A program made the translations under genes and the position numbers. DNA of 64,000 bases from Mycolicibacterium monacense (GTDB taxonomy: Bacteria > Actinomycetota > Actinomycetes > Mycobacteriales > Mycobacteriaceae): contig NZ_AP022617.1 in the NCBI RefSeq assembly GCF_010731575.1, forward strand, positions 1-64,000, written 5' to 3'. Numbering within the stretch: position 1 is the stretch's first letter; each line of letters starts with the position of its first letter. The notes beneath the pieces are model-generated. The model had not been told where the DNA came from, ran no database searches, and saw nothing but the letters and a program-made list of their open reading frames with translations. Shown piece by piece: positions 1 to 64,000 of this stretch.

Positions 1-2203
1 GGGCACCACCAAGGCCGAGGTGTTCGAGTACTACGTCGACGTGGCCGAGGCGATGGTGCCGCACATCGCCGGCCGGGCGGTCACCCGTAAGCGCTGGCCC
101 AACGGCGTCGGCGAGTTGGAGTTCTTCGAGAAGCAGCTGGCCAGCTCCGCACCTGACTGGCTCCAGCGCGGCACGATCGTGCACAAATCGGGCACCACCA
201 CCTACCCGATCATCGACACCCGCGAAGGTCTGGCGTGGATCGCGCAGCAGGCCGCGCTGGAGGTGCACGTGCCGCAGTGGCGGTTCGTCGGATCGGGTGG
301 CGACCTGACTCCCGGCCCGGCCACCCGGATCGTGTTCGACCTCGACCCCGGCGAGGGCGTCACGTTCCGTCAGCTGTGCGAGGTCGCGCACGAGGTCCGC
401 GACCTGATCACCGGCATCGGGCTGACGGCCTATCCGCTGACCAGCGGCAGCAAGGGTCTGCACCTCTACGTCCCGCTCCAGGAGCCGATCAGCTCCCAGG
501 GCGCGTCGGTGCTCGCCAAACGCGTCGCCCAACAGCTCGAAGCGGCCATGCCCAAACAGGTCACCGCCACGATGACCAGAGCCTGCGCGAGGGCAAGGTG
601 TTCCTCGACTGGAGCCAGAACAACGGCAACAAGACCACGATCGCGCCGTACTCCCTGCGGCCGCGAGCATCCGACGGTTGCGGCGCCACGCACCTGGGAG
701 GAGATCGAGGACCCCGACCTGAGACATCTGCGATTCGACGAAGTGCTCGAGCGGATCGAGGAGTTCGGGACCTGCTGGCCGATCTCGACGAGTACGTGCC
801 TGTCGAGGACCGGCTCACCAAGTACCGCAGCATGCGCGACCCGTCGAGGACGCCGGAGCCCGTGCCGCCGCTACCGCCGAAGGCCGCAACAACGACCGCT
901 TCGTGATCCAGGAACACCATGCCCGGCGGCTGCACTACGACCTGCGTCTGGAACGCGACGGTGTGCTGGTCAGCTGGGCGGTGCCGAAGAACCTGCCCGA
1001 CCGGCCCTCGGAGAACCACCTCGCCGTGCACACCGAGGACCATCCGATGGAGTACCTCACCTTCCACGGCACCATCCCGAAGGGTGAGTACGGCGGCGGC
1101 GACATGATCGTCTGGGACACCGGCACGTATGAGACCGAGAAGTTCAACGACCACGCCCCGGACGGACCCGCCAAGGGCGGGGAGGTCATCATCACCCTGC
1201 ACGGCAACAGGATCGACGGCCGTTACGCGTTGATCCAGACCGACGGCAACTGGCTCGCCCACCGGATGAAGGATCAGGGCAACCCGACGTTCGAGGACTT
1301 CGCCCCGATGCTGGCCACCCACGGCTCGGTCGAGAAGCTCACGGCGAAACAGTGGGCGTTCGAAGGCAAGTGGGACGGCTACCGGCTGCTGGTCGACGCC
1401 GACCATGGCAAGCTGTGTCTGAAGTCCCGTAGCGGCCGCGACGTCACCGCAGAGTATCCCCAATTACGCGCGCTGGCAGCAGATCTCGCCGACCACCATG
1501 TCGTGCTCGACGGGGAGGTCGTCGCCCTCGATGACAAGGGCGTGCCGAGCTTCGGTCATATGCAGAACCGGGCCCGGTCCACCCGTGTCGAGTTCTGGGC
1601 GTTCGACATCCTGCGCCTCGACGGCCGTTGGCTGCTGAAGGCGAAGTACCGAGACCGCCGAAAGCTGTTGGAGACGTTGGCCAGTGGGGGCGGACTGATC
1701 GTGCAACCCCTACTCGACGGCGACGGCCTCGAGGCTCGAGGACGCCCGCAAACGCAGGTGGGAGGGTGTGGTCGCCAAGAAATGGGATTCCACCTATCAG
1801 CCGGGGCGGCGCTCGTCGGCGTGGATCAAGGACAAACTGTGGAACACCCAGGAGGTCGTGATCGGCGGGTGGCGCGAAGGCAACGGCGGCCGCAGCAGCG
1901 GCATCGGCGCACTGGTGCTCGGCATCCCCGGACCCGACGGCCTGCAGTTCGTCGGCCGAGTCGGCACCGGGTTCACCGAGAAGGAACTCGGCAGTCTCAA
2001 GAAGACGTTGGCGCCGCTGCACACCTACGAATCCCCCTTCGCGACAAGGCTTCCCACCCAGGACGCCAAGGGCGTGACGTTCGTGCGGCCCGAACTCGTC
2101 GGCGAGGTGCGTTACAGCGAGCGTACCGGCGACGGCCGGTTGCGCCAACCGTCCTGGCGGGGGCTGCGACCGGACAAGACGCCGGACGACGTCGTGGGAG
2201 TAG
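1..2203 (+). pseudogene. ligD: ATP-dependent DNA ligase LigD (NHEJ), 5'-truncated by window edge and frameshifted
   Basis: LigD is the multifunctional polymerase/ligase of bacterial non-homologous end joining, working with Ku. The mycobacterial domain order POL-PE-LIG is visible across frames. The polymerase domain (IVFDLDPGEG, SGSKGLHLYVPL) runs to about 800. The phosphoesterase domain (ARRLHYDLRLERDG, PKGEYGGGDM) runs about 900-1290. The ligase domain runs about 1300-2200 with nucleotidyl-lysine motif EGKWDGYR near 1368 and a C-terminal OB part (WREGNGGRSSGIGALVLG). The start lies before base 1. The reading frame breaks near 585, 665, 770, 875, 1735 and 2193. At 585 the expected AAG reads AG, and at 770 a run of four G is probably three. 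The natural stop is likely TAG at 2201-2203; the last frame otherwise reads on to 2295. Either sequencing indels or a decaying gene; identity is secure. Confidence 0.9.
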
Positions 2204-2249
2204 GTGCGGTCGATGTCGCATCGAGCGGTGTGGATTTGTCGGTGGTCGA

Positions 2250-3766
2250 ATGTATGTTCGAGGTATGTCAGGGCACGACCTCCAGGCCGCGGTGACCGCG
2301 CTGCGTGCGGCCTTCGATGAGGTGGCCTCCTGTGATGTCGCCTTGTTGGACCGCGCCGAACTCGTTGCGGCGCTGGATGAACTCGAGGCCCTGGGGTGCC
2401 GGCTGCCCACGATGAGCCACCGCTTGCTGGCCCGTCGGTCCGAGGCGACACCGCAGCAGATGGGTGCCAAGTCGTGGAGAGAGGTGCTGACGGTCCGCTG
2501 GCGGATCTCGGGCAGTGAGGCCAACCGACGACTCACCGAGGCCGGTCTGCTGGCGCCGCGCCAGGCATTGACCGGTCCTTCGCTGCCGCCGGTGTTACCC
2601 GCAACGGCGGCAGCACAGGCGCACGGGTTGATCAACAGCGAACACGTCGAGGTCATCCGCAGAGCGGTCGACAAGTTGCCGGGGTTCGTCGACACCGTCA
2701 CGCGGGAGCAGTTCGAGGTCACCCTGGTCCGCACCGCGGTCGGTGGGCCCCAAGGAACTCAAGGACACAGCCGACCTCACGTTGTTCCTGCTCGATCAGG
2801 ACGGTCCCGAGCCCGATGACACCGAACGGGCCCGCAAGCGTGGCGTGTCGCGATCGAAACAACGCCCCGACGGGATGGTCGACCTGTCCGGGCACCTGAC
2901 GCCGGAAGCGTGGGCGGTGTGGGAGGCGATCTTCGCGAAGTACGCGGCGCCGGGCATGTGCAATCCCGACGATCCCGAACCCTGCACGTCGGGGACCCCG
3001 TCGCAGGAGCAGATCGACAACGACCACCGCCCCTGGCCCAGCGCCACACGATGCGATGGTCGCGATCGGGCGCATCGCCTTGATGAGTGGCGAACTCGGC
3101 CAACTGAATGGACTGCCGGTCTCGATCATCATCCGCACCACGCTGGAGGATCTGGAGTCGCGGGCCGGGGTCGGCACCACCGGTGGCGGCACCGTCGTGC
3201 CGATCGCCGATGTGATCCGGATGGCCGGCCACGCCAACCACTACCTGGCGGTGTTCGACGGAGCTACCGGATCTGCTCTTGATCTGTTCCGCGCCAAGCG
3301 GACTGCCTCCCCGGCGCAACGCATCATGCTGATCGCGCGAGATGGCGGATGCACCAAACCGGGCTGCACTGTCGGCGCCTACGGCTGCCAGGTGCATCAT
3401 GTGGATGCCGACTGGTCAGACGGCGGCAACACCAACGTCGACGAACTCGGCCTCGCGTGCGGGCCGGACAACCGCAGCGTCGACAAAGACGACGGCTGGT
3501 CCACCCGCATGAACGATCAGTGCGAAGTCGAATGGATCCCGCCGCCACGGCTGGACACAGGCCAAGCCCGGTTGAACCACTACCACCGACCCGAACGCCT
3601 TCTCCGGCCATCCGACGACCCTGTGCCTACGAGCCAGGACCGCAGTGGGGCAATCGAACCCGCCGACGGTGGGAAGGTCGGCGACGCCGAGTCTGGTCCT
3701 CCGCGGTCGGCCGACGACACCGGCGAACCCGGCGGGCCCGCACCGCCCGGCAATCGTGCGGCCTGA
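2250..3766 (+). pseudogene. 13E12-type DUF222/HNH endonuclease family protein, frameshifted
   Basis: The gene encodes about 500 residues in three frames: N-terminal DUF222 region (GHDLQAAVTALRAAFDEVA, SEHVEVIRRAVDKLP) at 2250-2740, middle (MVDLSGHLTPEAWAVWEAIF) at 2743-3050, C-terminal HNH nuclease (DGGCTKPGC, CQVHHVDADW, NTNVDELGLACGPDN) at 3056-3766. This matches the mycobacterial REP13E12 repeat family, whose members are multicopy and can act as phage attachment targets. The frame changes near 2745 and 3045 are probably one-base changes next to C or CA runs. ATG 2250 or ATG 2265 are possible starts. The gene follows ligD directly and is followed by a hydrolase fragment, as expected if it arrived by insertion. 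Nuclease activity is family knowledge, not shown here. Confidence 0.85.
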
Positions 3767-3806
3767 TCGCCGTCGTCCCGCGTATGCGCCTCGAGTCACA
3801 ACGGAC

Positions 3807-3962
3807 GCCACCTCGAGTGGGGCGACGATCCGGCTGAGGCGCCACTTCAGGGTGTCGCGCTCCCAGGTGACCGTCTTCGACGGGGGCTCGCACCTGACGC
3901 TGATCTCACACCCCGACGCGGTGACCGCCGTGATCAGTCAGGCCATCGCGTCGGTGCGCTGA
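3807..3962 (+). pseudogene. C-terminal remnant of an alpha/beta hydrolase
   Basis: This reading frame ends at TGA 3960-3962 and its last 35 residues (VTVFDGGSHLTLISHPDAV) look like the C-terminal catalytic-histidine segment of an alpha/beta hydrolase, with the His in GSHLTL. No matching core domain, nucleophile elbow or start codon lies upstream, because the 13E12-type gene occupies that space. It is best read as the stump of a hydrolase gene interrupted or deleted by the neighbouring element. The assignment rests on a short motif. Confidence 0.4.
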
Positions 3963-4049
3963 CGGACGTCCATGGCCACACCTCACCGCTGGGACTGCCG
4001 CCGCGGCGCGAAAGCCAAACGCCTGCAGGCTGGTAGCGCATACGGCCGG

Positions 4050-4511
4050 TCAGAGGACAATCGCGGCGGCTTCGAGCGCCTGCCGCAGGCCGCGGGTGGC
4101 CAACTGGTCGGCCAACTCGTTGTCCGCGACACCGGAATGGCCCTTCACCCAGAACCACTCGACACGGTGCCGCGCGCAGGCGGCTGCAGCCGCTGCCACA
4201 GGTCGACGTTCTTCACCGGCTGCTTGGCGGCGGTCAGCCAGCCGTTGCGCTCCCAGCCCAGCACCCATTTGGTGATGCCGTTGCGGACATAGGTGCTGTC
4301 GGTGTGCAGGTGCACCAGGACCGGTCTGGTGAGCGCCTCGAGCGCCATGATCGGCGCGGTCAGTTCCATCCGGTTGTTGCTCGTCGCCCCGGGTTCACCG
4401 CCACATCTCGCGGATGTGGTTGCGGTGGCGCAGCACCGCGCCCCAGCCGCCGGGACCCGGGTTGGGGCGGCAGCCGCCGTCGGTGTGGATGATCACGGGT
4501 TCGGTGTCCAC
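4050..4511 (-). pseudogene. rnhA: ribonuclease HI, frameshifted
   Basis: RNase HI cleaves RNA in RNA:DNA hybrids. All catalytic positions are visible across three frames: Asp in [16 protein letters not shown], Glu in RMELTAPI, Asp in [13 protein letters not shown], His in [15 protein letters not shown] and the final Asp of that motif. The start is probably GTG at 4511, since the upstream helix-hairpin-helix frame stops at 4516-4518. Frames change near 4390 (an expected tgc-ggc reads tggc, one C lost) and near 4195. Expected length about 153 residues, normal for the family. It is the last gene of a VOC-HhH-rnhA run on the minus strand. If the two indels are sequencing errors the enzyme is intact. 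Confidence 0.85.
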
Positions 4512-4515
4512 GGGC

Positions 4516-4703
4516 TCAGCCGGCCTCTGCCCGACGGAGCAGCTCAACTGCCTTCGGCCCGACACCGTGCAGGGCCAGCAGTTCCTCGAGATCCGCGGGA
4601 AGATCAGCGCGGGTGCGGTAACCGGCGTCGATGAGCGCGCCGGTGGCCGGCCTGCCGATCCGGATACCGTCGAATACTGCGCCGCGGTCGGCGGGTCGGT
4701 CAT
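4516..4703 (-). CDS. small helix-hairpin-helix protein (probable one-base frameshift)
   Basis: Reading from ATG 4703 with one frame change near 4690 gives about 61 residues ending in a helix-hairpin-helix motif ([20 protein letters not shown]), a non-specific DNA-binding fold. Without the frameshift no start codon precedes the conserved part ([20 protein letters not shown]). The ATG overlaps the stop codon of the VOC gene as ATGA and the stop lies 4 nt before the RNase HI start, so the three genes look translationally coupled. A role near DNA or RNA:DNA hybrids is suggested by the neighbour but is inference. Confidence 0.55.
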
Positions 4704-5347
4704 GACATGAGGATAGGTGGGGAGATCACGGCCGTCGGGACCGACATTCCGAGATCGCGGTGCCGCAGCGTGGTGATCCGCCGCCCGGGTTGCACCGCAT
4801 CCTTCACCGGCGCGGTGCGGTCACCGAAGAACGACGCGGTCGCATCGATATCCGCGACGACGTACGTGATTCCCCACAGCCTGGACGGACCTTCGCGAGC
4901 CGTCTCCGGGGACCCGACGACCTCGAGGATCACCTCCCCGAGCCGGAAGAAGATCTGACGCACCGGTCGACCGCCCAGGTCGGCGGCGCGTTCGCGGCGC
5001 GGGGCCAGGCCGACCGCGGCCAGCGCGGCGAGGGTCCGCTTCAGGTCGGGGGACATCAGCACGACATGGTCGATCGCCCTCACGCCGTTGGCGTGCGTGG
5101 CGGGAACCGCGCCGGCCGCCTCCGATGCGCTCGTCGCGATGCCGTCGAGGTCGGCTGACGGGCCCGGCAGACCCCGCAGCGACCAGCCGACGATGCCGGT
5201 GCCACGGTCGCGGCCGACCAGTCGGATCCGCACCCCGCCGATCCGGCAGACGTCGTCGGGGTCGACATCGAAGCCCGCCCGTATCCACGCGTCCGCGGGG
5301 TCGGCGACGCGGATCTCGTCGACGGTGACGGTCATGGCCGCAGGCAC
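4700..5347 (-). CDS. VOC (glyoxalase/dioxygenase superfamily) protein
   Basis: The 215-residue protein has two beta-alpha-beta-beta-beta style modules. The second is the clearer one, at about residues 88-190 ([57 protein letters not shown]), typical of the vicinal oxygen chelate superfamily. His in IDHVV and Glu in VILEVVG occupy usual metal-ligand positions. Substrate cannot be inferred. It is first gene of an apparent operon with the HhH protein (ATGA overlap) and RNase HI, and is divergent from the Kelch-kinase gene starting at 5511. Confidence 0.75.
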
Positions 5348-5510
5348 GCGGCTCAGACTACGACGGCGCGGGCGGCGACATCTGCCCCCGGTGCCACCGC
5401 GGCTCGCGCTCGGACGAACTCCGACGACAACGCCCGATTCCGGCGTCTGGGAGCCTTTTGCTCGGTACCGTTAGGCGAACAATCCGCACTCCCCGGAGGA
5501 CGGTGGGACC

Positions 5511-8500
5511 ATGGCGGGCGGGATAGCGACCGAACTGGCAGCCGCCGGGTTCACCGACGCCGTCGAGATCGGCCGCGGTGGTGGCGGCGTGGTGTATCGC
5601 TGCAACCAGAAGTCCCTCGGGCGCAGCGTCGCCATCAAGGTTCTCGCCTCCGACCTCGACGACAAGGACGACCGCGAGCGTTTCCTGCGCGAGGGGTACG
5701 CGATGGGCGGGCTGTCCGGGCACCCGAACATCGTCAACATCCTGCAGGTCGGCGTCACCGACGGCAATCGCCCGTTCATCGTGATGCCTTATCACGCAAG
5801 GGGTTCGCTCGCGCAGCGGGTGCGGCGGGAGGGCCGGATCGCGTGGCCCGAGGCGCTGCGTATCGGCGTCAAACTGTGCGGGGCACTGGAGACCGCGCAC
5901 CGGACGGGCACGCTGCACCGCGACATCAAACCGGCCAACGTGCTCGTCAACGACTACGGCGAACCGCAGTTGAGCGACTTCGGGACTGCTCGCATCGTCG
6001 GTGGCTACAAGACCGTCACCGGGTTCTTCACCGGCACACTGTCCTACACCGCACCCGAGGTGCTCAGCGGCACCCCGCCGACGGTCGCGGCCGACGTGTA
6101 CTCCCTCGGCGCGACGATCTACGCGCTGATCGCCGGCAACCCCCCGCACGAGCGCAAGGCCGACGAGGATCTCATCGCGCACTACCTGCGGATCACCTCG
6201 ACACCGGTACCGGATCTGCGTCCCGAGGGGATCCCCGTCGACGTCTGCGCCGCGATCGAGAAGGCGATGTCGCGCGAACCCGCCGACCGGTATGCGTCGG
6301 CCGAAGAGTTCGGCCTCGAACTGCAACTGGCGCAACGACACAACGGGCTGACTGCCGATCCGATGGCGCTCAGCGACCCGAGCGCTCCGCCGGAGGAGCC
6401 CGCCGGCGCCGAAGCGCCGGACGCCACCGGACGGCACGAACCCACCGGCGCTGACTCCCTTGGCGCCACCGGCGCTGACTCCCTTGGCGCCACCGGCGCT
6501 GACTCCCTTGGCGCCACCGGCGCTGACTCCCTTGGCGCCACCGGCGCGATGCCCCCGCCGACGCCCGGCATGTTCGCCCACACCGCCTCGATCAGCGCGT
6601 CGAGCCTGCCGTGGGCGGTCTCGCCGTCCGCACCGCCACCGGCGCCCGGACCCCCGCCCGACGGTGCGGCCGAGAAGCCGGAGCGCAACCGGAAACTCAT
6701 CGCCGCCGCGGCGGCGCTCGCGGTGCTGTTGCTCGTGGCCAGCGGCGTCTACATGGTCGTCACGCCACGCGACGACGCCGGCAGCGAGGCGGCCAGGCCG
6801 GTGGGGCAGACGCAACCCACCCAGGAAACCCAGCCCGGGTGGCAGACGATCGCCGATGCCCGCGTGGCCCGTGACGCGGTGGCGGCCACCGAGGCCGACG
6901 GCACGATCTGGGTCTTCGGCGGACTGGGCGAGGGCGGCCGCGTCAGCGGACGGCACGAGGGGCGACCCGGCGATCGACAGCTGGAAGAGCGGTGAGCCGC
7001 TACCCGTGCCGGTGCAGCATGCGATGGCCGTGACCTGGCAGGGCACTCCGGTCGTCCTCGGCGGCTGGCGCACCGAGGGCGCGAACACCAAGGTGGCCAC
7101 GGACCGGGTGTGGCGGGTGGTCAACAGCCGCTGGGCCGAACTGCCCCCGCTGCTGCAACCGCGGGCGGCGGCGTCTGCCGCGGTGGTCGGCGAGCGCATC
7201 ATCGTCACCGGCGGCGTGGACGCATCCGGCAAGGTGCTCGACACCACCGAGATCTTCGACGGCACCGGGTGGAGACTCGGCGCCGCGATGCCCACGCCGC
7301 GGCAGATGTCGGCTGCGGCATCCGACGACCGGCTCGTCTACGTCGTCGGCGGCACCACGGGGTCCGCCGATCTGGCCACGGTGGAGGCGTACGACCCGGC
7401 CGCCGACACCTGGACCGATCTGCCCCCACTTCCGCAGCCGCGCAGCGACTTCGGGGCCGCGAGCGCTGACGGGCGGTTGGTCGCGGTGGGCGGTGAGTCG
7501 GCGGGGCAGGAGCTCGGCAGCGTCGTCGCGCTCGACTTCGTGGCCCGGACGTGGTCCCCGCTGCCGGATATGACGGGTCCGCGCCGCGGTATGGCGGTGG
7601 CCGGCGTCGGGCGCACCGTTTACGCGATCGGCGGGGCGACCGGCGACGGCGCCGTCACCGCCTCGGCCGAATCGTTGAAGCTGGCCGCGCGTCGACCCCA
7701 ACCGGTGGCGCAGTGGCGGACCCTGCCCGATGCGCCGACGGCACGGTTGATGATGGCCTGGACGGTGCTCGGCGACACGATCTGGGTTGCGGGCGGGATG
7801 AGCCACGGCGAGAGCCTCCAGACAGTCGAGAGCTACGACACCCGAACCGGCACATGGCAACCGCAGCCGCCGCTGCCGATACCGCTGCACCACGCGACGG
7901 CGGCGACCTACCGCGGCGAGGTGGTGGTCCTCGGCGGTGCCACCGACAGCATCGCGGACGCGTCGAACAAGGTGTTCGCGTTCCGCGACGGTGCGTGGGT
8001 GGATCTCCCGCCACTGCAGCACGCGCGGGTCGCGGGCGCCGCAGCGGTGGTCGGAGACCAACTGGTCGTCGTCGGCGGGCAGGACGACAAGCAACTCGTC
8101 GCGCAGACCGAGGTGTTCGACGGGCAGTCGTGGACCCAGGCCGCGGACCTGCCCACACCGCGCGAACACCTCGCCGCGGTGTCCGACGGCGTCTACGTCT
8201 ACACCGTCGGCGGACGGCTGCTGAGCGCCGACGAGAACTCCGCGGCGTTCGAACGCTTCGACCCGCGATCCGGTACCTGGGAGTCGTTGCCCGACATGCC
8301 GACTCCGCGCGGCAGCTACGGCGCCGCGTTCATCGACGGCCGGATCGTGGCGGTCGGCGGCGAGGAACCGACGCGGGTGCTGGCGACCGTCGAGATGTAC
8401 GACATCGCCGGCCGCACGTGGAGCACGCTGACGCCGATCAGCACCCCGCTGCACGGTGAGGCGGTGGCCGCCGTCGGGTCGACCCTCTACTGCATCGGGG

Positions 8501-8562
8501 GCGCCGACCGGCCCACCCACGAAGGTCCCGTCGCGACCGTCGAGGCGCTGGACTTCACGTAG
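5511..8562 (+). CDS. receptor-type Ser/Thr protein kinase with extracytoplasmic Kelch propeller (one frameshift)
   Basis: The kinase domain covers about residues 10-275: glycine loop EIGRGGGGVVYR, Lys43 in VAIKVL, HRDIKPANVLV with Asp138, DFG at 156-158, activation loop with several Thr (TVTGFFTGTLSYTAPE). A Pro/Ala-rich juxtamembrane follows, with four perfect copies of ADSLGATG. One membrane helix lies about residues 395-417. The remaining 550 or so residues form Kelch repeats (VVLGGW, IIVTGGV, VYVVGGT, VYAIGGA, IWVAGGM, VVVLGGA, VVVVGGQ), predicted outside the membrane. ATG 5511 follows GGAGG. The frame shifts near 6945, where an extra G in a G run would explain it; the protein is otherwise complete to TAG 8562. 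Architecture resembles mycobacterial PknD (kinase, helix, beta-propeller) but with a different propeller. The last 8 bp overlap a convergent FHA-HTH gene. Confidence 0.85.
6447..6542 (+). repeat. 24-bp minisatellite, four perfect copies
   Basis: Four contiguous identical 24-bp units (6447-6470, 6471-6494, 6495-6518, 6519-6542) plus a 5-bp partial copy. In the kinase frame each unit encodes ADSLGATG. The unit length keeps the reading frame, so copy number can vary without breaking the gene. It lies between the kinase domain and the membrane helix. Confidence 0.95.
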
Positions 8563-9169
8563 CGTCGCGCAGCTGGGCGATGGTGACCGCCCCGCGGCGC
8601 AGGGCCTCGTTGGCCAACCGGACCCGGCGGTCGCCCTCGGCGGGCACGGCGAACTTGTCGTACAGGTTCTGCAGATGCTGCTTGACGGCGGCCTCGGTGA
8701 CGAACAGTTCACCGGCCATCCGGCGCACGGAGGCGGGTTCGGGGAACAGGTCGTCGGAGACCAGCGGGCGGCACAGCGCCATCAGGACGTCGATTTCGCG
8801 CGGGGTCAGGCGCGGCGGGAGGTCGGACGGTTGCGCGGACACCGTCTGCTCGTCGCCCGGCCCTTCACCGGTGCCGTGCCCCTGCCAGAAGATCATCCGC
8901 GACCTGCCGACCCGCACCTCGTCACCGGACCTCAGGACCCGTTCGGCGGTGATCTTCTCGCCGTTGAGGTAGGTCCCGTTCCGGCTGCCCAGATCCCTGA
9001 TGGACCAGGCGGATCCGAGGTTCTCGAGGACGGCGTGCAGGCGGGACACCGTCTCGTCGTGTTCGAGCGGGACCGCGTTGGTGGAGGCCTTGCCCAGGGT
9101 CACCCGCTGGCCGTCGAGCGCGATCAGCTCCCGCCCGGACGGTTTCCAGACTTCGAGGTGGCAAGGCAT
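8555..9169 (-). CDS. FHA domain - LuxR-type HTH transcriptional regulator
   Basis: The 204-residue protein has an FHA domain at about residues 20-95 (VTLGKASTN, ETVSRLHAVLEN, IRDLGSRNGTYLNGEKI). FHA domains bind phosphothreonine peptides. A C-terminal winged/LuxR-like helix-turn-helix covers about 118-200 (LTPREIDVLMALCRPLV, MAGELFVTEAAVKQHLQNLY). ATG 9169 is preceded by a perfect AGGAGG. The gene converges on the Kelch-kinase gene and overlaps it by 8 bp, which suggests a kinase-effector pair: threonine phosphorylation read by the FHA domain and turned into DNA binding. The partnership is inference from adjacency and known FHA/STPK biology. Confidence 0.85.
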   Translation of the reverse strand: MPCHLEVWKPSGRELIALDGQRVTLGKASTNAVPLEHDETVSRLHAVLENLGSAWSIRDLGSRNGTYLNGEKITAERVLRSGDEVRVGRSRMIFWQGHGTGEGPGDEQTVSAQPSDLPPRLTPREIDVLMALCRPLVSDDLFPEPASVRRMAGELFVTEAAVKQHLQNLYDKFAVPAEGDRRVRLANEALRRGAVTIAQLRDAT

Positions 9170-9275
9170 GTGGTCCTCCTGTCGGAGGCAATTCTCACCC
9201 AGAGGCGGGTTCGGTGGTCGAAAACGCGAGGCGGGCCGCCGGGGGGATCCCGACGGCCCGCGGCCCGCTGGCCGG

Positions 9276-10205
9276 TCACACGGTGCGGCGCCGACGGGTG
9301 AGGATCTGCGGGAGCGGCGGCCACGGCCATTCGCTGCCGGCCCCGCCGCGCGGCGCCTTCAGGAACGCCAGCCCCAGAACGAAGCCGAAGATCAGGTGGC
9401 CCACCAGCGTGATCGTCACCGTGGCCGGCGTCAGCGGGAACATCATCTGCTCACCGCGCGGAGCCAGCGCGACGGTGGCGATCAGCCCGGCCCAGGTGGG
9501 GAAGACGGCGAACGCCACCGCGGCGGACACCGCTCTGACCTTCGACCACCGGTCGATGCCCAGCGCGAACGCGACCACGAAGAACGCCACCCCCAGGCCG
9601 CCGCCGTCGCCGATGTAGCGCCACACGTAGCCGACCGCGGCGCTGCCGGTGGTGTCCGGCTCACCGGTCACCCACGAACCCATCACGGGGATGAAGTCCT
9701 CCATCAGGCCCAGCACGTGCACGGCGAACAACCGCGCGGCGTCGTAGACGATGCACGCCACCATGCCGGCGACCAGACCGCGTCCGACGATCATGTCGGT
9801 CCGGTGCGGCGCGAACACCACGATCGCTCCCAGCACCCCGGTCAGCGCGATGATCACCACCGAGGTGATGGACTGCGGGACCAGGCCGAACACGTCGACC
9901 GAGATGCCCAGGATCGGCATCGAGGCCAGCAACAGCACGAGCAGGATCCGCGCGATCTGCCACCGGCTGGGCGGGACGTCTGTGACGCTGTTCAGATCGG
10001 CGTACCGCTGCCGAACGGTGTTGGTGACGTTGCCGATGACGATGCTGGGCAGCCGCACGGTCTTACCGACGGCGCCCAGCCGTGTCGTCTCGGGATCCTC
10101 GAGGGCGACGGCGGTCGGCAGCGGCCTGAGCAGATCGGCGTTGCGCATCCGCACGGTCTCGTCGTGGCCCCGGCGGGGGGAGGTGGTCGGAGCTGTCGCA
10201 ACCAT
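9276..10205 (-). CDS. polytopic membrane protein of unknown function
   Basis: 309 residues with a hydrophilic N-terminal 80 residues and then about six or seven hydrophobic segments (ARILLVLLLASMPILGISV, VVIIALTGVLGAIVVF, LGVAFFVVAFALGI, VSAAVAFAVFPTWAGLIA, TLVGHLIFGFVLGLAFL). I do not recognise the family. ATG 10205 follows GAGGAA. The gene ends 106 bp before the FHA-HTH gene on the same strand, so they may be cotranscribed. Upstream lies a pair of direct repeats (10296-10335). Confidence 0.7.
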   Translation of the reverse strand: MVATAPTTSPRRGHDETVRMRNADLLRPLPTAVALEDPETTRLGAVGKTVRLPSIVIGNVTNTVRQRYADLNSVTDVPPSRWQIARILLVLLLASMPILGISVDVFGLVPQSITSVVIIALTGVLGAIVVFAPHRTDMIVGRGLVAGMVACIVYDAARLFAVHVLGLMEDFIPVMGSWVTGEPDTTGSAAVGYVWRYIGDGGGLGVAFFVVAFALGIDRWSKVRAVSAAVAFAVFPTWAGLIATVALAPRGEQMMFPLTPATVTITLVGHLIFGFVLGLAFLKAPRGGAGSEWPWPPLPQILTRRRRTV

Positions 10206-10295
10206 GAGGTTCCTCGATGTCGTTCGATGAGGAGAGGGACGACATCCATCCTCGGCCGCGGCTGCGACGGCGTAATCGCGCGGAAGCCAGAGTTC

Positions 10296-10335
10296 TCCGC
10301 CGGCGGGTAAGGCTTTCCTGTCCGCCGGGTAAGGC
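10296..10335. repeat. imperfect direct repeat upstream of membrane-protein gene
   Basis: TCCGCCGGCGGGTAAGGC at 10296-10313 and TCCGCCGGGTAAGGC at 10321-10335 share TCCGCCGG and GGGTAAGGC and differ by a 3-bp gap. They lie 91-130 bp upstream of the membrane-protein start (10205, minus) and just after the SDR stop. A regulator binding site is possible; nothing else supports it. Confidence 0.4.
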
Positions 10336-10344
10336 CCGGAGGCG

Positions 10345-11115
10345 CTAGGTGATGGTGACGCCGCCGTCGACGACGATGGTCTGCCCGGTCACGTAGCCAC
10401 CGGCGTCCGACGCCAGCCAGACCAGCGTGGCCGCGAGCTCCTCCGGGTCGCCGGTGCGACCCAGCACCGCACGCTCGATGACGCTCTCGAGGTAGCCGGG
10501 TTTGTACTGATCGGTCATCTCCGACTCGAAGAATCCCGGTGCGATCGCGTTGACGCGGATGCCCTTGCGGATGCCCCACTGCTGTGCCAGGTCGCGCGTC
10601 AACCCGGCGATCGCCGCCTTGCTCGCGCTGTAGGCGGCCTGCGGGAGACCGGCGGTGGTGATGCCGAGGATGCTCGAGATGTTGACGATCGAACTGCCCG
10701 GGGCCATCACCCGGCCGCAGGCCTGCGCCGCCCAGTACGCCCCGTTGAGGTTCACGTCGACGACGGCGCGGAATTCGTCCGGAGTCTCCCGGGTGGCCGG
10801 GACGGCGGTGCCCACACCGGCGTTGTTCACCAGCACGTCGACGTGGCCGAACTCCGCCATCGCCGCGTCGACCATCGCCTGGCACTGGGCCGGGTCGACG
10901 ACGTCGGTGGCCACCGACAGCGCACGGCGTCCCGCCGCGCGCACCAGCTCGGCGGTGCCTTCCAGTTTCTCCACGCGGCGGGCGGCCAGTACGACGTCCG
11001 CGCCGGCCTCCGCGCAGGCCTTGGCGAACGCCACGCCGAGACCCGAGGAGGCGCCGGTGACGATGACGACCTTGTCGTCGAGACGGAATCTGTCCAGAAC
11101 GGGCATGGGGGTCAT
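10345..11115 (-). CDS. SDR-family NAD(P)-dependent oxidoreductase
   Basis: Classical short-chain dehydrogenase of about 256 residues. It has the cofactor motif TGASSGLG near the N-terminus, NNAG, the catalytic Ser in VNISSILG, the YSASK motif, and APGFFESEM after the active site. The C-terminus VTGQTIVVDGG is typical. ATG 11115 (MTPMPVLDRF) is preferred over the longest frame because family members begin about 12 residues before the glycine motif; ATG 11106 is possible. It is divergent from an AraC-type regulator at 11186, with a short shared control region. Substrate unknown. Confidence 0.85.
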   Translation of the reverse strand: MTPMPVLDRFRLDDKVVIVTGASSGLGVAFAKACAEAGADVVLAARRVEKLEGTAELVRAAGRRALSVATDVVDPAQCQAMVDAAMAEFGHVDVLVNNAGVGTAVPATRETPDEFRAVVDVNLNGAYWAAQACGRVMAPGSSIVNISSILGITTAGLPQAAYSASKAAIAGLTRDLAQQWGIRKGIRVNAIAPGFFESEMTDQYKPGYLESVIERAVLGRTGDPEELAATLVWLASDAGGYVTGQTIVVDGGVTIT

Positions 11116-11185
11116 CCCATCACACCCGCTCCCGGCAAAATTCGCGACGCCCATCCGGCTGGCGGTGGGCAACGAATTGGTTAAA

Positions 11186-12227
11186 GTGAGCACCAATCCG
11201 GGGGTTCAGCCTCAGCCCCGCACTGCGTCACCTGCAGAGGTACCTCCCATAGCAAGACATCTCGACTCCCTTGGCGTCCTGGCACGGACCCAGGTCAAGA
11301 TCATCGATTCCGACGAGGCGGCGGCGTTCCTCGACGACGCCTACGGCTCCCGCCTGCGGTTGTCGCGGCTGGCGAATCCGACCGGCGGCCCGGTGCTGAC
11401 CTACAGCCGTCACGACGCCGGCTCCTTCACGATCGACGACATGGCGATGGCCGGCGGGTTCACCGCGTCACCCGACCCGCTGCACAAGGTGCTCGCGGTG
11501 TGGGCGAACCGGGGCCGGATCGCAGGCCGGTGCGCCGGTATCGGCGGCCTGGCCCGCGCGGGCGAGGTCGCGCTGATGGCCCAGCCGGACCTCCCGCACG
11601 ATGCCGAAGCCGAGGACGTCGCGCTCACGACGGTGCTGCTCGATCCGGCGCTGGTCGCGAGCCTGGCCACCGGTGTGCCGGAGGCCGAGGCCTCGCCGAT
11701 CCGGTTCTCCCTGTTCCAGCCCGTCGACGACTCGGCCCGACAGCTCTGGCAACAGACCGTCCACTACGTCAAGGAGTGTGCTCGCCGACGAGGCGCTCGC
11801 CACGCCGCTGGTGCTCGGCCATGCCGCCCGGCTCGCCGCGGTGACGCTCGCGGCCTTCCCGAGCGCCTCGACGGTCGCGTCCACCGCACATGACCGCGAT
11901 GCCAAACCCGTTCTCCTGCAACGGGCGATCGGCTTCATCGAGGAGAACCTCGTCAACGACATCGCCCTCGCCGACATCGCCGCGGCCGTCCACGTCTCGC
12001 CGAGAGCGGTGCAGTACATGTTCCGCCGCCATCTGGAGACGACCCCGCTGCAGTACCTCCGCCGGTCGCGCCTGCACCACGCGCACATGGACCTGCTGGC
12101 CGCGGACCCGGCTCGCGAGACCGTCACACGGATCGCCGCCCAGTGGGGGTTCGCCCACACCGGCAGGTTCGCGGTGATGTACCGCGAGGCCTACGGGCAG
12201 AGCCCGCACACCACCCTTCGCGGGTGA
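11186..12227 (+). CDS. AraC-family transcriptional regulator (one frameshift)
   Basis: Regulator of about 347 residues in two frames. The N-terminal sensor half (DSDEAAAFLDDAYGSRLRLS) resembles the AraC-binding-like domain of AraC regulators. The C-terminal double helix-turn-helix has DIALADIAAAVHVSPRAVQYMFRRH and RIAAQWGFAHTGRFAVMYRE, ending GQSPHTTLRG. The frame changes near 11775 between VHYVKE and VLADEALATPL. The start chosen is GTG 11186, since the frame upstream runs into the divergent SDR gene. It probably controls that SDR gene. The HTH half is intact, so a sequencing indel is likely. Confidence 0.8.
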
Positions 12228-12237
12228 CGCGACGCCG

Positions 12238-13097
12238 TCACAGCTTGCCGATCACGTTCTCCGCGAACCACTCGAGGTTGCGGATCTTGTCGGCGAGCGG
12301 TTCGGTGTCGGCCCCGGTGATGTAGGGGATGCGGAACCCGACGATCACGTCGGTGACGCCCTTGTCCTCCAGGCGTTTGATGCCGTCGAGGGTGAACGCG
12401 TCGACCGAGATGACGTGGATCTCGAACGGTCCGCTCTGGCCCTGCTCCTCGCGGAACCTGTTGAGCTTGGCGATCAGGCCGTCGAGTTCCTCCGGGTCGC
12501 CGCCGCCGTGCATCCAGCCGTCGCAGCGCGGCGCGCTTGAGTGCGACGTCGGCGTGGCCGCCGACCAGGATCGGCACCGGCTTCGTCGGGGCGGGTGTCA
12601 TCTTCGTCTTGGGGATGTCGTAGAACTCGCCGTGGAACTCGAAGTACTCACCGGTGGTGAGACCCGGATGATCTCGATGCACTCGTCCATTCGCTTGCCC
12701 CGCTTGGCGAACGGCACGTTCATCAACTCGTAGTCCCGGGCCACGGGCTGGTGCCGACGCCGAGGCCGAGGCGGTTGTCGAACAGTGCCGCCAACGACCC
12801 GGCCTGTTTGGCCACCAGGGCGGGCGGACGGATCGGCAGCTTGAGCACGAAGAAGTTGAACCGCAGCGTGGTGGTGACCGCGCACAGCGCGCTCGCGAGC
12901 ACGAACGACTCGATGAACGCCTTCCCGTCGAGGAATCGCGGCTGCCGTCGGGGTGTAGGGTACTTCGAATCGGATTCGAACGGGTAGGCGATGCTATCGG
13001 GAATCGTCATCGCGTCGTAGCCGGCGGCCTCGGCGGCCTTGGCCAACGGAATGTAGTACGTCGGGTCCGTCATCGCCTCGGCATAGGTGAACCGCAC
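12238..13097 (-). pseudogene. LLM-class F420-dependent oxidoreductase, frameshifted
   Basis: Luciferase-like monooxygenase family protein of about 286 residues read through several frames: N-terminus (AKAAEAAGYDAMTIPDSIAY, FVLKLPIRPPALVAKQAGSL, NRLGLGVGTSPWP) 13097-12745, middle (DYELMNVPFAKRGKRMDECI, GEFYDIPKTKMTPAPTKPVP) and C-terminus (PEELDGLIAKLNRFREEQG, VTDVIVGFRIPYITGADT). Frames change near 12745, 12660 and 12525. A compensated pair lies near 12950, where TPDGSREF appears as PTPRRQPRF. GTG 13097 follows AGGAGG. A KstR-type palindrome lies 32 bp upstream, linking it to sterol or lipid catabolism. Confidence 0.75.
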
Positions 13098-13126
13098 GGT
13101 GCCTCCTGGTTGTGGGATGCCCGAAT

Positions 13127-13144
13127 ACTAGAACGTGTTCTAGT
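13127..13144. promoter_or_regulatory. KstR-type operator
   Basis: ACTAGAACGTGTTCTAGT has perfect 8-bp inverted arms around GT. It contains TAGAACGTGTTCTA (13129-13142), which fits the KstR consensus TNNAACNNGTTNNA known from mycobacterial cholesterol catabolism. It sits between the divergent LLM oxidoreductase (GTG 13097) and DUF4235 gene (GTG 13184). Two related sites occur in this window at 32912 and 35421. Confidence 0.75.
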
Positions 13145-13183
13145 CCGATGTTTGAAGATTGGCGGGTCGGGAACGCCACGCCC

Positions 13184-13453
13184 GTGAGCGTCGCGAAAAC
13201 CATGTACAAACCCCTGGCCCTCGCAAGCAGCATCGGGGGCGGCCTGATCGCCGGCAAGATCTTCTCCCAGATCTGGCAGTTGGCGAACCCCGCCGGAACG
13301 GAGCCGCCGGACCCGGAGGATCTGCAGAGCTCCATGAAAGAGATCTTCGTCGCCGCCGCCATCCAGGGTTTGATCGTCGGCGTGGTGCGCGCCGCGCTCG
13401 CGCGGGGACAGGCCAAGGGATTCGCCGCGCTGGCGAACGAGAACCCGGAGTAA
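13184..13453 (+). CDS. DUF4235-type small membrane protein
   Basis: About 89 residues with two hydrophobic segments (LALASSIGGGLIAGKIF and IFVAAAIQGLIVGVVRAAL) separated by an acidic loop (EPPDPEDLQSSMKEIF), ending FAALANENPE. The pattern fits the actinobacterial DUF4235 family of unknown function. GTG 13184 gives the usual length; the longer frame from 13112 would run through the KstR-type site. It shares the intergenic region with the divergent LLM gene. Confidence 0.7.
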   Translation: MSVAKTMYKPLALASSIGGGLIAGKIFSQIWQLANPAGTEPPDPEDLQSSMKEIFVAAAIQGLIVGVVRAALARGQAKGFAALANENPE

Positions 13454-13477
13454 CCCCGGCTCAGGCATCATGACCGG

Positions 13478-14641
13478 GTGCCCACTCGGCAGGCCTGGCT
13501 CACCCGCAATGTCCGACTGTTGTCGGCGGTGTCGTTCCTGCAGGACGCGGCCAGCGAGTTGCTCTACCCGCTGCTGCCGATCTACCTGACCTCGGTGCTG
13601 GGGGCGCCGGCGGCGGTGGTCGGGGCGGTCGAGGGTGCCGCCGAGGGGGCGGCCTCGCTGACCAAGCTGGCCTCCGGACCGCTGGGGGACCGGTTCGCCA
13701 GACGGCCGCTGATCGCCACCGGCTACGGGATGGCGGCGCTGGGCAAGGTCATCGTGGCCGCCGCCGGGACCTGGCCTGGCGTGCTGGCCGGACGGGTCAC
13801 CGACCGGCTCGGCAAGGGTCTGCGCGGCGCCCCGCGCGATGCGCTGCTGGTGGACGGTATCGACCCCGCCGCACGAGGCCGGGTCTTCGGATTCCACCGT
13901 GCCATGGACACTTTCGGCGCGGTGGTCGGCCCGCTGTTCGGGCTGGCCGGCTATGAACTGCTCGACCATCAGATCGCACCGCTGCTGTGGGTGGCGGTGA
14001 TTCCCGCGGTGCTGTCCGTGGCGCTGGTGTTCTGCGTGCGCGAACGGGCCAGGGCGGTGCCGACGGCGGCGCGGCCGCCGCTGTTGTCGCGGGTCAGGGA
14101 CCTCCTCGGCGCTACTGGCGGGTGACCGCGCTGCTGGTCGGCTTCGGCGTGGTGAACTTCCCGACGCGCTTCTCCTGTTGCGGCTCAACGAGATCGGTTT
14201 CTCCGTCGTCGAGGTGATCCTGGCCTACGTCGGCTACAACGTCGTGTACGCGGTCGCGAGTTACCCGGCCGGCGCGTTGGCCGACCGCGTCGGCACGCCG
14301 GCCGTGTTCGCCGTCGGGTTGGGGTTCTTCGCCGTCGGTTACACCGGGCTGGGGCTGACCACCGACACGCTCACCGCATGGATGCTGATCGGGGTCTACG
14401 GGATGTTCACCGCATGCACCGACGGGGTCGGCAAGGCGTGGATCTCATCGCTGGTCGGCGCGGACGTGCAGGCCAGCGCCCAGGGTGTGTTCCAGGGCGC
14501 AAGTGGGTTCGCGATCCTGGCGGCCGGGCTGTGGGCGGGTCTGCTGTGGGGCGCCGACGGGACGGTGCCGCTGCTGATCTCCGGCCTGGCGGGCGGGTGT
14601 TCGCCGTGATCGTCGCGGTGGTCGCTGTGCGTCACCGCTGA
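13478..14641 (+). pseudogene. MFS transporter, frameshifted
   Basis: Major facilitator with about twelve helices spread over frames: N-terminal half (LLSAVSFLQDAASELLYPLL, ASGPLGDRFARRPLIATGYG, GRVTDRLGKGLRGAPRDALL) to 14125, and C-terminal half (IGFSVVEVILAYVGYNVVYA, AVGYTGLGLTTDTLTAWML) from about 14178. The intracellular loop motif GPLGDRFARRP is the MFS signature. Breaks occur near 14110, 14165 (ttcccc expected, ttccc seen) and 14595 (gggg expected, ggg seen), each explained by loss of one base in a homopolymer. GTG 13478 start. Substrate not inferable. Confidence 0.8.
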
Positions 14642-14673
14642 TTGGCGATCGTCCCGGCGGGTATGCCGCGACG

Positions 14674-16395
14674 ATGACAGATCTGGTTGCGGATGCATTG
14701 GTGGCCCGGCTGCGCGACTGGGGCGCCGACCGGGTGTTCGGATATGCCGGCGACGGGGTGAACACGCTCCTGGGTGCGTTACAGCGTTCGGGGGCACCGG
14801 AATTCATCTCCACCCGGCACGAGGAACTCGCGGCGTTCATGGCCTGCGGACACGCCAAGTACACCGGCCGGGTCGGCGTCTGCATGGCCACCCAGGGCCC
14901 CGGCGCCATCCATCTGCTGGCCGGCCTCTACGACGCCAAACTCGACAAACGACCCGTGGTGGCGGTCGTCGGACAGGTGGTCTCGACCGCGCTGGGCAGC
15001 GGCTACCTGCAGGAGGTCGACCTGCACACGCTCTTCAAAGACGTCTGCGGACAGTACGTGCAGACGGTGTTCGCACCCGAGCAGGCGCTGATGGCGCTCG
15101 ACAACGCGATGCGGACGGCGATCGCGACGTCGACACCGACCTGCCTGATCATCCCGCACGACGTGCAGCAGGCCGAGATGCCCGACGAACTCGCGCATAG
15201 CCACGGCGTGGTGCCCTCGGCGGCGGTCAGCGCACCGACCCGGATCACCGCCCCCGACGACCAGATCCGCTCGGCCGCCGACATACTCAACGCCGGCCGG
15301 CGGGTGGCGTTGCTCGTGGGTCGCGGCGCCGCCGGTGCGGCCGACGAGATCGCCCGCGTGGTCGAGACACTCGGGGCCGGGGTGACGACGTCACTGCTCG
15401 GCAAGCCGGTGCTCGACGAGGGGCAGCCGTGGCACACCGGCGTGATGGGTCACCTCGGCACCACCGCGAGCGCCGAGCTGATGGCGAACTGCGACACGCT
15501 GCTGATCGTCGGCTCCAACGATCCCTGGACGGAGTTCTACCCTGCACCCGGACAGGCCAAGGCCGTGCAGATCGACATCCAGCCGCGGGTCATCGGTGCG
15601 AAGTATCCCGTCGACGCACCCGTCGTCGGGCAAGCGGCACAGGCACTTTCGGCTCTCAGCGCTGCTCGAACCCAAACCGGACCGGGCCTGGCAGGAGCAG
15701 GTCCGCCAGTGGCGTGAGCAGTGGCACGCCGAGGCCGCGCGCCGGGCCGCCGCCGAGACCTCCGACGCCAACCCCGAGGCCGTGGTGCGGGCACTGTCGG
15801 ACCATCTGCCCGCCGACGCGCGCGTCGCCGTCGACACCGGATCGTCGACCTACTGGTATGCGCGACACCTCCGGTTGCCGCCGGTGTACCGGCCCACCTC
15901 TCGGGCTATCTCGCGTCGATGGGTTGCGCGCTGCCCTACGGGGTGGCCGCGAAACTCGATGCGCCGCAACGGCCGGTGGTGGCGCTGGTCGGTGACGGGG
16001 CGATGCAGATGAGCGGACTGCTCGAACTCGTCACGATCGCCGACCGGTGGCGCTCGTGGCAGGATCCGCGGTTCGTGGTGCTGGTGCTGCACAACGCCGA
16101 CCTGACCGAGGTGTCGTGGGAGCAGCGGGAGATGGAGGGCAACCCGCGCTTCGCCCCGTCGCAGGACGTGCCGCGGTTCCCGTACGCCGGCTACGCCGAA
16201 CTGCTCGGACTGCGGGGTATCCGGGTGACCTCGTCGCAGGAGGCCGACGACGCCTGGGCGACGGCGTTCTCCGCCGACCGGCCGACGGTCATCGAGGCGG
16301 TGGTCGACGCCGCCACCCCGCTGCTGCCACCGCTAATGCCGGACAGCAAGGCCGACAAGGTGCGGGCGGCGCTCGAACAGGAGGCCCGAACGTGA
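14674..16395 (+). pseudogene. thiamine pyrophosphate-dependent enzyme (pyruvate oxidase / acetolactate synthase family), frameshifted
   Basis: About 573 residues in three frames. The N-terminal pyrimidine-binding domain has catalytic Glu in RHEELAAFMACGHAKY and GVCMATQGPGAIHLLAGLYD. The middle domain includes LGTTASAELMANCDTLLIVG. The C-terminal PP domain has LSGYLASMGCALPYGVAAK, GDGAMQMSGLLELVT and Asn in LHNADLTEVSW, the GDG...N cofactor signature. The family decarboxylates 2-oxo acids; closest in look to pyruvate dehydrogenase (quinone)/pyruvate oxidase-like proteins. Breaks lie near 15655 and 15900 (ggg read as gg). It starts 32 bp after the MFS gene. Exact substrate uncertain. Confidence 0.8.
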
Positions 16396-16482
16396 GCCTT
16401 TGCCTGGGAATTCGGCCGAATCTCGAACACAGCTCACGTTCGCGCGAGTTTGGGACACCGCCGTCCGGGTATCGACCGAGGC

Positions 16483-17535
16483 ATGGCCGAAGCTGCGTCC
16501 ACGAAACACCGCGCACCCGACCCTGACGATCCGCGCAAACCGGAGTCTCCGACCGACCTGACCAAACCGTCGGCGTTCTACGTACTGCGCAAGACCGCCC
16601 GGGAGTTCGGCCACGATCAGTGCACCGACCTGGCCGCCGCGCTCACCTACTACGCCGTCCTGTCGCTGTTCCCGGCGGTGCTGGTGATGGTGTCGCTGCT
16701 CGGCGTCTTCGGCCAGGGCCGCCGCACCACCGACGCCCTGCTCGACATCGTCTCGGACGTCGCCCCGGCCTCGACGGTCGACACCCTGCGGCCCACCATC
16801 GAGCAACTCGTGGAATCACCGTCTGCCGGTTTCGCTCTGGTGATCGGCATCCTCACCGCGCTGTGGTCGGCCTCCGGGTATGTCGGCGCGTTCGGACGGG
16901 CGATGAACCGGATCTACGAGGTCGCCGAGGGCCGCCCGGTGTGGAAGCTGCGGCCGCTGCAACTCGTCCTGACCTTCGCCGCGCTGCTCGGCGCGGCGTT
17001 GGTGGCGTTCATGCTCGCGGTGAGCGGTCCGGTGGCCGAAGCCCTCGGCAACGCGATCGGTCTCGGCGAGGCGGCGGTGACCGCGTGGAGTATCGGGCGT
17101 TGGCCGGTGATCCTGCTGCTCGTCGTCGTCGCCGTCGCGGTGCTGTACTACGCCACTCCCAACGTGCAGCAACCCAAGTTCCGGTGGATCAGCCTCGGCG
17201 CCGGGCTGGCGATCCTGACCTGGATCGTGGCGTCGGTGGGGTTCGGGTTCTACGTTGCGAACTTCAGCAGCTACAACAAGACCTACGGGACGCTGGCCGG
17301 GGTGATCATCTTCCTGCTGTGGCTGTGGATCACCAACCTCGCATTGCTCTTCGGCGCCGAACTGGACGCCGAACTCGAACGGGGCCGCCAGCTGCAGGCC
17401 GGCCTGCCCGCCGAGCGGGAACTTCAGCTGCCCCCGCGCGACACCCGGGTCATCGAGAAGAAGGAAGCCGCCATCGAAGAGGACGTCGAACGCGCGAAGG
17501 CGCTGCGACGCAGCCGGGGCCGCGACGACGGGTGA
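16483..17535 (+). CDS. YihY/virulence factor BrkB family membrane protein
   Basis: 350 residues. A polar N-terminus is followed by the family signature (GHDQCTDLAAALTYYAVLSL) and six hydrophobic segments (FPAVLVMVSLLGVFG, LVIGILTALWSASGYVGAF, LVLTFAALLGAALVAFMLAV, VILLLVVVAVAVLYYATP, ILTWIVASVGFGFYV, LAGVIIFLLWLWITNLALL). The C-terminal tail is charged and helical. Function in mycobacteria unknown; older names such as RNase BN are not supported. ATG 16483 was chosen over the longer frame. It starts 88 bp after the TPP gene and precedes cobF. Confidence 0.85.
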   Translation: MAEAASTKHRAPDPDDPRKPESPTDLTKPSAFYVLRKTAREFGHDQCTDLAAALTYYAVLSLFPAVLVMVSLLGVFGQGRRTTDALLDIVSDVAPASTVDTLRPTIEQLVESPSAGFALVIGILTALWSASGYVGAFGRAMNRIYEVAEGRPVWKLRPLQLVLTFAALLGAALVAFMLAVSGPVAEALGNAIGLGEAAVTAWSIGRWPVILLLVVVAVAVLYYATPNVQQPKFRWISLGAGLAILTWIVASVGFGFYVANFSSYNKTYGTLAGVIIFLLWLWITNLALLFGAELDAELERGRQLQAGLPAERELQLPPRDTRVIEKKEAAIEEDVERAKALRRSRGRDDG

Positions 17536-17562
17536 CCCACGCACCCGGGCATACTCACCTGC

Positions 17563-18327
17563 GTGACTCGACGGATCCACGTCATCGGCATCGGTGCGGG
17601 TGACCCGGACTACGTGACCGCCCAGGCCGTCGCGGCACTCAACGACACCGACGTGTTCTTCGCGATGGACAAGGGGTCCCGCACGCGAGGAGGACAACAG
17701 GCGGATACGAAGGACGACCTGGTCGCATTGCGCCGGCTGATCTGCGAACGGTTCATCACCGAACCCGGCTACCGGTTCGTCGAGATGCCCGACCCCGTGC
17801 GGGCCAAGAGCGGCGACTATCGCCAGGCCGTCGACGAGTGGCACGCCGCGCGGGCGCGGTTGTGGGCCGAGGCGATCGAACGCGAACTCGACGACGACGG
17901 GGTCGGCGCCTTCCTCGCCTGGGGTGACCCCTCGCTGTATGACAGCACGCTGCGGATCCTCGACCGGGTCGCCGCCCACGTCGACATCGAGTACGACGTC
18001 ATCCCGGGCGTCACCGCCATCCAGGCGCTCACCGCACGGCACCGGATCCCGCTCAACGACGTCGGCGAACCCGTGCTCATCACCACCGGACGGCGGCTGC
18101 GCGAACAGGGCCTGACCGGGGCCGCGGTGGTGATGCTCGACGCCGACTGCGCATTCACCGGGACGCCCGCGCAGACCCGGATCTGGTGGGGCGCCTACCT
18201 CGGCACCGCCGACGAACTGCTCGTCTCCGGGACCGTCGGCGAGGTGGGTGAGCGGATCGTCGCGCTGCGCGCCGAGGCGCGCGAGCGGCACGGCTGGATC
18301 ATGGACACCTACCTGCTTCGTCCCTGA
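17563..18327 (+). CDS. cobF: precorrin-6A synthase (deacetylating) CobF
   Basis: 254-residue SAM-dependent methyltransferase of the aerobic cobalamin pathway. It methylates C1 of the corrin ring with loss of acetate to give precorrin-6A. Seen: N-terminal IHVIGIGAGDPDYVTAQAV with the glycine-rich tetrapyrrole methylase start, AMDKGSRT, FLAWGDPSLYDSTLRILDRV, and YDVIPGVTAIQALTARH. GTG 17563 start, 27 bp after yihY. No other cob genes are near, so it is an isolated member of the pathway. Confidence 0.9.
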   Translation: MTRRIHVIGIGAGDPDYVTAQAVAALNDTDVFFAMDKGSRTRGGQQADTKDDLVALRRLICERFITEPGYRFVEMPDPVRAKSGDYRQAVDEWHAARARLWAEAIERELDDDGVGAFLAWGDPSLYDSTLRILDRVAAHVDIEYDVIPGVTAIQALTARHRIPLNDVGEPVLITTGRRLREQGLTGAAVVMLDADCAFTGTPAQTRIWWGAYLGTADELLVSGTVGEVGERIVALRAEARERHGWIMDTYLLRP

Positions 18328-18345
18328 GCGTGCGAAGATCAGCCC

Positions 18346-18735
18346 GTGGGTTTCCTGCTCCGGGCCGCGGTCACCGGGGTCGCGCTGTGGCTTGTCACGC
18401 AACTGGTCTCCGGCATGGAGTTCGTCGGCGGTGAGAACACGCTGCAGCGCGTCGGCATCATCTTCGTCGTGGCGGTGGTCTTCGGCCTGGTCAACGCGAT
18501 CGTCAAACCGATCGTCCAGATCTTGTCGATTCCGCTGTATGTCGTCACGCTCGGGCTCTTCCACGTCGTCGTCAACGCGTTGATGTTGTGGCTGACCGCC
18601 TGGATCACCGAGCACACCACCCACTGGGGGCTCTACATCGACGACTTCTGGTGGACGGCGGTCTGGGCCGGCATCGTGCTGTCCATCGTGAGTTGGGTGC
18701 TGTCTGTGCTCAGCGGCAACCTGATCAAGCGCTGA
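18346..18735 (+). CDS. phage holin family 4 (PF04020-type) membrane protein
   Basis: 129 residues, almost entirely hydrophobic, with four predicted helices (FLLRAAVTGVALWLVTQLV, IFVVAVVFGLVNAIVKPIV, LYVVTLGLFHVVVNALMLWL, WAGIVLSIVSWVLSVLS). The motif GLVNAIVKPIVQILSIPL is characteristic of PF04020, a widespread bacterial chromosomal family. The holin name is historical: nothing phage-like surrounds it. GTG 18346; cobF lies 18 bp upstream and nei 16 bp downstream. Confidence 0.8.
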   Translation: MGFLLRAAVTGVALWLVTQLVSGMEFVGGENTLQRVGIIFVVAVVFGLVNAIVKPIVQILSIPLYVVTLGLFHVVVNALMLWLTAWITEHTTHWGLYIDDFWWTAVWAGIVLSIVSWVLSVLSGNLIKR

Positions 18736-18751
18736 CCGGCACACTGGACCC

Positions 18752-19613
18752 ATGCCGGAACTGCCCGAGGTCGAAGCACTGGCGGACCACCTGCGCCGTC
18801 ACGCCGTCGGACTGCCCATCGGACGCGTCGACGTGTCGGCGTTCTCGGTGCTCAAGACGTTCGACCCGCCGATCACCGCACTGCACGGCCGCGAGGTCAC
18901 CGATGCGCACCGCTGGGGCAAGTACCTGGGCTGCAGGCCGGTGACCTCTACCTGATCACCCACCTGTCCCGCGCCGGGTGGCTGCGCTGGTCGGACAAAC
19001 TGGCCGCCGCACCGCTGAAACCCGGTAAGGGGCCGATCGCTCTGCGCGTGCATCTCGGCACCCCCGGCGCGGCACCCGGGTTCGATCTGACCGAGGCCGG
19101 CACGCAGAAGCGCCTGGCGGTCTGGCTGGTGTCCGACCCGTCCGCCGTGCCCGGGATCGCCGCGCTCGGGCCGGATGCCCTGGAGCTGACCGCCGACGAG
19201 CTGGGGGTCCTGCTGAGCAAGCAGAGCGGGCGCATCAAGACCGTCGTCACCGATCAGAAGGTGCTGGCCGGGATCGGCAACGCCTACAGCGACGAGATCC
19301 TGCACGTGGCGCAGCTTTCCCCGTTCGCCACCGCCAACAAACTGACCCCGAGCAGGTGGCCACCCTGCACGACGCGATGCTCTCCGTGCTCACCGACGCG
19401 GTGTCACGGTCGGTGGGCCAGCAGGCCGCGACGCTCAAGGGGGAGAAGCGGTCCGGGCTGCGGGTGCACGCGCGGACGGGGCTGCCGTGCCCGGTCTGCG
19501 GGGACACGGTGCGCGAGGTGTCGTTCGCCGACAAGTCGTTCCAGTACTGCCCGACGTGCCAGACCGGCGGCCGGGTGCTCGCCGACCGTCGCCTCTCGCG
19601 GCTGCTCAAGTAG
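18752..19613 (+). pseudogene. Fpg/Nei family DNA glycosylase, frameshifted
   Basis: Base-excision repair glycosylase/AP lyase. The mature N-terminus PELPEVE with the catalytic Pro-Glu is intact. The helix-two-turns-helix region has DQKVLAGIGNAYSDEIL, and the C-terminal zinc finger has CPVCG and CPTCQ. Breaks lie near 18930 (GLQAGD needs ggcctg, the sequence has ggctg) and near 19345 (LTPEQV needs five C, four are seen). Both are single C losses. Matches the M. tuberculosis Rv0944 position between the membrane protein and the SDR. Whether it excises oxidised purines or pyrimidines cannot be read. Confidence 0.85.
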
Positions 19614-19614
19614 T

Positions 19615-19669
19615 GGCGATTTCGGCGTGCGCGGTCGCGCTGGGCGCGACCCAGCACGCCGAAATCGCC
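19615..19669. terminator. hairpin, GATTTCGGCGTGC family (copy 1)
   Basis: 16-bp perfect arms GGCGATTTCGGCGTGC (19615-19630) and GCACGCCGAAATCGCC (19654-19669), with an inner GGTCGCG/CGCGACC stem in the loop. It begins 2 bp after the nei stop and ends 17 bp before the SDR start, so it likely ends nei transcription. No U-tract, as is usual in mycobacteria. Confidence 0.7.
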
Positions 19670-19686
19670 GCCGATACGCTGCCCGT

Positions 19687-20436
19687 ATGACCCGTCAGAG
19701 GATCCTGATCACCGGCGCGAGCTCCGGGCTGGGCGCCGGGATGGCCCGCGCGTTCGCCGCCAAGGGGCGTGACCTGGCGCTGTGCGCCCGCCGCGTCGAC
19801 CGTCTCGACGAACTCAAAGCCGAACTGACGCAACGGTATCCGGAGATCACCGTCGCAGTGGCCGAACTCGACGTCAACGACCACGACCAGGTGCCGAAGG
19901 TGTTCGCCGCGCTGTCCGACGAACTCGGCGGCCTCGACCGTGTGATCGTCAACGCCGGTCTCGGCAAGGGCGCACCGCTCGGGTCGGGCAAGCTGTGGGC
20001 CAACAAGGCGACCATTGAGACCAACCTCGTCGCGGCGCTCGTGCAGATCGAGACGGCGCTGGAGATGTTCAAGCGCACCGGTGCCGGGCACCTCGTGCTG
20101 ATCTCGTCGGTGCTGGGCAACAAGGGCGTGCCCGGGGTGAAGGCCGCCTACGCCGCGAGCAAGGCCGGCGTCTCGTCGCTGGGGGAGTCGCTGCGCGCCG
20201 AATACGCCAAGGGTCCGATCCGCGTGACGGTCCTCGAACCCGGTTACATCGAGTCGGAGATGACCTCGAAGTCCGCGTCGACGATGCTCATGACCGACAC
20301 CGATACCGGCGTCGCCGCAATGGTTCGCGTCATCGAGAAGGAGGCCGGCCGCGCCGCCGTGCCGTGGTGGCCGTGGGCGCCGCTGGTGCAGCTGATGCGG
20401 GTCCTACCGCCGCGGCTCACGCGACTCTTCGCGTGA
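19687..20436 (+). CDS. SDR-family oxidoreductase (Rv0945-like)
   Basis: 249 residues. Cofactor motif TGASSGLGAGMARAFA at residue 9, arginine-rich cofactor site CARRVDRLDEL, VNAG, catalytic Ser in LVLISSVLG, and YAASKAGV with Tyr and Lys. The C-terminal tail (VPWWPWAPLVQLMRVLPPRL) is hydrophobic and suits membrane association. The gene lies between nei and pgi, the same order as in M. tuberculosis. Its stop codon is part of the convergent hairpin at 20435. Substrate unknown. Confidence 0.85.
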   Translation: MTRQRILITGASSGLGAGMARAFAAKGRDLALCARRVDRLDELKAELTQRYPEITVAVAELDVNDHDQVPKVFAALSDELGGLDRVIVNAGLGKGAPLGSGKLWANKATIETNLVAALVQIETALEMFKRTGAGHLVLISSVLGNKGVPGVKAAYAASKAGVSSLGESLRAEYAKGPIRVTVLEPGYIESEMTSKSASTMLMTDTDTGVAAMVRVIEKEAGRAAVPWWPWAPLVQLMRVLPPRLTRLFA

Positions 20437-20483
20437 TTTCGGCGTGCTGGGTCGCGCCTACCGCGACCCAGCACGCCGAAATC
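20435..20483. terminator. hairpin, GATTTCGGCGTGC family (copy 2), bidirectional
   Basis: Perfect 22-bp inverted repeat (20435-20456 and 20462-20483) around a 5-nt loop. It contains the SDR stop codon on one side and ends 3 bp before the pgi stop at 20486. It separates two convergent genes and is likely a two-way terminator. Confidence 0.8.
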
Positions 20484-20485
20484 CC

Positions 20486-22150
20486 TCAGGCCGAGCGACC
20501 CCGCTCCGCTCGGTAGCGGCGCACCAGCGCGTCGGTCGAGGTGTCGGACTGTTCGGCGGGGGAGTCGTCTGCGGTGATGACCGGCAGCAGCGCCTTGGCC
20601 TGGGTCTTGCCGAGTTCCACGCCCCACTGGTCGAAGCTGTCGACACCCCAGACGACGCCTTCGGTGAACACCTGATGCTCGTAGAGCGCGATGAGCTGGC
20701 CGACCACCGACGGAGTGAGTTTGGTCGCGAGAATGCTTGTGGTGGGCCGATTTCCGGGCATCACCTTGTGCGGTACGACGTCGGCGGGGGTGTCCTCGGC
20801 TGCGATCTCCTCGGCGGTCTTACCGAACGCCAGCACCTGCGTCTGGGCGAAGAAGTTGCTCATCAGCAGGTCGTGCATGCTGCCGGTGCCGTCGGCTGTC
20901 GGCAGGTCGTCGGTGGGCTGGGAGAACCCGATGAAATCCGCAGGCACCAGCCGCGTGCCCTGGTGCAGCAACTGGTAGAAGGCGTGTTGGCCGTTGGTGC
21001 CCGGCTCACCCCAGAAGATCTCCCCGGTGTCCGTGGACACGGGCGTGCCGTCGGCGCGCACCGACTTGCCGTTGGACTCCATGGTGAGCTGCTGCAGATA
21101 GGCCGCGAACCGGGACAGGTCGTTGGAGTAGGGCAGCACCGCGCGGGACTGGGCGCCGAAGAAGTTGGAGTACCACAGCCCGATCAGGCCCAGCAGCGCA
21201 GGCGCGTTGGCTTCCAGCGGCGCGGTGCGGAAGTGCTCGTCGACCAGATGGAACCCGGCCAGGAATTCGGCGAAACGCTCCCTGCCGATCGCGGCCATCA
21301 CGCTGAGCCCGATCGCGCTGTCCACCGAGTAACGCCCGCCGACCCAGTCCCAGAACCCGAACATGTTGGCGGTGTCGATGCCGAACTCGTCGACCAGCTT
21401 CTGGTTGGTGGAGACCGCGACGAAATGCCTGGCGACCGCGGCGTCGCCCAGGGTGTCGGTCAGCCAGCGCCGCGCGGCGGTGGCGTTGGTCAGCGTCTCC
21501 AGGGTGGAGAAGGTCTTGGAGGCGACGATGAAAAGCGTTGTCGCCGGATCGAGTCCGTCGAGCTTCGCGACCAGATCGGCCGGGTCGACGTTGGACACGA
21601 AACGCGCCGAGATGCCGGCGTCGGCGTAGTGCCGCAACGCCTCGTAGACCATCACCGGCCCCAGATCCGAGCCGCCGATCCCGATGTTGACGACGGTCCT
21701 GATGCGCTCGCCGGTCGCACCCGTCCAGTCGCCGCTGCGCAGCCGGTCGGTGAAATCGCCCATCCGGTCCAGCACCTCGTGCACGTCGGCGACCACATCC
21801 TGACCGTCGACGGTCAGGCTCGCGTCACGCGGCAGCCGCAGCGCGGTGTGCAGCACCGCCCGGTCCTCGGAGGTGTTGATGTGCACGCCGGACAACATCG
21901 CGTCACGACGCTTCTCCAAACCCGCAGCGCGGGCGAGATCGACCAGCAGCCGCAGCGTCTCCCGGGTGACCCGATGTTTGCTGTAGTCGATGTACAGATC
22001 GCCCACCGACACCGTCAACTCGGTGCCCCGCGACGGATCCTCGGCGAACAGCTCCCGCAGATGTCTCCCGGCGATCTCGCCGTGATGGCGCTGCAACGCC
22101 TGCCAGGCGGAAGTGGCGGATATGTCGGTGAGCTGGTCGTCGGCCGTCAT
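20486..22150 (-). CDS. pgi: glucose-6-phosphate isomerase
   Basis: 554 residues, normal length. It interconverts glucose 6-phosphate and fructose 6-phosphate in glycolysis and gluconeogenesis. Seen: phosphosugar-binding [33 protein letters not shown], the [18 protein letters not shown] region, the active-site segment [10 protein letters not shown], and [16 protein letters not shown] with the catalytic His. The C-terminal helix includes the Lys-bearing [15 protein letters not shown] 22150. It is divergent from the aldehyde dehydrogenase at 22202 with 51 bp between starts. Confidence 0.97.
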
Positions 22151-22201
22151 GTGTTCCGACCCTAGTGCGGACGCCGTTATGAAGGTGTAAATGATGGATG
22201 T

Positions 22202-23650
22202 ATGGACACCACCGCACTGTTGAAGTCAGTTCCCACCGGACTGTGGATCGGTGGTGAAGAACGCGAGGCGAAGTCGACGTTCAACGTGTTGGACCCCAGT
22301 AGCGACGAGGTGCTGGTGGCCGTCGGCGACGCGACGGCCGAGGACGCGGTCGCCGCGCTCGACGCCGCCTGCGCGGTGCAGGCCGAATGGGCGGCCACGC
22401 CCGCGCGGAAACGCGGCGAGATCCTGCGGTCGGTCTTCGAGACGCTCACCGACCGCGCCGACGACATCGCCGCGCTGATGACCCTCGAGATGGGCAAGGT
22501 GCTCGCCGAGAGTAAGGGTGAGGTCACCTACGGCGCCGAGTTCTTCCGCTGGTTCGCCGAAGAGGCGGTCCGCATCGGCGGCAGGTACACGCCGAGCCCG
22601 GCCGGCACCGGCCGCATCATCGTCACCAAACAGCCCGTCGGGCCGTGTTACGCGATCACCCCGTGGAACTTCCCGCTGGCCATGGGCACCCGCAAGATGG
22701 GCCCGGCGTTCGCCGCGGGTTGCACGATGATCGTCAAACCCGCGCAGGAAACCCCGCTGACCATGCTGTACCTGGCCAAGCTGATGGCCGAGGCCGGGCT
22801 GCCCAAGGGCGTGCTGTCGGTGCTGCCGACCAGCAGCCCCGGACCCGTCACCGAGGCGCTCGTCGACGACGGCCGGCTGCGCAAGCTGACCTTCACCGGT
22901 TCCACGGGGGTGGGCAAGTCGCTGGTGAAACAGTCCGCCGACAAGCTGCTGCGCACGTCGATGGAGCTCGGCGGCAACGCGCCGTTCATCGTGTTCGACG
23001 ACGCCGACATCGACGCCGCGGTCGACGGCGCGATGCTGGCCAAGATGCGCAACGGCGGTGAGGCCTGCACCGCGGCCAACCGCTTCCACGTGGCCAACTC
23101 CGTGCGCGAGGAGTTCACCGAGAAGCTGGTCAAGCGGATGAGCGAGGTGACGCTCGGCAACGGCCTCGACGAATCCGCCACGCTCGGCCCGCTGATCAAC
23201 AACAAGCAGCTGCAGAAGGTGACCGAACTGGTCTCCGACGCGGTCTCGCGCGGCGCGACCGTCGCCGTCGGCGGCGTCGCCCCCGGCGGACCCGGCAACT
23301 TCTACCCGGCCACGGTGCTCGCCGACGTGCCGGCCGACGCCCGCATCCTCAAGGAGGAGGTGTTCGGGCCCGTCGCCCCGATCACCGGATTCGACTCCGA
23401 GGAGGAGGGCGTCGCCGCGGCCAACGACACCGAATACGGGCTGGCCGCCTACGTGTACACCCGGTCGCTGGACCGTGCGCTGCGCGTCGCCGAGGCCATC
23501 GAATCCGGGATGGTCGGCATCAACCGCGGCGTGATCAGCGACGCCGCCGCGCCGTTCGGCGGTGTCAAGGAGTCCGGCTTCGGCCGCGAGGGCGGCACCG
23601 AGGGCATCGAGGAGTACCTCGACACGAAGTACATCGCGCTGACGAAGTAG
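22202..23650 (+). CDS. succinate-semialdehyde dehydrogenase family protein
   Basis: 482-residue NAD(P)-dependent aldehyde dehydrogenase. Seen: [31 protein letters not shown], the catalytic Glu255 in MELGGNAPF and nucleophile Cys289 in [12 protein letters not shown]. The C-terminal region [20 protein letters not shown] is typical of GabD-type enzymes, which oxidise succinic semialdehyde to succinate. Length and these motifs favour succinate-semialdehyde dehydrogenase, though substrate is not proven. A hairpin at 23664 ends the unit. Confidence 0.88.
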
Positions 23651-23663
23651 GTCACCTTCTCTG

Positions 23664-23725
23664 CGCGAGCAGACGCAAATGCGCCCATTTCCCGGGGTTT
23701 TCGGGCACTTTTGTGTCTGCTCGCG
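23664..23725. terminator. intergenic hairpin, CGCGAGCAGAC type
   Basis: Left arm CGCGAGCAGACGCAAATG (start 23664) pairs imperfectly with the arm ending GTGTCTGCTCGCG at 23725; about 20 of 23 positions match, around a loop rich in C then T. It lies 14 bp after the dehydrogenase stop and is probably its terminator. Confidence 0.6.
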
Positions 23726-23809
23726 AAGGGGGCGGTGCGCCTCCGCGATTCGACCGGCCGGCGCCCATAGACTTCCGTGCTCGGAACCGATATGGGAGGC
23801 GCCGGAGAC

Positions 23810-25852
23810 GTGACTGCCGTGACTGCGGCACCGGTGCGCGTTGTCGCGCGCCGCCGCTGGGTGGCGCCGGTCGCGGGCAGGACGCGCCGCGGAACGGCCG
23901 GGCGCCGCGAGATCCCCGCGCTCGACGGTATCCGCGCCGTCGCCGTGGCCCTCGTGCTGGCCGATCACGGCGGTGTGCCCGGTGTCTCGGGCGGGTTCCT
24001 CGGCGTCGACGTCTTCTTCGTCCTGAGCGGATTCCTGATCACCTCGCTGCTGCTCGACGAACTCGGCCGCACCGGGCGGGTCGACCTGCGCGGGTTCTGG
24101 ATCCGGCGGGCCCGCCGCCTGCTGCCCGCCCTGCTCGCGATGGTGGCCGCGGTGGTCGCCGCGCGGGTGTTCTTCCCACCCGACGCCGTCACCACGCTGC
24201 GCGACGACGCCGTCGCCGCGTTCTTCTGGGTGGCCAACTGGGCGTTCGTCGCGCAGCACACCGACTACTTCTCTCAGGGCAGCCCGCCGTCACCGCTGCA
24301 GCACACCTGGTCGCTCGGCGTCGAGGAGCAGTTCTACCTGGTGTGGCCGCTGCTGCTGATCGCCGTCGTCGGGGTGTTGGCGATCCGGCGGTCCGCGCCC
24401 ACGCTGCGGGCGGTGCGGTGGGGGGTGTTCGGGCTGGCGGTGGTCGGTGGGGCGGCGTCGGCGACGGCCGCAGTGCTGCTGACCTCCGAGGCGAGCGCCA
24501 ACCGGGTGTACTTCGGCACCGACACCCGCGTACAGGCCCTGCTCGTCGGTGCGGCCGCGGCGGCCCTGCTGGTGCGGGACTGGTCGACGGTCACGATGGG
24601 CACCCCGATCCGCGCGCGTTGGGGACGGTGGGTGGCACGCCTGCTGTCGGTGGTCGGGCTGGCCGGCCTGGCCGTGCTCGCGCACTACGCGACGGGTGCG
24701 CCGGCCGAATACCGGATGGGGCTGTTCACCGCGGCGGCGGCCGCGGCCGTGCTCGTCGTCGCCACCGCGGCGCTCGACCAGGCCGGTCCGGTCGCGCGTC
24801 TGCTCGCGCTGCGCCCGCTGGTGTGGCTGGGCACGATCTCCTACGGCGTCTACCTGTGGCACTGGCCGATCTTCCTGTTCCTCAACGGCGAACGCACCGG
24901 GTGGACGGGTTGGCCGCTGCTGATCGCCCGCTGCGCGGCGACGCTCGCCGTGGCGGTGCTGAGCTACTGGCTGCTGGAACGGCCGATCCGCCGGTGGCGG
25001 CCCGCGACGGTCCCGCAGCTTCCCCTGGCGTTGGCCACCGCGGCGACGGCCGCCGTCGTGACGATTTCGGTGGTTCCGGTGGGTGTGCAGCCAAGCGAGG
25101 ACCCTTCTACCAACCTGCTCGACATCAACTCCGCCGCGGCGGTGCTGCCGGAGCGGCCGATCCCCGTCGGCGCAGTCGCTCCGCAGCGACCACCGGGCAC
25201 CCGCAGCGTCGCGGTGTTCGGGGACTCGGTGGCGTGGACGCTGATGCGGTACCTGCCGGAGACCCCGGGCCTGCACTTCTCGAACTACACGACCATCGGC
25301 TGCGGTATCGCCCGCGGCGGCCCGTACAAGACGACCGGACAGACGCTGACGCAGAAACCGGAATGCGAGACCTGGCCGACCCGGTGGGCGCAGCGCATCG
25401 GCCACGACCGCCCCGACGTCGTGCTGTTGATGATCGGCCGGTGGGAGCTGGTCGACCGGATCAACGAGGGCAAGTGGACGCACGTCGGCGACGACGCGTA
25501 CGACGGCTACCTGCGCGGCGAACTGGACCGGGCGCTCGACATCCTCGGTTCGACGGGGGCGCGGGTGGTGGTCACGACGGCGCCGTACAACCGGCGCGCG
25601 GAACAGGCCGACGGCACCCTGTATCCCGAGGACGACCCCGACCGCGCGGACGCGTGGAACGAGTTGTTGCGGGAGGCCACTGCGAAGCGGCCCAACGTCA
25701 CGGTGCTCGACCTCAACAAGAAGCTCTCACCGCGCGGGTACTACACCAACCGCGTGGAGGGCATCCAGATGCGTGACGACGGCGTACACCCCACGAAGGA
25801 GGCCGTCGAATGGCTTACGCCGTGGCTGACCGAGGCGCTGTCGAAGAAGTGA
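23810..25852 (+). CDS. OafA/YrhL-type acyltransferase with C-terminal SGNH domain
   Basis: About 680 residues. The N-terminal acyltransferase-3 domain has EIPALDGIRAVAVALVLADH with the catalytic His, VDVFFVLSGFLITSLLL, WIRRARRLLPALL and TWSLGVEEQFYLVWPLLL, with about ten helices up to residue 400. The C-terminal SGNH-like domain has VAVFGDSVAWTLM (Ser nucleophile), LLMIGRWE, and the Asp/His pair in DDGVHPTKEAV. Such enzymes O-acylate extracellular sugars or lipids. GTG 23810 is preferred with GGGAGG 10 bp upstream; GTG 23777 or ATG 23792 would add up to 11 residues. Confidence 0.88.
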   Translation: MTAVTAAPVRVVARRRWVAPVAGRTRRGTAGRREIPALDGIRAVAVALVLADHGGVPGVSGGFLGVDVFFVLSGFLITSLLLDELGRTGRVDLRGFWIRRARRLLPALLAMVAAVVAARVFFPPDAVTTLRDDAVAAFFWVANWAFVAQHTDYFSQGSPPSPLQHTWSLGVEEQFYLVWPLLLIAVVGVLAIRRSAPTLRAVRWGVFGLAVVGGAASATAAVLLTSEASANRVYFGTDTRVQALLVGAAAAALLVRDWSTVTMGTPIRARWGRWVARLLSVVGLAGLAVLAHYATGAPAEYRMGLFTAAAAAAVLVVATAALDQAGPVARLLALRPLVWLGTISYGVYLWHWPIFLFLNGERTGWTGWPLLIARCAATLAVAVLSYWLLERPIRRWRPATVPQLPLALATAATAAVVTISVVPVGVQPSEDPSTNLLDINSAAAVLPERPIPVGAVAPQRPPGTRSVAVFGDSVAWTLMRYLPETPGLHFSNYTTIGCGIARGGPYKTTGQTLTQKPECETWPTRWAQRIGHDRPDVVLLMIGRWELVDRINEGKWTHVGDDAYDGYLRGELDRALDILGSTGARVVVTTAPYNRRAEQADGTLYPEDDPDRADAWNELLREATAKRPNVTVLDLNKKLSPRGYYTNRVEGIQMRDDGVHPTKEAVEWLTPWLTEALSKK

Positions 25853-25899
25853 TTTCGGCGTGGCTGGTCGCGCTGGGCGCGACTGCGCACGCCGAAATC
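25851..25899. terminator. hairpin, GATTTCGGCGTGC family (copy 3), bidirectional
   Basis: Arms GATTTCGGCGTG (from 25851) and CACGCCGAAATC (to 25899) with inner GTCGCG/CGCGAC pairs. It overlaps the acyltransferase stop and ends 6 bp before the chorismate mutase stop at 25905, separating convergent genes. Confidence 0.75.
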
Positions 25900-25904
25900 G
25901 CTGA

Positions 25905-26168
25905 CTAGTGGCCGAGGCGGCCGCGGCCCAGGCGCAGCAGCAGCATGGCCAGGTCTTTGCCCTCGGGGCCGAGCACGCTGTAGCGCTCGATGACCTTCAT
26001 CTCACGGCTGTGCACCAGGCGGGTGCCGCCCGACGCCATCCGCGCCCTGCCGATGATCTTGGACACCTCGGTGCGCCGCTGTACGGCGGCGAGGATGGCG
26101 GCGTCGAGTTCGTCGATCTCCTGACGCAGCGCGTCGATGTCGAGCGACTGATCCGTTTCGATGCTCAT
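25905..26168 (-). CDS. chorismate mutase (AroQ-delta type)
   Basis: 87 residues. It rearranges chorismate to prephenate, first step toward Phe and Tyr. Seen: ALRQEIDELDAAILAAVQRR, RARMASGGTRLVHSREMKVI and C-terminal LLLRLGRGRLGH, matching the small cytoplasmic mycobacterial enzyme (Rv0948c type) that is activated by complex formation with DAHP synthase through its C-terminus. ATG 26168 is chosen because GAGGAG lies 8 bp upstream; the longer frame from 26222 runs into the leader. The 5' leader carries a candidate aromatic attenuator (26229-26327). Confidence 0.93.
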   Translation of the reverse strand: MSIETDQSLDIDALRQEIDELDAAILAAVQRRTEVSKIIGRARMASGGTRLVHSREMKVIERYSVLGPEGKDLAMLLLRLGRGRLGH

Positions 26169-26228
26169 CTCTGACTCCTCGTGTGGGGGTTCTGGTCTCA
26201 TCCGGTTTCGGGCCTCACACAAGAGAAG

Positions 26229-26259
26229 AGCCCCGGATCCGGATGCGGACCGCGGGGCT
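26229..26259 (-). terminator. candidate attenuator terminator upstream of chorismate mutase
   Basis: On the minus strand AGCCCCG pairs with CGGGGCT (7 bp), then after a bulged C, GGTCCG pairs with CGGATC (6 bp, one G-U) around the tetraloop CATC. The stem is followed by the pyrimidine-rich CTTCTCTT. It begins 11 nt after the stop of an aromatic-rich leader peptide and lies 61 nt before the chorismate mutase ATG. An alternative antiterminator is possible: CGGCCTGCGG (26285-26294, in the leader ORF) can pair with CCGCGGTCCG (26246-26255, left arm of this hairpin) at 9 of 10 positions. Confidence 0.6.
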
Positions 26260-26270
26260 GAAGGAAGCAG

Positions 26271-26327
26271 CTAGACCACGGGCACCGCAGGCCGGTACCC
26301 GTAAAAAAATCGCCACTGGTCAAGCAC
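26271..26327 (-). CDS. aromatic-rich leader peptide (putative attenuator)
   Basis: An 18-codon frame from GTG 26327 to TAG 26271 encodes VLDQWRFFYGYRPAVPVV (Met-initiated in the cell). Five of residues 5-11 are Trp, Phe, Phe, Tyr, Tyr, the end products of the pathway that chorismate mutase feeds or competes with. A possible -35 TTGCGC (26359-26364, minus) and -10 CAGACT (26335-26340), 18 bp apart, would start RNA at about 26328, making the peptide nearly leaderless, which is common in mycobacteria and would explain the lack of a close Shine-Dalgarno. Segment CGGGTACC (26294-26301) can pair with GGTGCCCG (26279-26286), giving a 1:2 hairpin that excludes the antiterminator. Function is inference from architecture. 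Confidence 0.6.
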   Translation of the reverse strand: MLDQWRFFYGYRPAVPVV

Positions 26328-26399
26328 GGTTGTCAGTCTGCCACCTGCGGCCGTGCCAGCGCAAAGAGTGTCACCGTGCGGCGGTAAGTTGGGACAGAC

Positions 26400-28754
26400 A
26401 TGAGTGTGAACGTGACTGAACCGAGATCCCGGCCTGACGACAGGGCCGAGGAACTCCTCGACGGCCTCAACCCGCAGCAGCGCCAGGCGGTACTGCACGA
26501 GGGGTCGCCGCTGCTGATCGTGGCCGGCGCCGGGTCGGGTAAGACCGCGGTGCTGACCCGCCGCATCGCCTACCTGCTGGCCGCCCGCGACGTCGGCGTC
26601 GGCCAGGTGCTGGCCATCACGTTCACCAACAAGGCCGCCGCCGAGATGCGCGAACGCGTCGTCGGACTGATCGGCCCGCGCGCCAGGAGCATGTGGGTGG
26701 CGACGTTCCACTCGACGTGTGTGCGGATCCTGCGCAACCAGGCGTCGCTGCTGCCCGGGCTGAACTCCAACTTCTCGATCTACGACGCCGACGATTCACG
26801 GCGGCTGCTGTTGATGATCGGCAAGGACATGGGCCTGGACACCAAGAAGTACTCGCCCCGCCTGCTGTCCAACGGGATCTCGAACCTGAAGAACGAGCTG
26901 ATCGGGCCCGAACAGGCCGCCGCCGAGGCGTCGGAGGCCGCCGACGACCTGGCCCGCATCATCGCCGACGTCTACGCCGAGTACCAGCGCCGGCTGCGCG
27001 CCGCCAACGCGCTGGACTTCGACGACCTGATCGGCGAGACGGTCGCTGTGCTGCAACGTTTTCCGCAGATCGCGCAGTACTACCGCCGCCGGTTCCGGCA
27101 CATCCTGGTCGACGAATACCAGGACACCAACCACGCCCAGTACGTGCTGGTGCGCGAACTCGCAGGACATGGGGCCCACGACACGGATGACGATGGCGTG
27201 GCACCGGCGGAGCTCTGCGTGGTGGGCGACGCCGACCAGTCGATCTACGCGTTCCGCGGTGCGACGATCCGCAACATCGAGGACTTCGAACGCGACTATC
27301 CCAACGCGACGACCATCCTGCTCGAGCAGAACTACCGCTCCACCCAGACCATCCTCAACGCCGCCAACTCGGTGATCGCCCGCAACGCCGGCCGGCGCGA
27401 GAAGCGGCTGTGGACCGACTCCGGTCACGGGGAGCTGATCGTCGGCTACGTCGCCGACAACGAACACGACGAGGCCCGGTTCGTCGCGCAGGAGATCGAC
27501 CGGCTGGCCGATGACGGCCACAGCTATAACGATTTCGCCGTCTTCTACCGGACCAACAACAACTCCCGTGCGTTGGAAGAGGTGTTCATCCGCGCCGGCA
27601 TCCCGTACAAGGTCGTCGGCGGCGTCCGGTTCTACGAACGCCGCGAGATCCGCGACATCGTCGCCTACCTGCGGGTGCTCGACAACCCCGGCGACTCGGT
27701 GAGCATGCGCCGCATCCTCAACACCCCGCGGCGCGGGATCGGCGACCGGGCCGAGGCGTGTGTGGCGGTGTACGCCGAGAACACCGGTGCCAGCTTCAAC
27801 GACGCGCTGCAGGCCGCCGCCGAGGGCAAGGTGCCGATGCTCAACACCCGCTCGGAGAAGTGCATCGCGAGTTTCGTGCAGATGCTCGACGATCTGCGCG
27901 GCCGCCTCGGTGACGAACTCGGCGAACTCGTCGAGGCGGTGCTCGACCGCACCGGCTACCGCGCGGAGCTCGAGGCGTCCAATGACCCGCAGGATCTCGC
28001 GCGGCTGGACAACCTCAACGAATTGGTCAGCGTCGCACACGAGTTCAGCATCGACCGGGCGAACGCCGCGGCGCTGGCCGAAGACCTCGACGAACCGGTC
28101 GACGAGGACATCCCCGATACCGGTGTGCTGGCGCAGTTCCTCGAGCGGGTGTCGCTGGTGGCCGACGCCGACGACATCCCCGAGCACGGCTCGGGCGTCG
28201 TCACCATGATGACGCTGCACACCGCCAAGGGACTGGAGTTCCCCGTCGTGTTCGTCACCGGCTGGGAGGACGGCATGTTCCCGCACATGCGGGCACTCGG
28301 CGATCCCAACGAACTGTCCGAGGAACGCCGGCTGGCCTACGTCGGCATCACCCGGGCCCGGCAACGGCTCTATCTCAGCCGGGCCAAGGTGCGCTCGTCG
28401 TGGGGGCAACCCATGCTCAACCCGGAGTCGCGGTTCCTGCGGGAGATCCCGCAGGAGCTCATCGACTGGCGGCGCACCGATCCGACACCGTCGTTCAGCG
28501 CGCCCGGCCGGATGTCGTCGGGCTCCTCCGGTACGGGTTTCGGGGCACCGCGCCCGTCGCCGATGCGCTCGGGTGGCGGTAAGAAGCCGCTGATCGTGCT
28601 CGAACCGGGTGACCGCATCAACCACGACAAGTACGGACTGGGCCGCGTCGAAGAGGTCTCGGGCGTCGGCGAATCCGCGATGTCACTGATCGACTTCGGC
28701 AGCGCCGGACGCGTCAAGCTGATGCACAACCACGCCCCGGTGCAGAAGCTCTAA
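26400..28754 (+). CDS. uvrD1: ATP-dependent DNA helicase UvrD1/PcrA
   Basis: 784-residue superfamily 1A 3'-5' helicase in excision repair and, in mycobacteria, Ku-dependent unwinding. Motifs: Q-motif LNPQQRQAV, Walker A GAGSGKTAV at residues 43-51, TFTNKAAAEMRERV, Walker B/DExx in ILVDEYQDTNHAQY near 237, VVGDADQSIYAFRGA (motif III), LEQNYRSTQ (IV), TLHTAKGLEFPVVFV (V) and YVGITRARQRLYL (VI). The C-terminus (LEPGDRINHDKYGLGRVEEV) is the Tudor-like RNA polymerase-interacting domain. ATG 26400. Last 4 bp overlap a convergent membrane-protein gene. LigD at the window start is a functional partner in end joining. Confidence 0.97.
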   Translation: MSVNVTEPRSRPDDRAEELLDGLNPQQRQAVLHEGSPLLIVAGAGSGKTAVLTRRIAYLLAARDVGVGQVLAITFTNKAAAEMRERVVGLIGPRARSMWVATFHSTCVRILRNQASLLPGLNSNFSIYDADDSRRLLLMIGKDMGLDTKKYSPRLLSNGISNLKNELIGPEQAAAEASEAADDLARIIADVYAEYQRRLRAANALDFDDLIGETVAVLQRFPQIAQYYRRRFRHILVDEYQDTNHAQYVLVRELAGHGAHDTDDDGVAPAELCVVGDADQSIYAFRGATIRNIEDFERDYPNATTILLEQNYRSTQTILNAANSVIARNAGRREKRLWTDSGHGELIVGYVADNEHDEARFVAQEIDRLADDGHSYNDFAVFYRTNNNSRALEEVFIRAGIPYKVVGGVRFYERREIRDIVAYLRVLDNPGDSVSMRRILNTPRRGIGDRAEACVAVYAENTGASFNDALQAAAEGKVPMLNTRSEKCIASFVQMLDDLRGRLGDELGELVEAVLDRTGYRAELEASNDPQDLARLDNLNELVSVAHEFSIDRANAAALAEDLDEPVDEDIPDTGVLAQFLERVSLVADADDIPEHGSGVVTMMTLHTAKGLEFPVVFVTGWEDGMFPHMRALGDPNELSEERRLAYVGITRARQRLYLSRAKVRSSWGQPMLNPESRFLREIPQELIDWRRTDPTPSFSAPGRMSSGSSGTGFGAPRPSPMRSGGGKKPLIVLEPGDRINHDKYGLGRVEEVSGVGESAMSLIDFGSAGRVKLMHNHAPVQKL

Positions 28755-29395
28755 CCGGACTGGGCCCACCGGCCCGTGCTGGGCAGCAGCGTCAGCGCGA
28801 TCGCCGCCACCGGCAGCACCGGGATTGCGTAGACGATCCAGGGGAATTTCGCGCCGGCGACGAACAGGCTGCCGAAGATCAGCAGCCCGATGACGCATCC
28901 GACGACGACGAGCAGCCGGCTCATCCGGCGGCGCAGAAGCAACATGACGAGCCCGCCGATGGACGCGGCCGCCGAGATCGTCGTGAGGAACCCGATTGCC
29001 ACACAGAACAATTGGTCGGTCCGCCACCAGCCCGCGATCAGATCGGTGGCGATGACGGCGGTGGCCCATCCGGACACGATCGTGAGCACCGCCGCGGCGA
29101 TCGCGGTGCGCGGATGCGCGACGAACGTGGTAGCGGGGATCTCCACCGGCCGGGGGCGCGGGATGTACGACGTCTGCGCACCGTCCTCGACCGCGGGCGG
29201 TTCGATGTAGCTGGTCTGCGGGTCGTGGGCTACCGCGGGCAGTTCGCCGGTCGGGTGACGGCGGATGATGCCGGTCTGCTGGGCGCTCGGCACGACGGGC
29301 TGGGCGCCGGTCGGGTGACGGCGGATGATGCGCGTCTCGGGGTCGTGCTGAGGAGGCGAGTCGTCTGGTCGGCCAGTCGAGTCAGCTGAACTCAC
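28751..29395 (-). CDS. mycobacterial membrane protein with N-terminal repeats
   Basis: 214 residues. The hydrophilic N-terminal 90 residues carry two copies of an IIRRHPTG motif (at about 23 and 43) and two TSYI motifs, followed by four hydrophobic segments (TAIAAAVLTIVSGWATAVI, LFCVAIGFLTTISAAASIGG, LLVVVGCVIGLLIFGSLFV, IVYAIPVLPVAAIALTLL). Family unknown. GTG 29395 directly abuts the M23 peptidase stop, so the two are cotranscribed. Thr-Gly and Thr-Ser-Tyr motifs could be phospho-acceptors, but that is speculation. Confidence 0.7.
   Translation of the reverse strand: MSSADSTGRPDDSPPQHDPETRIIRRHPTGAQPVVPSAQQTGIIRRHPTGELPAVAHDPQTSYIEPPAVEDGAQTSYIPRPRPVEIPATTFVAHPRTAIAAAVLTIVSGWATAVIATDLIAGWWRTDQLFCVAIGFLTTISAAASIGGLVMLLLRRRMSRLLVVVGCVIGLLIFGSLFVAGAKFPWIVYAIPVLPVAAIALTLLPSTGRWAQSG
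29245..29330. repeat. 26-bp direct repeat, two copies 60 bp apart
   Basis: Identical 26-bp blocks at 29245-29270 and 29305-29330, each containing GGTCGGGTGACGGCGGATG. On the minus strand they encode the IIRRHPTG motif of the membrane protein. A recent in-frame duplication would explain exact identity and the 60-bp period. Confidence 0.85.
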
Positions 29396-30478
29396 TCAGC
29401 CAACATAGCTGCCGGTGGAGATGCCCCGCTTGGACAGCCACCCCACCGGATCGATGCGGTTCGAACCGCCGACCATCACCTCGAAGTGCAGGTGCGGGCC
29501 GGTCGAGTTACCGCGGTTGCCCATCGTCGCGATCTGGTCACCGGCCATGACCTGCTCGCCCATGCTCACCGACCACGTGTTCAGGTGACCGTAGAGCGTC
29601 ACCGTGCCGTCGGCGTGGCGCAGCTTGACCCAGGCGCCGTAACCGGCGGTCGGGCCGACGTCGATCACGACACCGTCGGCGGCGGCGAGGATCGGCGTGC
29701 CGATCGGCCCGGCGATGTCGATGCCGCCGTGCAGCACACCCCAGCGGTAGCCGAAGCCGGACGTCCAGACACCCTTCGTCGGCATCACGTAGAGGGGCCT
29801 CATCTGGCGCGCCTCGCGTTCGGCGCGCTCCTGGGCGAAGGCGGCTGCCTTCTGGATCTCCTCGTGGTGCACGGCGGTGTTGGCGGTCGAGGCCACCGAC
29901 ACGATCTGCATACCGTCGACGGATCCGGAGATGGACGCACCCTCGACGGTCGTCTCACCCGACGCCAGCACCGTGTCGGTGGTGGCCGGAGCGGTGTTCT
30001 GCGTCATCGAGTAGGCGCCGGCGGCGGTCGCGCCCGCGGCCATCGCGGCGATCACCAGACGGCTCTTGATCGGGCCCTCGGCCTCCTTGCGGTGGGCGGC
30101 GCGGCGTCCACGGAGGTCGATGATGTCGGTGGCGGCGGCGCCGTCGCTGACGTCGGTGTGGCTTTCGCGGTAGGCGCGGGACCTGCGCGGAGTGTCGGCG
30201 TCACCCTCGGCGCGGAACTGCGCGGGGATCGCCAGCCGCAGCGGAATCAGGTCGTCGGTGTCGTGCAGATCGTCGAGTTCAGGGGCGCGGATTATTTGCG
30301 AGTCCCGGTCGAAGGCGGTGCTGTCCCGGAAGTCGATGTCGTCCAGATCGCCGAACTCGTTGAACGGGATGATGTCGGTGACTTCTGCGGGGCGCTCAGC
30401 GGGGATCGAAACGCCTTGCCGCTGGCGAGCATTCGTCGAGGCTCCCTCGCGGGACCGGGACGAACGATGCGCTGCCAA
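29396..30478 (-). CDS. M23 (LytM-type) peptidase, membrane anchored
   Basis: 360 residues. The acidic cytoplasmic N-terminus of about 140 residues is followed by one membrane segment (SRLVIAAMAAGATAAGAYS, about 139-157), a short helical linker (AAAFAQERAEREARQ) and the peptidase domain from about 230. Zinc ligands are visible: His250 and Asp254 in HGGID, His331 in HLHFE, with His298 in YGHLN and His329. It cleaves peptidoglycan peptide bridges or acts as amidase activator. The start is TTG 30478 with AAGGA upstream. Corresponds to Rv0950c between uvrD1 and sucC. Confidence 0.9.
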   Translation of the reverse strand: MAAHRSSRSREGASTNARQRQGVSIPAERPAEVTDIIPFNEFGDLDDIDFRDSTAFDRDSQIIRAPELDDLHDTDDLIPLRLAIPAQFRAEGDADTPRRSRAYRESHTDVSDGAAATDIIDLRGRRAAHRKEAEGPIKSRLVIAAMAAGATAAGAYSMTQNTAPATTDTVLASGETTVEGASISGSVDGMQIVSVASTANTAVHHEEIQKAAAFAQERAEREARQMRPLYVMPTKGVWTSGFGYRWGVLHGGIDIAGPIGTPILAAADGVVIDVGPTAGYGAWVKLRHADGTVTLYGHLNTWSVSMGEQVMAGDQIATMGNRGNSTGPHLHFEVMVGGSNRIDPVGWLSKRGISTGSYVG

Positions 30479-30585
30479 CCTGAAGAATCCTTTGTCGTGA
30501 TCTGACCGTTACCTATCAAGACCAGATGGCACGTTAACCAAATCCCAATGAGCGTGGCAACCCAGGGGAGCGAACCAGCGGAATT

Positions 30586-30601
30586 TGTGAGGTGTATCAC
30601 G
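30586..30601. promoter_or_regulatory. CRP-type (cAMP receptor protein) site upstream of sucC
   Basis: TGTGAGGTGTATCACG matches the mycobacterial Crp consensus TGTGANNNNNNTCACA at all defined positions but the last. It is 140 bp upstream of the sucC ATG (30741) and 107 bp upstream of the divergent peptidase start, so it could serve either. The rest of the 30479-30740 intergenic region shows no gene. Confidence 0.5.
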
Positions 30602-30740
30602 TTGGCGGCGCGGTGAGATCTCCCACATCCGCGGTGGGCGGTGACGACCGGCTGAGCCGGTGTGGATAAGGTTCCCACGAGCCCCCTGGGTGCAAACCTT
30701 CGAAATATCGTGACCGTCAACGCAGACAGACAGTGAGTCC

Positions 30741-31904
30741 ATGGACCTTTTCGAGTACCAGGCGAAGGAGCTGTTCGCCAAGCACAACGTCCCGACCACG
30801 CCTGGCCGGGTGACCGACACCGCCGAAGACGCCAAGGCGATCGCCGAGGAGATCGGCAAACCCGTGATGGTCAAGGCCCAGGTCAAGGTCGGCGGCCGCG
30901 GTAAGGCCGGTGGCGTGAAGTACGCCGCCACCGCAGACGACGCCTTCACCCACGCGCAGAACATCCTCGGCCTCGACATCAAGGGCCATGTCGTGAAGAA
31001 GCTCCTGGTCGCCGAGGCCAGCGACATCGCGGAGGAGTACTACATCTCCTTCCTCCTCGACCGCGCCAACCGCACCTACCTGGCCATGTGCTCGGTCGAG
31101 GGCGGTGTGGAGATCGAAGAGGTCGCCGCCACCAAGCCCGACCGCCTGGCCCGCATCCCCGTCGACGCCACCAAGGGTGTCGACGAGGCCTTCGCGCGCG
31201 AGATCGCCGAGAAGGGCCACCTGCCCGCCGAGGTGCTCGATGCCGCCGCGGTGACCATCGCCAAGCTGTGGGAGGTGTTCGTCGGCGAGGACGCCACCCT
31301 GGTGGAGGTCAACCCCCTGGTGCGCACGCCCGACGATCAGATCCTGGCGCTCGACGGCAAGGTCACCCTCGACGCGAACGCCGACTTCCGTCATCCGGAG
31401 CACGCCGAGTTCGAGGACCGCGACGCGACCGATCCGCTGGAGCTCAAGGCCAAGGAGAACGACCTCAACTACGTCAAACTCGACGGGCAGGTCGGCATCA
31501 TCGGCAACGGCGCGGGCCTGGTCATGTCGACGCTCGACGTGGTCGCCTACGCGGGTGAGAAGCACAACGGCGTCAAGCCGGCCAACTTCCTCGACATCGG
31601 CGGCGGCGCCTCGGCCGAGGTGATGGCCAACGGTCTCGACGTCATCCTGAACGACAGCCAGGTCAAGAGTGTGTTCGTCAACGTCTTCGGCGGCATCACG
31701 GCGTGCGACGCCGTCGCCAACGGCATCGTCAAGGCGCTCGAGATCCTCGGCGAGGAAGCCAACAAGCCGCTCGTGGTGCGCCTCGACGGCAACCGCGTCG
31801 AGGAGGGTCGCAAGATCCTCGCCGACGCCAACCACCCGCTGGTGGTGCTGGCGCAGACCATGGACGAGGGCGCCGACAAGGCCGCCGAGCTGGCGAACAA
31901 GTAA
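30741..31904 (+). CDS. sucC: succinyl-CoA ligase (ADP/GDP-forming) beta subunit
   Basis: 387 residues, standard length. With SucD it converts succinyl-CoA, ADP and phosphate to succinate, CoA and ATP in the TCA cycle. The N-terminal ATP-grasp domain starts [18 protein letters not shown] and has [20 protein letters not shown] at about 41-60 and NPLV in the metal-binding region. The C-terminal CoA-ligase domain has [10 protein letters not shown], and [17 protein letters not shown] at about residue 312. sucD follows 10 bp later in the same operon. A CRP-type site lies upstream. Confidence 0.98.
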
Positions 31905-31914
31905 GGGACCTGCA

Positions 31915-32817
31915 ATGTCGATCTTTCTGAACAAGGACTCCAAGGTCATCGTCCAGGGCATCACCGGCGGTGAGGGCACCAAGCACACCGCGCTGATGCT
32001 CAAGGCCGGCACCCAGCTGGTCGGCGGGGTCAACGCCCGCAAGGCGGGGACCACCGTCAGCCACGTCGACAAGGACGGCAAGGACGTCGAGCTGCCGGTG
32101 TTCGGCAGCGTCGGCGAGGCGATGAAGGAGACCGGCGCCGACGTGTCGGTGGTCTTCGTCCCGCCGAAGTTCGCCAAGGACGCGATCATCGAGGCCATCG
32201 ACGCCGAGATCCCGCTGCTCGTGGTGATCACCGAGGGCATCCCGGTGCAGGACACCGCCTACGCGTGGGCCTACAACGTCGAGAAGGGGCAGAAGACCCG
32301 CATCATCGGCCCCAACTGCCCCGGCATCATCACCCCCGGTGAGGCGCTGGCCGGCATCACGCCGGCCAACATCACCGGCTCCGGCCCGGTCGGCCTGGTG
32401 TCGAAGTCCGGCACGCTGACCTACCAGATGATGTACGAGCTGCGTGACTTCGGCTTCTCGACCGCGATCGGCATCGGCGGCGACCCGGTCATCGGCACCA
32501 CGCACATCGACGCGATCGAGGCGTTCGAGAAGGATCCCGAGACCAAGGTCATCGTGATGATCGGTGAGATCGGCGGCGACGCCGAGGAGCGGGCGGCCGA
32601 TTACATCAAGGACAACGTCTCCAAGCCGGTCGTCGGCTATGTCGCGGGCTTCACCGCTCCGGAGGGCAAGACGATGGGCCACGCCGGTGCCATCGTGTCC
32701 GGTTCGTCGGGCACCGCGGCGGCCAAGAAGGAAGCGCTCGAGGCGGCAGGCGTGAAGGTCGGCAAGACCCCGTCGGAGACCGCGCAGCTCGCCCGGGAGA
32801 TCCTGCAGAACCAGTAG
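31915..32817 (+). CDS. sucD: succinyl-CoA ligase alpha subunit
   Basis: 300 residues. The alpha subunit binds CoA and carries the phosphorylated histidine. Seen: CoA-binding [19 protein letters not shown] at the N-terminus, [17 protein letters not shown], and the active-site loop [13 protein letters not shown] with His256. ATG 31915 is 10 bp after the sucC stop. A strong hairpin (32829-32884) ends the operon. Confidence 0.98.
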
Positions 32818-32828
32818 CGACTTTTCGC

Positions 32829-32884
32829 CGAGACTGCGGCCAGATCACGAATCCTCCGGGATTCCCGATCTGGCCGCAGTCTCG
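32829..32884. terminator. sucCD terminator hairpin, CGAGACTGC type
   Basis: Perfect 18-bp arms CGAGACTGCGGCCAGATC (32829-32846) and GATCTGGCCGCAGTCTCG (32867-32884), with an inner GAATCC/GGATTC stem. It begins 11 bp after the sucD stop. A degenerate relative lies at 34497-34558. Confidence 0.85.
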
Positions 32885-32911
32885 TTGTACGGGTGGGCCG
32901 GTTCGCCAAAC

Positions 32912-32925
32912 CGGAACACGTTCTA
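32912..32925. promoter_or_regulatory. KstR-type operator (near-consensus)
   Basis: CGGAACACGTTCTA contains the perfect core GAACACGTTC and fits TNNAACNNGTTNNA except for C in place of the first T. It lies 37 bp upstream of the thiolase-like start at 32963 and just past the sucCD terminator. Confidence 0.55.
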
Positions 32926-32962
32926 TTAGCCTGGCGAAGCAACACCTGCCAGGAGGTTTGTC

Positions 32963-34492
32963 ATGGTCGATCCGCGTACGCCGGTCATCGTCGGGGTGGG
33001 GCAGTTCACCGAACGCATCGACGACGACGGCTACCGCGGTATGTCGGCGGTGGACCTGGCGACCGAGGCCACGCGCGCTGCGCTGAGTGACACCGGCGCC
33101 GATACCGGCGCCGTCGCGCAGGCGATCGAGGTGTTCGCCGGGCTGCGGCAGTTCGAGATCTGCACCCCGTTCGCCGATCCGCCACTCGGTGCCTCGGACA
33201 ACTACCTGCGCTCGGTCGCGAAGCGGGTGGGCGCCGATCCGGCGCGCGCGGTGCTCGAATCGATCGGCGGCAACGGCCCGCAGAAGTTGATGACGGAGTT
33301 CGCCGGGGCGATCGCGGCAGGCGACATCGAGGTGGCGCTCGTCGTCGGCTCCGAACCGGGGTCGACGGCGAAGTACTTCGCCAAGCGCGACCAGAAGCCG
33401 GACTTCACCGAACGCGTGGGCGGTCAGCTCGAGGACCGCGGCTACGGGTTCGAGCAGTACATGAGCGACTACACCGTCGCGCACGGGCTGACCGGCGCCC
33501 CCGTCCAGTACGGTCTGCTCGACAACGCCCGGCGCGCCGCAAAGGGCCTCGGCGTCGCCGAATACCGCCGCGAGATGGCCGAACTGTTCGCCCCCTTCTC
33601 GGCGGTGGCCGCGAAGAATCCCTACTCGTCCTCGCCGGTGGAACGCTCGGTCGACGAGATCGTCACGGTCACCGACGAGAACCGGATGATCTGCGATCCG
33701 TATCCGCGCCTGCTGGTCGCCCGCGACACCGTGAATCAGGGCGCGGCGGCCATCGTCATGTCGGTGGCGGCGGCGCGCCGGCTCGGGGTGCCCGAGGGGA
33801 AGTGGGTGTACCTGCGCGGGCACGCCGACCAGACCGAACAGGACCTGCTGGACCGCGAGCGGCTCGGCGTCAGCGTGTCGGCGAAACAGGCTGTGGCCGA
33901 AGCGCTTCGGGTCGCGGGTATCGGCATCGACGACGTCGCAACCTTCGACCTGTACAGCTGCTTCCCGTTCCCGGTGTTCGCGGTGTGCGACGAATTCGGT
34001 TTGGACGCAGACGATCCGCGCGGGCTGACGCTCACCGGCGGGCTGCCGTACTTCGGCGGCCCCGGCAACAGTTACTCGCTGCACGGGATCGCCGAGACCG
34101 TCGCCGCGATGCGCGACAACCCGGGTTCGTACGGGCTCGTCGGCGCGAACGGCGGTGTGATGAGCAAGTATTCGGTCGGTGTGTACTCGACCGAACCCGC
34201 CGACTGGGCCGCCGACCGGAGCAAGGAACTGCAGGCCGACATCGCCGGGTTGCCGAAGGTGCCGGTCACCCGTCACGCCGACGGCCGCGGCACCGTCGAG
34301 ACGTATTCGGTGCGTTACGACTGGCCCGTGCGCACCGGCATCATCATCGGCCGACTCGACGCCGACGGCAGCCGCTTCCTGGCGATCAGCGAGGACGACG
34401 ACCTGGTGGCGCTGATGAGCGACGGCGACCCGTTGGGTGCGGCCATCGAGGTGCGGCCCGACGGGGACAAGAACCGCGCGACGTCGGCGTAA
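32963..34492 (+). CDS. thiolase-superfamily acetyl-CoA acetyltransferase-like protein
   Basis: 509 residues. The thiolase-like core has PVIVGVGQFTERIDD, SIGGNGPQKLMTEFAGAIAA, ADPARAVLESIGGNG, NPYSSSPVERSVDEIV and GLPYFGGPGNSYSLHGIAE, and the C-terminal addition (SVRYDWPVRTGIIIGRLDAD) is an OB-like domain. The usual active-site Cys near residue 90 is not obvious: the segment reads ESIGGNGPQ, and Gly-Asn take its place. It may be a non-condensing, lipid-transfer-type thiolase homologue. ATG follows AGGAGG at about -9. A KstR-type site precedes it, which fits steroid or branched-lipid degradation. Confidence 0.8.
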   Translation: MVDPRTPVIVGVGQFTERIDDDGYRGMSAVDLATEATRAALSDTGADTGAVAQAIEVFAGLRQFEICTPFADPPLGASDNYLRSVAKRVGADPARAVLESIGGNGPQKLMTEFAGAIAAGDIEVALVVGSEPGSTAKYFAKRDQKPDFTERVGGQLEDRGYGFEQYMSDYTVAHGLTGAPVQYGLLDNARRAAKGLGVAEYRREMAELFAPFSAVAAKNPYSSSPVERSVDEIVTVTDENRMICDPYPRLLVARDTVNQGAAAIVMSVAAARRLGVPEGKWVYLRGHADQTEQDLLDRERLGVSVSAKQAVAEALRVAGIGIDDVATFDLYSCFPFPVFAVCDEFGLDADDPRGLTLTGGLPYFGGPGNSYSLHGIAETVAAMRDNPGSYGLVGANGGVMSKYSVGVYSTEPADWAADRSKELQADIAGLPKVPVTRHADGRGTVETYSVRYDWPVRTGIIIGRLDADGSRFLAISEDDDLVALMSDGDPLGAAIEVRPDGDKNRATSA

Positions 34493-34496
34493 CCGC

Positions 34497-34558
34497 GCGC
34501 CGAGACTGCTGCCAGATCACGTCCGGCGCCGCGAACGCGATCTCTGAGCAGTTTCGGC
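34497..34558. terminator. hairpin between convergent genes, degenerate CGAGACTGC type
   Basis: CGCCGAGACTGCTGCCAGATC-like left arm pairs imperfectly with a right arm ending GAGCAGTTTCGGCG at 34558. It fills the gap between the thiolase-like stop (34492) and the convergent LLM stop (34564). Confidence 0.6.
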
Positions 34559-34563
34559 GCAAC

Positions 34564-35412
34564 TCACACCAGCGCGGAGAGCTTGCCTGCCAACCGCTCG
34601 ACGTACGCCGCGACCTCGGCCTCGCTCTTGTCCGGCAGTCCGAACAGCACCTCGGTCACCCCGAGCTCACGCCAGCGCGCCAGCTTGTCCGGATCCGGCT
34701 TGAAGTCCAGGGCGACGATCTGGGGTGCGCCGTCGCGACCGGCGCCGGCCCAGGTGTCCTGCAGCAGCTTGACCGGGGCGTCGATGTCGAAGTCGCGCGG
34801 TGTGGTGATCCAGCCGTCGGCGGACTTCGCGATCCACTTGAAGTTCTTCTCCGTGCCGGCCGCGCCGACCAGCACCGGGATGTGGGCCTGCACCGGCTTC
34901 GGCCACGCCCAGCTCGGCCCGAAGTTCACGAACTCGCCCTCGTAGGACGCCTCCTCCTGGGTCCACAGCGCCCGCATCGCCTCGAGGTATTCGCGCAGCA
35001 TCGTGCGACGGCGGCCGGGCGGGACGTTGTGGTCGGCCAATTCGTCTGTGTTCCAACCGAATCCGACACCGAGGCTGACCCGGCCACCGGACAGGTGGTC
35101 GAGCGTGGCGATCGACTTCGCCAGCGTGATCGGGTCGTGCTCGACGGGCAGCGCCACCGCCGTCGACAGTCGCACCCGCGAGGTCACCGCACACGCCGTG
35201 CCCAGCGACACCCACGGGTCGAGGGTGCGCATGTAGCGGTCGTCGGGCAGGGTCTCGTCACCCGTCGTCGGGTGGGCGGCCTCGCGCTTGATCGGGATGT
35301 GGGTGTGCTCGGGCACGTAGAAGGTGCGGAAGCCGTGGTCGTCGGCCAGCTTGGCGGCCGTGGCCGGGGCGATACCGCGGTCACTGGTGAAGAGTACGAG
35401 CCCGAAGTCCAT
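34564..35412 (-). CDS. LLM-class F420-dependent oxidoreductase (Rv0953c-like)
   Basis: 282 residues, complete. Luciferase-like TIM barrel: MDFGLVLFTSDRGIAPATA, GFRTFYVPEHTHIP, VEHDPITLAKSIATLDHLS, GGRVSLGVGFGWNTDELADH, and HIPVLVGAAGTEKNFKWIA. The bulge region GVGFGWN is typical of F420-binding members. ATG 35412 is chosen because the homologous N-terminus starts MDFG; the longer frame crosses a KstR-type palindrome ending 8 bp from the ATG. It is divergent from sfnG. Substrate unknown; regulation suggests lipid or sterol metabolism. Confidence 0.88.
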   Translation of the reverse strand: MDFGLVLFTSDRGIAPATAAKLADDHGFRTFYVPEHTHIPIKREAAHPTTGDETLPDDRYMRTLDPWVSLGTACAVTSRVRLSTAVALPVEHDPITLAKSIATLDHLSGGRVSLGVGFGWNTDELADHNVPPGRRRTMLREYLEAMRALWTQEEASYEGEFVNFGPSWAWPKPVQAHIPVLVGAAGTEKNFKWIAKSADGWITTPRDFDIDAPVKLLQDTWAGAGRDGAPQIVALDFKPDPDKLARWRELGVTEVLFGLPDKSEAEVAAYVERLAGKLSALV

Positions 35413-35420
35413 GCAGGAAT

Positions 35421-35434
35421 TAGAACGTGTTCTA
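35421..35434. promoter_or_regulatory. KstR-type operator
   Basis: TAGAACGTGTTCTA is a full match to TNNAACNNGTTNNA and sits inside a longer near-palindrome. It is only 8 bp upstream of the LLM ATG (35412, minus), so it would overlap the promoter or start of a nearly leaderless transcript, and 78 bp upstream of divergent sfnG. Confidence 0.75.
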
Positions 35435-35512
35435 GTAAGAAGGGCAAGCACGGATAAGTTCACCGCGATCCATATGGGTGACGGCGGTCGCGGCGGTTGC
35501 TGCCATGGATCC

Positions 35513-36643
35513 ATGAGCACCGAACGCATCGCCGACCACGTCAAGTTCGCCTACTGGGTGCCCAACGTCAGTGGCGGCCTGGTGACCAGCACCATCGAAC
35601 AGCGCACCGACTGGAACTACGAGTACAACAAGAAACTCGCCCAGACCGCGGAGAACAACGGCTTCGAATACGCGTTGAGCCAGGTCCGCTACGAAGCCAG
35701 CTACGGCGCCGAATACCAGCACGAATCGACCAGCTTCAGCCTGGCGCTGCTGCTGGCCACCGAGCGGCTCAAGGTGATCGCCGCCGTGCACCCGGGCCTC
35801 TGGCAGCCCGCGGTGCTCGCCAAGCTCGGCGCCACCGCCGACCAGCTGTCGGGCGGCCGGTTTGCCGTCAACGTCGTCTCCGGCTGGTTCAAGCACGAGT
35901 TCACCCACCTTGGCGAACCGTGGCTCGAACACGACGAGCGCTACCGCCGCAGCGCCGAGTTCCTGCAGGTGCTGCGCAAGATCTGGACCGAGGACGACGT
36001 GGACTTCCGCGGCGACTTCTACCGCATCCACGACTTCACCCTCAAGCCGAAACCGGTCAACACCCCCGAGCGGCCCAACCCGGAGCTCTTCCAGGGCGGC
36101 AACTCCACCGCCGCGCGGCGCAACGGCGGCCGCTACGCCGACTGGTACTTCTCCAACGGCAAGGACTTCGACGGCATCACCGAACAGATCGTCGAGGTGC
36201 GTGACCACGCCCGTGAGGTGGGCCGCGAGGTCAAGGTCGGACTGAACGGGTTCATCATCGCCCGCGACACCGAGAAGGAGGCGAAGGACACCCTGCGGGA
36301 GATCATTGAGAAGGCCAACAAGCCGGCCGTCGAGGGCTTCCGCAGCGCCGTCCAGCAGGCCGGGAACTCGACGGCCGACAAGAAGGGAATGTGGGCGGAT
36401 TCCTCCTTCGAGGATCTGGTCCAGTACAACGACGGCTTCCGCACCCAGCTGATCGGCACGCCCGAGCAGATCGCGGAACGCATTGCGGCATACCGCAAAC
36501 GCGGTGTCGACCTGATCCTCGGCGGCTTCCTGCACTTCCAGGAGGAGATCGAGTACTTCGGTGCCCGGGTGCTGCCGCTGGTGCGCGAGATCGAAGCATC
36601 CGATGCCTCCTCGGCCGACGCCCCGGCGCTCGCCACGGTGTGA
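35513..36643 (+). CDS. sfnG: FMNH2-dependent dimethylsulfone monooxygenase SfnG-like
   Basis: 376 residues, luciferase-like family. SfnG oxidises dimethylsulfone to methanesulfinate and formaldehyde during sulfur scavenging. Seen: FAYWVPNVSGGLVTSTIEQR, LSQVRYEASYGAEYQHES, KVIAAVHPGLWQPAVLAKLG, GRFAVNVVSGWFKHEFTHLG and ELFQGGNSTAARRNGGRYAD, all in the order expected for SfnG/SsuD-type enzymes. ATG 35513. It is divergent from the F420-type LLM gene. No other sulfonate genes are adjacent, so SfnG is a homology call. Confidence 0.82.
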   Translation: MSTERIADHVKFAYWVPNVSGGLVTSTIEQRTDWNYEYNKKLAQTAENNGFEYALSQVRYEASYGAEYQHESTSFSLALLLATERLKVIAAVHPGLWQPAVLAKLGATADQLSGGRFAVNVVSGWFKHEFTHLGEPWLEHDERYRRSAEFLQVLRKIWTEDDVDFRGDFYRIHDFTLKPKPVNTPERPNPELFQGGNSTAARRNGGRYADWYFSNGKDFDGITEQIVEVRDHAREVGREVKVGLNGFIIARDTEKEAKDTLREIIEKANKPAVEGFRSAVQQAGNSTADKKGMWADSSFEDLVQYNDGFRTQLIGTPEQIAERIAAYRKRGVDLILGGFLHFQEEIEYFGARVLPLVREIEASDASSADAPALATV

Positions 36644-36788
36644 CGCCGCAACGGCACAGCGGTTAGACACCGTCGTGCGCCGGGTACGAGCGTGGGTGCG
36701 CTAGCGTGGGAGAGCGAATTGCTCAGGTGGTCCGTGTTCATGCGCACGTGTTGCCCACGTCAGACGCCCGATCAGCACAGGAGAGGTC

Positions 36789-37670
36789 ATGACCTACTCA
36801 CCCGGTAGCCCCGGATTTCCACCGGCCAATCAGCCCACCACACAGTTCTCGGCACCGACGCAGCATTTCGGCAAGGTGCCCGAACAGCCCGCCGCCGGCG
36901 AGGGCCCCAACAAGCTGCCCGCCTACCTGCTCATGGTGGTCGCAGCCCTCGGCCTGCTCGTCTACCTCTGCAACTTCGGGCCGATCTTCGAGGTCAGCGC
37001 GTCGGACTTCCTCGGCCAGGGTGGCACCGTCAGCGGTTCGACGCTCGGCATCGGGCTCGCGGTCATCTCGGCGCTCACCGCCGGCCTGCTGGCCGGTGTG
37101 ACGCTGCTGTCCAAGGGCCGCACCTACGTCGCCATCGCGGCCGTGCTGTCGGTGCTCGCGTTGCTGCTCGTCATCGCCGAGCTGATCAACAAGCCGTCCG
37201 AGGCCTCGATCGGCTGGGCGCTCTACGCACTGATCGTGCTGTCGCTGCTGCAGGCCGGATCGGCCGTCGCCGCACTGCTCTTCGACACCGGTGTCCTGAC
37301 CCCGCCCACGCCGCGGCCCAAGTACGACCAGCAGCAGTACGGTCAGTACGGCGGCCCGGGCCCCTACTACGGTCAGCCGCACTCGGGAGCGCACCAGCCT
37401 CAGCAGCTTCACACCGGCTCGCACCAGCAGGCCCCGCAGCAGCAGCGTCCCGGGTACCCGTCGCAGTACGGCGGCGGCTACCCCGGCGCGGGTGGACCGT
37501 CGACCGGCGGCTTCCAGAGCTCGGGACAGCAGAGCGGTCCGCCGACCCCTCCCACCGGATTCCCGACCTACGGTCAGCCCCAGCAGCAGGGTGGCGGTTC
37601 CGCCCAGGGCGGTTCCGGACAGGGACAGCAGCCGCCGACGTCGCAGCAGTCCGGCCAGAACCCCTCGTAA
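36789..37670 (+). CDS. DUF5336 membrane protein (34 kDa antigen family)
   Basis: 293 residues. A short polar N-terminus (TYSPGSPGFPPANQPTTQFS) is followed by four membrane segments (AYLLMVVAALGLLVYLCNFG, LGIGLAVISALTAGLLAGV, YVAIAAVLSVLALLLVIAEL, ALYALIVLSLLQAGSAVAAL), then a long Gln/Gly/Pro-rich tail (QQQYGQYGGPGPYYGQPHSG). This matches Rv0954-type mycobacterial proteins, linked to the cell envelope and division site. AGGAGAGG precedes ATG 36789. It is followed by a DUF6350 gene. Confidence 0.85.
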   Translation: MTYSPGSPGFPPANQPTTQFSAPTQHFGKVPEQPAAGEGPNKLPAYLLMVVAALGLLVYLCNFGPIFEVSASDFLGQGGTVSGSTLGIGLAVISALTAGLLAGVTLLSKGRTYVAIAAVLSVLALLLVIAELINKPSEASIGWALYALIVLSLLQAGSAVAALLFDTGVLTPPTPRPKYDQQQYGQYGGPGPYYGQPHSGAHQPQQLHTGSHQQAPQQQRPGYPSQYGGGYPGAGGPSTGGFQSSGQQSGPPTPPTGFPTYGQPQQQGGGSAQGGSGQGQQPPTSQQSGQNPS

Positions 37671-37727
37671 AACCGACCGCGCGTGCGTGACCAACGCGCA
37701 CGCCAGCCTGTGCGAGGGGCCCAGTTA

Positions 37728-39116
37728 GTGGACAACCGGCCGGTCGGCACCCGCCAGGCCCGCGAGCTGTTGCGGGTCGCGTTCGGGCCGTCCGTCGTGG
37801 CACTCGTCGTCATCGCGGCGGTGACGCTGCTGCAGCTGCTCATCGCCAACAGCGATATGACGGGTGCCTTCGGCGCCATCGCGAGCATGTGGCTGGGCGT
37901 GCATCTGGTACCGATCTCGATCGGGGGCAGTGAGCTCGGCGCGATGCCGTTGATGCCCGCGCTGATGATGGTGTGGGGGACCGCCCGCACCACCGCGGCC
38001 GCGACGCCGCCACACGGCTCGTGGTTCGTCACCCGGTGGGTGGTGGCCTCCGCGCTGGGCGGGCCGCTGCTGATCGCCGCGATCGCGCTGGCCGTCATCC
38101 ACGACGCCGCCTCGGTGCTCACCGAACTGCAGACCCCGTCGGCGCTGCGCGCGTTCGGCGGGGTGCTGGTCGTGCACCTCATCGGCGCCGCGATCGGCGT
38201 GGCGTCGCGGGTGGGACGCCGCACGGTGCTGACCTCACCGCTGCCCGACTGGCTGCCCGACGCATTCCGGGCGGCCGCCGCCGGTGTGCTCGCGCTCGCC
38301 GGTCTGTGCGGTGTGGTCATCGCGGGATCGCTGGTCGTGCACTGGTCGACCATGCACGAACTGTTCGCGATCACCGATTCGGTGTTCGGGCAGTTCAGCC
38401 TGACGGTGCTGTCGCTGCTGTACCTGCCCAACGTCGTCGTCGGCGCGGCGGCGGTGGCGGTCGGTTCCAGCGCGCACATCGGGCTGGCGACGTTCAGTTC
38501 GTTCACGGTCCTCGGCGGGGACGTGCCGGCGCTGCCCGTGCTGGCGGCGGTTCCGGAACCGCCACTGGGACCGGTCTGGGTGGCGTTGCTGATCGTCGGC
38601 GCCGCCGCCGCGGTCGCGGTCGGTCAGCAGGTCGCCCGCAGACCGGCACCCATCCACATTGCGGCGGCGAAGCTGGTCGTCGCGTCGGCCGTCGCGGCGC
38701 TGACCATGGCGCTGCTCGGCGAGGCCGGCGGCGGACGGCTCGGCAACTTCGGCCAGGTGGGAGTCGACCAGACCACTTTCGGGCCGGGGGTCTTCCTCTG
38801 GTTCATGGTGATCGGCGGGCTGACCGTGGCGATGTCCGGCGGCATCGTCCGCCGGCCGCGGCGCGTCCGCGTGACCGAACCCGAGCCGGAACCCGAACCC
38901 GAAGCCGCGCCCGAGCAGGATCTCGACGACGCCGAGACCGGACCGATCGTCGACCCCGTCGCGGCCGCCCCCGAACCGGTCACCGCGGAACCGGTGGCAG
39001 AACCGGTCCCCGGTGAGCCCGACCCGGCGCTGGACCCCGAGGAACACTTCATCGTCGACGACGCGGGCAGTCCCCCCACCGACAGTGCACCTACCGACGG
39101 CGAGCCGCGGCGCTGA
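37728..39116 (+). CDS. DUF6350 multi-pass membrane protein (Rv0955-like)
   Basis: About 462 residues. At least nine hydrophobic segments run from residue 20 to 385 ([67 protein letters not shown]), then an acidic tail rich in Pro-Glu ([13 protein letters not shown]). Actinobacteria-specific family of unknown function. GTG 37728 with GAGGGG 10 bp upstream is preferred; GTG 37683 is the longer option. It starts 57 bp after the DUF5336 gene and is followed by purN. Confidence 0.8.
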
Positions 39117-39135
39117 GCCGACTAGGCTGCTGCGC

Positions 39136-39765
39136 GTGCAGCAACCGCTTCGTGTGCCTCCGAGCGCACCTGCACGGCTGGTCGTGCTCGCATCGGGCAC
39201 CGGATCGCTGCTCGCCTCGCTGCTCGAATCCACCGTCGACGACTATCCGGCGCGGGTGGTCGCCGTCGGGACCGACCGGACCTGCGCCGCGCTCGACATC
39301 GCGGCCGCCGCGCAGGTGCCCACCTACACCGTCCGGCTCGGGGAGTACCCCGACCGCACCGCGTGGGACGCCGCGGTCACCGCGGCGACCGCAGAACACG
39401 AACCCGACCTTGTGGTGTCCGCCGGCTTCATGAAGATCCTCGGCCCCGAGTTCCTCAACCGCTTCCCCGGCCGGGTGGTCAACACCCACCCAGCCCTGCT
39501 GCCCGCATTCCCCGGCGCCCACGCCGTCGCCGACTCGCTGGCCTACGGTGTCCGGGTCACCGGCTGCACCGTGCACCTGGTCGACGCGGGGATGGACACC
39601 GGGCCGATCCTCGCCCAGGAAGCCGTCGCGGTGCGCGACGGCGACGACGAGGCGACCCTGCACGAGCGCATCAAGGTGGTCGAACGACGACTGCTGGTGG
39701 ATGTCCTGGCCGCGATGGCGCAGCGCGGCGTGACCTGGACCGGACGAAAGGCGACCATAGGATGA
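39136..39765 (+). CDS. purN: phosphoribosylglycinamide formyltransferase
   Basis: 209 residues. It transfers a formyl group from 10-formyl-THF to GAR in purine synthesis. Seen: [19 protein letters not shown] (phosphoribosyl binding, GTGS), [29 protein letters not shown] with Asn and His of the active site, and [17 protein letters not shown] with the catalytic Asp. GTG 39136. Its stop overlaps the purH ATG as ATGA, so purN-purH are translationally coupled. Confidence 0.95.
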
Positions 39766-41345
39766 GCGGTGACCAAGGGCAGGCCGGGGCGAAGAGGCCG
39801 ATCCGGCGCGCACTGATCAGCGTTTACGACAAGACCGGGCTGATCGACCTGGCGCGCGGACTGCACGAGGCCGGCGTCGACATCGTGTCGACCGGCTCCA
39901 CCGCGAAAACCATTGCTGACAAAGGCATTCCGGTCACACCGGTCGAGTTCGTGACCGGGTTCCCCGAAGTGCTCGACGGGCGCGTCAAGACGCTCCATCC
40001 GCACATCCACGCCGGCCTGCTCGCCGACACCCGCAAACCCGAGCACGTCGAGGCGCTGGCGAAACTCGGCATCGCGCCGTTCGACCTCGTGGTGGTCAAC
40101 CTCTACCCGTTCAGCGAGACTGTCGAGTCCGGCGCGTCGGTCGACGAGTGCGTGGAGCAGATCGACATCGGCGGCCCGTCGATGGTGCGCGCGGCCGCCA
40201 AGAACCACCCGAGCGTGGCGGTGGTCGTCGAACCGAACGGTTACGACGGTGTGCTGGCCGCGGTCCGAACCGGCGGCTTCACGCTTGCCGAACGAAAGAT
40301 CCTGGCGTCGTTGGCATTCCGGCACACCGCCGAATACGACGTGGCGGTGGCGTCGTGGATGGGTTCGACGCTGGCGCCCGAGGAGCCCGCGCAGAAGCTG
40401 CCCGCCTGGGTGGGCGGCACCTGGCGGCGTGCCGCGGTGCTGCGCTACGGCGAGAACCCCCATCAGCAGGCGGCGCTCTACCGCGACGCCACCGCGTGGC
40501 CGGGGCTGGCGCAGGCCGAGCAGTTGCACGGCAAGGAGATGTCGTACAACAACTACACCGACGCCGATGCGGCGTGGCGGGCGGCGTTCGACCACGAGGA
40601 GATCTGCGTCGCGATCATCAAGCACGCCAACCCGTGCGGTATCGCGATCTCGTCGGTGTCGGTCGCCGACGCGCACCGCAAGGCCCACGAGTGTGACCCG
40701 CTGTCGGCGTTCGGCGGGGTGATCGCGACGAACAGCTCCGTGAGCGTCGAGATGGCCGAGACCGTCGCCGACATCTTCACCGAGGTCATCGTCGCCCCGG
40801 CCTACGAGCCCGGCGCCGTCGAGATCCTGTCCCGCAAGAAGAACATCCGCATCCTGGTGGCGGCGCAACCGCCGACGACCGGCACCGAACTCCGGCCGAT
40901 CAGCGGTGGTCTGCTGCTGCAGCAGCGCGATGCGCTCGACGCCGACGGCGACGACCCGGTCAACTGGATCCTCGCAACGGGTGAGCCCGCCGATCCGGCG
41001 ACGCTGGCCAACTTGAAGTTCGCCTGGCGCAGCTGCCGCGCGGTGAAGTCCAACGCCATCGTCGTGGTCGCCGACGGCGCCACCGTGGGCGTCGGGATGG
41101 GGCAGGTCAACCGCGTCGACGCGGCGCGGCTGGCGGTGCAGAGGGCCGGTGACCGGGTGCGCGGCGCGGTGGCGGCGTCGGATGCGTTCTTCCCGTTCCC
41201 CGACGGGCTGGAGACGCTCACCGAGGCTGGGGTGAAGGCGATCGTGCACCCCGGCGGATCCATGCGCGACGACGTGGTGACCGAGGCGGCGGCCAAGGCC
41301 GGTATCTCGCTCTACCTGACCGGCGCGCGGCACTTCGCGCACTGA
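39762..41345 (+). CDS. purH: bifunctional AICAR formyltransferase / IMP cyclohydrolase
   Basis: 527 residues, catalysing the last two steps of IMP synthesis. The N-terminal cyclohydrolase (MGS-like) domain has [51 protein letters not shown] and [15 protein letters not shown]. The C-terminal transformylase has [13 protein letters not shown], the catalytic Lys-His in [11 protein letters not shown], and [19 protein letters not shown]. It converges on the GGDEF gene with 13 bp between stops. Confidence 0.97.
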
Positions 41346-41358
41346 CCGGCGCAACGGC

Positions 41359-42477
41359 TTAGAGCGGTGGTTCGTCGTCTTCGAGCGCCCGCAGCGGTGG
41401 GCAGTTGATGTGGTGCGCCTGATTGCCGCCGGCCCGGCGGGCCACGACGACTGCCGAACGGGCGAGCTCGAGCAACTCGTCGAGGACCTCCTCCGGTGGG
41501 CGTTCCACGAGCCCCTGCATCGGCGTGCTCACCACGCCGATACTCGCCGACGTCCGCGGCGGGGTGGTGCGGATCGCACTGCGCACCCGCTCGACGAGCG
41601 CTGAACTGTCGGTCGTCGGGAAGCTGTCGGCGATCAGGAACTCGGTCTCGGGTAGGTGGGCGATCACCGCGTTCTGCCGCGTGGTCTCCCGCAGGGTCTG
41701 CGCCGCGGCGACCCGCGCCCGCTCGCCGGCCTGCCGGCCCTTGGCCTGGGTGAGCAGCGCGAAGTTGTCCAGGTCCACGACGACGAGGACGAAGAACCGG
41801 TCGTCGTCGCGGTTGCGCGAGCTGATGTAGGCCGCGGCGGCGCGGTCGAAGGCATCGCGGTTGTAGAGGCCGGTCAGCGGGTCGATGTCGGCGTTGAGGA
41901 CGTCGATGCCCAGCAGGTGGACCAGCGCATGACACACCGACGGGGTCGCGACGTAGAGGATGACCAGGAAGATCAGCGTCGAGATCGCCAGCGCCGGATC
42001 GCCGTCGAGCGCCACCCGCACGGCGAGCACCGTCGAGGTGAGCAGCGCCACCACGAAGTTGAACGCCATCATCTTCGGCGTGTGGAAGAACGCGATGTAG
42101 CCGGCGAGGACCGCGAACGTCGCCGCGCCGAACATCCCGTTGAACGGATCGGCTTTGATCAGACACCCGACGCCGATCGCCAGCGCGCCTGCGACCACGA
42201 ACCCGGCTGACTGACGTTGGCTGGGCCAGCCCTCGCGCCACCAGCCGATCGCCATGCCGATGAGGGCCACCGCGATGACCGCCGTCCCGATGCGCCCGGC
42301 CAGGCCCGTCGGTCCCGCCGGACTGAACATCGACACCAGCAGGACGACAGCGAATCCGACGAGCGACCCCGCGACCATGCGACAGATACCGCGTTGCGCG
42401 CCGCGAGCCGCGAGGAATGCGGTGAGCCAGTAGTAGTGGTCTGGTTGGCGCCACCATTCGCGCATTGCGCCGGTCAT
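41359..42477 (-). CDS. membrane protein with degenerate GGDEF domain
   Basis: 372 residues. Six or more membrane segments (MVAGSLVGFAVVLLVSMF, IGTAVIAVALIGMAIGW, AGFVVAGALAIGVGCLI, FAVLAGYIAFF, FVVALLTSTVLAVRV, ISTLIFLVILYVATPS) are followed by a GGDEF-like domain from about 195 (ADIDPLTGLYNRDAFDRAAA, VLVVVDLDNFALLTQAKG). The signature loop reads LPETEF at 275-280 instead of GGDEF, so diguanylate cyclase activity is unlikely; it may bind nucleotide or be a scaffold. ATG 42477 after GAGGGGG is chosen over the longer frame. Confidence 0.82.
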   Translation of the reverse strand: MTGAMREWWRQPDHYYWLTAFLAARGAQRGICRMVAGSLVGFAVVLLVSMFSPAGPTGLAGRIGTAVIAVALIGMAIGWWREGWPSQRQSAGFVVAGALAIGVGCLIKADPFNGMFGAATFAVLAGYIAFFHTPKMMAFNFVVALLTSTVLAVRVALDGDPALAISTLIFLVILYVATPSVCHALVHLLGIDVLNADIDPLTGLYNRDAFDRAAAAYISSRNRDDDRFFVLVVVDLDNFALLTQAKGRQAGERARVAAAQTLRETTRQNAVIAHLPETEFLIADSFPTTDSSALVERVRSAIRTTPPRTSASIGVVSTPMQGLVERPPEEVLDELLELARSAVVVARRAGGNQAHHINCPPLRALEDDEPPL

Positions 42478-42577
42478 GAACCCCCTCGAACTGACGGCCG
42501 ACGTCGGCTTGGTGATGACATCGACAATTGCAGCTTGACCCCGCAAACGTCCCCGCGCAACTGTCGGGTGGGAACGC

Positions 42578-44350
42578 TCAAGGCGCGATCGTCGTCTGCT
42601 GGTCGATGACCGCACCCACGTCGGTGATGAGCCGGCTTTCGGCCGCGGGCGCGTCGCCGTTGACCTGCAGGATGAACAGCCCGTCGGCGGTGTCGACGAC
42701 GGCGGTCTTCTGCCACGTCGCCCGCGGTCTGCCGTCGCGCTCGTAGGTGCCCTCGACCTGGACCGCGTCGTATCCGGAGAGCTTGATGGGGCCGGCGATG
42801 CCGGTGCGGGCGGCGGGCAACGTCTTCAGTTCGTTGGGCGCGTACTCGAAGATCCGCGCGGGGTCGACGTCGCCGGACAGCCTGGACATCAGGGAGATCA
42901 CCGTCGGCGGGTCGACGTTGGCGGGCAGCCCGTCGAACACCATCGCCGAATACGCCCACGACGGCGCGCGCGGACCCGCGTCGGACCAGCCGGGCGGGAT
43001 CGGCAGCGTGACGACCGGCGCGTCGGGGGTCTCGCGGGGGATCGGCACCTCGACGATGCGGTTGTCCCGGATGTAGTCGGCGATCGTGTACGCCGACCGG
43101 TTGGGACGCGCCGACGTCGCGGTGGGCCGTGTCGTGGTGGGGGCCGTACGGGACCTCGTGGTCGTGGTTGTCGTGGCGGGGTTCGGTGTGCTGTCGTCGT
43201 CGGATCCGCTCACCGCGACCACCGAGACCACCGAGACCACCGCGGCGACCAGCAGGATGACGGCGAGGATGGCGCCGGCGACGATCAGGCCGCGGCGGCG
43301 CGGCGGCGGCTGTCCCTGTGCCGGCCCGTATTGGGCACCGGGATAGGGGGCGCCGCTGGGCATCCACGGCGAGACCATCACCGGCGGACCCGCCGCCCCC
43401 ATCTGCGGCTGGGCGGGCGGCGCCGAGATCGGCGGCCCCGGATAGGAGACGCCGGGCGGCGGGCCGACGGGCCCGGGCGGTGCGGTGGCCGGTGACGGCG
43501 GCGCGGCCGGGCTGCCGGTCGCCTGCGCCAGCGCGACGGCGAAGTCGTGGCAGGAACCGAAGCGTGCCGCCGGATCCTTCGCCAGTGCGCGCGTCATCGC
43601 CGCGTCGAAGGCCCGCAACTCCGGCCGGGTGTCGCCGAGGCGCGGCGGCGGTGTGTTGAGGTGGTGGCTGATGATCACCGCGGGGTTGCTGTGCGGGAAC
43701 GGCGGGCTGCCGGTGAACAGCCGGTAGGCCGTCGCGGCCAGTGAGTACTGGTCGGCGCGGCCGTCGATCGGATGGCCCATCAGCTGCTCGGGCGCGCTGT
43801 AGCTCATCGACCCGACCGCGATGTTCGACGACGTCAGGCCGGTGTTGTCCTCGGCGTGGCGGGCAATGCCGAAGTCGGCGAGCAGGATCCGCCGGCGCGC
43901 CCGGTCGGGACCGGTGATGAGGATGTTGGCCGGTTTGACGTCGCGGTGCAGCAGTTGGCGCTGGTGGGCGTAGTCGAGCGCATCGGCGACGGCGGTGACG
44001 ATCTCGATGACGTCGGCGGCGGGCAGCCCGTTCGGATGCCGGTCGACGAGCAGGCGGGCGGCGTCGTGGCCGTCGACGAAATCCATCGAGATCCACAGCC
44101 GGCCGTCGTACTCGCCGCGGTCGTGCACCCCGACGATGTGCGGGTGCCACAGCGCGGCGGCCAGATCGGCCTCGCGGCTGAACCGGTGCCGGTACTCGTC
44201 GTCGGCCGAGAACGACGCGGGCAGCACCTTGAGCGCGTCCTGGCGTGGCAGCCGGGGATGCTGCGCCAGATAGACCTCACCCATGCCGCCGGTGCCGACC
44301 AGTCGCACGATGGTGTAGCCCGCGAAGACCTGACCGGTTTCCAACGGCAT
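42578..44350 (-). CDS. transmembrane Ser/Thr protein kinase with LpqN-like extracytoplasmic domain
   Basis: 590 residues. Kinase domain 10-275: [14 protein letters not shown], Lys41 in [16 protein letters not shown] at 135, DFG at 159-161, [12 protein letters not shown]. The Pro-rich juxtamembrane ([15 protein letters not shown]) is followed by one helix at about 354-380 ([19 protein letters not shown]), a Thr-rich linker, and from about 420 a domain ([30 protein letters not shown]) resembling the LpqN/LpqT lipoprotein family. A Pkn of PknE/PknF type with a cell-envelope sensor domain. Divergent from the ArsR-SulP operon. Confidence 0.9.
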
Positions 44351-44446
44351 GGCCGCAGACTACCGGCCCGGTGCGGTTTGCTCGTGACGATGATCACCGA
44401 CGCCGACGGGGGAATCGGTCCGATCGGCCGCTATGCTGGATTGCGA

Positions 44447-44465
44447 ATTGATGCAATTCATCAAT
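44447..44465. promoter_or_regulatory. inverted-repeat operator upstream of arsR-sulP
   Basis: ATTGATG (44447-44453), spacer CAATT, CATCAAT (44459-44465) is a perfect 7-bp palindrome, AT-rich in a GC-rich genome, 31 bp upstream of the ArsR GTG 44497. ArsR/SmtB proteins bind such AT-rich palindromes and usually repress their own operon. Confidence 0.6.
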
Positions 44466-44496
44466 CGGTCAATCCATTCACACCGAAGGCGTCACA

Positions 44497-44865
44497 GTGC
44501 ACGAGGATCCGCCCGAACAGCCGCTCTACGAGATCAAGGCGAATCTGTTCAAGGCGCTGGCCCACCCCGCGCGGATCCGCATCCTCGAGGTGCTCAGCGC
44601 CGGGGAGCAGCCCACCCCGGTCAGCGAGATGCTGTCGGCGATCGACGTCGAACCCACCGTGCTCTCCCAGCACCTCGCCGTGCTCAAACGCCACCACGTC
44701 GTCAGCGCGCAGCGCAGCGGGAACGCCGTCTACTACCGGCTCGCTCACCCGAAGATCCGCGAACTGCTGGTGATCGCGCGGACGTTCCTGGCCGACACCC
44801 TCGACGCCCAGCGCGCCCAACTCGACACGCTGGCGTCGCTGCCACCGCTGCGGTCCGACTCGTGA
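44497..44865 (+). CDS. ArsR/SmtB-family transcriptional regulator
   Basis: 122 residues with a winged helix: NLFKALAHPARIRILEVLS, VSEMLSAIDVEPTVLSQHLA, VLKRHHVVSAQRSGNAVYYR. There is no cysteine, so a classic thiol metal site is absent and the signal is unclear. GTG 44497; the stop overlaps the SulP start as GTGA, so the regulator and the transporter are one operon under the palindrome at 44447. Confidence 0.88.
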   Translation: MHEDPPEQPLYEIKANLFKALAHPARIRILEVLSAGEQPTPVSEMLSAIDVEPTVLSQHLAVLKRHHVVSAQRSGNAVYYRLAHPKIRELLVIARTFLADTLDAQRAQLDTLASLPPLRSDS

Positions 44866-46511
44866 ACCCCGCACGGTTGCTGCCCCGCCGGTCCGACTAC
44901 GCCGACCTGCCGACCTCCTGGCGGCGCGACGTGCTGGCGGGGGTCACCGTCGGCGTGGTCGCCCTGCCGCTGGCACTGGCGTTCGGCATCAGCTCGGGGG
45001 TCGGCGCGGCGGCCGGACTTATCACCGCCGTCGTCGCCGGGGTGGTCGCGGCGGTGTTCGGGGGGTCCCACGTCCAGGTGTCCGGACCCACCGGCGCCAT
45101 GGCGGTGGTCCTGGCGCCCATCGTCGCCGCCCACGGTCTGGGCAGTGTCGCGCTGGTGACCGTGGTCGCCGGCCTGCTCGTGGCGGGCTGCGGGATCGCG
45201 GGCCTGGGCCGGACGGTCACCTTCATCCCCTGGCCGGTGATCGAGGGGTTCACGCTCGGCATCGCGGTGATCATCTTCGCGCAGCAACTGCCCGCGGCCC
45301 TCGGCGTCTCCGCACCCGCCGGCGGCCGGACCCTGACCACCGCGCTGCACGTCCTCACCCACGCCGACTGGGCCGCCGCGGCGAAGACGCTCGTGGTCGT
45401 GGGCTTCGTCGCCGTGGTGATGGTCGCGCTGCCCCGGCTGCATCCCGGCGCACCGGCCTCGCTGCTCGCGGTCGTCGGCGCGACGATCGGCGTGATCGCA
45501 CTGCACGTGCCGGTGGCGGCGATCGGTGAGCTGCCGTCGCACCTGCCCGCACCGGTACTGCCGACGGTCGACGTCGATTCACTGCGGACGCTGTTGAGCG
45601 CCGCGGTCACCGTCGCCGCGCTGGCCGCCATCGAATCGCTGCTGTCGGCCCGGGTGGCGGCGACGATGTCGCCGACGGGCCCGTACGACCCCGACCGCGA
45701 ACTGCTCGGGCAGGGTCTGGCGTCGGTCGCATCCGGGGTGTTCGGTGGGATGCCCGCGACCGGCGCGATCGCCAGGACCGCGGTCAACGTCCGTTCGGGT
45801 GCGCGCACCCGGGTCGCCGCGATCGTGCATTCCGTCGTCCTGCTCGGTGTGGTCTATCTGCTCAGCGGTCCGGTGTCGCAAATTCCCCTGGCCGCGTTGG
45901 CGGGTGTGCTCATGGTGACCTCGTTCCGGATGATCTCGGCGGCCACGGTCCGGTCGATCCTGCGGTCGGGGCGTTCGGACGCATTGACGTTCGTGGTGAC
46001 CGCGGTGATCACGGTCAGCTTCGATCTCATCGAGGCGGTGATGATCGGCGTGCTCGCCGCGGCCTTCTTCGCGCTGCGCAACGTGGCAGGCCGCAGCAGC
46101 GTCACCCGCGAGCAGCTGCCGGGTCCGAATCGCGACGGAGACGAGCACATCGCGCTGCTGAGGCTCGACGGGGCGATGTTCTTCGGGGCCGCCGAACGCA
46201 TCTCCACCGAGATCGCCGAGGCCTTCGGGACCCCCGGGGGTCCCGCAGCCGCCGGGATCCGCGTCGTGATCATCCGGATGTCGCAGCTGGGCATGCTCGA
46301 CGCCACCGGCGCCCGCACCCTGGCGGAGATCACCGCCGAACTTGAGGCCCGCGGCATCACGGTGATCATCAAGGGGGTGCGCCCCGAGCACCTGAACATG
46401 ATCACCAGCGTCGGTGTGCTGGACTCGCTCCGCCACGAGAACCACCTGATGGACTCGCTCGACGACGCGATCGCGCACGCCCGGACCCACGTGGCGGAGC
46501 ACCCGTCCTGA
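44862..46511 (+). CDS. SulP-family anion transporter with STAS domain
   Basis: 549 residues. The SulP membrane domain has about twelve segments: DVLAGVTVGVVALPLALAFG, VFGGSHVQVSGPTGAMAVVL with the conserved GPTGAM substrate loop, GFTLGIAVIIFAQQLPAALG, ELLGQGLASVASGVFGGMPA and GAIARTAVNVRSGARTRVAA. The C-terminal STAS domain covers about 430-540 (VVIIRMSQLGMLDATGARTL). Sulfate, bicarbonate or dicarboxylate are all possible substrates. Cotranscribed with ArsR. Confidence 0.9.
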   Translation: MNPARLLPRRSDYADLPTSWRRDVLAGVTVGVVALPLALAFGISSGVGAAAGLITAVVAGVVAAVFGGSHVQVSGPTGAMAVVLAPIVAAHGLGSVALVTVVAGLLVAGCGIAGLGRTVTFIPWPVIEGFTLGIAVIIFAQQLPAALGVSAPAGGRTLTTALHVLTHADWAAAAKTLVVVGFVAVVMVALPRLHPGAPASLLAVVGATIGVIALHVPVAAIGELPSHLPAPVLPTVDVDSLRTLLSAAVTVAALAAIESLLSARVAATMSPTGPYDPDRELLGQGLASVASGVFGGMPATGAIARTAVNVRSGARTRVAAIVHSVVLLGVVYLLSGPVSQIPLAALAGVLMVTSFRMISAATVRSILRSGRSDALTFVVTAVITVSFDLIEAVMIGVLAAAFFALRNVAGRSSVTREQLPGPNRDGDEHIALLRLDGAMFFGAAERISTEIAEAFGTPGGPAAAGIRVVIIRMSQLGMLDATGARTLAEITAELEARGITVIIKGVRPEHLNMITSVGVLDSLRHENHLMDSLDDAIAHARTHVAEHPS

Positions 46512-46576
46512 GGCCGACGTCATTATTCGCTCACGGGGGAAGCAGTGCCCCATCCGCCGCGCAGTCGTAGCGTGGT

Positions 46577-47962
46577 GTGGTGACCCAACCCCATGATCTG
46601 CCCCGGACCGTCGGCGAACTACGCGCCTCCGGCCATCGCGAGCGGGGCGTCAAACAGGAAATCCAGGAGAACCTGCTGGCCGGATTGGCCGAGGGCCGCG
46701 ACATGTGGCCCGGGATCCTGGGTTTCGAGGACACGGTGATCCCGCAACTCGAGCGGGCTTTGATCGCCGGACACGACATCGTGCTGCTCGGTGAGCGCGG
46801 CCAGGGCAAGACCCGGCTGCTGCGCGCGCTGACCGGACTGCTCGACGAGTGGACGCCCGTCATCGAGGGGTCGGAACTGGGCGAGCACCCGTACACCCCG
46901 ATCACCCCCGAATCCATCCGGCGGGTTGCCGATTCGGGCGACGACCTGAAGGTGGCCTGGCGCCACCGCAGCGAGCGGTACACCGAGAAACTCGCCACCC
47001 CGGACACCAGCGTGGCCGACCTGGTCGGCGACATCGACCCGATCAAGGTGGCCGAGGGCCGCAGCCTCGGCGACCCGGAGACCATCGCCTACGGCCTGAT
47101 CCCCCGCGCACACCGCGGCATCGTCGCGGTCAACGAGCTGCCCGACCTCGCCGAGCGCATCCAGGTGTCGATGCTCAACGTGATGGAGGAGCGCGACATC
47201 CAGGTCCGCGGCTACACGCTGCGGCTGCCGCTCGACGTCCTCGTCGTCGCCAGCGCGAACCCGGAGGACTACACCAACCGCGGTCGCATCATCACCCCGC
47301 TCAAGGACCGGTTCGGCGCCGAGATCCGCACGCACTATCCGCTGCAGCTCGACGCGGAGGTCGGCGTCATCACCCAGGAGGCGCAGCTCGCGGCGGCCGT
47401 CCCCGACCACCTGCTGCAGATCCTCGCCCGCTTCGCCCGCAACCTGCGCGAATCGAGTTCGGTGGATCAGCGTTCGGGCGTCTCCGCGCGGTTCGCGATC
47501 GCCGCGGCCGAGACCGTCGCCGCGGCCGCCCGGCACCGCTCGACGATCCTCGGGGAGCAGGAGCCGGTCGCCCGCGTGGTCGACCTCGGCACCGTCGTCG
47601 ACGTGCTGCGCGGCAAGCTCGAGTTCGAATCCGGTGAAGAGGGTCGTGAGCAGGTGGTGCTCGAGCACCTGCTGCGCCGCGCCACCGCCGACACCGCGCA
47701 GCGGTTGCTCGGTGGTCTCGACGTCGGGCCGCTCGTCGCGGCGGTCGAGGAGGGTTCCCCGGTGACGACGGGTGAACGTGTGTCCGCCAAGGACGTGCTG
47801 GCCGCGCTGCCGGACCTGCCGGTGATCGACGCGATCGCCACCCGGCTGGGCGCGCAGACCGACGGTGAACGCGCCGCCGCCGTCGAACTGGCGCTCGAGG
47901 CGCTGTACCTGGCCAAGCGGATCGACAAGGTCTCCGGAGAGGGCGAAACCGTCTATGGCTGA
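46577..47962 (+). CDS. AAA+ ATPase, magnesium-chelatase-like (MoxR/ChlI type, Rv0958)
   Basis: 461 residues. Walker A GERGQGKTRLL near 75, a conserved GDIDPIKVAEGRSLGDPETI insert, IVAVNELPDLAERIQVSMLN with Walker B, sensor VVASANPEDYTNRGRIITPL and arginine finger region KDRFGAEIRTHYPL. It is annotated elsewhere as a Mg-chelatase subunit, but mycobacteria make no chlorophyll; with the downstream VWA protein it fits an AAA-VWA chaperone pair. GTG 46577 or 46580 start. Confidence 0.85.
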   Translation: MVTQPHDLPRTVGELRASGHRERGVKQEIQENLLAGLAEGRDMWPGILGFEDTVIPQLERALIAGHDIVLLGERGQGKTRLLRALTGLLDEWTPVIEGSELGEHPYTPITPESIRRVADSGDDLKVAWRHRSERYTEKLATPDTSVADLVGDIDPIKVAEGRSLGDPETIAYGLIPRAHRGIVAVNELPDLAERIQVSMLNVMEERDIQVRGYTLRLPLDVLVVASANPEDYTNRGRIITPLKDRFGAEIRTHYPLQLDAEVGVITQEAQLAAAVPDHLLQILARFARNLRESSSVDQRSGVSARFAIAAAETVAAAARHRSTILGEQEPVARVVDLGTVVDVLRGKLEFESGEEGREQVVLEHLLRRATADTAQRLLGGLDVGPLVAAVEEGSPVTTGERVSAKDVLAALPDLPVIDAIATRLGAQTDGERAAAVELALEALYLAKRIDKVSGEGETVYG

Positions 47963-49952
47963 TGCCCGCGCGCACAAGGGACACGGCCGGTCATCCCGGT
48001 ACTCCCGTTATACCGGCGGGCCGGATCCGCTTGCCCCGCCGGTGGATCTGCGCGAGGCGCTCGAGCAGATCGGTGAGGACGTGATGGAGGGCAGCTCGCC
48101 GCGGCGGGCGCTGTCCGAACTGCTGCGGCGCGGCACCAAGAACATGCGCGGGGCCGACCGGCTGGCCGCCGAGGCCAACCGGCGGCGCCGGGAACTGTTG
48201 AAGCGCAACAACCTCGACGGCACCCTGCAGGAGATCAAGAAGCTGCTCGACGAGGCGGTGCTCGCCGAACGCAAGGAACTCGCCCGCGCCCTCGACGACG
48301 ACGCGCGGTTCTCCGAGATGCAGATCGAGGCGCTGTCCCCGTCGCCGGCCAAGGCCGTCCAGGAATTGTCGGACTACCAGTGGCGCAGCCCCGAGGCCCG
48401 CGAGAAGTACGACCAGATCAAGGATCTGCTCGGCCGCGAGATGCTCGACCAGCGGTTCGCCGGCATGAAGGAGGCGCTGGAGAACGCCACCGACGAGGAC
48501 CGCCAGCGCGTCAACGACATGCTCGACGACCTCAACGAGCTGTTGGACAAGCATGCGAACGGCCAGGATTCGCAACAGGATTTCGACGATTTCATGGCCA
48601 AGCACGGCGAGTTCTTCCCGGAGAATCCGCGCAACGTCGACGAACTCCTCGACTCGCTGGCCAAACGCGCCGCGGCCGCACAGCGCTTCCGCAACAGCCT
48701 CTCCCCGGACCAGCGCGCCGAGCTGGATGCGCTGGCGCAGCAGGCATTCGGCTCGCCGTCGCTGATGAACGCGCTCAACAAACTCGACTCCCATCTACAG
48801 GCGGCGCGCCCAGGTGAGGACTGGTCGGGGTCCTCGGAGTTCTCCGGCGACAACCCGCTGGGGATGGGGGAGGGCGCGCAGGCGCTTGCCGACATCGGTG
48901 AGCTCGAACAGCTCGCCGAGCAGCTGTCGCAGAGCTACGCGGGCGCCACGATGGACGACGTCGACCTCGACGCGCTGGCCCGCCAGCTCGGTGACCAGGC
49001 CGCCGTCGACGCGCGGACGCTGGCCGAACTCGAACGCGCCCTGATGAACCAGGGCTTCCTCGACCGCGGGTCCGACGGGAAATGGCGGCTGTCGCCGAAG
49101 GCCATGCGTCAGCTCGGGCAGGCCGCGCTACGCGATGTGGCGCAACAGCTTTCGGGCCGCCACGGTGAACGCGACACCCGCAGGGCGGGCGCCGCCGGCG
49201 AGCTGACGGGAGCCACCCGGCCCTGGCAGTTCGGCGACACCGAACCGTGGAACGTCACCCGCACGCTCACCAACGCCGTTCTGCGCCAAGCGGGTTCGAG
49301 CGTACGCGAGATCCCGGTGAGCATCACCGTCGACGACGTCGAGATCTCCGAGACCGAGACCAGGACGCAGGCCGCGGTGGCGCTGCTCGTCGACACCTCG
49401 TTCTCGATGGTGATGGAGAACCGGTGGCTGCCCATGAAGCGGACCGCGCTGGCGCTCAACCATCTGGTGAGCACCCGGTTCCGTTCGGACGCACTGCAGA
49501 TCGTCGCGTTCGGCCGGTACGCCAGGACGGTGACCGCGGCCGAACTGACCGGGCTCGAGGGCGTCTACGAACAGGGCACCAACCTGCACCACGCGCTGGC
49601 GCTGGCCACCCGGCATCTGCGCCGGCACCCCAACGCCCAGCCGGTCATCCTCGTGGTCACCGACGGGGAGCCGACCGCCCACCTCGAGGACTTCGGCGGA
49701 CGTGACGGCGCACAGGTGTTTTTCGATTACCCGCCGCATCCGCGGACCATCGCCCACACCGTGCGCGGCTTCGACGAGGTCGCCCGCCTCGGCGCCCAGG
49801 TGACGATCTTCCGGTTGGGCACCGACCCCGGCCTCGCGCGGTTCATCGACCAGGTCGCCCGCCGCGTGGGCGGCCGGGTGGTGGTGCCCGACCTCGACGG
49901 ACTCGGCGCCGCCGTTGTCGGCGACTACCTGACGTCCCGCCGCCGGCGGTAA
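47955..49952 (+). CDS. VWA-domain protein partner of the AAA ATPase (Rv0959)
   Basis: 665 residues. The long helical, charged N-terminal region (NRRRRELLKRNNLDGTLQEI, DRQRVNDMLDDLNELLDKH) is followed by a von Willebrand A domain at about 470-650 with MIDAS motif DTSFSMVMENRW, and Thr and Asp positions in EQGTNLHHALALA and VILVVTDGEPTAHLED. ATG 47955 overlaps the ATPase stop by 8 bp. With the AAA protein it probably forms a metal-insertion or protein-remodelling complex; the client is unknown. Confidence 0.88.
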   Translation: MADARAHKGHGRSSRYSRYTGGPDPLAPPVDLREALEQIGEDVMEGSSPRRALSELLRRGTKNMRGADRLAAEANRRRRELLKRNNLDGTLQEIKKLLDEAVLAERKELARALDDDARFSEMQIEALSPSPAKAVQELSDYQWRSPEAREKYDQIKDLLGREMLDQRFAGMKEALENATDEDRQRVNDMLDDLNELLDKHANGQDSQQDFDDFMAKHGEFFPENPRNVDELLDSLAKRAAAAQRFRNSLSPDQRAELDALAQQAFGSPSLMNALNKLDSHLQAARPGEDWSGSSEFSGDNPLGMGEGAQALADIGELEQLAEQLSQSYAGATMDDVDLDALARQLGDQAAVDARTLAELERALMNQGFLDRGSDGKWRLSPKAMRQLGQAALRDVAQQLSGRHGERDTRRAGAAGELTGATRPWQFGDTEPWNVTRTLTNAVLRQAGSSVREIPVSITVDDVEISETETRTQAAVALLVDTSFSMVMENRWLPMKRTALALNHLVSTRFRSDALQIVAFGRYARTVTAAELTGLEGVYEQGTNLHHALALATRHLRRHPNAQPVILVVTDGEPTAHLEDFGGRDGAQVFFDYPPHPRTIAHTVRGFDEVARLGAQVTIFRLGTDPGLARFIDQVARRVGGRVVVPDLDGLGAAVVGDYLTSRRRR

Positions 49953-49975
49953 CTTCTCCTCGAACCCGGGCGCGG

Positions 49976-50055
49976 TGCGCTATTGTTTGCTGAATTCACA
50001 GCGTCCGGTCGGGATGGGGAGACCCGCGACGGACGGTCGGGTACGAGGGGAATCG
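49976..50055 (+). promoter_or_regulatory. promoter and structured 5' leader, copy 1
   Basis: A -10-like TATTGT (49981-49986) is followed by TTTGCTGAATTCAC, then a stem CGTCCG (50002-50007) with CGGACG (50030-50035) enclosing a GGG/CCC stem, and GAGGGGAATCG before ATG 50056. The same order of blocks occurs at 51453-51540 before the paralog. Stem sequences differ in places while pairing is kept. Confidence 0.55.
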
Positions 50056-51369
50056 ATGGCGAACCACCGCGCGGAGCCGTGCCGGCCGACCGCTGACCGC
50101 ACACCGCGCGGACGGCTTCGCCGGGCGGTGCTGCCCGCCGCGTTCAGCAGTGTCATCGTCGCCAGCGTCGTCGCCGCGGGTGGTGTCGCAGTCGTGCACC
50201 CGGAGACCGTCGCCTCCACCATGTACGACCTGTCGGCCCTGATCACCGAGGGCAGCTCGACCAATCCGACCGGTGCGGGCATCGAGGACTTCTACCGCGG
50301 CAAGTTCGCCCAGGACGATCAGGTGACGGTGAACTTCTTCACCGGCCCGTTCGGTGTGTACGACGCGCTCACCTCCCGCACCGACGACGCGAACATCGTG
50401 ATGTCCTCGGGTTGGGGTGCGGCGAACGTCAGCCTGCTCCTCACCTACCTCGACGCGACCGGCGGCGACGACCCCGTCGCCACCAACGCCGTCTACGTCC
50501 TCGACAACAGCGTCGCCCGCCCCAACGGCGGGTTCGGCACCCGCTACCCGGTGTTCGCGGTCATCGGGGTCAACCCGCTGCCGACACCGACGTCACCGGG
50601 CGCGCAGGTGATCGACGTCGGCTACGAGTACGACATCAACGGCAACACCCCGGCCTACGTGCTGAACCCGTTCGCGATGGCGAATTCGTTGGCGACGTAC
50701 TTCGACAACCGGCTGAACCAGAACGAGGTGAACCTTCCGGTCGACCCGGAGGGCGACCTCGACCTCAGCGGCGCGCAGTGCGCGGGCGGATGCCCCACCG
50801 AACTGACCGACGGCCAGCAGATCACCGCCGAGATCGACGGCAAGACGGTCGTCATCAAGAAGGTCGGCCAGACCACCTACATCAGCTACCGCCGCGACGG
50901 CCTGCCGCTGCTGCAACCGCTGCGCACGTACGGCGGCGAGGCCGGCAACCGGTTCGCCGACGCGATCGAGGATCCGCTGACCGACATCGTCAACTTCGGC
51001 TATCCCGGTAACGATCCGCTGGCGAATCCGGACGTCTACCGGCCGGCCGCGCTGCTGCCCACCCCGCGCGAGACCGCGACGTTCCTGCGCAATCTCGCCG
51101 ATCCGGACAACAACCGCAGACCGCGCCAGGAAGTCCAGCCGACCGAGGACGAGACCGTTGAGCTCAATGCCGACGAGTCCACCGCGCCGCGGACACGGCG
51201 GTCGAACCACATCGGCACCGTCATCAAGAACACGATCAACCGGTTGACGACCGGGACGTCGAAGAAGACGACCGCGCGGGACGCGGATACGGATGACAAG
51301 GCCACCGACGAGGCCGAGCCGTCCAAGCCGTCTGAGCAGGCCGCGGACGCCGACGCCGCGACCGGCTGA
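50056..51369 (+). CDS. PE-PPE-domain-like exported protein, paralog 1
   Basis: 437 residues. A basic N-terminus is followed by a signal/anchor segment (AVLPAAFSSVIVASVVAAGG). The core (VMSSGWGAANVSLLLTYLDA, DVGYEYDINGNTPAYVLNPF, TTYISYRRDGLPLLQPLRT) resembles the serine-hydrolase-like PE-PPE domain found in mycobacterial PE/PPE proteins, here without a PE or PPE module. SSGWGA stands where a GxSxG elbow would be, so catalysis is uncertain. The C-terminal 90 residues are charged and low-complexity. ATG 50056 with GAGGGGA upstream. A tandem paralog follows at 51541. Confidence 0.6.
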   Translation: MANHRAEPCRPTADRTPRGRLRRAVLPAAFSSVIVASVVAAGGVAVVHPETVASTMYDLSALITEGSSTNPTGAGIEDFYRGKFAQDDQVTVNFFTGPFGVYDALTSRTDDANIVMSSGWGAANVSLLLTYLDATGGDDPVATNAVYVLDNSVARPNGGFGTRYPVFAVIGVNPLPTPTSPGAQVIDVGYEYDINGNTPAYVLNPFAMANSLATYFDNRLNQNEVNLPVDPEGDLDLSGAQCAGGCPTELTDGQQITAEIDGKTVVIKKVGQTTYISYRRDGLPLLQPLRTYGGEAGNRFADAIEDPLTDIVNFGYPGNDPLANPDVYRPAALLPTPRETATFLRNLADPDNNRRPRQEVQPTEDETVELNADESTAPRTRRSNHIGTVIKNTINRLTTGTSKKTTARDADTDDKATDEAEPSKPSEQAADADAATG

Positions 51370-51452
51370 TCGGCGCCTGACCCCGCGAGTATTTGACTTC
51401 GCGCAGACCGCGTTTCGAGTTTGCGCACGCGTCTGTTGATCATGACGTGGTG

Positions 51453-51540
51453 TGCGCTACGTTTTGCTGAATTCACGCCGTCCGGTGCGGAAGTGGGAGG
51501 CCCACGCGGACGGAACGCAATGACATCTCGAGGGGATTCG
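51453..51540 (+). promoter_or_regulatory. promoter and structured 5' leader, copy 2
   Basis: TACGTT (51458-51463) and TTTGCTGAATTCAC match copy 1. The stem CCGTCC (51478-51483) with GGACGG (51508-51513) encloses a perfect GTGGG-AGG-CCCAC hairpin (51493-51505), then GAGGGGATTCG directly precedes ATG 51541. The 51370-51452 segment upstream shows no gene. Confidence 0.55.
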
Positions 51541-52893
51541 ATGGCGAAGCACCGCACTGTGCGCAAATCATCCGGACGTCGGTCGTCGATGGCCAGGCTC
51601 ATGGCACCCGGTGGGCTCGCCGCGGCCGCGGTCGGCGCCACCGGATTGTCATCGGCTCTGATGACCGGCGCGACGACCGCCATCGCGCCGTCGGTCGACC
51701 TGGTCGCGCTGATCACCCCCGCCAACTCGACGTCGCAGATCTTTGCCGGCACGACGTACTACGGCACCGACTACGCCAACCCGCCGCTTTACGGCGAACA
51801 GCAGGTCGTCCCGTTCTTCCTCGGTCCGCAGGGCATCGCGGATGCGATACGTGCCGCCGATGACGATCCAAGGGGCACCGTCGTCCTGTCGTCCGGATGG
51901 GGCGCCGGCCAGACCGGCACCGCGCTGGGGATGCTGTCGCCCGGGGACCGGGACAACATCGACCTGGTCATCCTCGACAACAACACCAACCGCGCGGGCG
52001 GCGGCTTCTGGACCACGTACTCGCCGTTCGCGCCGCTGCTGCTGACGTCGGCCGACCCCACTCCGACCGATCTGGGTGTGCCGGTTCTGGACGTGGCGTA
52101 CGAGTACAACATCAACTCGAGCGCCCCGGTCGACCCGCTCAACCCGTTCGCGCTCGGCAACAGCCTGGTCGCCTATCTGTACGGCTACGGGGCGCAGCAG
52201 ACCGCGATAGTGCCGCCAGCCATCATCGAAGAGGCGAAGGACCAGTCGGACGAGGCGAAGCATTACCACTACGTCCTGGATTCCGAGGGCGAGATCGTCA
52301 GTAAGACGGAGGTGCCCGGCACCACCACCTACGTGACGTTCGAGTCCGACGGCCTGCCCCTCGTCCGTCCGCTGCGTCTCCTGCCGGGCGGTGACATCGT
52401 GGCTGATGCCATCGAGCCGACCCTGACCGAACTGGTCAACGCCGGGTACAACGACGGTCTGGGTATGGAGGACAACCCGGCGATCCCGCTCGACCCCACT
52501 GTCGAGCGCCCCATGAAGCCGGGTTCGTCGCTGACGGCCTTGGACGGTGTGCCGGAGTCAGCGTCAACCGGAGTCGACGCCGGTGCGAAGACCGCGCAAG
52601 AGGATCTCGCCGAGCCGACCAAGCTCGTGACCAAACCGGTCGACGAGGTCGGCAAGCTGCCCGTGCTGTCGACACTCGCCGACGACGCTTCGGAGACGCT
52701 GCTGCCCAATCTGAAGCGGAACACCACCGGCGCCGCGTCTGACGATGACGAGAGCGACGCGCCCGCGAAGGAGCGACCGGGACAGCGGTTCGCCGAGCGG
52801 ATCAACGATGTGGTCAAGAAGGTGACCGGCGCGTCGATCGGGGCGAATACCGACAAGACCGGCGACGCGGCCGGCGGCGACGAAACCGATTAA
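51541..52893 (+). CDS. PE-PPE-domain-like exported protein, paralog 2
   Basis: 450 residues. It aligns with paralog 1 throughout: MAKHR start, hydrophobic segment (MAPGGLAAAAVGATGLSSAL), VVLSSGWGAGQTGTALGML, DNNTNRAGGGFWTTYSPFAP, LDVAYEYNINSSAPVDPLNP, TTYVTFESDGLPLVRPLRLL, and a charged low-complexity tail ending in DETD. The shared SSGWGA and NPFA..NSL blocks support common descent by tandem duplication. Probably exported and envelope-associated. Family assignment is by general resemblance only. Confidence 0.6.
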   Translation: MAKHRTVRKSSGRRSSMARLMAPGGLAAAAVGATGLSSALMTGATTAIAPSVDLVALITPANSTSQIFAGTTYYGTDYANPPLYGEQQVVPFFLGPQGIADAIRAADDDPRGTVVLSSGWGAGQTGTALGMLSPGDRDNIDLVILDNNTNRAGGGFWTTYSPFAPLLLTSADPTPTDLGVPVLDVAYEYNINSSAPVDPLNPFALGNSLVAYLYGYGAQQTAIVPPAIIEEAKDQSDEAKHYHYVLDSEGEIVSKTEVPGTTTYVTFESDGLPLVRPLRLLPGGDIVADAIEPTLTELVNAGYNDGLGMEDNPAIPLDPTVERPMKPGSSLTALDGVPESASTGVDAGAKTAQEDLAEPTKLVTKPVDEVGKLPVLSTLADDASETLLPNLKRNTTGAASDDDESDAPAKERPGQRFAERINDVVKKVTGASIGANTDKTGDAAGGDETD

Positions 52894-53482
52894 CCGGCGG
52901 CGGCCTGCTTGCGCTTCTTGCGCTTGACGGCGACGCTGCCCCACAGCGCGAAGCCGCCGATCCGCACGCACGGCGCGCCCGGGCTGCCCTGACCCGGCAC
53001 GCTGTGGTCGAACGCGCCCATCACCGCGACACCGCGCAGGTCGACGTTGACCTCCGGCGGCACCAGGATCGTCTGACCGCCGAACACCGAATACGCCCGG
53101 ATCTCGACCTCGGGGGCGGTGAAGTCCGCGTAGCGCAGGTCGACGACACCGCCACCAAAGAGAGCCATGGTGGTGAGCCGCCGCGGCACATTCCACCGGC
53201 CCGGCGTTCGAACCCGCTCATGATCGCCAGCAACATCGTCGACGGTGCGGGCCGGCACGGTCCGGTGCCGCGCGGTGTGGTCATCGCGCCCGGGAGGTCG
53301 GCGCTCAACGAGGCGAGTTCGTCATAGGTCTGGGCGGCGTACGCCTTGGTCAACCGATCTTCGTACTCGGTCATCTGGAGGCGACCCTGCGCCGCGGCAT
53401 CAGTGAGCAACTGCGCGACCTGAATCCGATCGGTATCGGCAGCGCGCTTCGAACCGTTCCGCGGCGTTGCAGGTGTGCTCAT
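52890..53482 (-). CDS. DUF1707 protein with LiaF-like C-terminus (one frameshift)
   Basis: About 197 residues in two frames. The N-terminal DUF1707 domain (DTDRIQVAQLLTDAAAQGRL, EYEDRLTKAYAAQTYDELAS) is followed by a beta-rich C-terminal domain (ALFGGGVVDLRYADFTAPEV, SVFGGQTILVPPEVNVDLRG) like LiaF/DUF2154 proteins, ending in a basic KRKKRKQ tail. The frame changes near 53215 within ERRAGRWNVPRR. ATG 53482 chosen. Matches the Rv0966c position. The 253 bp upstream (53483-53735) shows no gene. Confidence 0.75.
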
Positions 53483-53735
53483 CAGAGATGAGCCTACGAC
53501 GAACGCTGGCACATGCAAGAGTGTTGGCTAAACTGTGCCCTCGCCCGCGACGGCGAACCCTGTAGTTGTTCGAAGTTTCCGGGGATTCTCCGCGACCCGG
53601 GCAAATGTCCGCCGCCGTACGCTGGGCTTATGGCGTCATTCGACGCCGAATGTGTAATGTGCCGCGGCCGTTCCGGATTGCTGCGATTTCAACCACATTG
53701 TTCGCCGCGACGGGCCGTCCGCGCGCAGTGGCCGG

Positions 53736-54503
53736 TCAGCCGATCCATCTCGGCGGGCGCTTCTCGAGGAACGCCAGCATGCCCTCGCGCGCCTCTTCGG
53801 AGACGAACAGCGCGGCGGACTGTTCGGTCAGCGCGGCGGCGTCGCGGTCGAACGCCTGCAACAGCGCGGCCGTCGTCAACGCCTTCGAGGCCGCCAACCC
53901 CTGCGGTGAACCACGGCCGATCTGCGCGGCCAGCTCCGCGACCGTTGACTCGACGTCGTCGGTCGCGACAGTCGCCAGTCCGATCCGCTCGGCCTCCTGC
54001 GCGCCGAACGTCTCACCGGTCACGAAATACCGGCCCGCCGCCCGTGGCGTCATCTTCGGCAGCAGCGTCAGCGAGATGATCGACGGCGCGACGCCGATGC
54101 GCGCCTCGGTCAGCGCGAAGGTGCTGCCCGTCCCGGCGACCACGATGTCGCAGGCGCCGACGAGGCCGAGTCCGCCGGCCCGCACATGACCGTCGATCGC
54201 GGCGATCACCGGCACCGGCGACTCGAGGATCGCCCGCAGCGTCCCGGTGAGTTCCCGCGCGCGGTCGACCGCGACGTCACCCGGATCCCGTCCGGCGGCC
54301 TCCCGCAGATCGGCGCCCGCACAGAACGTGCCCCCGGTGTGGCCGAGCACGACGGTCCGCACCCCGGCGTCGGCGGCGGCCCTGCGCAGACCGTCGTGCA
54401 GTTGCTCGACCAGGACGGTCGACAGGGCGTTGCGGTTCTGCGGCGAGTCGAGCGTCAGCCGGGCGACGGGGCCGTCGACGGCGTAGCGGACGAGGGTGCT
54501 CAT
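53736..54503 (-). CDS. echA7: enoyl-CoA hydratase family protein (EchA7-like)
   Basis: 255-residue crotonase. Seen: SPQNRNALSTVLVEQLHDGL, oxyanion-hole loops GGTFCAGADLREAAG and IDGHVRAGGLGLVGACDIV, and EARIGVAPSIISLTLLPKM. The first catalytic Glu position of classical hydratases appears as Gly in GGLGL while the second (TEARIG) is kept, a pattern shared by some methylglutaconyl- or isohexenyl-glutaconyl-type hydratases. It is the last gene of the operon; its ATG overlaps the fadE12 stop by one base. Confidence 0.85.
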   Translation of the reverse strand: MSTLVRYAVDGPVARLTLDSPQNRNALSTVLVEQLHDGLRRAAADAGVRTVVLGHTGGTFCAGADLREAAGRDPGDVAVDRARELTGTLRAILESPVPVIAAIDGHVRAGGLGLVGACDIVVAGTGSTFALTEARIGVAPSIISLTLLPKMTPRAAGRYFVTGETFGAQEAERIGLATVATDDVESTVAELAAQIGRGSPQGLAASKALTTAALLQAFDRDAAALTEQSAALFVSEEAREGMLAFLEKRPPRWIG

Positions 54504-55672
54504 CAGTACGAGCGGGGCAGGCCGAGCGAGGTCTGCGCGACGAAGTTGAGGATCATCTCGCGGCTCACCGGAGCGATGCGCGCGAGCCGGGACGCGGTCA
54601 CCGCCGCCGCGACGCCGTACTCCTTGGTCAACCCGTTGCCACCCATCGACTGCACGGCCTGATCGACCGCGCGCACCGACGCCTCACCGGCCGCGTACTT
54701 CGCCATGTTCGCGGCCTCGGCCGCCCCGGCGTCGTCGCCGCCGTCGTAGAGCGCGGCGGCCTTCTGCATCATCAGCTTGGCCAGTTCGATCTCGATATGG
54801 TTCTGCGCCAGCGGATGTGACAGACCCTGATGGGCGCCGATCGGCGTCTTCCACACCTGTCGGGTCTTCACGTAGTCGACCGCGCGGCCCAGCGCGAAGC
54901 GGCCCATGCCCACCGCGCTGGCCGCACCCATGATCCGCTCCGGGTTCAGCCCCGCGAACAGTTGCGCGATCGCGGCGTCCTCGGAGCCGACGAGCGCATC
55001 GGCGGGCAGGCGGACGTCGTCGAGGAACACCTGGAACTGGTTCTCCGGGCTGATGAGCTCCATCTCGATCTTGGTCCACGTCAGCCCCGGGGTATCGGTG
55101 GGCACGACGAACAGCGCGGGTCGTAGCGACTCCGCCTTTGCCACTCCCTCCCTGTAAGTGCGGCCCACGACGAGCACCGCCTGCGCCTGGTCGACGCCGG
55201 AGATGTAGACCTTCTGGCCGTTGAGGATCCAGTCGCCACCGTCGCGGCGGGCGGTGGTGGTGATCTTGTGCGAATTCGACCCGGCGTCGGGTTCGGTGAT
55301 CGCGAACGCCATGGTGATCGACCCGTCCGCGATGCCGGGCAGCCACCGCCGATTCTGCTCGTCGGTGCCGAACTTGCTGATGATCGTGCCGTTGATGGCG
55401 GGGGAGACCACCATCATCAGCAGCGCCGACCCGGCGGCCGCCATCTCCTCCATCACCAGCGACAGTTCGTACATGCCTGCGCCGCCGCCGCCGTACTCCT
55501 CGGGCAGGTTGACCCCGATGAACCCGAGCTTGCCCGCCTCGGCCCACAGTTCGTCGGTGTGCTCACCGGCGCGGGCCTTCTCGAGGTAGTAGTCCTGCCC
55601 GTAGTTGGCGGCCATCGCCGCCACCGCCTGCCGCAGCGCCTGTTGTTCGTCGGTCTCCACGAATCCGGTCAT
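54503..55672 (-). CDS. fadE12: acyl-CoA dehydrogenase (FadE12-like)
   Basis: 389 residues. FAD-dependent alpha,beta-dehydrogenation of an acyl-CoA. Seen: GKLGFIGVNLPEEYGGGGAG, AFAITEPDAGSNSHKITTTA (flavin/substrate motif), KTRQVWKTPIGAHQGLSHPL, and QSMGGNGLTKEYGVAA at the C-terminal flavin site. ATG 55672 overlaps the accA2 stop as ATGA. Likely acts on a branched acyl-CoA handled by the carboxylase encoded upstream. Confidence 0.9.
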   Translation of the reverse strand: MTGFVETDEQQALRQAVAAMAANYGQDYYLEKARAGEHTDELWAEAGKLGFIGVNLPEEYGGGGAGMYELSLVMEEMAAAGSALLMMVVSPAINGTIISKFGTDEQNRRWLPGIADGSITMAFAITEPDAGSNSHKITTTARRDGGDWILNGQKVYISGVDQAQAVLVVGRTYREGVAKAESLRPALFVVPTDTPGLTWTKIEMELISPENQFQVFLDDVRLPADALVGSEDAAIAQLFAGLNPERIMGAASAVGMGRFALGRAVDYVKTRQVWKTPIGAHQGLSHPLAQNHIEIELAKLMMQKAAALYDGGDDAGAAEAANMAKYAAGEASVRAVDQAVQSMGGNGLTKEYGVAAAVTASRLARIAPVSREMILNFVAQTSLGLPRSY

Positions 55673-57606
55673 GTGTCGTCTCCTTCTGGGCTCTCCACCC
55701 GGGCCAGGACCGTGCCGACCTCGACCTGCTGGCCGGGTGCGACGGTCAGTTCGGCGAGCACACCGTCACCGGGTGCGGTCAGGATGTGTTCCATCTTCAT
55801 CGCCTCGAGCCACACCAGCGGTTGGCCGGCGCTGACGGTGTCCCCGACGGCGGCGCCGACCCGCACCACCGCACCGGGCATCGGCGCGATCAACGATCCC
55901 TGCGCGACGGCGGACTCCGGGTCGGGGAAGCGGGGCAGCGCAACGAATTCCACGGCCCCGAGCGGTGAGTCGACGAACACCGCATCACCGTGGCGGGCGA
56001 CGTCGAACGGGAACTCGACGCCCCCGGAGGCCAGCACCACCCGCTGCGGGGTCGCGGACATCAGGCGCACGTCGTCGTGGTCGCCGAATTGCACACCCGC
56101 GCGGGTGAATCGGTAGCGCACCTCGTGTTCGTCGCCCGCGGCGTCGCGGTACCGCTTGGTCTGGTAGCCGGAGGCCAGATTGCGCCAGCCGCTCGGTGCG
56201 GCCGCGAACACCGTTGCGTCACTGCGGTTCCGGGCGGCATCGGCGAGTGCGGCGGCGAGGACCGACAGTTCGCCCGCCCGGGCGTCGCCGATCGGCGCGG
56301 CGAGTTCGGCCAGGCCGTGGGTGTCGAAGAACGCCGTATCGGTCGCCCCGTCGAGGAAGGCCGGATGCCGCAGCACGTTGACCAGCAGGTCGCGGTTGGT
56401 CCGGACCCCGTGCAACCGCGTGCGCACCAGTGCGTCGGCCAGGATCGCCGCGGCCTGTCTGCGGGTCGGTGCGTACGAGATGACCTTGGCGAGCATCGGA
56501 TCGTAGAAGATCGACACCACCGAACCGTCTTCGACGCCGGAGTCAACCCGCACCGTCGGCGGCACGTGGAAGCGGTGCACCGTGCCCGCCTGCGGCTGCC
56601 AGTTCTTCGCGGGGTCCTCGGCGTAGAGCCTCGCCTCGATGGACGATCCGCGTGACGGCGGGGGTTCGGCGTCGAGCCGACCGCCGTCGGCGACCAGCAG
56701 TTGCAGCTCGACGAGGTCGAGTCCGGTGGTGGCCTCGGTGACGGGGTGCTCGACCTGCAGTCGGGTGTTCATCTCGAGGAAGAAGAACTCGCCCGAGTCG
56801 TCCGCCATGAACTCGACGGTGCCCGCCCCGGTGTAACCGATGGCTTCGGCCGCCAGCCTCGCCGCGTCGAACAGCTTGGCGCGCATGCCCGGTGTGCGCT
56901 CGACCAGAGGCGACGGCGCCTCCTCGATGATCTTCTGGTGCCTGCGCTGGATCGAGCACTCGCGCTCGCCGACCGCCCACACGGTGCCGTGGACGTCGGC
57001 CATCACCTGCACCTCGATGTGGTGGCCGGCGGCGAGGTACCGCTCGCAGAACACCGTCGGGTCGCCGAACGCCGATTGTGCCTCGCGCTGCGCGGCCTGG
57101 ACTTCGCCGGCCAGCGCGCCGAGGTCGCGGACCACCCGCATCCCGCGCCCGCCGCCACCGGCGGAGGCCTTCACCAGGACCGGTAACCGGTCGGCCGTCA
57201 CGGTGGCCGGGTCGAGTTCGTCGAGCACCGGCACCCCGGCCGCGGCCATCATCTTCTTGGCCTCGATCTTGCTGCCCATCGCCGCGACCGCCGCGGCAGG
57301 CGGCCCGATCCACGTCAACCCGGCGTCGCACACCGCTGCGGCGAATTCGGCGTTCTCCGAGAGGAATCCGTATCCCGGATGTATCGCATCGGCGCCGGCG
57401 GCGCGTGCGGCGGCGATCAGCTGGGCGCTGTCGAGGTAGCCGTTGTTGCCCTGCAGCCGAACCCGGGCGTCGGCCTCGGCGACATGCGGGGACTGCGCAT
57501 CGGGTTCGGTGTAGACGGCGACGGTGCCGATGCCGAGGCGGCGGCAGGTGGAGAACACGCGGCGGGCGATCTCCCCGCGGTTGGCGACGAGGACTCTGGT
57601 GATCAT
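55669..57606 (-). CDS. accA2: acyl-CoA carboxylase alpha subunit, biotin carboxylase/BCCP (AccA2-like)
   Basis: 645 residues. The biotin carboxylase part has ITRVLVANRGEIARRVF, NEGY-type HPGYGFLSENAEFAAA, ATP-grasp VLVKASAGGGGRGMRVV, RDCSIQRRHQK-like ERECSIQRRHQKIIEEAP and EMNTRLQVEHPVTE. The C-terminal biotinyl domain has EAMKMEH with Lys604. It carboxylates biotin for the AccD2 partner. ATG 57606 is chosen at MITRVL; the longer frame crosses an intergenic hairpin. The substrate is probably a methylcrotonyl- or geranyl-type acyl-CoA by operon analogy. Confidence 0.93.
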   Translation of the reverse strand: MITRVLVANRGEIARRVFSTCRRLGIGTVAVYTEPDAQSPHVAEADARVRLQGNNGYLDSAQLIAAARAAGADAIHPGYGFLSENAEFAAAVCDAGLTWIGPPAAAVAAMGSKIEAKKMMAAAGVPVLDELDPATVTADRLPVLVKASAGGGGRGMRVVRDLGALAGEVQAAQREAQSAFGDPTVFCERYLAAGHHIEVQVMADVHGTVWAVGERECSIQRRHQKIIEEAPSPLVERTPGMRAKLFDAARLAAEAIGYTGAGTVEFMADDSGEFFFLEMNTRLQVEHPVTEATTGLDLVELQLLVADGGRLDAEPPPSRGSSIEARLYAEDPAKNWQPQAGTVHRFHVPPTVRVDSGVEDGSVVSIFYDPMLAKVISYAPTRRQAAAILADALVRTRLHGVRTNRDLLVNVLRHPAFLDGATDTAFFDTHGLAELAAPIGDARAGELSVLAAALADAARNRSDATVFAAAPSGWRNLASGYQTKRYRDAAGDEHEVRYRFTRAGVQFGDHDDVRLMSATPQRVVLASGGVEFPFDVARHGDAVFVDSPLGAVEFVALPRFPDPESAVAQGSLIAPMPGAVVRVGAAVGDTVSAGQPLVWLEAMKMEHILTAPGDGVLAELTVAPGQQVEVGTVLARVESPEGDDT

Positions 57607-57621
57607 CGTGCCCCCTCCTCG

Positions 57622-57674
57622 GCGATTTCGGCGTGCGCAGTTGCGCTCACCGCGACCGTGCACGCCGAAATCGC
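57622..57674. terminator. hairpin, GATTTCGGCGTGC family (copy 4), inside the operon
   Basis: 15-bp perfect arms GCGATTTCGGCGTGC (57622-57636) and GCACGCCGAAATCGC (57660-57674). Unlike the other copies it lies between two same-strand genes, 15 bp after the accD2 stop (57689) and 16 bp before the accA2 start. It could lower expression of accA2-fadE12-echA7 or be an RNA processing site. Confidence 0.65.
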
Positions 57675-57688
57675 AAGCATCGACGGCC

Positions 57689-59281
57689 TCACATCCGGAA
57701 GACGCCGAAGTTCGACGTCCCCTCGATCGGACCGTTGGCGATGGCGGACAGGCACATCCCCAGCACGGTGCGGGTGTCGCGCGGGTCGATCACTCCGTCG
57801 TCGTAGAGCCGGCCGGACAGGAACATCGGCAGCGACTCCGCCTCGATCTGCGCCTCGATCGCCGCCCTCAGCGCGGCGTCGGCGTCCTCGTCCACCACCT
57901 GGCCACGCGCTTCGGCGGCCGCGCGGCCGACGATCGAGATGACGCCGGCCAGTTGCGTACCGCCCATCACCGCGGCCTTCGCGCTGGGCCAGGCGAACAG
58001 GAAGCGGGGGTCGTAGGCCCGTCCGCACATACCGTAGTGCCCGGCGCCGTAGGAGGCGCCGATCAGCAGCGACAGGTGCGGCACCGTCGAGTTCGACACG
58101 GCGTTGATCATCATCGAGCCGTGTTTGATCATCCCGCCCTCTTCGTACTGCTTTCCGACCATGTATCCGGTCGTGTTGTGCAGGAACAGAAGTGGGGTGT
58201 TCGAGCGGTTCGCCAGCTGGATGAACTGCGTGGCCTTCTGCGACTCCTCGCTGAACAGCACACCGCGGGCGTTGGCCAGGATGCCGATCGGATACCCGTG
58301 CAGCCGCGCCCAGCCGGTCACCAGCGACGACCCGTAGAGCGCCTTGAACTCGTCGAACTCCGAACCGTCGACGATGCGCGCGATGACGTCGCGCGGATCG
58401 AACGGGATCCGCAGATCGGCCGGGACGATGCCGAGCAGTTCCTCGCTATCGAACAGCGGCTCGGTCACCGGGGCCGGAGCGGGTCCCTGCTTGCGCCAGT
58501 TGAGCCGTCCGACGACGCGTCGGCCGATCCGCAGGGCGTCGAGTTCGTCGAGCGCGAAGTAGTCGGCGAGACCCGATGTGCGGGCGTGCATCTCGGCGCC
58601 GCCGAGCGATTCGTCGTCGGATTCCTCACCGGTGGCCATCTTCACCAGCGGCGGCCCGGCCAGGAACACCTTCGAGCGTTCCTTGATCATCACGACGTGA
58701 TCGGACATGCCCGGCACGTACGCGCCGCCCGCGGTGGAGTTGCCGAAGACCAGGGCGATCGTCGGGATCCCGGCCGCGGACAACCGGGTGAGGTCGCGGA
58801 ACATCTGCCCGCCGGGGATGAACACCTCCTTCTGCGTGGGCAGGTCCGCCCCGCCGGACTCGACCAGCGAGATCACCGGGAGCCGGTTCTGGAGCGCGAT
58901 CTGGTTGGCGCGCAGGATCTTTCGCAGCGTCCACGGATTGCTGGTGCCGCCCTTCACGGTGGGGTCGTTGGCGACGAGCAGGCATTCCACACCGCTGACC
59001 GCGCCGATCCCGGTGACCACGCTGGCGCCGACGGTGAACTCGCTGCCCCAGGCGGCCAGCGGGCTCAGTTCGAGGAAGGGGGAGTCGGGGTCGAGGAGCA
59101 GTTCGATGCGTTCGCGGGCGGTGAGTTTGCCGCGGGCGTGGTGACGTTCGACGTACTTGGCGCCGCCGCCGGCGAGCGCCTTGGCGTGTTCGGTCTCCAG
59201 TTCGGCCAGCTTGGCGGCCATGGCGTCGGCGGCCGCGGCGTATCCCGGCGACGACGGATCGAGCGTGGACTTCAGCGCCAT
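57689..59281 (-). CDS. accD2: acyl-CoA carboxylase beta (carboxyltransferase) subunit (AccD2-like)
   Basis: 530 residues. Carboxyl transfer from biotin to an acyl-CoA. Seen: KLTARERIELLLDPDSPFLE, ANDPTVKGGTSNPWTLRK, LVESGGADLPTQ, FGNSTAGGAYVPGMSDHVVM (oxyanion loop with the STAGGAY motif of methylcrotonyl/geranyl-CoA carboxylases), and SLLIGASYGAGHYGMCGRAY for the second oxyanion site. These motifs favour methylcrotonyl- or geranyl-CoA over acetyl- or propionyl-CoA. Followed by the operon hairpin and accA2. Confidence 0.93.
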   Translation of the reverse strand: MALKSTLDPSSPGYAAAADAMAAKLAELETEHAKALAGGGAKYVERHHARGKLTARERIELLLDPDSPFLELSPLAAWGSEFTVGASVVTGIGAVSGVECLLVANDPTVKGGTSNPWTLRKILRANQIALQNRLPVISLVESGGADLPTQKEVFIPGGQMFRDLTRLSAAGIPTIALVFGNSTAGGAYVPGMSDHVVMIKERSKVFLAGPPLVKMATGEESDDESLGGAEMHARTSGLADYFALDELDALRIGRRVVGRLNWRKQGPAPAPVTEPLFDSEELLGIVPADLRIPFDPRDVIARIVDGSEFDEFKALYGSSLVTGWARLHGYPIGILANARGVLFSEESQKATQFIQLANRSNTPLLFLHNTTGYMVGKQYEEGGMIKHGSMMINAVSNSTVPHLSLLIGASYGAGHYGMCGRAYDPRFLFAWPSAKAAVMGGTQLAGVISIVGRAAAEARGQVVDEDADAALRAAIEAQIEAESLPMFLSGRLYDDGVIDPRDTRTVLGMCLSAIANGPIEGTSNFGVFRM

Positions 59282-59360
59282 ATCGCGGCCTCCGGCGCCG
59301 AGTGTGAAGTCACCGCGATTGTCGCGGCCGATTTTCGCGCTGAGTGCACATTCGGCATGT

Positions 59361-60509
59361 TCATGACTGGTATCCCAACGTCTTGGCGGCCAGTGCGGTG
59401 AGGATTTCGGTGGTCCCGCCGCCGATTCCGAGGATCCGCATGTCGCGGTACTGCCTCTCGACCTCGGACTCGGCCATGTAACCCATTCCGCCGAACAGTT
59501 GGACGGCCTGGTTGGCCACCCATTCGCCGGCTTCGACGGCGGTGTTCTTGGCGAAGCAGACCTCGGCGACGAGATTGGTCTCCCCGCTCAGTTGCCGTTC
59601 CACCACATGGCGCGTGTACACGCGCGCGACGTCGACGCGGCGCGCCATCTCTGCCAACGTGTTCTGCACCGACTGCCGGGAGATCAGCGGCCGCCCGAAG
59701 GTCTCGCGGTCGCGGCACCACTGCACGGTCAGGTCGAGGCAGCGTTGCGCGCTCGAATACGCCTGCGCCGCAAGGCCCACCCGCTCGGAGACGAACGCGC
59801 CCGCGATCTGCAGGAAGCCGGTGTTCTCGGCGCCTATCAGGTTGGCGGCCGGAACGCGGACGTCGGTGTAGGACAGCTCGGCGGTGTCGCTGGACCGCCA
59901 GCCCATCTTGTCCAGCTTGCGGGTGACCTCGAATCCGGGGGTGCCCTTGTCGACGACGAGCAGTGACACCCCGCCGGCGCCGGGGCCGCCGGTGCGCACC
60001 GCCGTCACCACATAGTCGGCGCGCACGCCCGAGGTGATGTAGGTCTTGGCCCCGTTGACCACATACGAGTCGCCGTCGCGTTCGGCGCGGGTGGTGAGGT
60101 GCCCGACGTCGGAGCCGCCGCCCGGCTCGGTGATCGCCAGCGAGCCGATCAGCTCACCGTGCAGCGTGGGCCGGACGTAGGTGTCGATCAACCGCTCGTC
60201 GCCCGAGGCGGTCATGTGCGGGGTCGCGATGCCGGAGGTGAACAGCGAGGCGAACACTCCGCCGGGGGCGCCGGCGTAGTGCATCTCTTCGCAGATGATG
60301 ACCGCGTCGGCGCCGTCACCGCCACCACCGCCGACCGATTCGGGCATACCCGCCCCGAGCAGACCTGCCGCACCGGCCTTGCGGTGCAATTCGCGCGGCA
60401 GCTCGCCGGCGCGCTCCCACTCGTCGACGTGCGGAAGCACCTCGCGGTCTGCGAACGCGCGCACCGTCTTTCGCAACTGGTCGCGTTCGGGGGTGTCCCA
60501 GATGCTCAC
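59361..60509 (-). CDS. fadE13: acyl-CoA dehydrogenase (FadE13-like)
   Basis: 382 residues. Seen: FADREVLPHVDEWERAGELP, GSLAITEPGGGSDVGHLTTR, TYITSGVRADYVVTAVRTGG, WRSSDTAELSYTDVRVPAAN, and VQLFGGMGYMAESEVERQYR with IGGGTTEI near the C-terminus. GTG 60509 overlaps the AtuA-like stop as GTGA. The gene has a close functional sibling (fadE12) in the same operon, similar to two dehydrogenase steps in terpenoid or branched-chain degradation. Confidence 0.9.
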   Translation of the reverse strand: MSIWDTPERDQLRKTVRAFADREVLPHVDEWERAGELPRELHRKAGAAGLLGAGMPESVGGGGGDGADAVIICEEMHYAGAPGGVFASLFTSGIATPHMTASGDERLIDTYVRPTLHGELIGSLAITEPGGGSDVGHLTTRAERDGDSYVVNGAKTYITSGVRADYVVTAVRTGGPGAGGVSLLVVDKGTPGFEVTRKLDKMGWRSSDTAELSYTDVRVPAANLIGAENTGFLQIAGAFVSERVGLAAQAYSSAQRCLDLTVQWCRDRETFGRPLISRQSVQNTLAEMARRVDVARVYTRHVVERQLSGETNLVAEVCFAKNTAVEAGEWVANQAVQLFGGMGYMAESEVERQYRDMRILGIGGGTTEILTALAAKTLGYQS

Positions 60510-62233
60510 CGGGGCAGCACCTCCTCGGGGATCTCGAGATGACGGCTGCGCAACCATTCGCCGAGCCCCTTGGCCTGCGGGTCGAACCGGGCCTGGTAGG
60601 CCACGCCCTGGCCGAGGATGCCGTCGACGACGAAGTTGACCGCCCGCAGGTTCGGCAGCACGTGACGGGTCACCGGCAGGTCGGCGGTCTCGGGGAGGAG
60701 TTCGCGCAGGAGGTCGACGGTCAGGGTGTGCGCGAGCCAGCGCCACTGCGCATCTGCCTTGTTTCCCGTCGCTTCGCTCGCCCCGGCGCACACCCACACC
60801 CCGATGTTGGCGCTGCCGCCCTTGTCGCCGCTGCGCGCACCGGCCACCAGACCCAGGGGCGCCCGTCGCGTCGGTCCCGGCGGCAGCGGTTCGGGCAGCG
60901 CGGGCTCGTCGACCGGCGCCGGCTCAAGGGTGTCCGAGGCGGCGGGGATCTCGGTACGCGTGTCGTCGGCGTGCACCGCGACGTGCGGCACCTCGGCGGC
61001 CTCGACGTAACCGGGGGTGAACACACCGTAGACCTGGCCATCGCCCGGCGGGGCGGTGACGTGGAAGCCGGGGTAGCTCGCCAGTGCGAGTTCGACTGCA
61101 GCAGAGGAGAACTGCCGTCCGACGGCGGCCGGGTCCGGGTCGCGCACCACGCAGCGCAGCAGTGCGCTGGCCGTCTCCTCGGTGTCGGCGTCCACATGGT
61201 CGGTGCGGGCCAGCGTCCACTCGAGCTCGGCGGGTTTCGTCGTCAGCCCGGCTTCGAGTTGGCGGCGCACGAGGTCGGCCTTCGCCTCGATGTCGAGTCC
61301 GGTGAGCACGAACGTCATCGCGTTGCGGAAGCCGCCCACGCTGTTCAGCGATACCTTCAGCGTCGGCGGTGGTGGCTCACCGCGGACGCCGCTGATCCGC
61401 ACCCGGTCGGGTCCGTCGGCCTTCAGGTCCAGGGAGTCGACGCGCAGGGTGACGTCGGGGTTGGCGTAGCGCGCGCCGGAGATCTCGTAGAGCAGCTGTG
61501 CGGTGACGGTGTCGACGGTGACCGCGCCGCCGCCCGGGTGCTTGGTGATCACCGACGATCCGTCGGCGTGGATCTCGGCCAGCGGGAAGCCGGGGTGGGT
61601 GAGGTCGGGTAGCTCCGTGAAGAACGCGTAGTTGCCGCCGCTGGCCTGCACACCGCATTCGATGACGTGCCCGGCGGCGACGGCTCCGGCGAGCGCGTCG
61701 TAGTCGGTGCGCCCCCAGCCGAAGTGGGCGGCGGCGGGTCCGAGCGTGACCGACGCGTCCGTGACACGACCCGTCACCACGACGTCGGCGCCGGCGTCGA
61801 GGCAGTCGACGATGCCCCACGCGCCGAGGTAGGCGTTGGCGGCCAGCGGCGTGCCGAAGCCGAGTTCGCCGGCGCGGGCGATCAGGTCGTCGCCTTCGAC
61901 ATGGGCGACGTTGACGGACAGGCCGAGGTGTTCGGCGAGTGTGCGCACCGCGGCGGCCAGCCCGGCCGGGTTGAGCCCGCCGGCGTTGGTGACGATGCGG
62001 ACCCCGCGGTCGAGGGCGAGGCCGAGGCAGTCCTCGAGCTGGGTGAGGAACGTCTTGGCGTAGCCGCGGTCGGGGTTCTTCGCCCGGTCGCGGGCCAGGA
62101 TGAGCATGGTCAGTTCGGCGAGGTAGTCGCCGGTGAGGAAGTCGAGCTCACCGCCGGTGAGCATCTCCCGCATCGCGGCCAGGCGGTCTCCGTAGAAGCC
62201 CGAGCAGTTGCCGATGCGCACCGGATCAGCCAA
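60506..62233 (-). CDS. AtuA-type (DUF1446) acyclic terpene utilisation family protein
   Basis: About 575 residues. The DUF1446/AtuA core has RIGNCSGFYGDRLAAMREML, FLTGDYLAELTMLILA, GVRIVTNAGGLNPAGLAAAV, GVQASGGNYAFFTELPDL and SSVITKHPGGGAVTVDTVTA. The C-terminal domain (GLVAGARSGDKGGSANIGVW) is the usual AtuA second domain. Biochemical role is unknown, but AtuA is required for acyclic terpene growth in Pseudomonas. The start is uncertain: TTG 62233 is chosen, with GGGAG about 8 bp upstream. First gene of the six-gene operon; a palindrome lies 40 bp upstream. Confidence 0.85.
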   Translation of the reverse strand: MADPVRIGNCSGFYGDRLAAMREMLTGGELDFLTGDYLAELTMLILARDRAKNPDRGYAKTFLTQLEDCLGLALDRGVRIVTNAGGLNPAGLAAAVRTLAEHLGLSVNVAHVEGDDLIARAGELGFGTPLAANAYLGAWGIVDCLDAGADVVVTGRVTDASVTLGPAAAHFGWGRTDYDALAGAVAAGHVIECGVQASGGNYAFFTELPDLTHPGFPLAEIHADGSSVITKHPGGGAVTVDTVTAQLLYEISGARYANPDVTLRVDSLDLKADGPDRVRISGVRGEPPPPTLKVSLNSVGGFRNAMTFVLTGLDIEAKADLVRRQLEAGLTTKPAELEWTLARTDHVDADTEETASALLRCVVRDPDPAAVGRQFSSAAVELALASYPGFHVTAPPGDGQVYGVFTPGYVEAAEVPHVAVHADDTRTEIPAASDTLEPAPVDEPALPEPLPPGPTRRAPLGLVAGARSGDKGGSANIGVWVCAGASEATGNKADAQWRWLAHTLTVDLLRELLPETADLPVTRHVLPNLRAVNFVVDGILGQGVAYQARFDPQAKGLGEWLRSRHLEIPEEVLPR

Positions 62234-62272
62234 CCCGTGCTCCCATGCCGGCTCCAATCGTCGTCGACGGCC

Positions 62273-62288
62273 AACCAACCGGTAGGTT
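62273..62288. promoter_or_regulatory. palindromic operator upstream of the atu-like operon
   Basis: AACCAACCGGTAGGTT has 8-bp half sites with a single mismatch. It sits 40-55 bp upstream of the first gene, in a 137-bp divergent region shared with the membrane gene at 62371. Size and symmetry suit a TetR-family regulator; none is encoded within the window. Confidence 0.55.
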
Positions 62289-62370
62289 AGCCGGTACTGC
62301 CGGTTCCACGTCAAGGATTCGCGCGCGATTGGTGCGCCGGCGCCGCCGGGGCCGCCCAGATACTTGACCG

Positions 62371-62790
62371 GTGTCGTGGGTCACGCAGGCATTGTTCGGG
62401 GCGGTGTGGGCGGTGGGCGGTGTCGTCATCGGGCTCAGCCCGCCGCTGAGCGAGACCGGCAGGGGAGCGTCGACGCCGGTGGCGGGTTGGTTCTTCGCGG
62501 CTTTCGGCGTGTATCTGCTGATCAGCGGGTTCCGTCGGACCGCGGATCCGCCGAGGGACCCCACGCGGCGCCCTCGGCACGCCAGCGGCCGTGAACCGGA
62601 CCGTCGGACCGCGGTCGTGGTCCCGCTGTCCATCGTCATCACTGCGCTGGCGGGATTCGGCAGCATCTGGTGGGGCTTCACCTCGGGTAACGTCGCATTG
62701 CTGTGGTTGGGCGTCCTGGGGGCCAGCATCATCGTGTTCGGCGCCCCGATCATCGTCGGCATGGTGCGCGACCGGAGGTCGCGGCGGTGA
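62371..62790 (+). CDS. small four-helix membrane protein, unknown
   Basis: 139 residues with four hydrophobic segments (ALFGAVWAVGGVVIGLS, AGWFFAAFGVYLLISGF, VVVPLSIVITALAGFGSIW, LLWLGVLGASIIVFGAPII) and a basic central loop (RPRHASGREPDRR). No family recognised. GTG 62371. It is divergent from the AtuA operon and followed 117 bp later by rpmF. Confidence 0.65.
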   Translation: MSWVTQALFGAVWAVGGVVIGLSPPLSETGRGASTPVAGWFFAAFGVYLLISGFRRTADPPRDPTRRPRHASGREPDRRTAVVVPLSIVITALAGFGSIWWGFTSGNVALLWLGVLGASIIVFGAPIIVGMVRDRRSRR

Positions 62791-62907
62791 GCGCCCGCGT
62801 TTTGGAGGCGGCGCAGCTCACCGGCTATCCTGAAGAGCACTTGCCGGCGCCCCGCCCTTGATCGGGTTTCGCGTGGCACCCGTACCCGTCAGAGGAGAAG
62901 CTCGATC

Positions 62908-63081
62908 ATGGCTGTGCCCAAGCGCAGAATGTCGCGTTCGAACACTCGTAGCCGTCGCGCGCAGTGGAAGGCCAAGCCCACCGAACTCGTCGGTGTGACC
63001 GTCGCCGGCCAGCAGCACAAGGTGCCTCGTCGCCTGCTCAAGGCCGCCCGTCTCGGGCTCATCGACCTCGATCGTCGCTAG
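62908..63081 (+). CDS. rpmF: 50S ribosomal protein L32
   Basis: 57 residues: [20 protein letters not shown] at the N-terminus and [15 protein letters not shown] at the end, the standard bacterial L32 pattern. There is no cysteine, so this is a zinc-independent L32. ATG 62908 follows AGAGGAGAAG. It lies immediately before mprA as in M. tuberculosis. Too short for most automated frame lists. Confidence 0.95.
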
Positions 63082-63107
63082 ACGACTTCGGGACGTCAGC
63101 GGCGCGC

Positions 63108-63126
63108 CTCTCAGCGCTCTCTCAGG
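63108..63126 (+). promoter_or_regulatory. MprA-type direct-repeat box
   Basis: CTCTCAGC, spacer GCT, CTCTCAGG: two 8-bp direct repeats separated by 3 bp, the architecture described for MprA binding. It lies 15 bp upstream of the mprA GTG, so MprA likely regulates its own operon. Confidence 0.65.
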
Positions 63127-63141
63127 CGTTGAGGTGAAACT

Positions 63142-63834
63142 GTGCCTGTGCGCATACTTGTCGTCGACGACGATCGCGCGGTGCGAGAATCCCTGCGCCG
63201 GTCCCTGTCCTTCAACGGATATTCGGTCGAGTTGGCCCAGGACGGTGTCGAAGCTCTCGACCTGATCGCCAACAACCGGCCCGACGCCGTGGTGCTGGAC
63301 GTGATGATGCCCCGGCTCGACGGCCTCGAGGTGTGCCGGCAGCTTCGCAGCACCGGCGACGACCTGCCGATCCTGGTGCTGACGGCCCGTGACTCGGTGT
63401 CCGAGCGGGTCGCCGGACTCGATGCCGGCGCCGACGACTACCTGCCCAAACCGTTCGCGCTCGAGGAACTGCTCGCGCGGATGCGGGCCCTGCTGCGCCG
63501 CACCTCGCCCGACGAGGGCCCCGATTCCCCGGCGCTGACCTTTCTCGATCTGACCCTGGACCCGGTCACCCGCGAGGTGACCCGCGGGTCCCGGCAGATC
63601 AGCCTCACCCGCACCGAGTTCGCGTTGCTGGAGATGCTGATCGCCAATCCGCGCCGCGTGCTCACCCGCAGCCGCATCCTCGAGGAAGTGTGGGGCTTCG
63701 ACTTCCCGACCTCGGGGAACGCGCTCGAGGTGTACATCGGCTATTTGCGCCGGAAGACCGAAGCGTCCGGGGAGCCGCGACTGATCCACACCGTGCGCGG
63801 TGTGGGGTACGTGCTCCGCGAGACGCCCCCCTGA
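63142..63834 (+). CDS. mprA: two-component response regulator MprA
   Basis: 230-residue OmpR-family regulator of envelope stress. The receiver domain has [16 protein letters not shown], phospho-acceptor Asp53 in [12 protein letters not shown], Thr in LVLTARDS and Lys in DYLPKPFAL. The C-terminal winged helix has [20 protein letters not shown] and [16 protein letters not shown], ending [11 protein letters not shown] 63142, or GTG 63148 to begin VRILVVDDD. Its stop overlaps the mprB start. Confidence 0.97.
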
Positions 63835-64000
63835 TGACCCTGCCACCTCAACCGTCGCGGCTGAAACCCCCGCGCAACACCAGTTCCCTGTCGTTGCGGT
63901 GGCGAGTGATGCTGCTGGCGATGTCGATGGTGGCGATGGTCGTGGTGCTGATGTCGGTCGCCGTGTACGCCGTCGTGTCCCGGGCGCTCTACGACGACAT
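63834..64000 (+). CDS. mprB: sensor histidine kinase MprB, 3' end beyond the window
   Basis: Frame from ATG 63834, overlapping the mprA TGA by one base. The visible 55 residues start TLPPQPSRLKPPRN and contain the first membrane helix (MLLAMSMVAMVVVLMSVAVY), followed by the beginning of the sensor domain. Identity rests on the mprA pairing and this N-terminus. Confidence 0.88.
   Translation, partial: MTLPPQPSRLKPPRNTSSLSLRWRVMLLAMSMVAMVVVLMSVAVYAVVSRALYDD

Follow-up and report, generated by a model that had tools for sequence, protein, structure and literature searches.

A probable phenylalanine/tyrosine-reading attenuator upstream of chorismate mutase in a Mycolicibacterium genome and its relatives

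In the window, by which we mean the whole 64,000-nucleotide stretch of DNA analyzed here, a free-standing chorismate mutase (CM) gene is preceded on the minus strand by a short leader region, whose other flank is occupied by a divergent helicase gene (Table 1). The leader region holds promoter-like elements, a GTG-started open reading frame (ORF) with a cluster of aromatic codons, and three helices that can be drawn from the RNA, the last being a predicted intrinsic terminator; the CM gene begins 60 nt beyond the terminator hairpin. The original prediction had read this arrangement as an attenuator through which the aromatic amino acids control CM. Of the parts that it named, the minus-strand ORF, the 2:3 antiterminator, and the 13-bp bulged terminator followed by a pyrimidine run were all present as described, while hairpin 1:2 was found at its proposed place with 10 pairs instead of the eight listed.

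Table 1. Features of the leader locus and its flanks in the window
Feature	Position	Strand	Basis or remark
-35-like TTGCGC	26359..26364	-	18 nt upstream of -10; sequence; promoter role inferred
Extended -10 element TGG-CAGACT	26335..26343	-	7 nt before GTG; TGNCANANT spacing recurs in relatives
Leader ORF VLDQWRFFYGYRPAVPVV	26271..26327	-	GTG 26327-26325, 18 codons, stop 26273-26271; probably leaderless
Sensing codons Phe7 Phe8 Tyr9 (TTT TTT TAC), probable	26301..26309	-	Conservation and masking simulation
Segment 1, 5' arm of hairpin 1:2	26293..26302	-	Partner 26287-26278; 90.9% of cells paired, 72 rows
3' arm of hairpin 1:2	26278..26287	-	Pairs with 26302-26293
Segment 2, antiterminator 5' strand	26285..26294	-	Partner 26255-26246; covariation and swap test
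Segment 3, antiterminator 3' strand and part of terminator 5' arm	26246..26255	-	Covariation, folds, swap test
Intrinsic terminator hairpin 3:4 (predicted)	26229..26259	-	13 pairs, one bulge; 26229 also opens pyrimidine run 26229-26221
Shine-Dalgarno-like GAGGAG of CM	26175..26180	-	Sequence
CM, 87 aa, AroQ type (Rv0948c kind)	25905..26168	-	PF01817 E 4.9e-10; NF005894, TIGR01808; all over cut-off
Divergent helicase gene, uvrD-like by reading of sequence	26400-28754	+	Other flank of leader region

Within the 2:3 helix, nine of 10 positions pair, one of them as G-U, and C26291 stands unpaired opposite U26249. In the terminator, 26259-26246 pairs with 26241-26229 around a loop at 26245-26242, with C26252 bulged, and the pyrimidine run that follows, counted from 26229, reads UCUUCUCUU, a broken U run. 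The duplex energies calculated for the window were -18.0, -13.7, and -23.7 kcal/mol for 1:2, 2:3, and 3:4, respectively, and the 116-nt RNA folded at -50.7 kcal/mol, compared to -39.6 ± 3.3 kcal/mol for shuffled versions (z -3.4), one of 200 shuffles being as good. We regard these structures as beyond chance because the relatives show them as well. A strict consensus scan of the window called neither a sigma-70 promoter nor a terminator at the leader, since its rules admit neither a -10 of CAGACT nor a broken U run; by eye, TTTGCG or TTGCG recurs at the place of the -35 in many mycobacterial relatives. Between CM and the convergent gene, the window also holds a long inverted repeat at 25850-25905 (GATTTCGGCGTG...CACGCCGAAATC), which resembles a two-way terminator.

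Searches for CM found it in 96 of 98 genomes sampled from the genus and in 181 of 200 sampled from the order, two sets that overlap. From among all matches, we examined 175 CM upstream regions (55 loci from searches and 120 taken by place), and 155 of them carried an F/Y leader, 152 recognized by script and three, decayed or variant, by eye (L060 in the genus, L150 in f4, and L166 in f16). The script found leaders in 95 of 104 regions from the window's own genus and in none of eight from other genera of the same family; in other families, the counts were 28/29 (f14), 7/9 (f4), 6/7 (f15), 7/8 (f16), and 4/4 (f12), and in small families, 2/2 (f5), 1/2 (f10), 1/1 (f3), and 1/1 (f9). An F/Y leader was thus lacking in eight of the 104 genus regions, once the one seen by eye is counted, and in all eight regions from the other genera of the family. 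Three regions in which no leader was found (L133, L149, and L160) belong to genomes that each have two CM matches. Some regions carried something else ahead of CM: in L048, of the same family, a short ORF without an aromatic cluster (VIETAVRRRLLPSVDLPATRQGDCR) is followed by a terminator-like hairpin; the short ORF of L152, MQTPSAFCFFHHRVLVAEAF, is of another kind and may be an aromatic leader unrelated to this one; and in L079 the end of what resembles a transposase frame has apparently taken the place of the region, leaving only the 3' part of the terminator (by eye).

The association with CM was also recovered by a scan blind to the gene, in which the pattern TWYTAYGGNNNCSGGNNNSCGGNNNCCGT, combining codons and stem, was run over named genomes and returned at least 120 matching stretches. 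Among the 120 matches listed, CM lay within about 800 nt downstream in 115; as for the others, in L257 and L266 the leader falls at the border of the sequence examined, and L185, L195, and L198 look like chance matches. Named carriers include Mycobacterium, Mycolicibacterium, Saccharopolyspora, Lentzea, Pseudonocardia, Plantactinospora, Dactylosporangium, Blastococcus, Geodermatophilus, Klenkia, and Nakamurella, together with Amycolatopsis and Micromonospora, both genera of antibiotic producers. Two stretches, L180 (titled Bacillus sp. AZ43, a name that is unverified) and L211 (Candidatus Melainabacteria), carry the actinobacterial leader and CM and are probably misnamed or contaminating contigs.

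Across the 152 scripted leaders, the three positions before a conserved Gly (-3, -2, and -1) were F in 147, F in 127 (Y in 10), and Y in 145, respectively, and the residue following the Gly was Y in only 103. Tryptophan occupied the position of W5 in eight leaders and occurred anywhere in the leader in 18; the three codons before the Gly were free of W in 152/152, a count partly built in by the regular expression used for selection. Because that expression partly forces the absence of W, we ran a promoter-anchored test in which aromatic residues played no part in the selection: an ORF qualified if it had 10-45 codons and began 5-8 nt after TGNCANANT. Such an ORF was present in 133 of the 175 regions; 127 of the 133 had at least two F/Y in four residues, 106 had at least three, and none had two W in four residues. 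The conserved W/F/Y-rich ORF that had been predicted therefore holds for F and Y (127/133) but not for W (8/152 at W5). The first Phe codon was TTT in 144 of 152 leaders, compared to a single TTT among the 68 Phe codons of four window ORFs, and a control codon that is rare suits an attenuator. The F/F/Y triplet thus supplies the cluster of pathway-product codons seen in trp/phe-type attenuators, and it lies before a gene, identified as CM by Pfam and NCBIfam, for making the amino acids that it would sense. CM stands where the route to Phe and Tyr leaves chorismate, and these two are exactly the products that the triplet encodes.

We also analyzed the spacing between the -10 motif and the start codon. 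With the strict motif TGNCANANT, the distance was 6 nt in 91 leaders, 7 nt in 34, and 8 nt in one, and 26 of the 152 had no motif, such that the start codon followed at 6-7 nt in 125/152. With the looser motif, the distances were 6 nt in 93, 7 nt in 37, 5 nt in two, and 8 nt in one, with none in 19; the resulting figure of 130/152 reflects both the relaxed motif and a preference for candidates that have one. The usual distance from -10 to +1 would put the RNA start at the leader's start codon, which would leave no space for a Shine-Dalgarno site. Given this geometry in most leaders, the RNA is probably leaderless, in line with the nearly leaderless start proposed for the window.

We then turned to an alignment of 72 leaders below about 86% identity, chosen by CM homology and codon motif and not by stem. 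For helices 1:2 and 3:4, 88.4% of 1488 cells were paired and 14 of 21 pairs showed double changes; none of 500 shuffles reached any of five measures, and slid versions of these helices were at most 46.4% paired, one slide also having 14 doubly changed pairs. For the antiterminator 2:3, 81.8% of 639 cells were paired, double-change cells numbered 60 compared to 16.9 in shuffles (0/500), and the covariation score was 0.250, compared to 0.133 for shuffles and 0.158 for the best slid version. The number of doubly changed antiterminator pairs, five, was not special, 114 of 500 shuffles reaching it. Swaps at the level of families were seen at 40-108 (A-U to G-C), 41-107 (C-G to G-C), 42-106 (C-G to U-A), and 43-105 (C-G to G-C), and since the changes fall between families, independent events in this helix are few. 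In a swap test on 68 of the 72 rows (L019, L033, L061, and L098, with a missing or eroded terminator, were dropped), segment 2 paired with its own segment 3 at -14.21 kcal/mol, compared to -11.45 ± 0.28 kcal/mol with shuffled partners, and none of 2000 shuffles was as low. Inside Mycobacterium, the 2:3 helix was weaker, with a mean of 6.4 of 9 pairs, and its own partner ranked at the neutral value of 0.50 when segment 3 was kept fixed and at 0.78 when segment 2 was; in f4, the latter rank was 0.40. When the mixed alignment, in which loop lengths vary between families, was folded with RNAalifold, only nine pairs were recovered. All three helices, the antiterminator included, carry compensatory changes, and the support for the antiterminator is weaker inside Mycobacterium. 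As in trp/phe-type attenuators, antiterminator and terminator exclude one another, again with less support in that genus. The comparison of CM upstream regions across the order thus bore out the original prediction in both conserved Phe/Tyr codons and three covarying stems.

The alignment also bears on two other ways in which such a leader could act. In one, the nascent chain FFYGYRPAVPVV would be a ribosome-arrest peptide that stalls on a small molecule or antibiotic, tRNA charging not being read. The entire peptide is indeed well conserved in Mycobacterium, including its end RPAVPVV, as this would lead one to expect. However, that end is what hairpin 1:2 must encode, and between families it varies with the stem (RTPAPV, GSPAAV, HRVPVSV); moreover, the rare TTT at the first Phe in 144/152 would be needless for a sensor of the nascent chain, and only nine residues follow F/F/Y in the window. 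We therefore consider an arrest peptide very unlikely. In the other, the leader ORF would govern translation or Rho-dependent termination instead of intrinsic termination. This would suit the broken U run of the window, and leaderless short Cys ORFs are reported to act in mycobacteria (Canestrari 2020). Nonetheless, the terminator stem was paired in 86.4% of cells with 8 of 10 pairs doubly changed, and longer U runs follow it in many rows outside Mycobacterium (by eye), which makes control of this type unlikely.

To represent a stalled ribosome, we masked 13 nt (also 11 and 15 nt), beginning with the first nucleotide of the codon in the A site, in 71 rows, one of the 72 lacking the necessary columns. 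With no ribosome, hairpin 1:2 had a median probability of 0.92 (43 of 71 rows), and 2:3 exceeded 0.5 in 19/71. When the ribosome stalled at the first or second Phe codon, hairpin 1:2 was gone, and the median 2:3 pairing was 0.92 and 0.96, exceeding 0.5 in 40 and 37 of 71 rows, respectively. At Tyr9, the median with 13 nt masked was 0.13, and 2:3 exceeded 0.5 in 37/71, 34/71, and 0/71 rows with 11, 13, and 15 nt masked. Stalls further downstream gave 0/71, a result true by construction because the helix itself is then masked. In the window, a stall at W5 left hairpin 1:2 at a probability of 1.0 under all three masks, and a stall at Y11 covered segment 2; over the 71 rows, the W5 stall was less clear, with 1:2 in 30-36 and 2:3 in 21-27. 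Stalling at the aromatic codons had been proposed to free segment 2; the medians agree for F7 and F8, though 2:3 exceeded 0.5 in no more than 40 of the 71 rows, and the outcome for Y9 depends on the size of the mask, while W5 and Y11 do not fit in the window. The working sensing codons are thus probably the Phe-Phe-Tyr triplet, F7 and F8 together with, again probably, Y9. Since W5 is rare among relatives and, in the window, leaves 1:2 intact, and Tyr11 lies too far downstream, the switch would read Phe and Tyr and not the aromatics generally, and Trp does not appear, from the sequences compared, to be part of the signal.

The window itself showed a second register for the antiterminator. With the RNA ending at 26246, the exact 2:3 helix was best, at -17.5 kcal/mol; with two more bases, another register (UGCGG:CCGCA plus CGUGG:CCGCGG) was best, at -19.7 kcal/mol, and this also sequesters segment 3. 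Because the competing register is more stable, the exact 2:3 register stayed at about 0.05 or less at every stall position tried once the transcript extended past 26246; to free the switch, the window would need either the second register or a transcript with exactly the right end. When arm 4 was complete, the terminator exceeded 0.5 in 56-65 of 71 rows in every ribosome state. Taken by itself, this last result would suit a fixed promoter-proximal terminator that accompanies an incidental small ORF and holds CM at a constant level. Yet a fixed terminator needs no conserved codons, no rare control codon, no start spacing, and no covarying alternative helix, and we hold it to be extremely improbable. 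For a ribosome-controlled switch, the same result means that the choice must be kinetic: as the classical model has it, the outcome is decided while the RNA is still being made.

Together, these results support the notion that a ribosome-mediated transcription attenuator sets CM expression through the charging of Phe- and Tyr-tRNA, a reading to which we give a probability of roughly 0.87. The leader, its codons, its helices with their covariation, and its start geometry are conserved; the start site, translation, stalling, termination, and response would take the following course. RNA polymerase would start at or beside the GTG, and a ribosome would load onto the leaderless 5' end. With Phe-tRNA or Tyr-tRNA in short supply, the ribosome would stall at Phe7, Phe8, or Tyr9 and cover the 5' arm of hairpin 1:2, and the freed segment 2 would pair with segment 3, such that the terminator would come too late and the CM gene would be transcribed. 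With both tRNAs charged, the ribosome would reach the stop codon and cover segment 2, segment 3 would then pair with segment 4, and transcription would end near 26229-26220. If no ribosome were loaded, hairpin 1:2 would form and the terminator would likewise be allowed.

With a cut-off of E 0.01, a covariance model of the CM leader matched at 76 places, in 75 of the 296 genomes searched in the class. The best 30 of these places all had CM; among 40 of the remaining 46 that were examined, six lay before CM, 20 beside a type I DAHP synthase, and 14 by neither. Four of the six CM places belong to a Streptomyces-like family, with leaders such as MLTHQAFLFTYGDRPTGCHGRAA, and one Streptomyces-like CM leader (L338) has W inside the cluster. 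DAHP synthase identity was tested in L340 (PF00793 with PF18152) and assigned to the others by similarity to L340; at L359 and L360, the model match fell on the strand opposite to the leader. In a search of the phylum, 13 of 149 genomes matched, and four of five new loci had a DAHP synthase, its leader coinciding with the match. Leaders of DAHP synthase genes (MQRNFWRFYGYRP..., MRTAFWFWYGDG..., and MNGYFGFWFFYGG...) were picked by at least three F/Y/W in eight residues, and W, which is not enforced because any three F/Y/W of the eight qualify, was present in 22 of 24 (L334-L337, L340, L341, L343-L346, L349-L352, L356, L359-L361, L367, L368, L373-L375, and L377). These Trp/Phe/Tyr-rich leaders occur in other actinobacterial families and classes, and L334 has, by eye, the same layout of hairpin, antiterminator, and terminator.

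These loci bear on whether the CM leader is, as the original prediction had it, a general aromatic attenuator that reads Trp along with Phe and Tyr. Such a sensor could draw on the W5 of the window leader, on the W found somewhere in 18/152 leaders, and on the F-W-F-T-Y of L338, a CM leader from outside the order. On the other hand, W stands at the W5 position in just 8/152, two codons before the working triplet; a stall there keeps hairpin 1:2 in the window, though less clearly over the rows (30-36/71); and W is present instead in the sister leaders at DAHP synthase (22/24), the shared first step. We consider a general aromatic sensor highly improbable: the attenuator reading itself is supported, with Phe and Tyr as its signal and Trp left out.

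The CM and DAHP synthase leaders may, we infer, be of common origin. A broader proposal, on which we are evenly divided, is that they form one old actinobacterial family of leaderless attenuators in which the choice of aromatic codons follows the position of the enzyme in the pathway, CM having Phe/Tyr and type I DAHP synthase having Trp/Phe/Tyr, and that deletions fusing the leader start codon to CM have removed the CM form several times. By eye, L020, L024, L034, and L070 have no leader but keep a -10-like site, with a GTG 6 nt downstream that opens the CM frame, and their CM messenger is probably leaderless. In three regions from other genera (L052, L114, and L115), the CM frame starts with a GTG that follows a similar -10 at a distance of 7-8 nt (by eye). 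In L011, the promoter-like site and the terminator are kept, the aromatic codons and hairpin 1:2 are gone, and an ORF runs through the terminator (by eye). Losses of the leader would release CM from attenuation.

Within the window's own genome, no further copy of the leader was found, the R1 model being significant at the window locus only (E 4.0e-24). A second match, at E 0.51, was set aside as a generic terminator by a tRNA-like stretch (by eye). The type II DAHP synthase of the same genome had no short ORF with three aromatics in eight within 600 nt upstream of its match, and a similar leader was likewise missing from the 600 nt that precede the family match to prephenate dehydratase. Rfam 15, searched up to E 1, gave only sub-threshold matches to unrelated families, two in the window and six in 16 relatives; a known riboswitch or T-box was accordingly dropped as a candidate, with no relevant match in either set.

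Attenuators of this kind are known, and a CM leader family is undescribed as far as our literature search reached: a full-text search, assessed by titles and the openings of abstracts and covering mostly papers outside subscription, found no actinobacterial CM attenuator. What is gained here is a large alignment with covariation, made of leader peptides that are probably leaderless, and the tracking of pathway position by codon choice is directly testable. According to the available part of the literature, M. tuberculosis CM is weak alone and depends on DAHP synthase (PMC7762937); through a conserved switch, an enzyme known to be governed by its partner would come under the control of tRNA charging as well.

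One comparison is with a 2005 survey that, like ours, made comparative predictions of attenuators in Actinobacteria. In the portion of that survey available, trp, ilvB, leuS, and trpS leaders were predicted, and phenylalanine/tyrosine operons were reported without conserved RNA structures upstream (PMC1262725); the CM leader would fill this Phe/Tyr gap. Among mycobacterial systems, the ilvB1 attenuator, described in M. tuberculosis, resembles the CM leader in having a uORF with sensing codons and a choice between terminator and antiterminator, but it senses branched-chain amino acids, as far as the consulted text of PMC13236596 goes; in the main text of that paper the word "chorismate" is absent, and CM may be among the loci shown in its Extended Data Fig. 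5. The cysteine-responsive attenuators share a leaderless short ORF before a biosynthetic operon (Canestrari 2020; candidates in PMC4633059, each in part), but they use poly-Cys codons and are termed translation attenuation in the same consulted text (PMC13236596), whereas the window leader has no Cys. The AroR leader of the C. glutamicum aroF operon, on the excerpts at hand, is likewise actinobacterial, with Phe-Tyr-Phe codons, a place in the shikimate pathway, and ribosome-mediated attenuation, but it controls DAHP synthase and responds to Phe and not Tyr (PMC4046766, PMC11802643), whereas the gene in the window is CM. Finally, E. coli pheL-pheA is similar in having a leader of Phe codons that attenuates a CM gene; compared by description, from the accessible part of PMC11802643, pheA is a CM-prephenate dehydratase fusion and its leader reads Phe-tRNA, whereas the leader described here has both Phe and Tyr codons, a probably leaderless start, and a CM that stands free.
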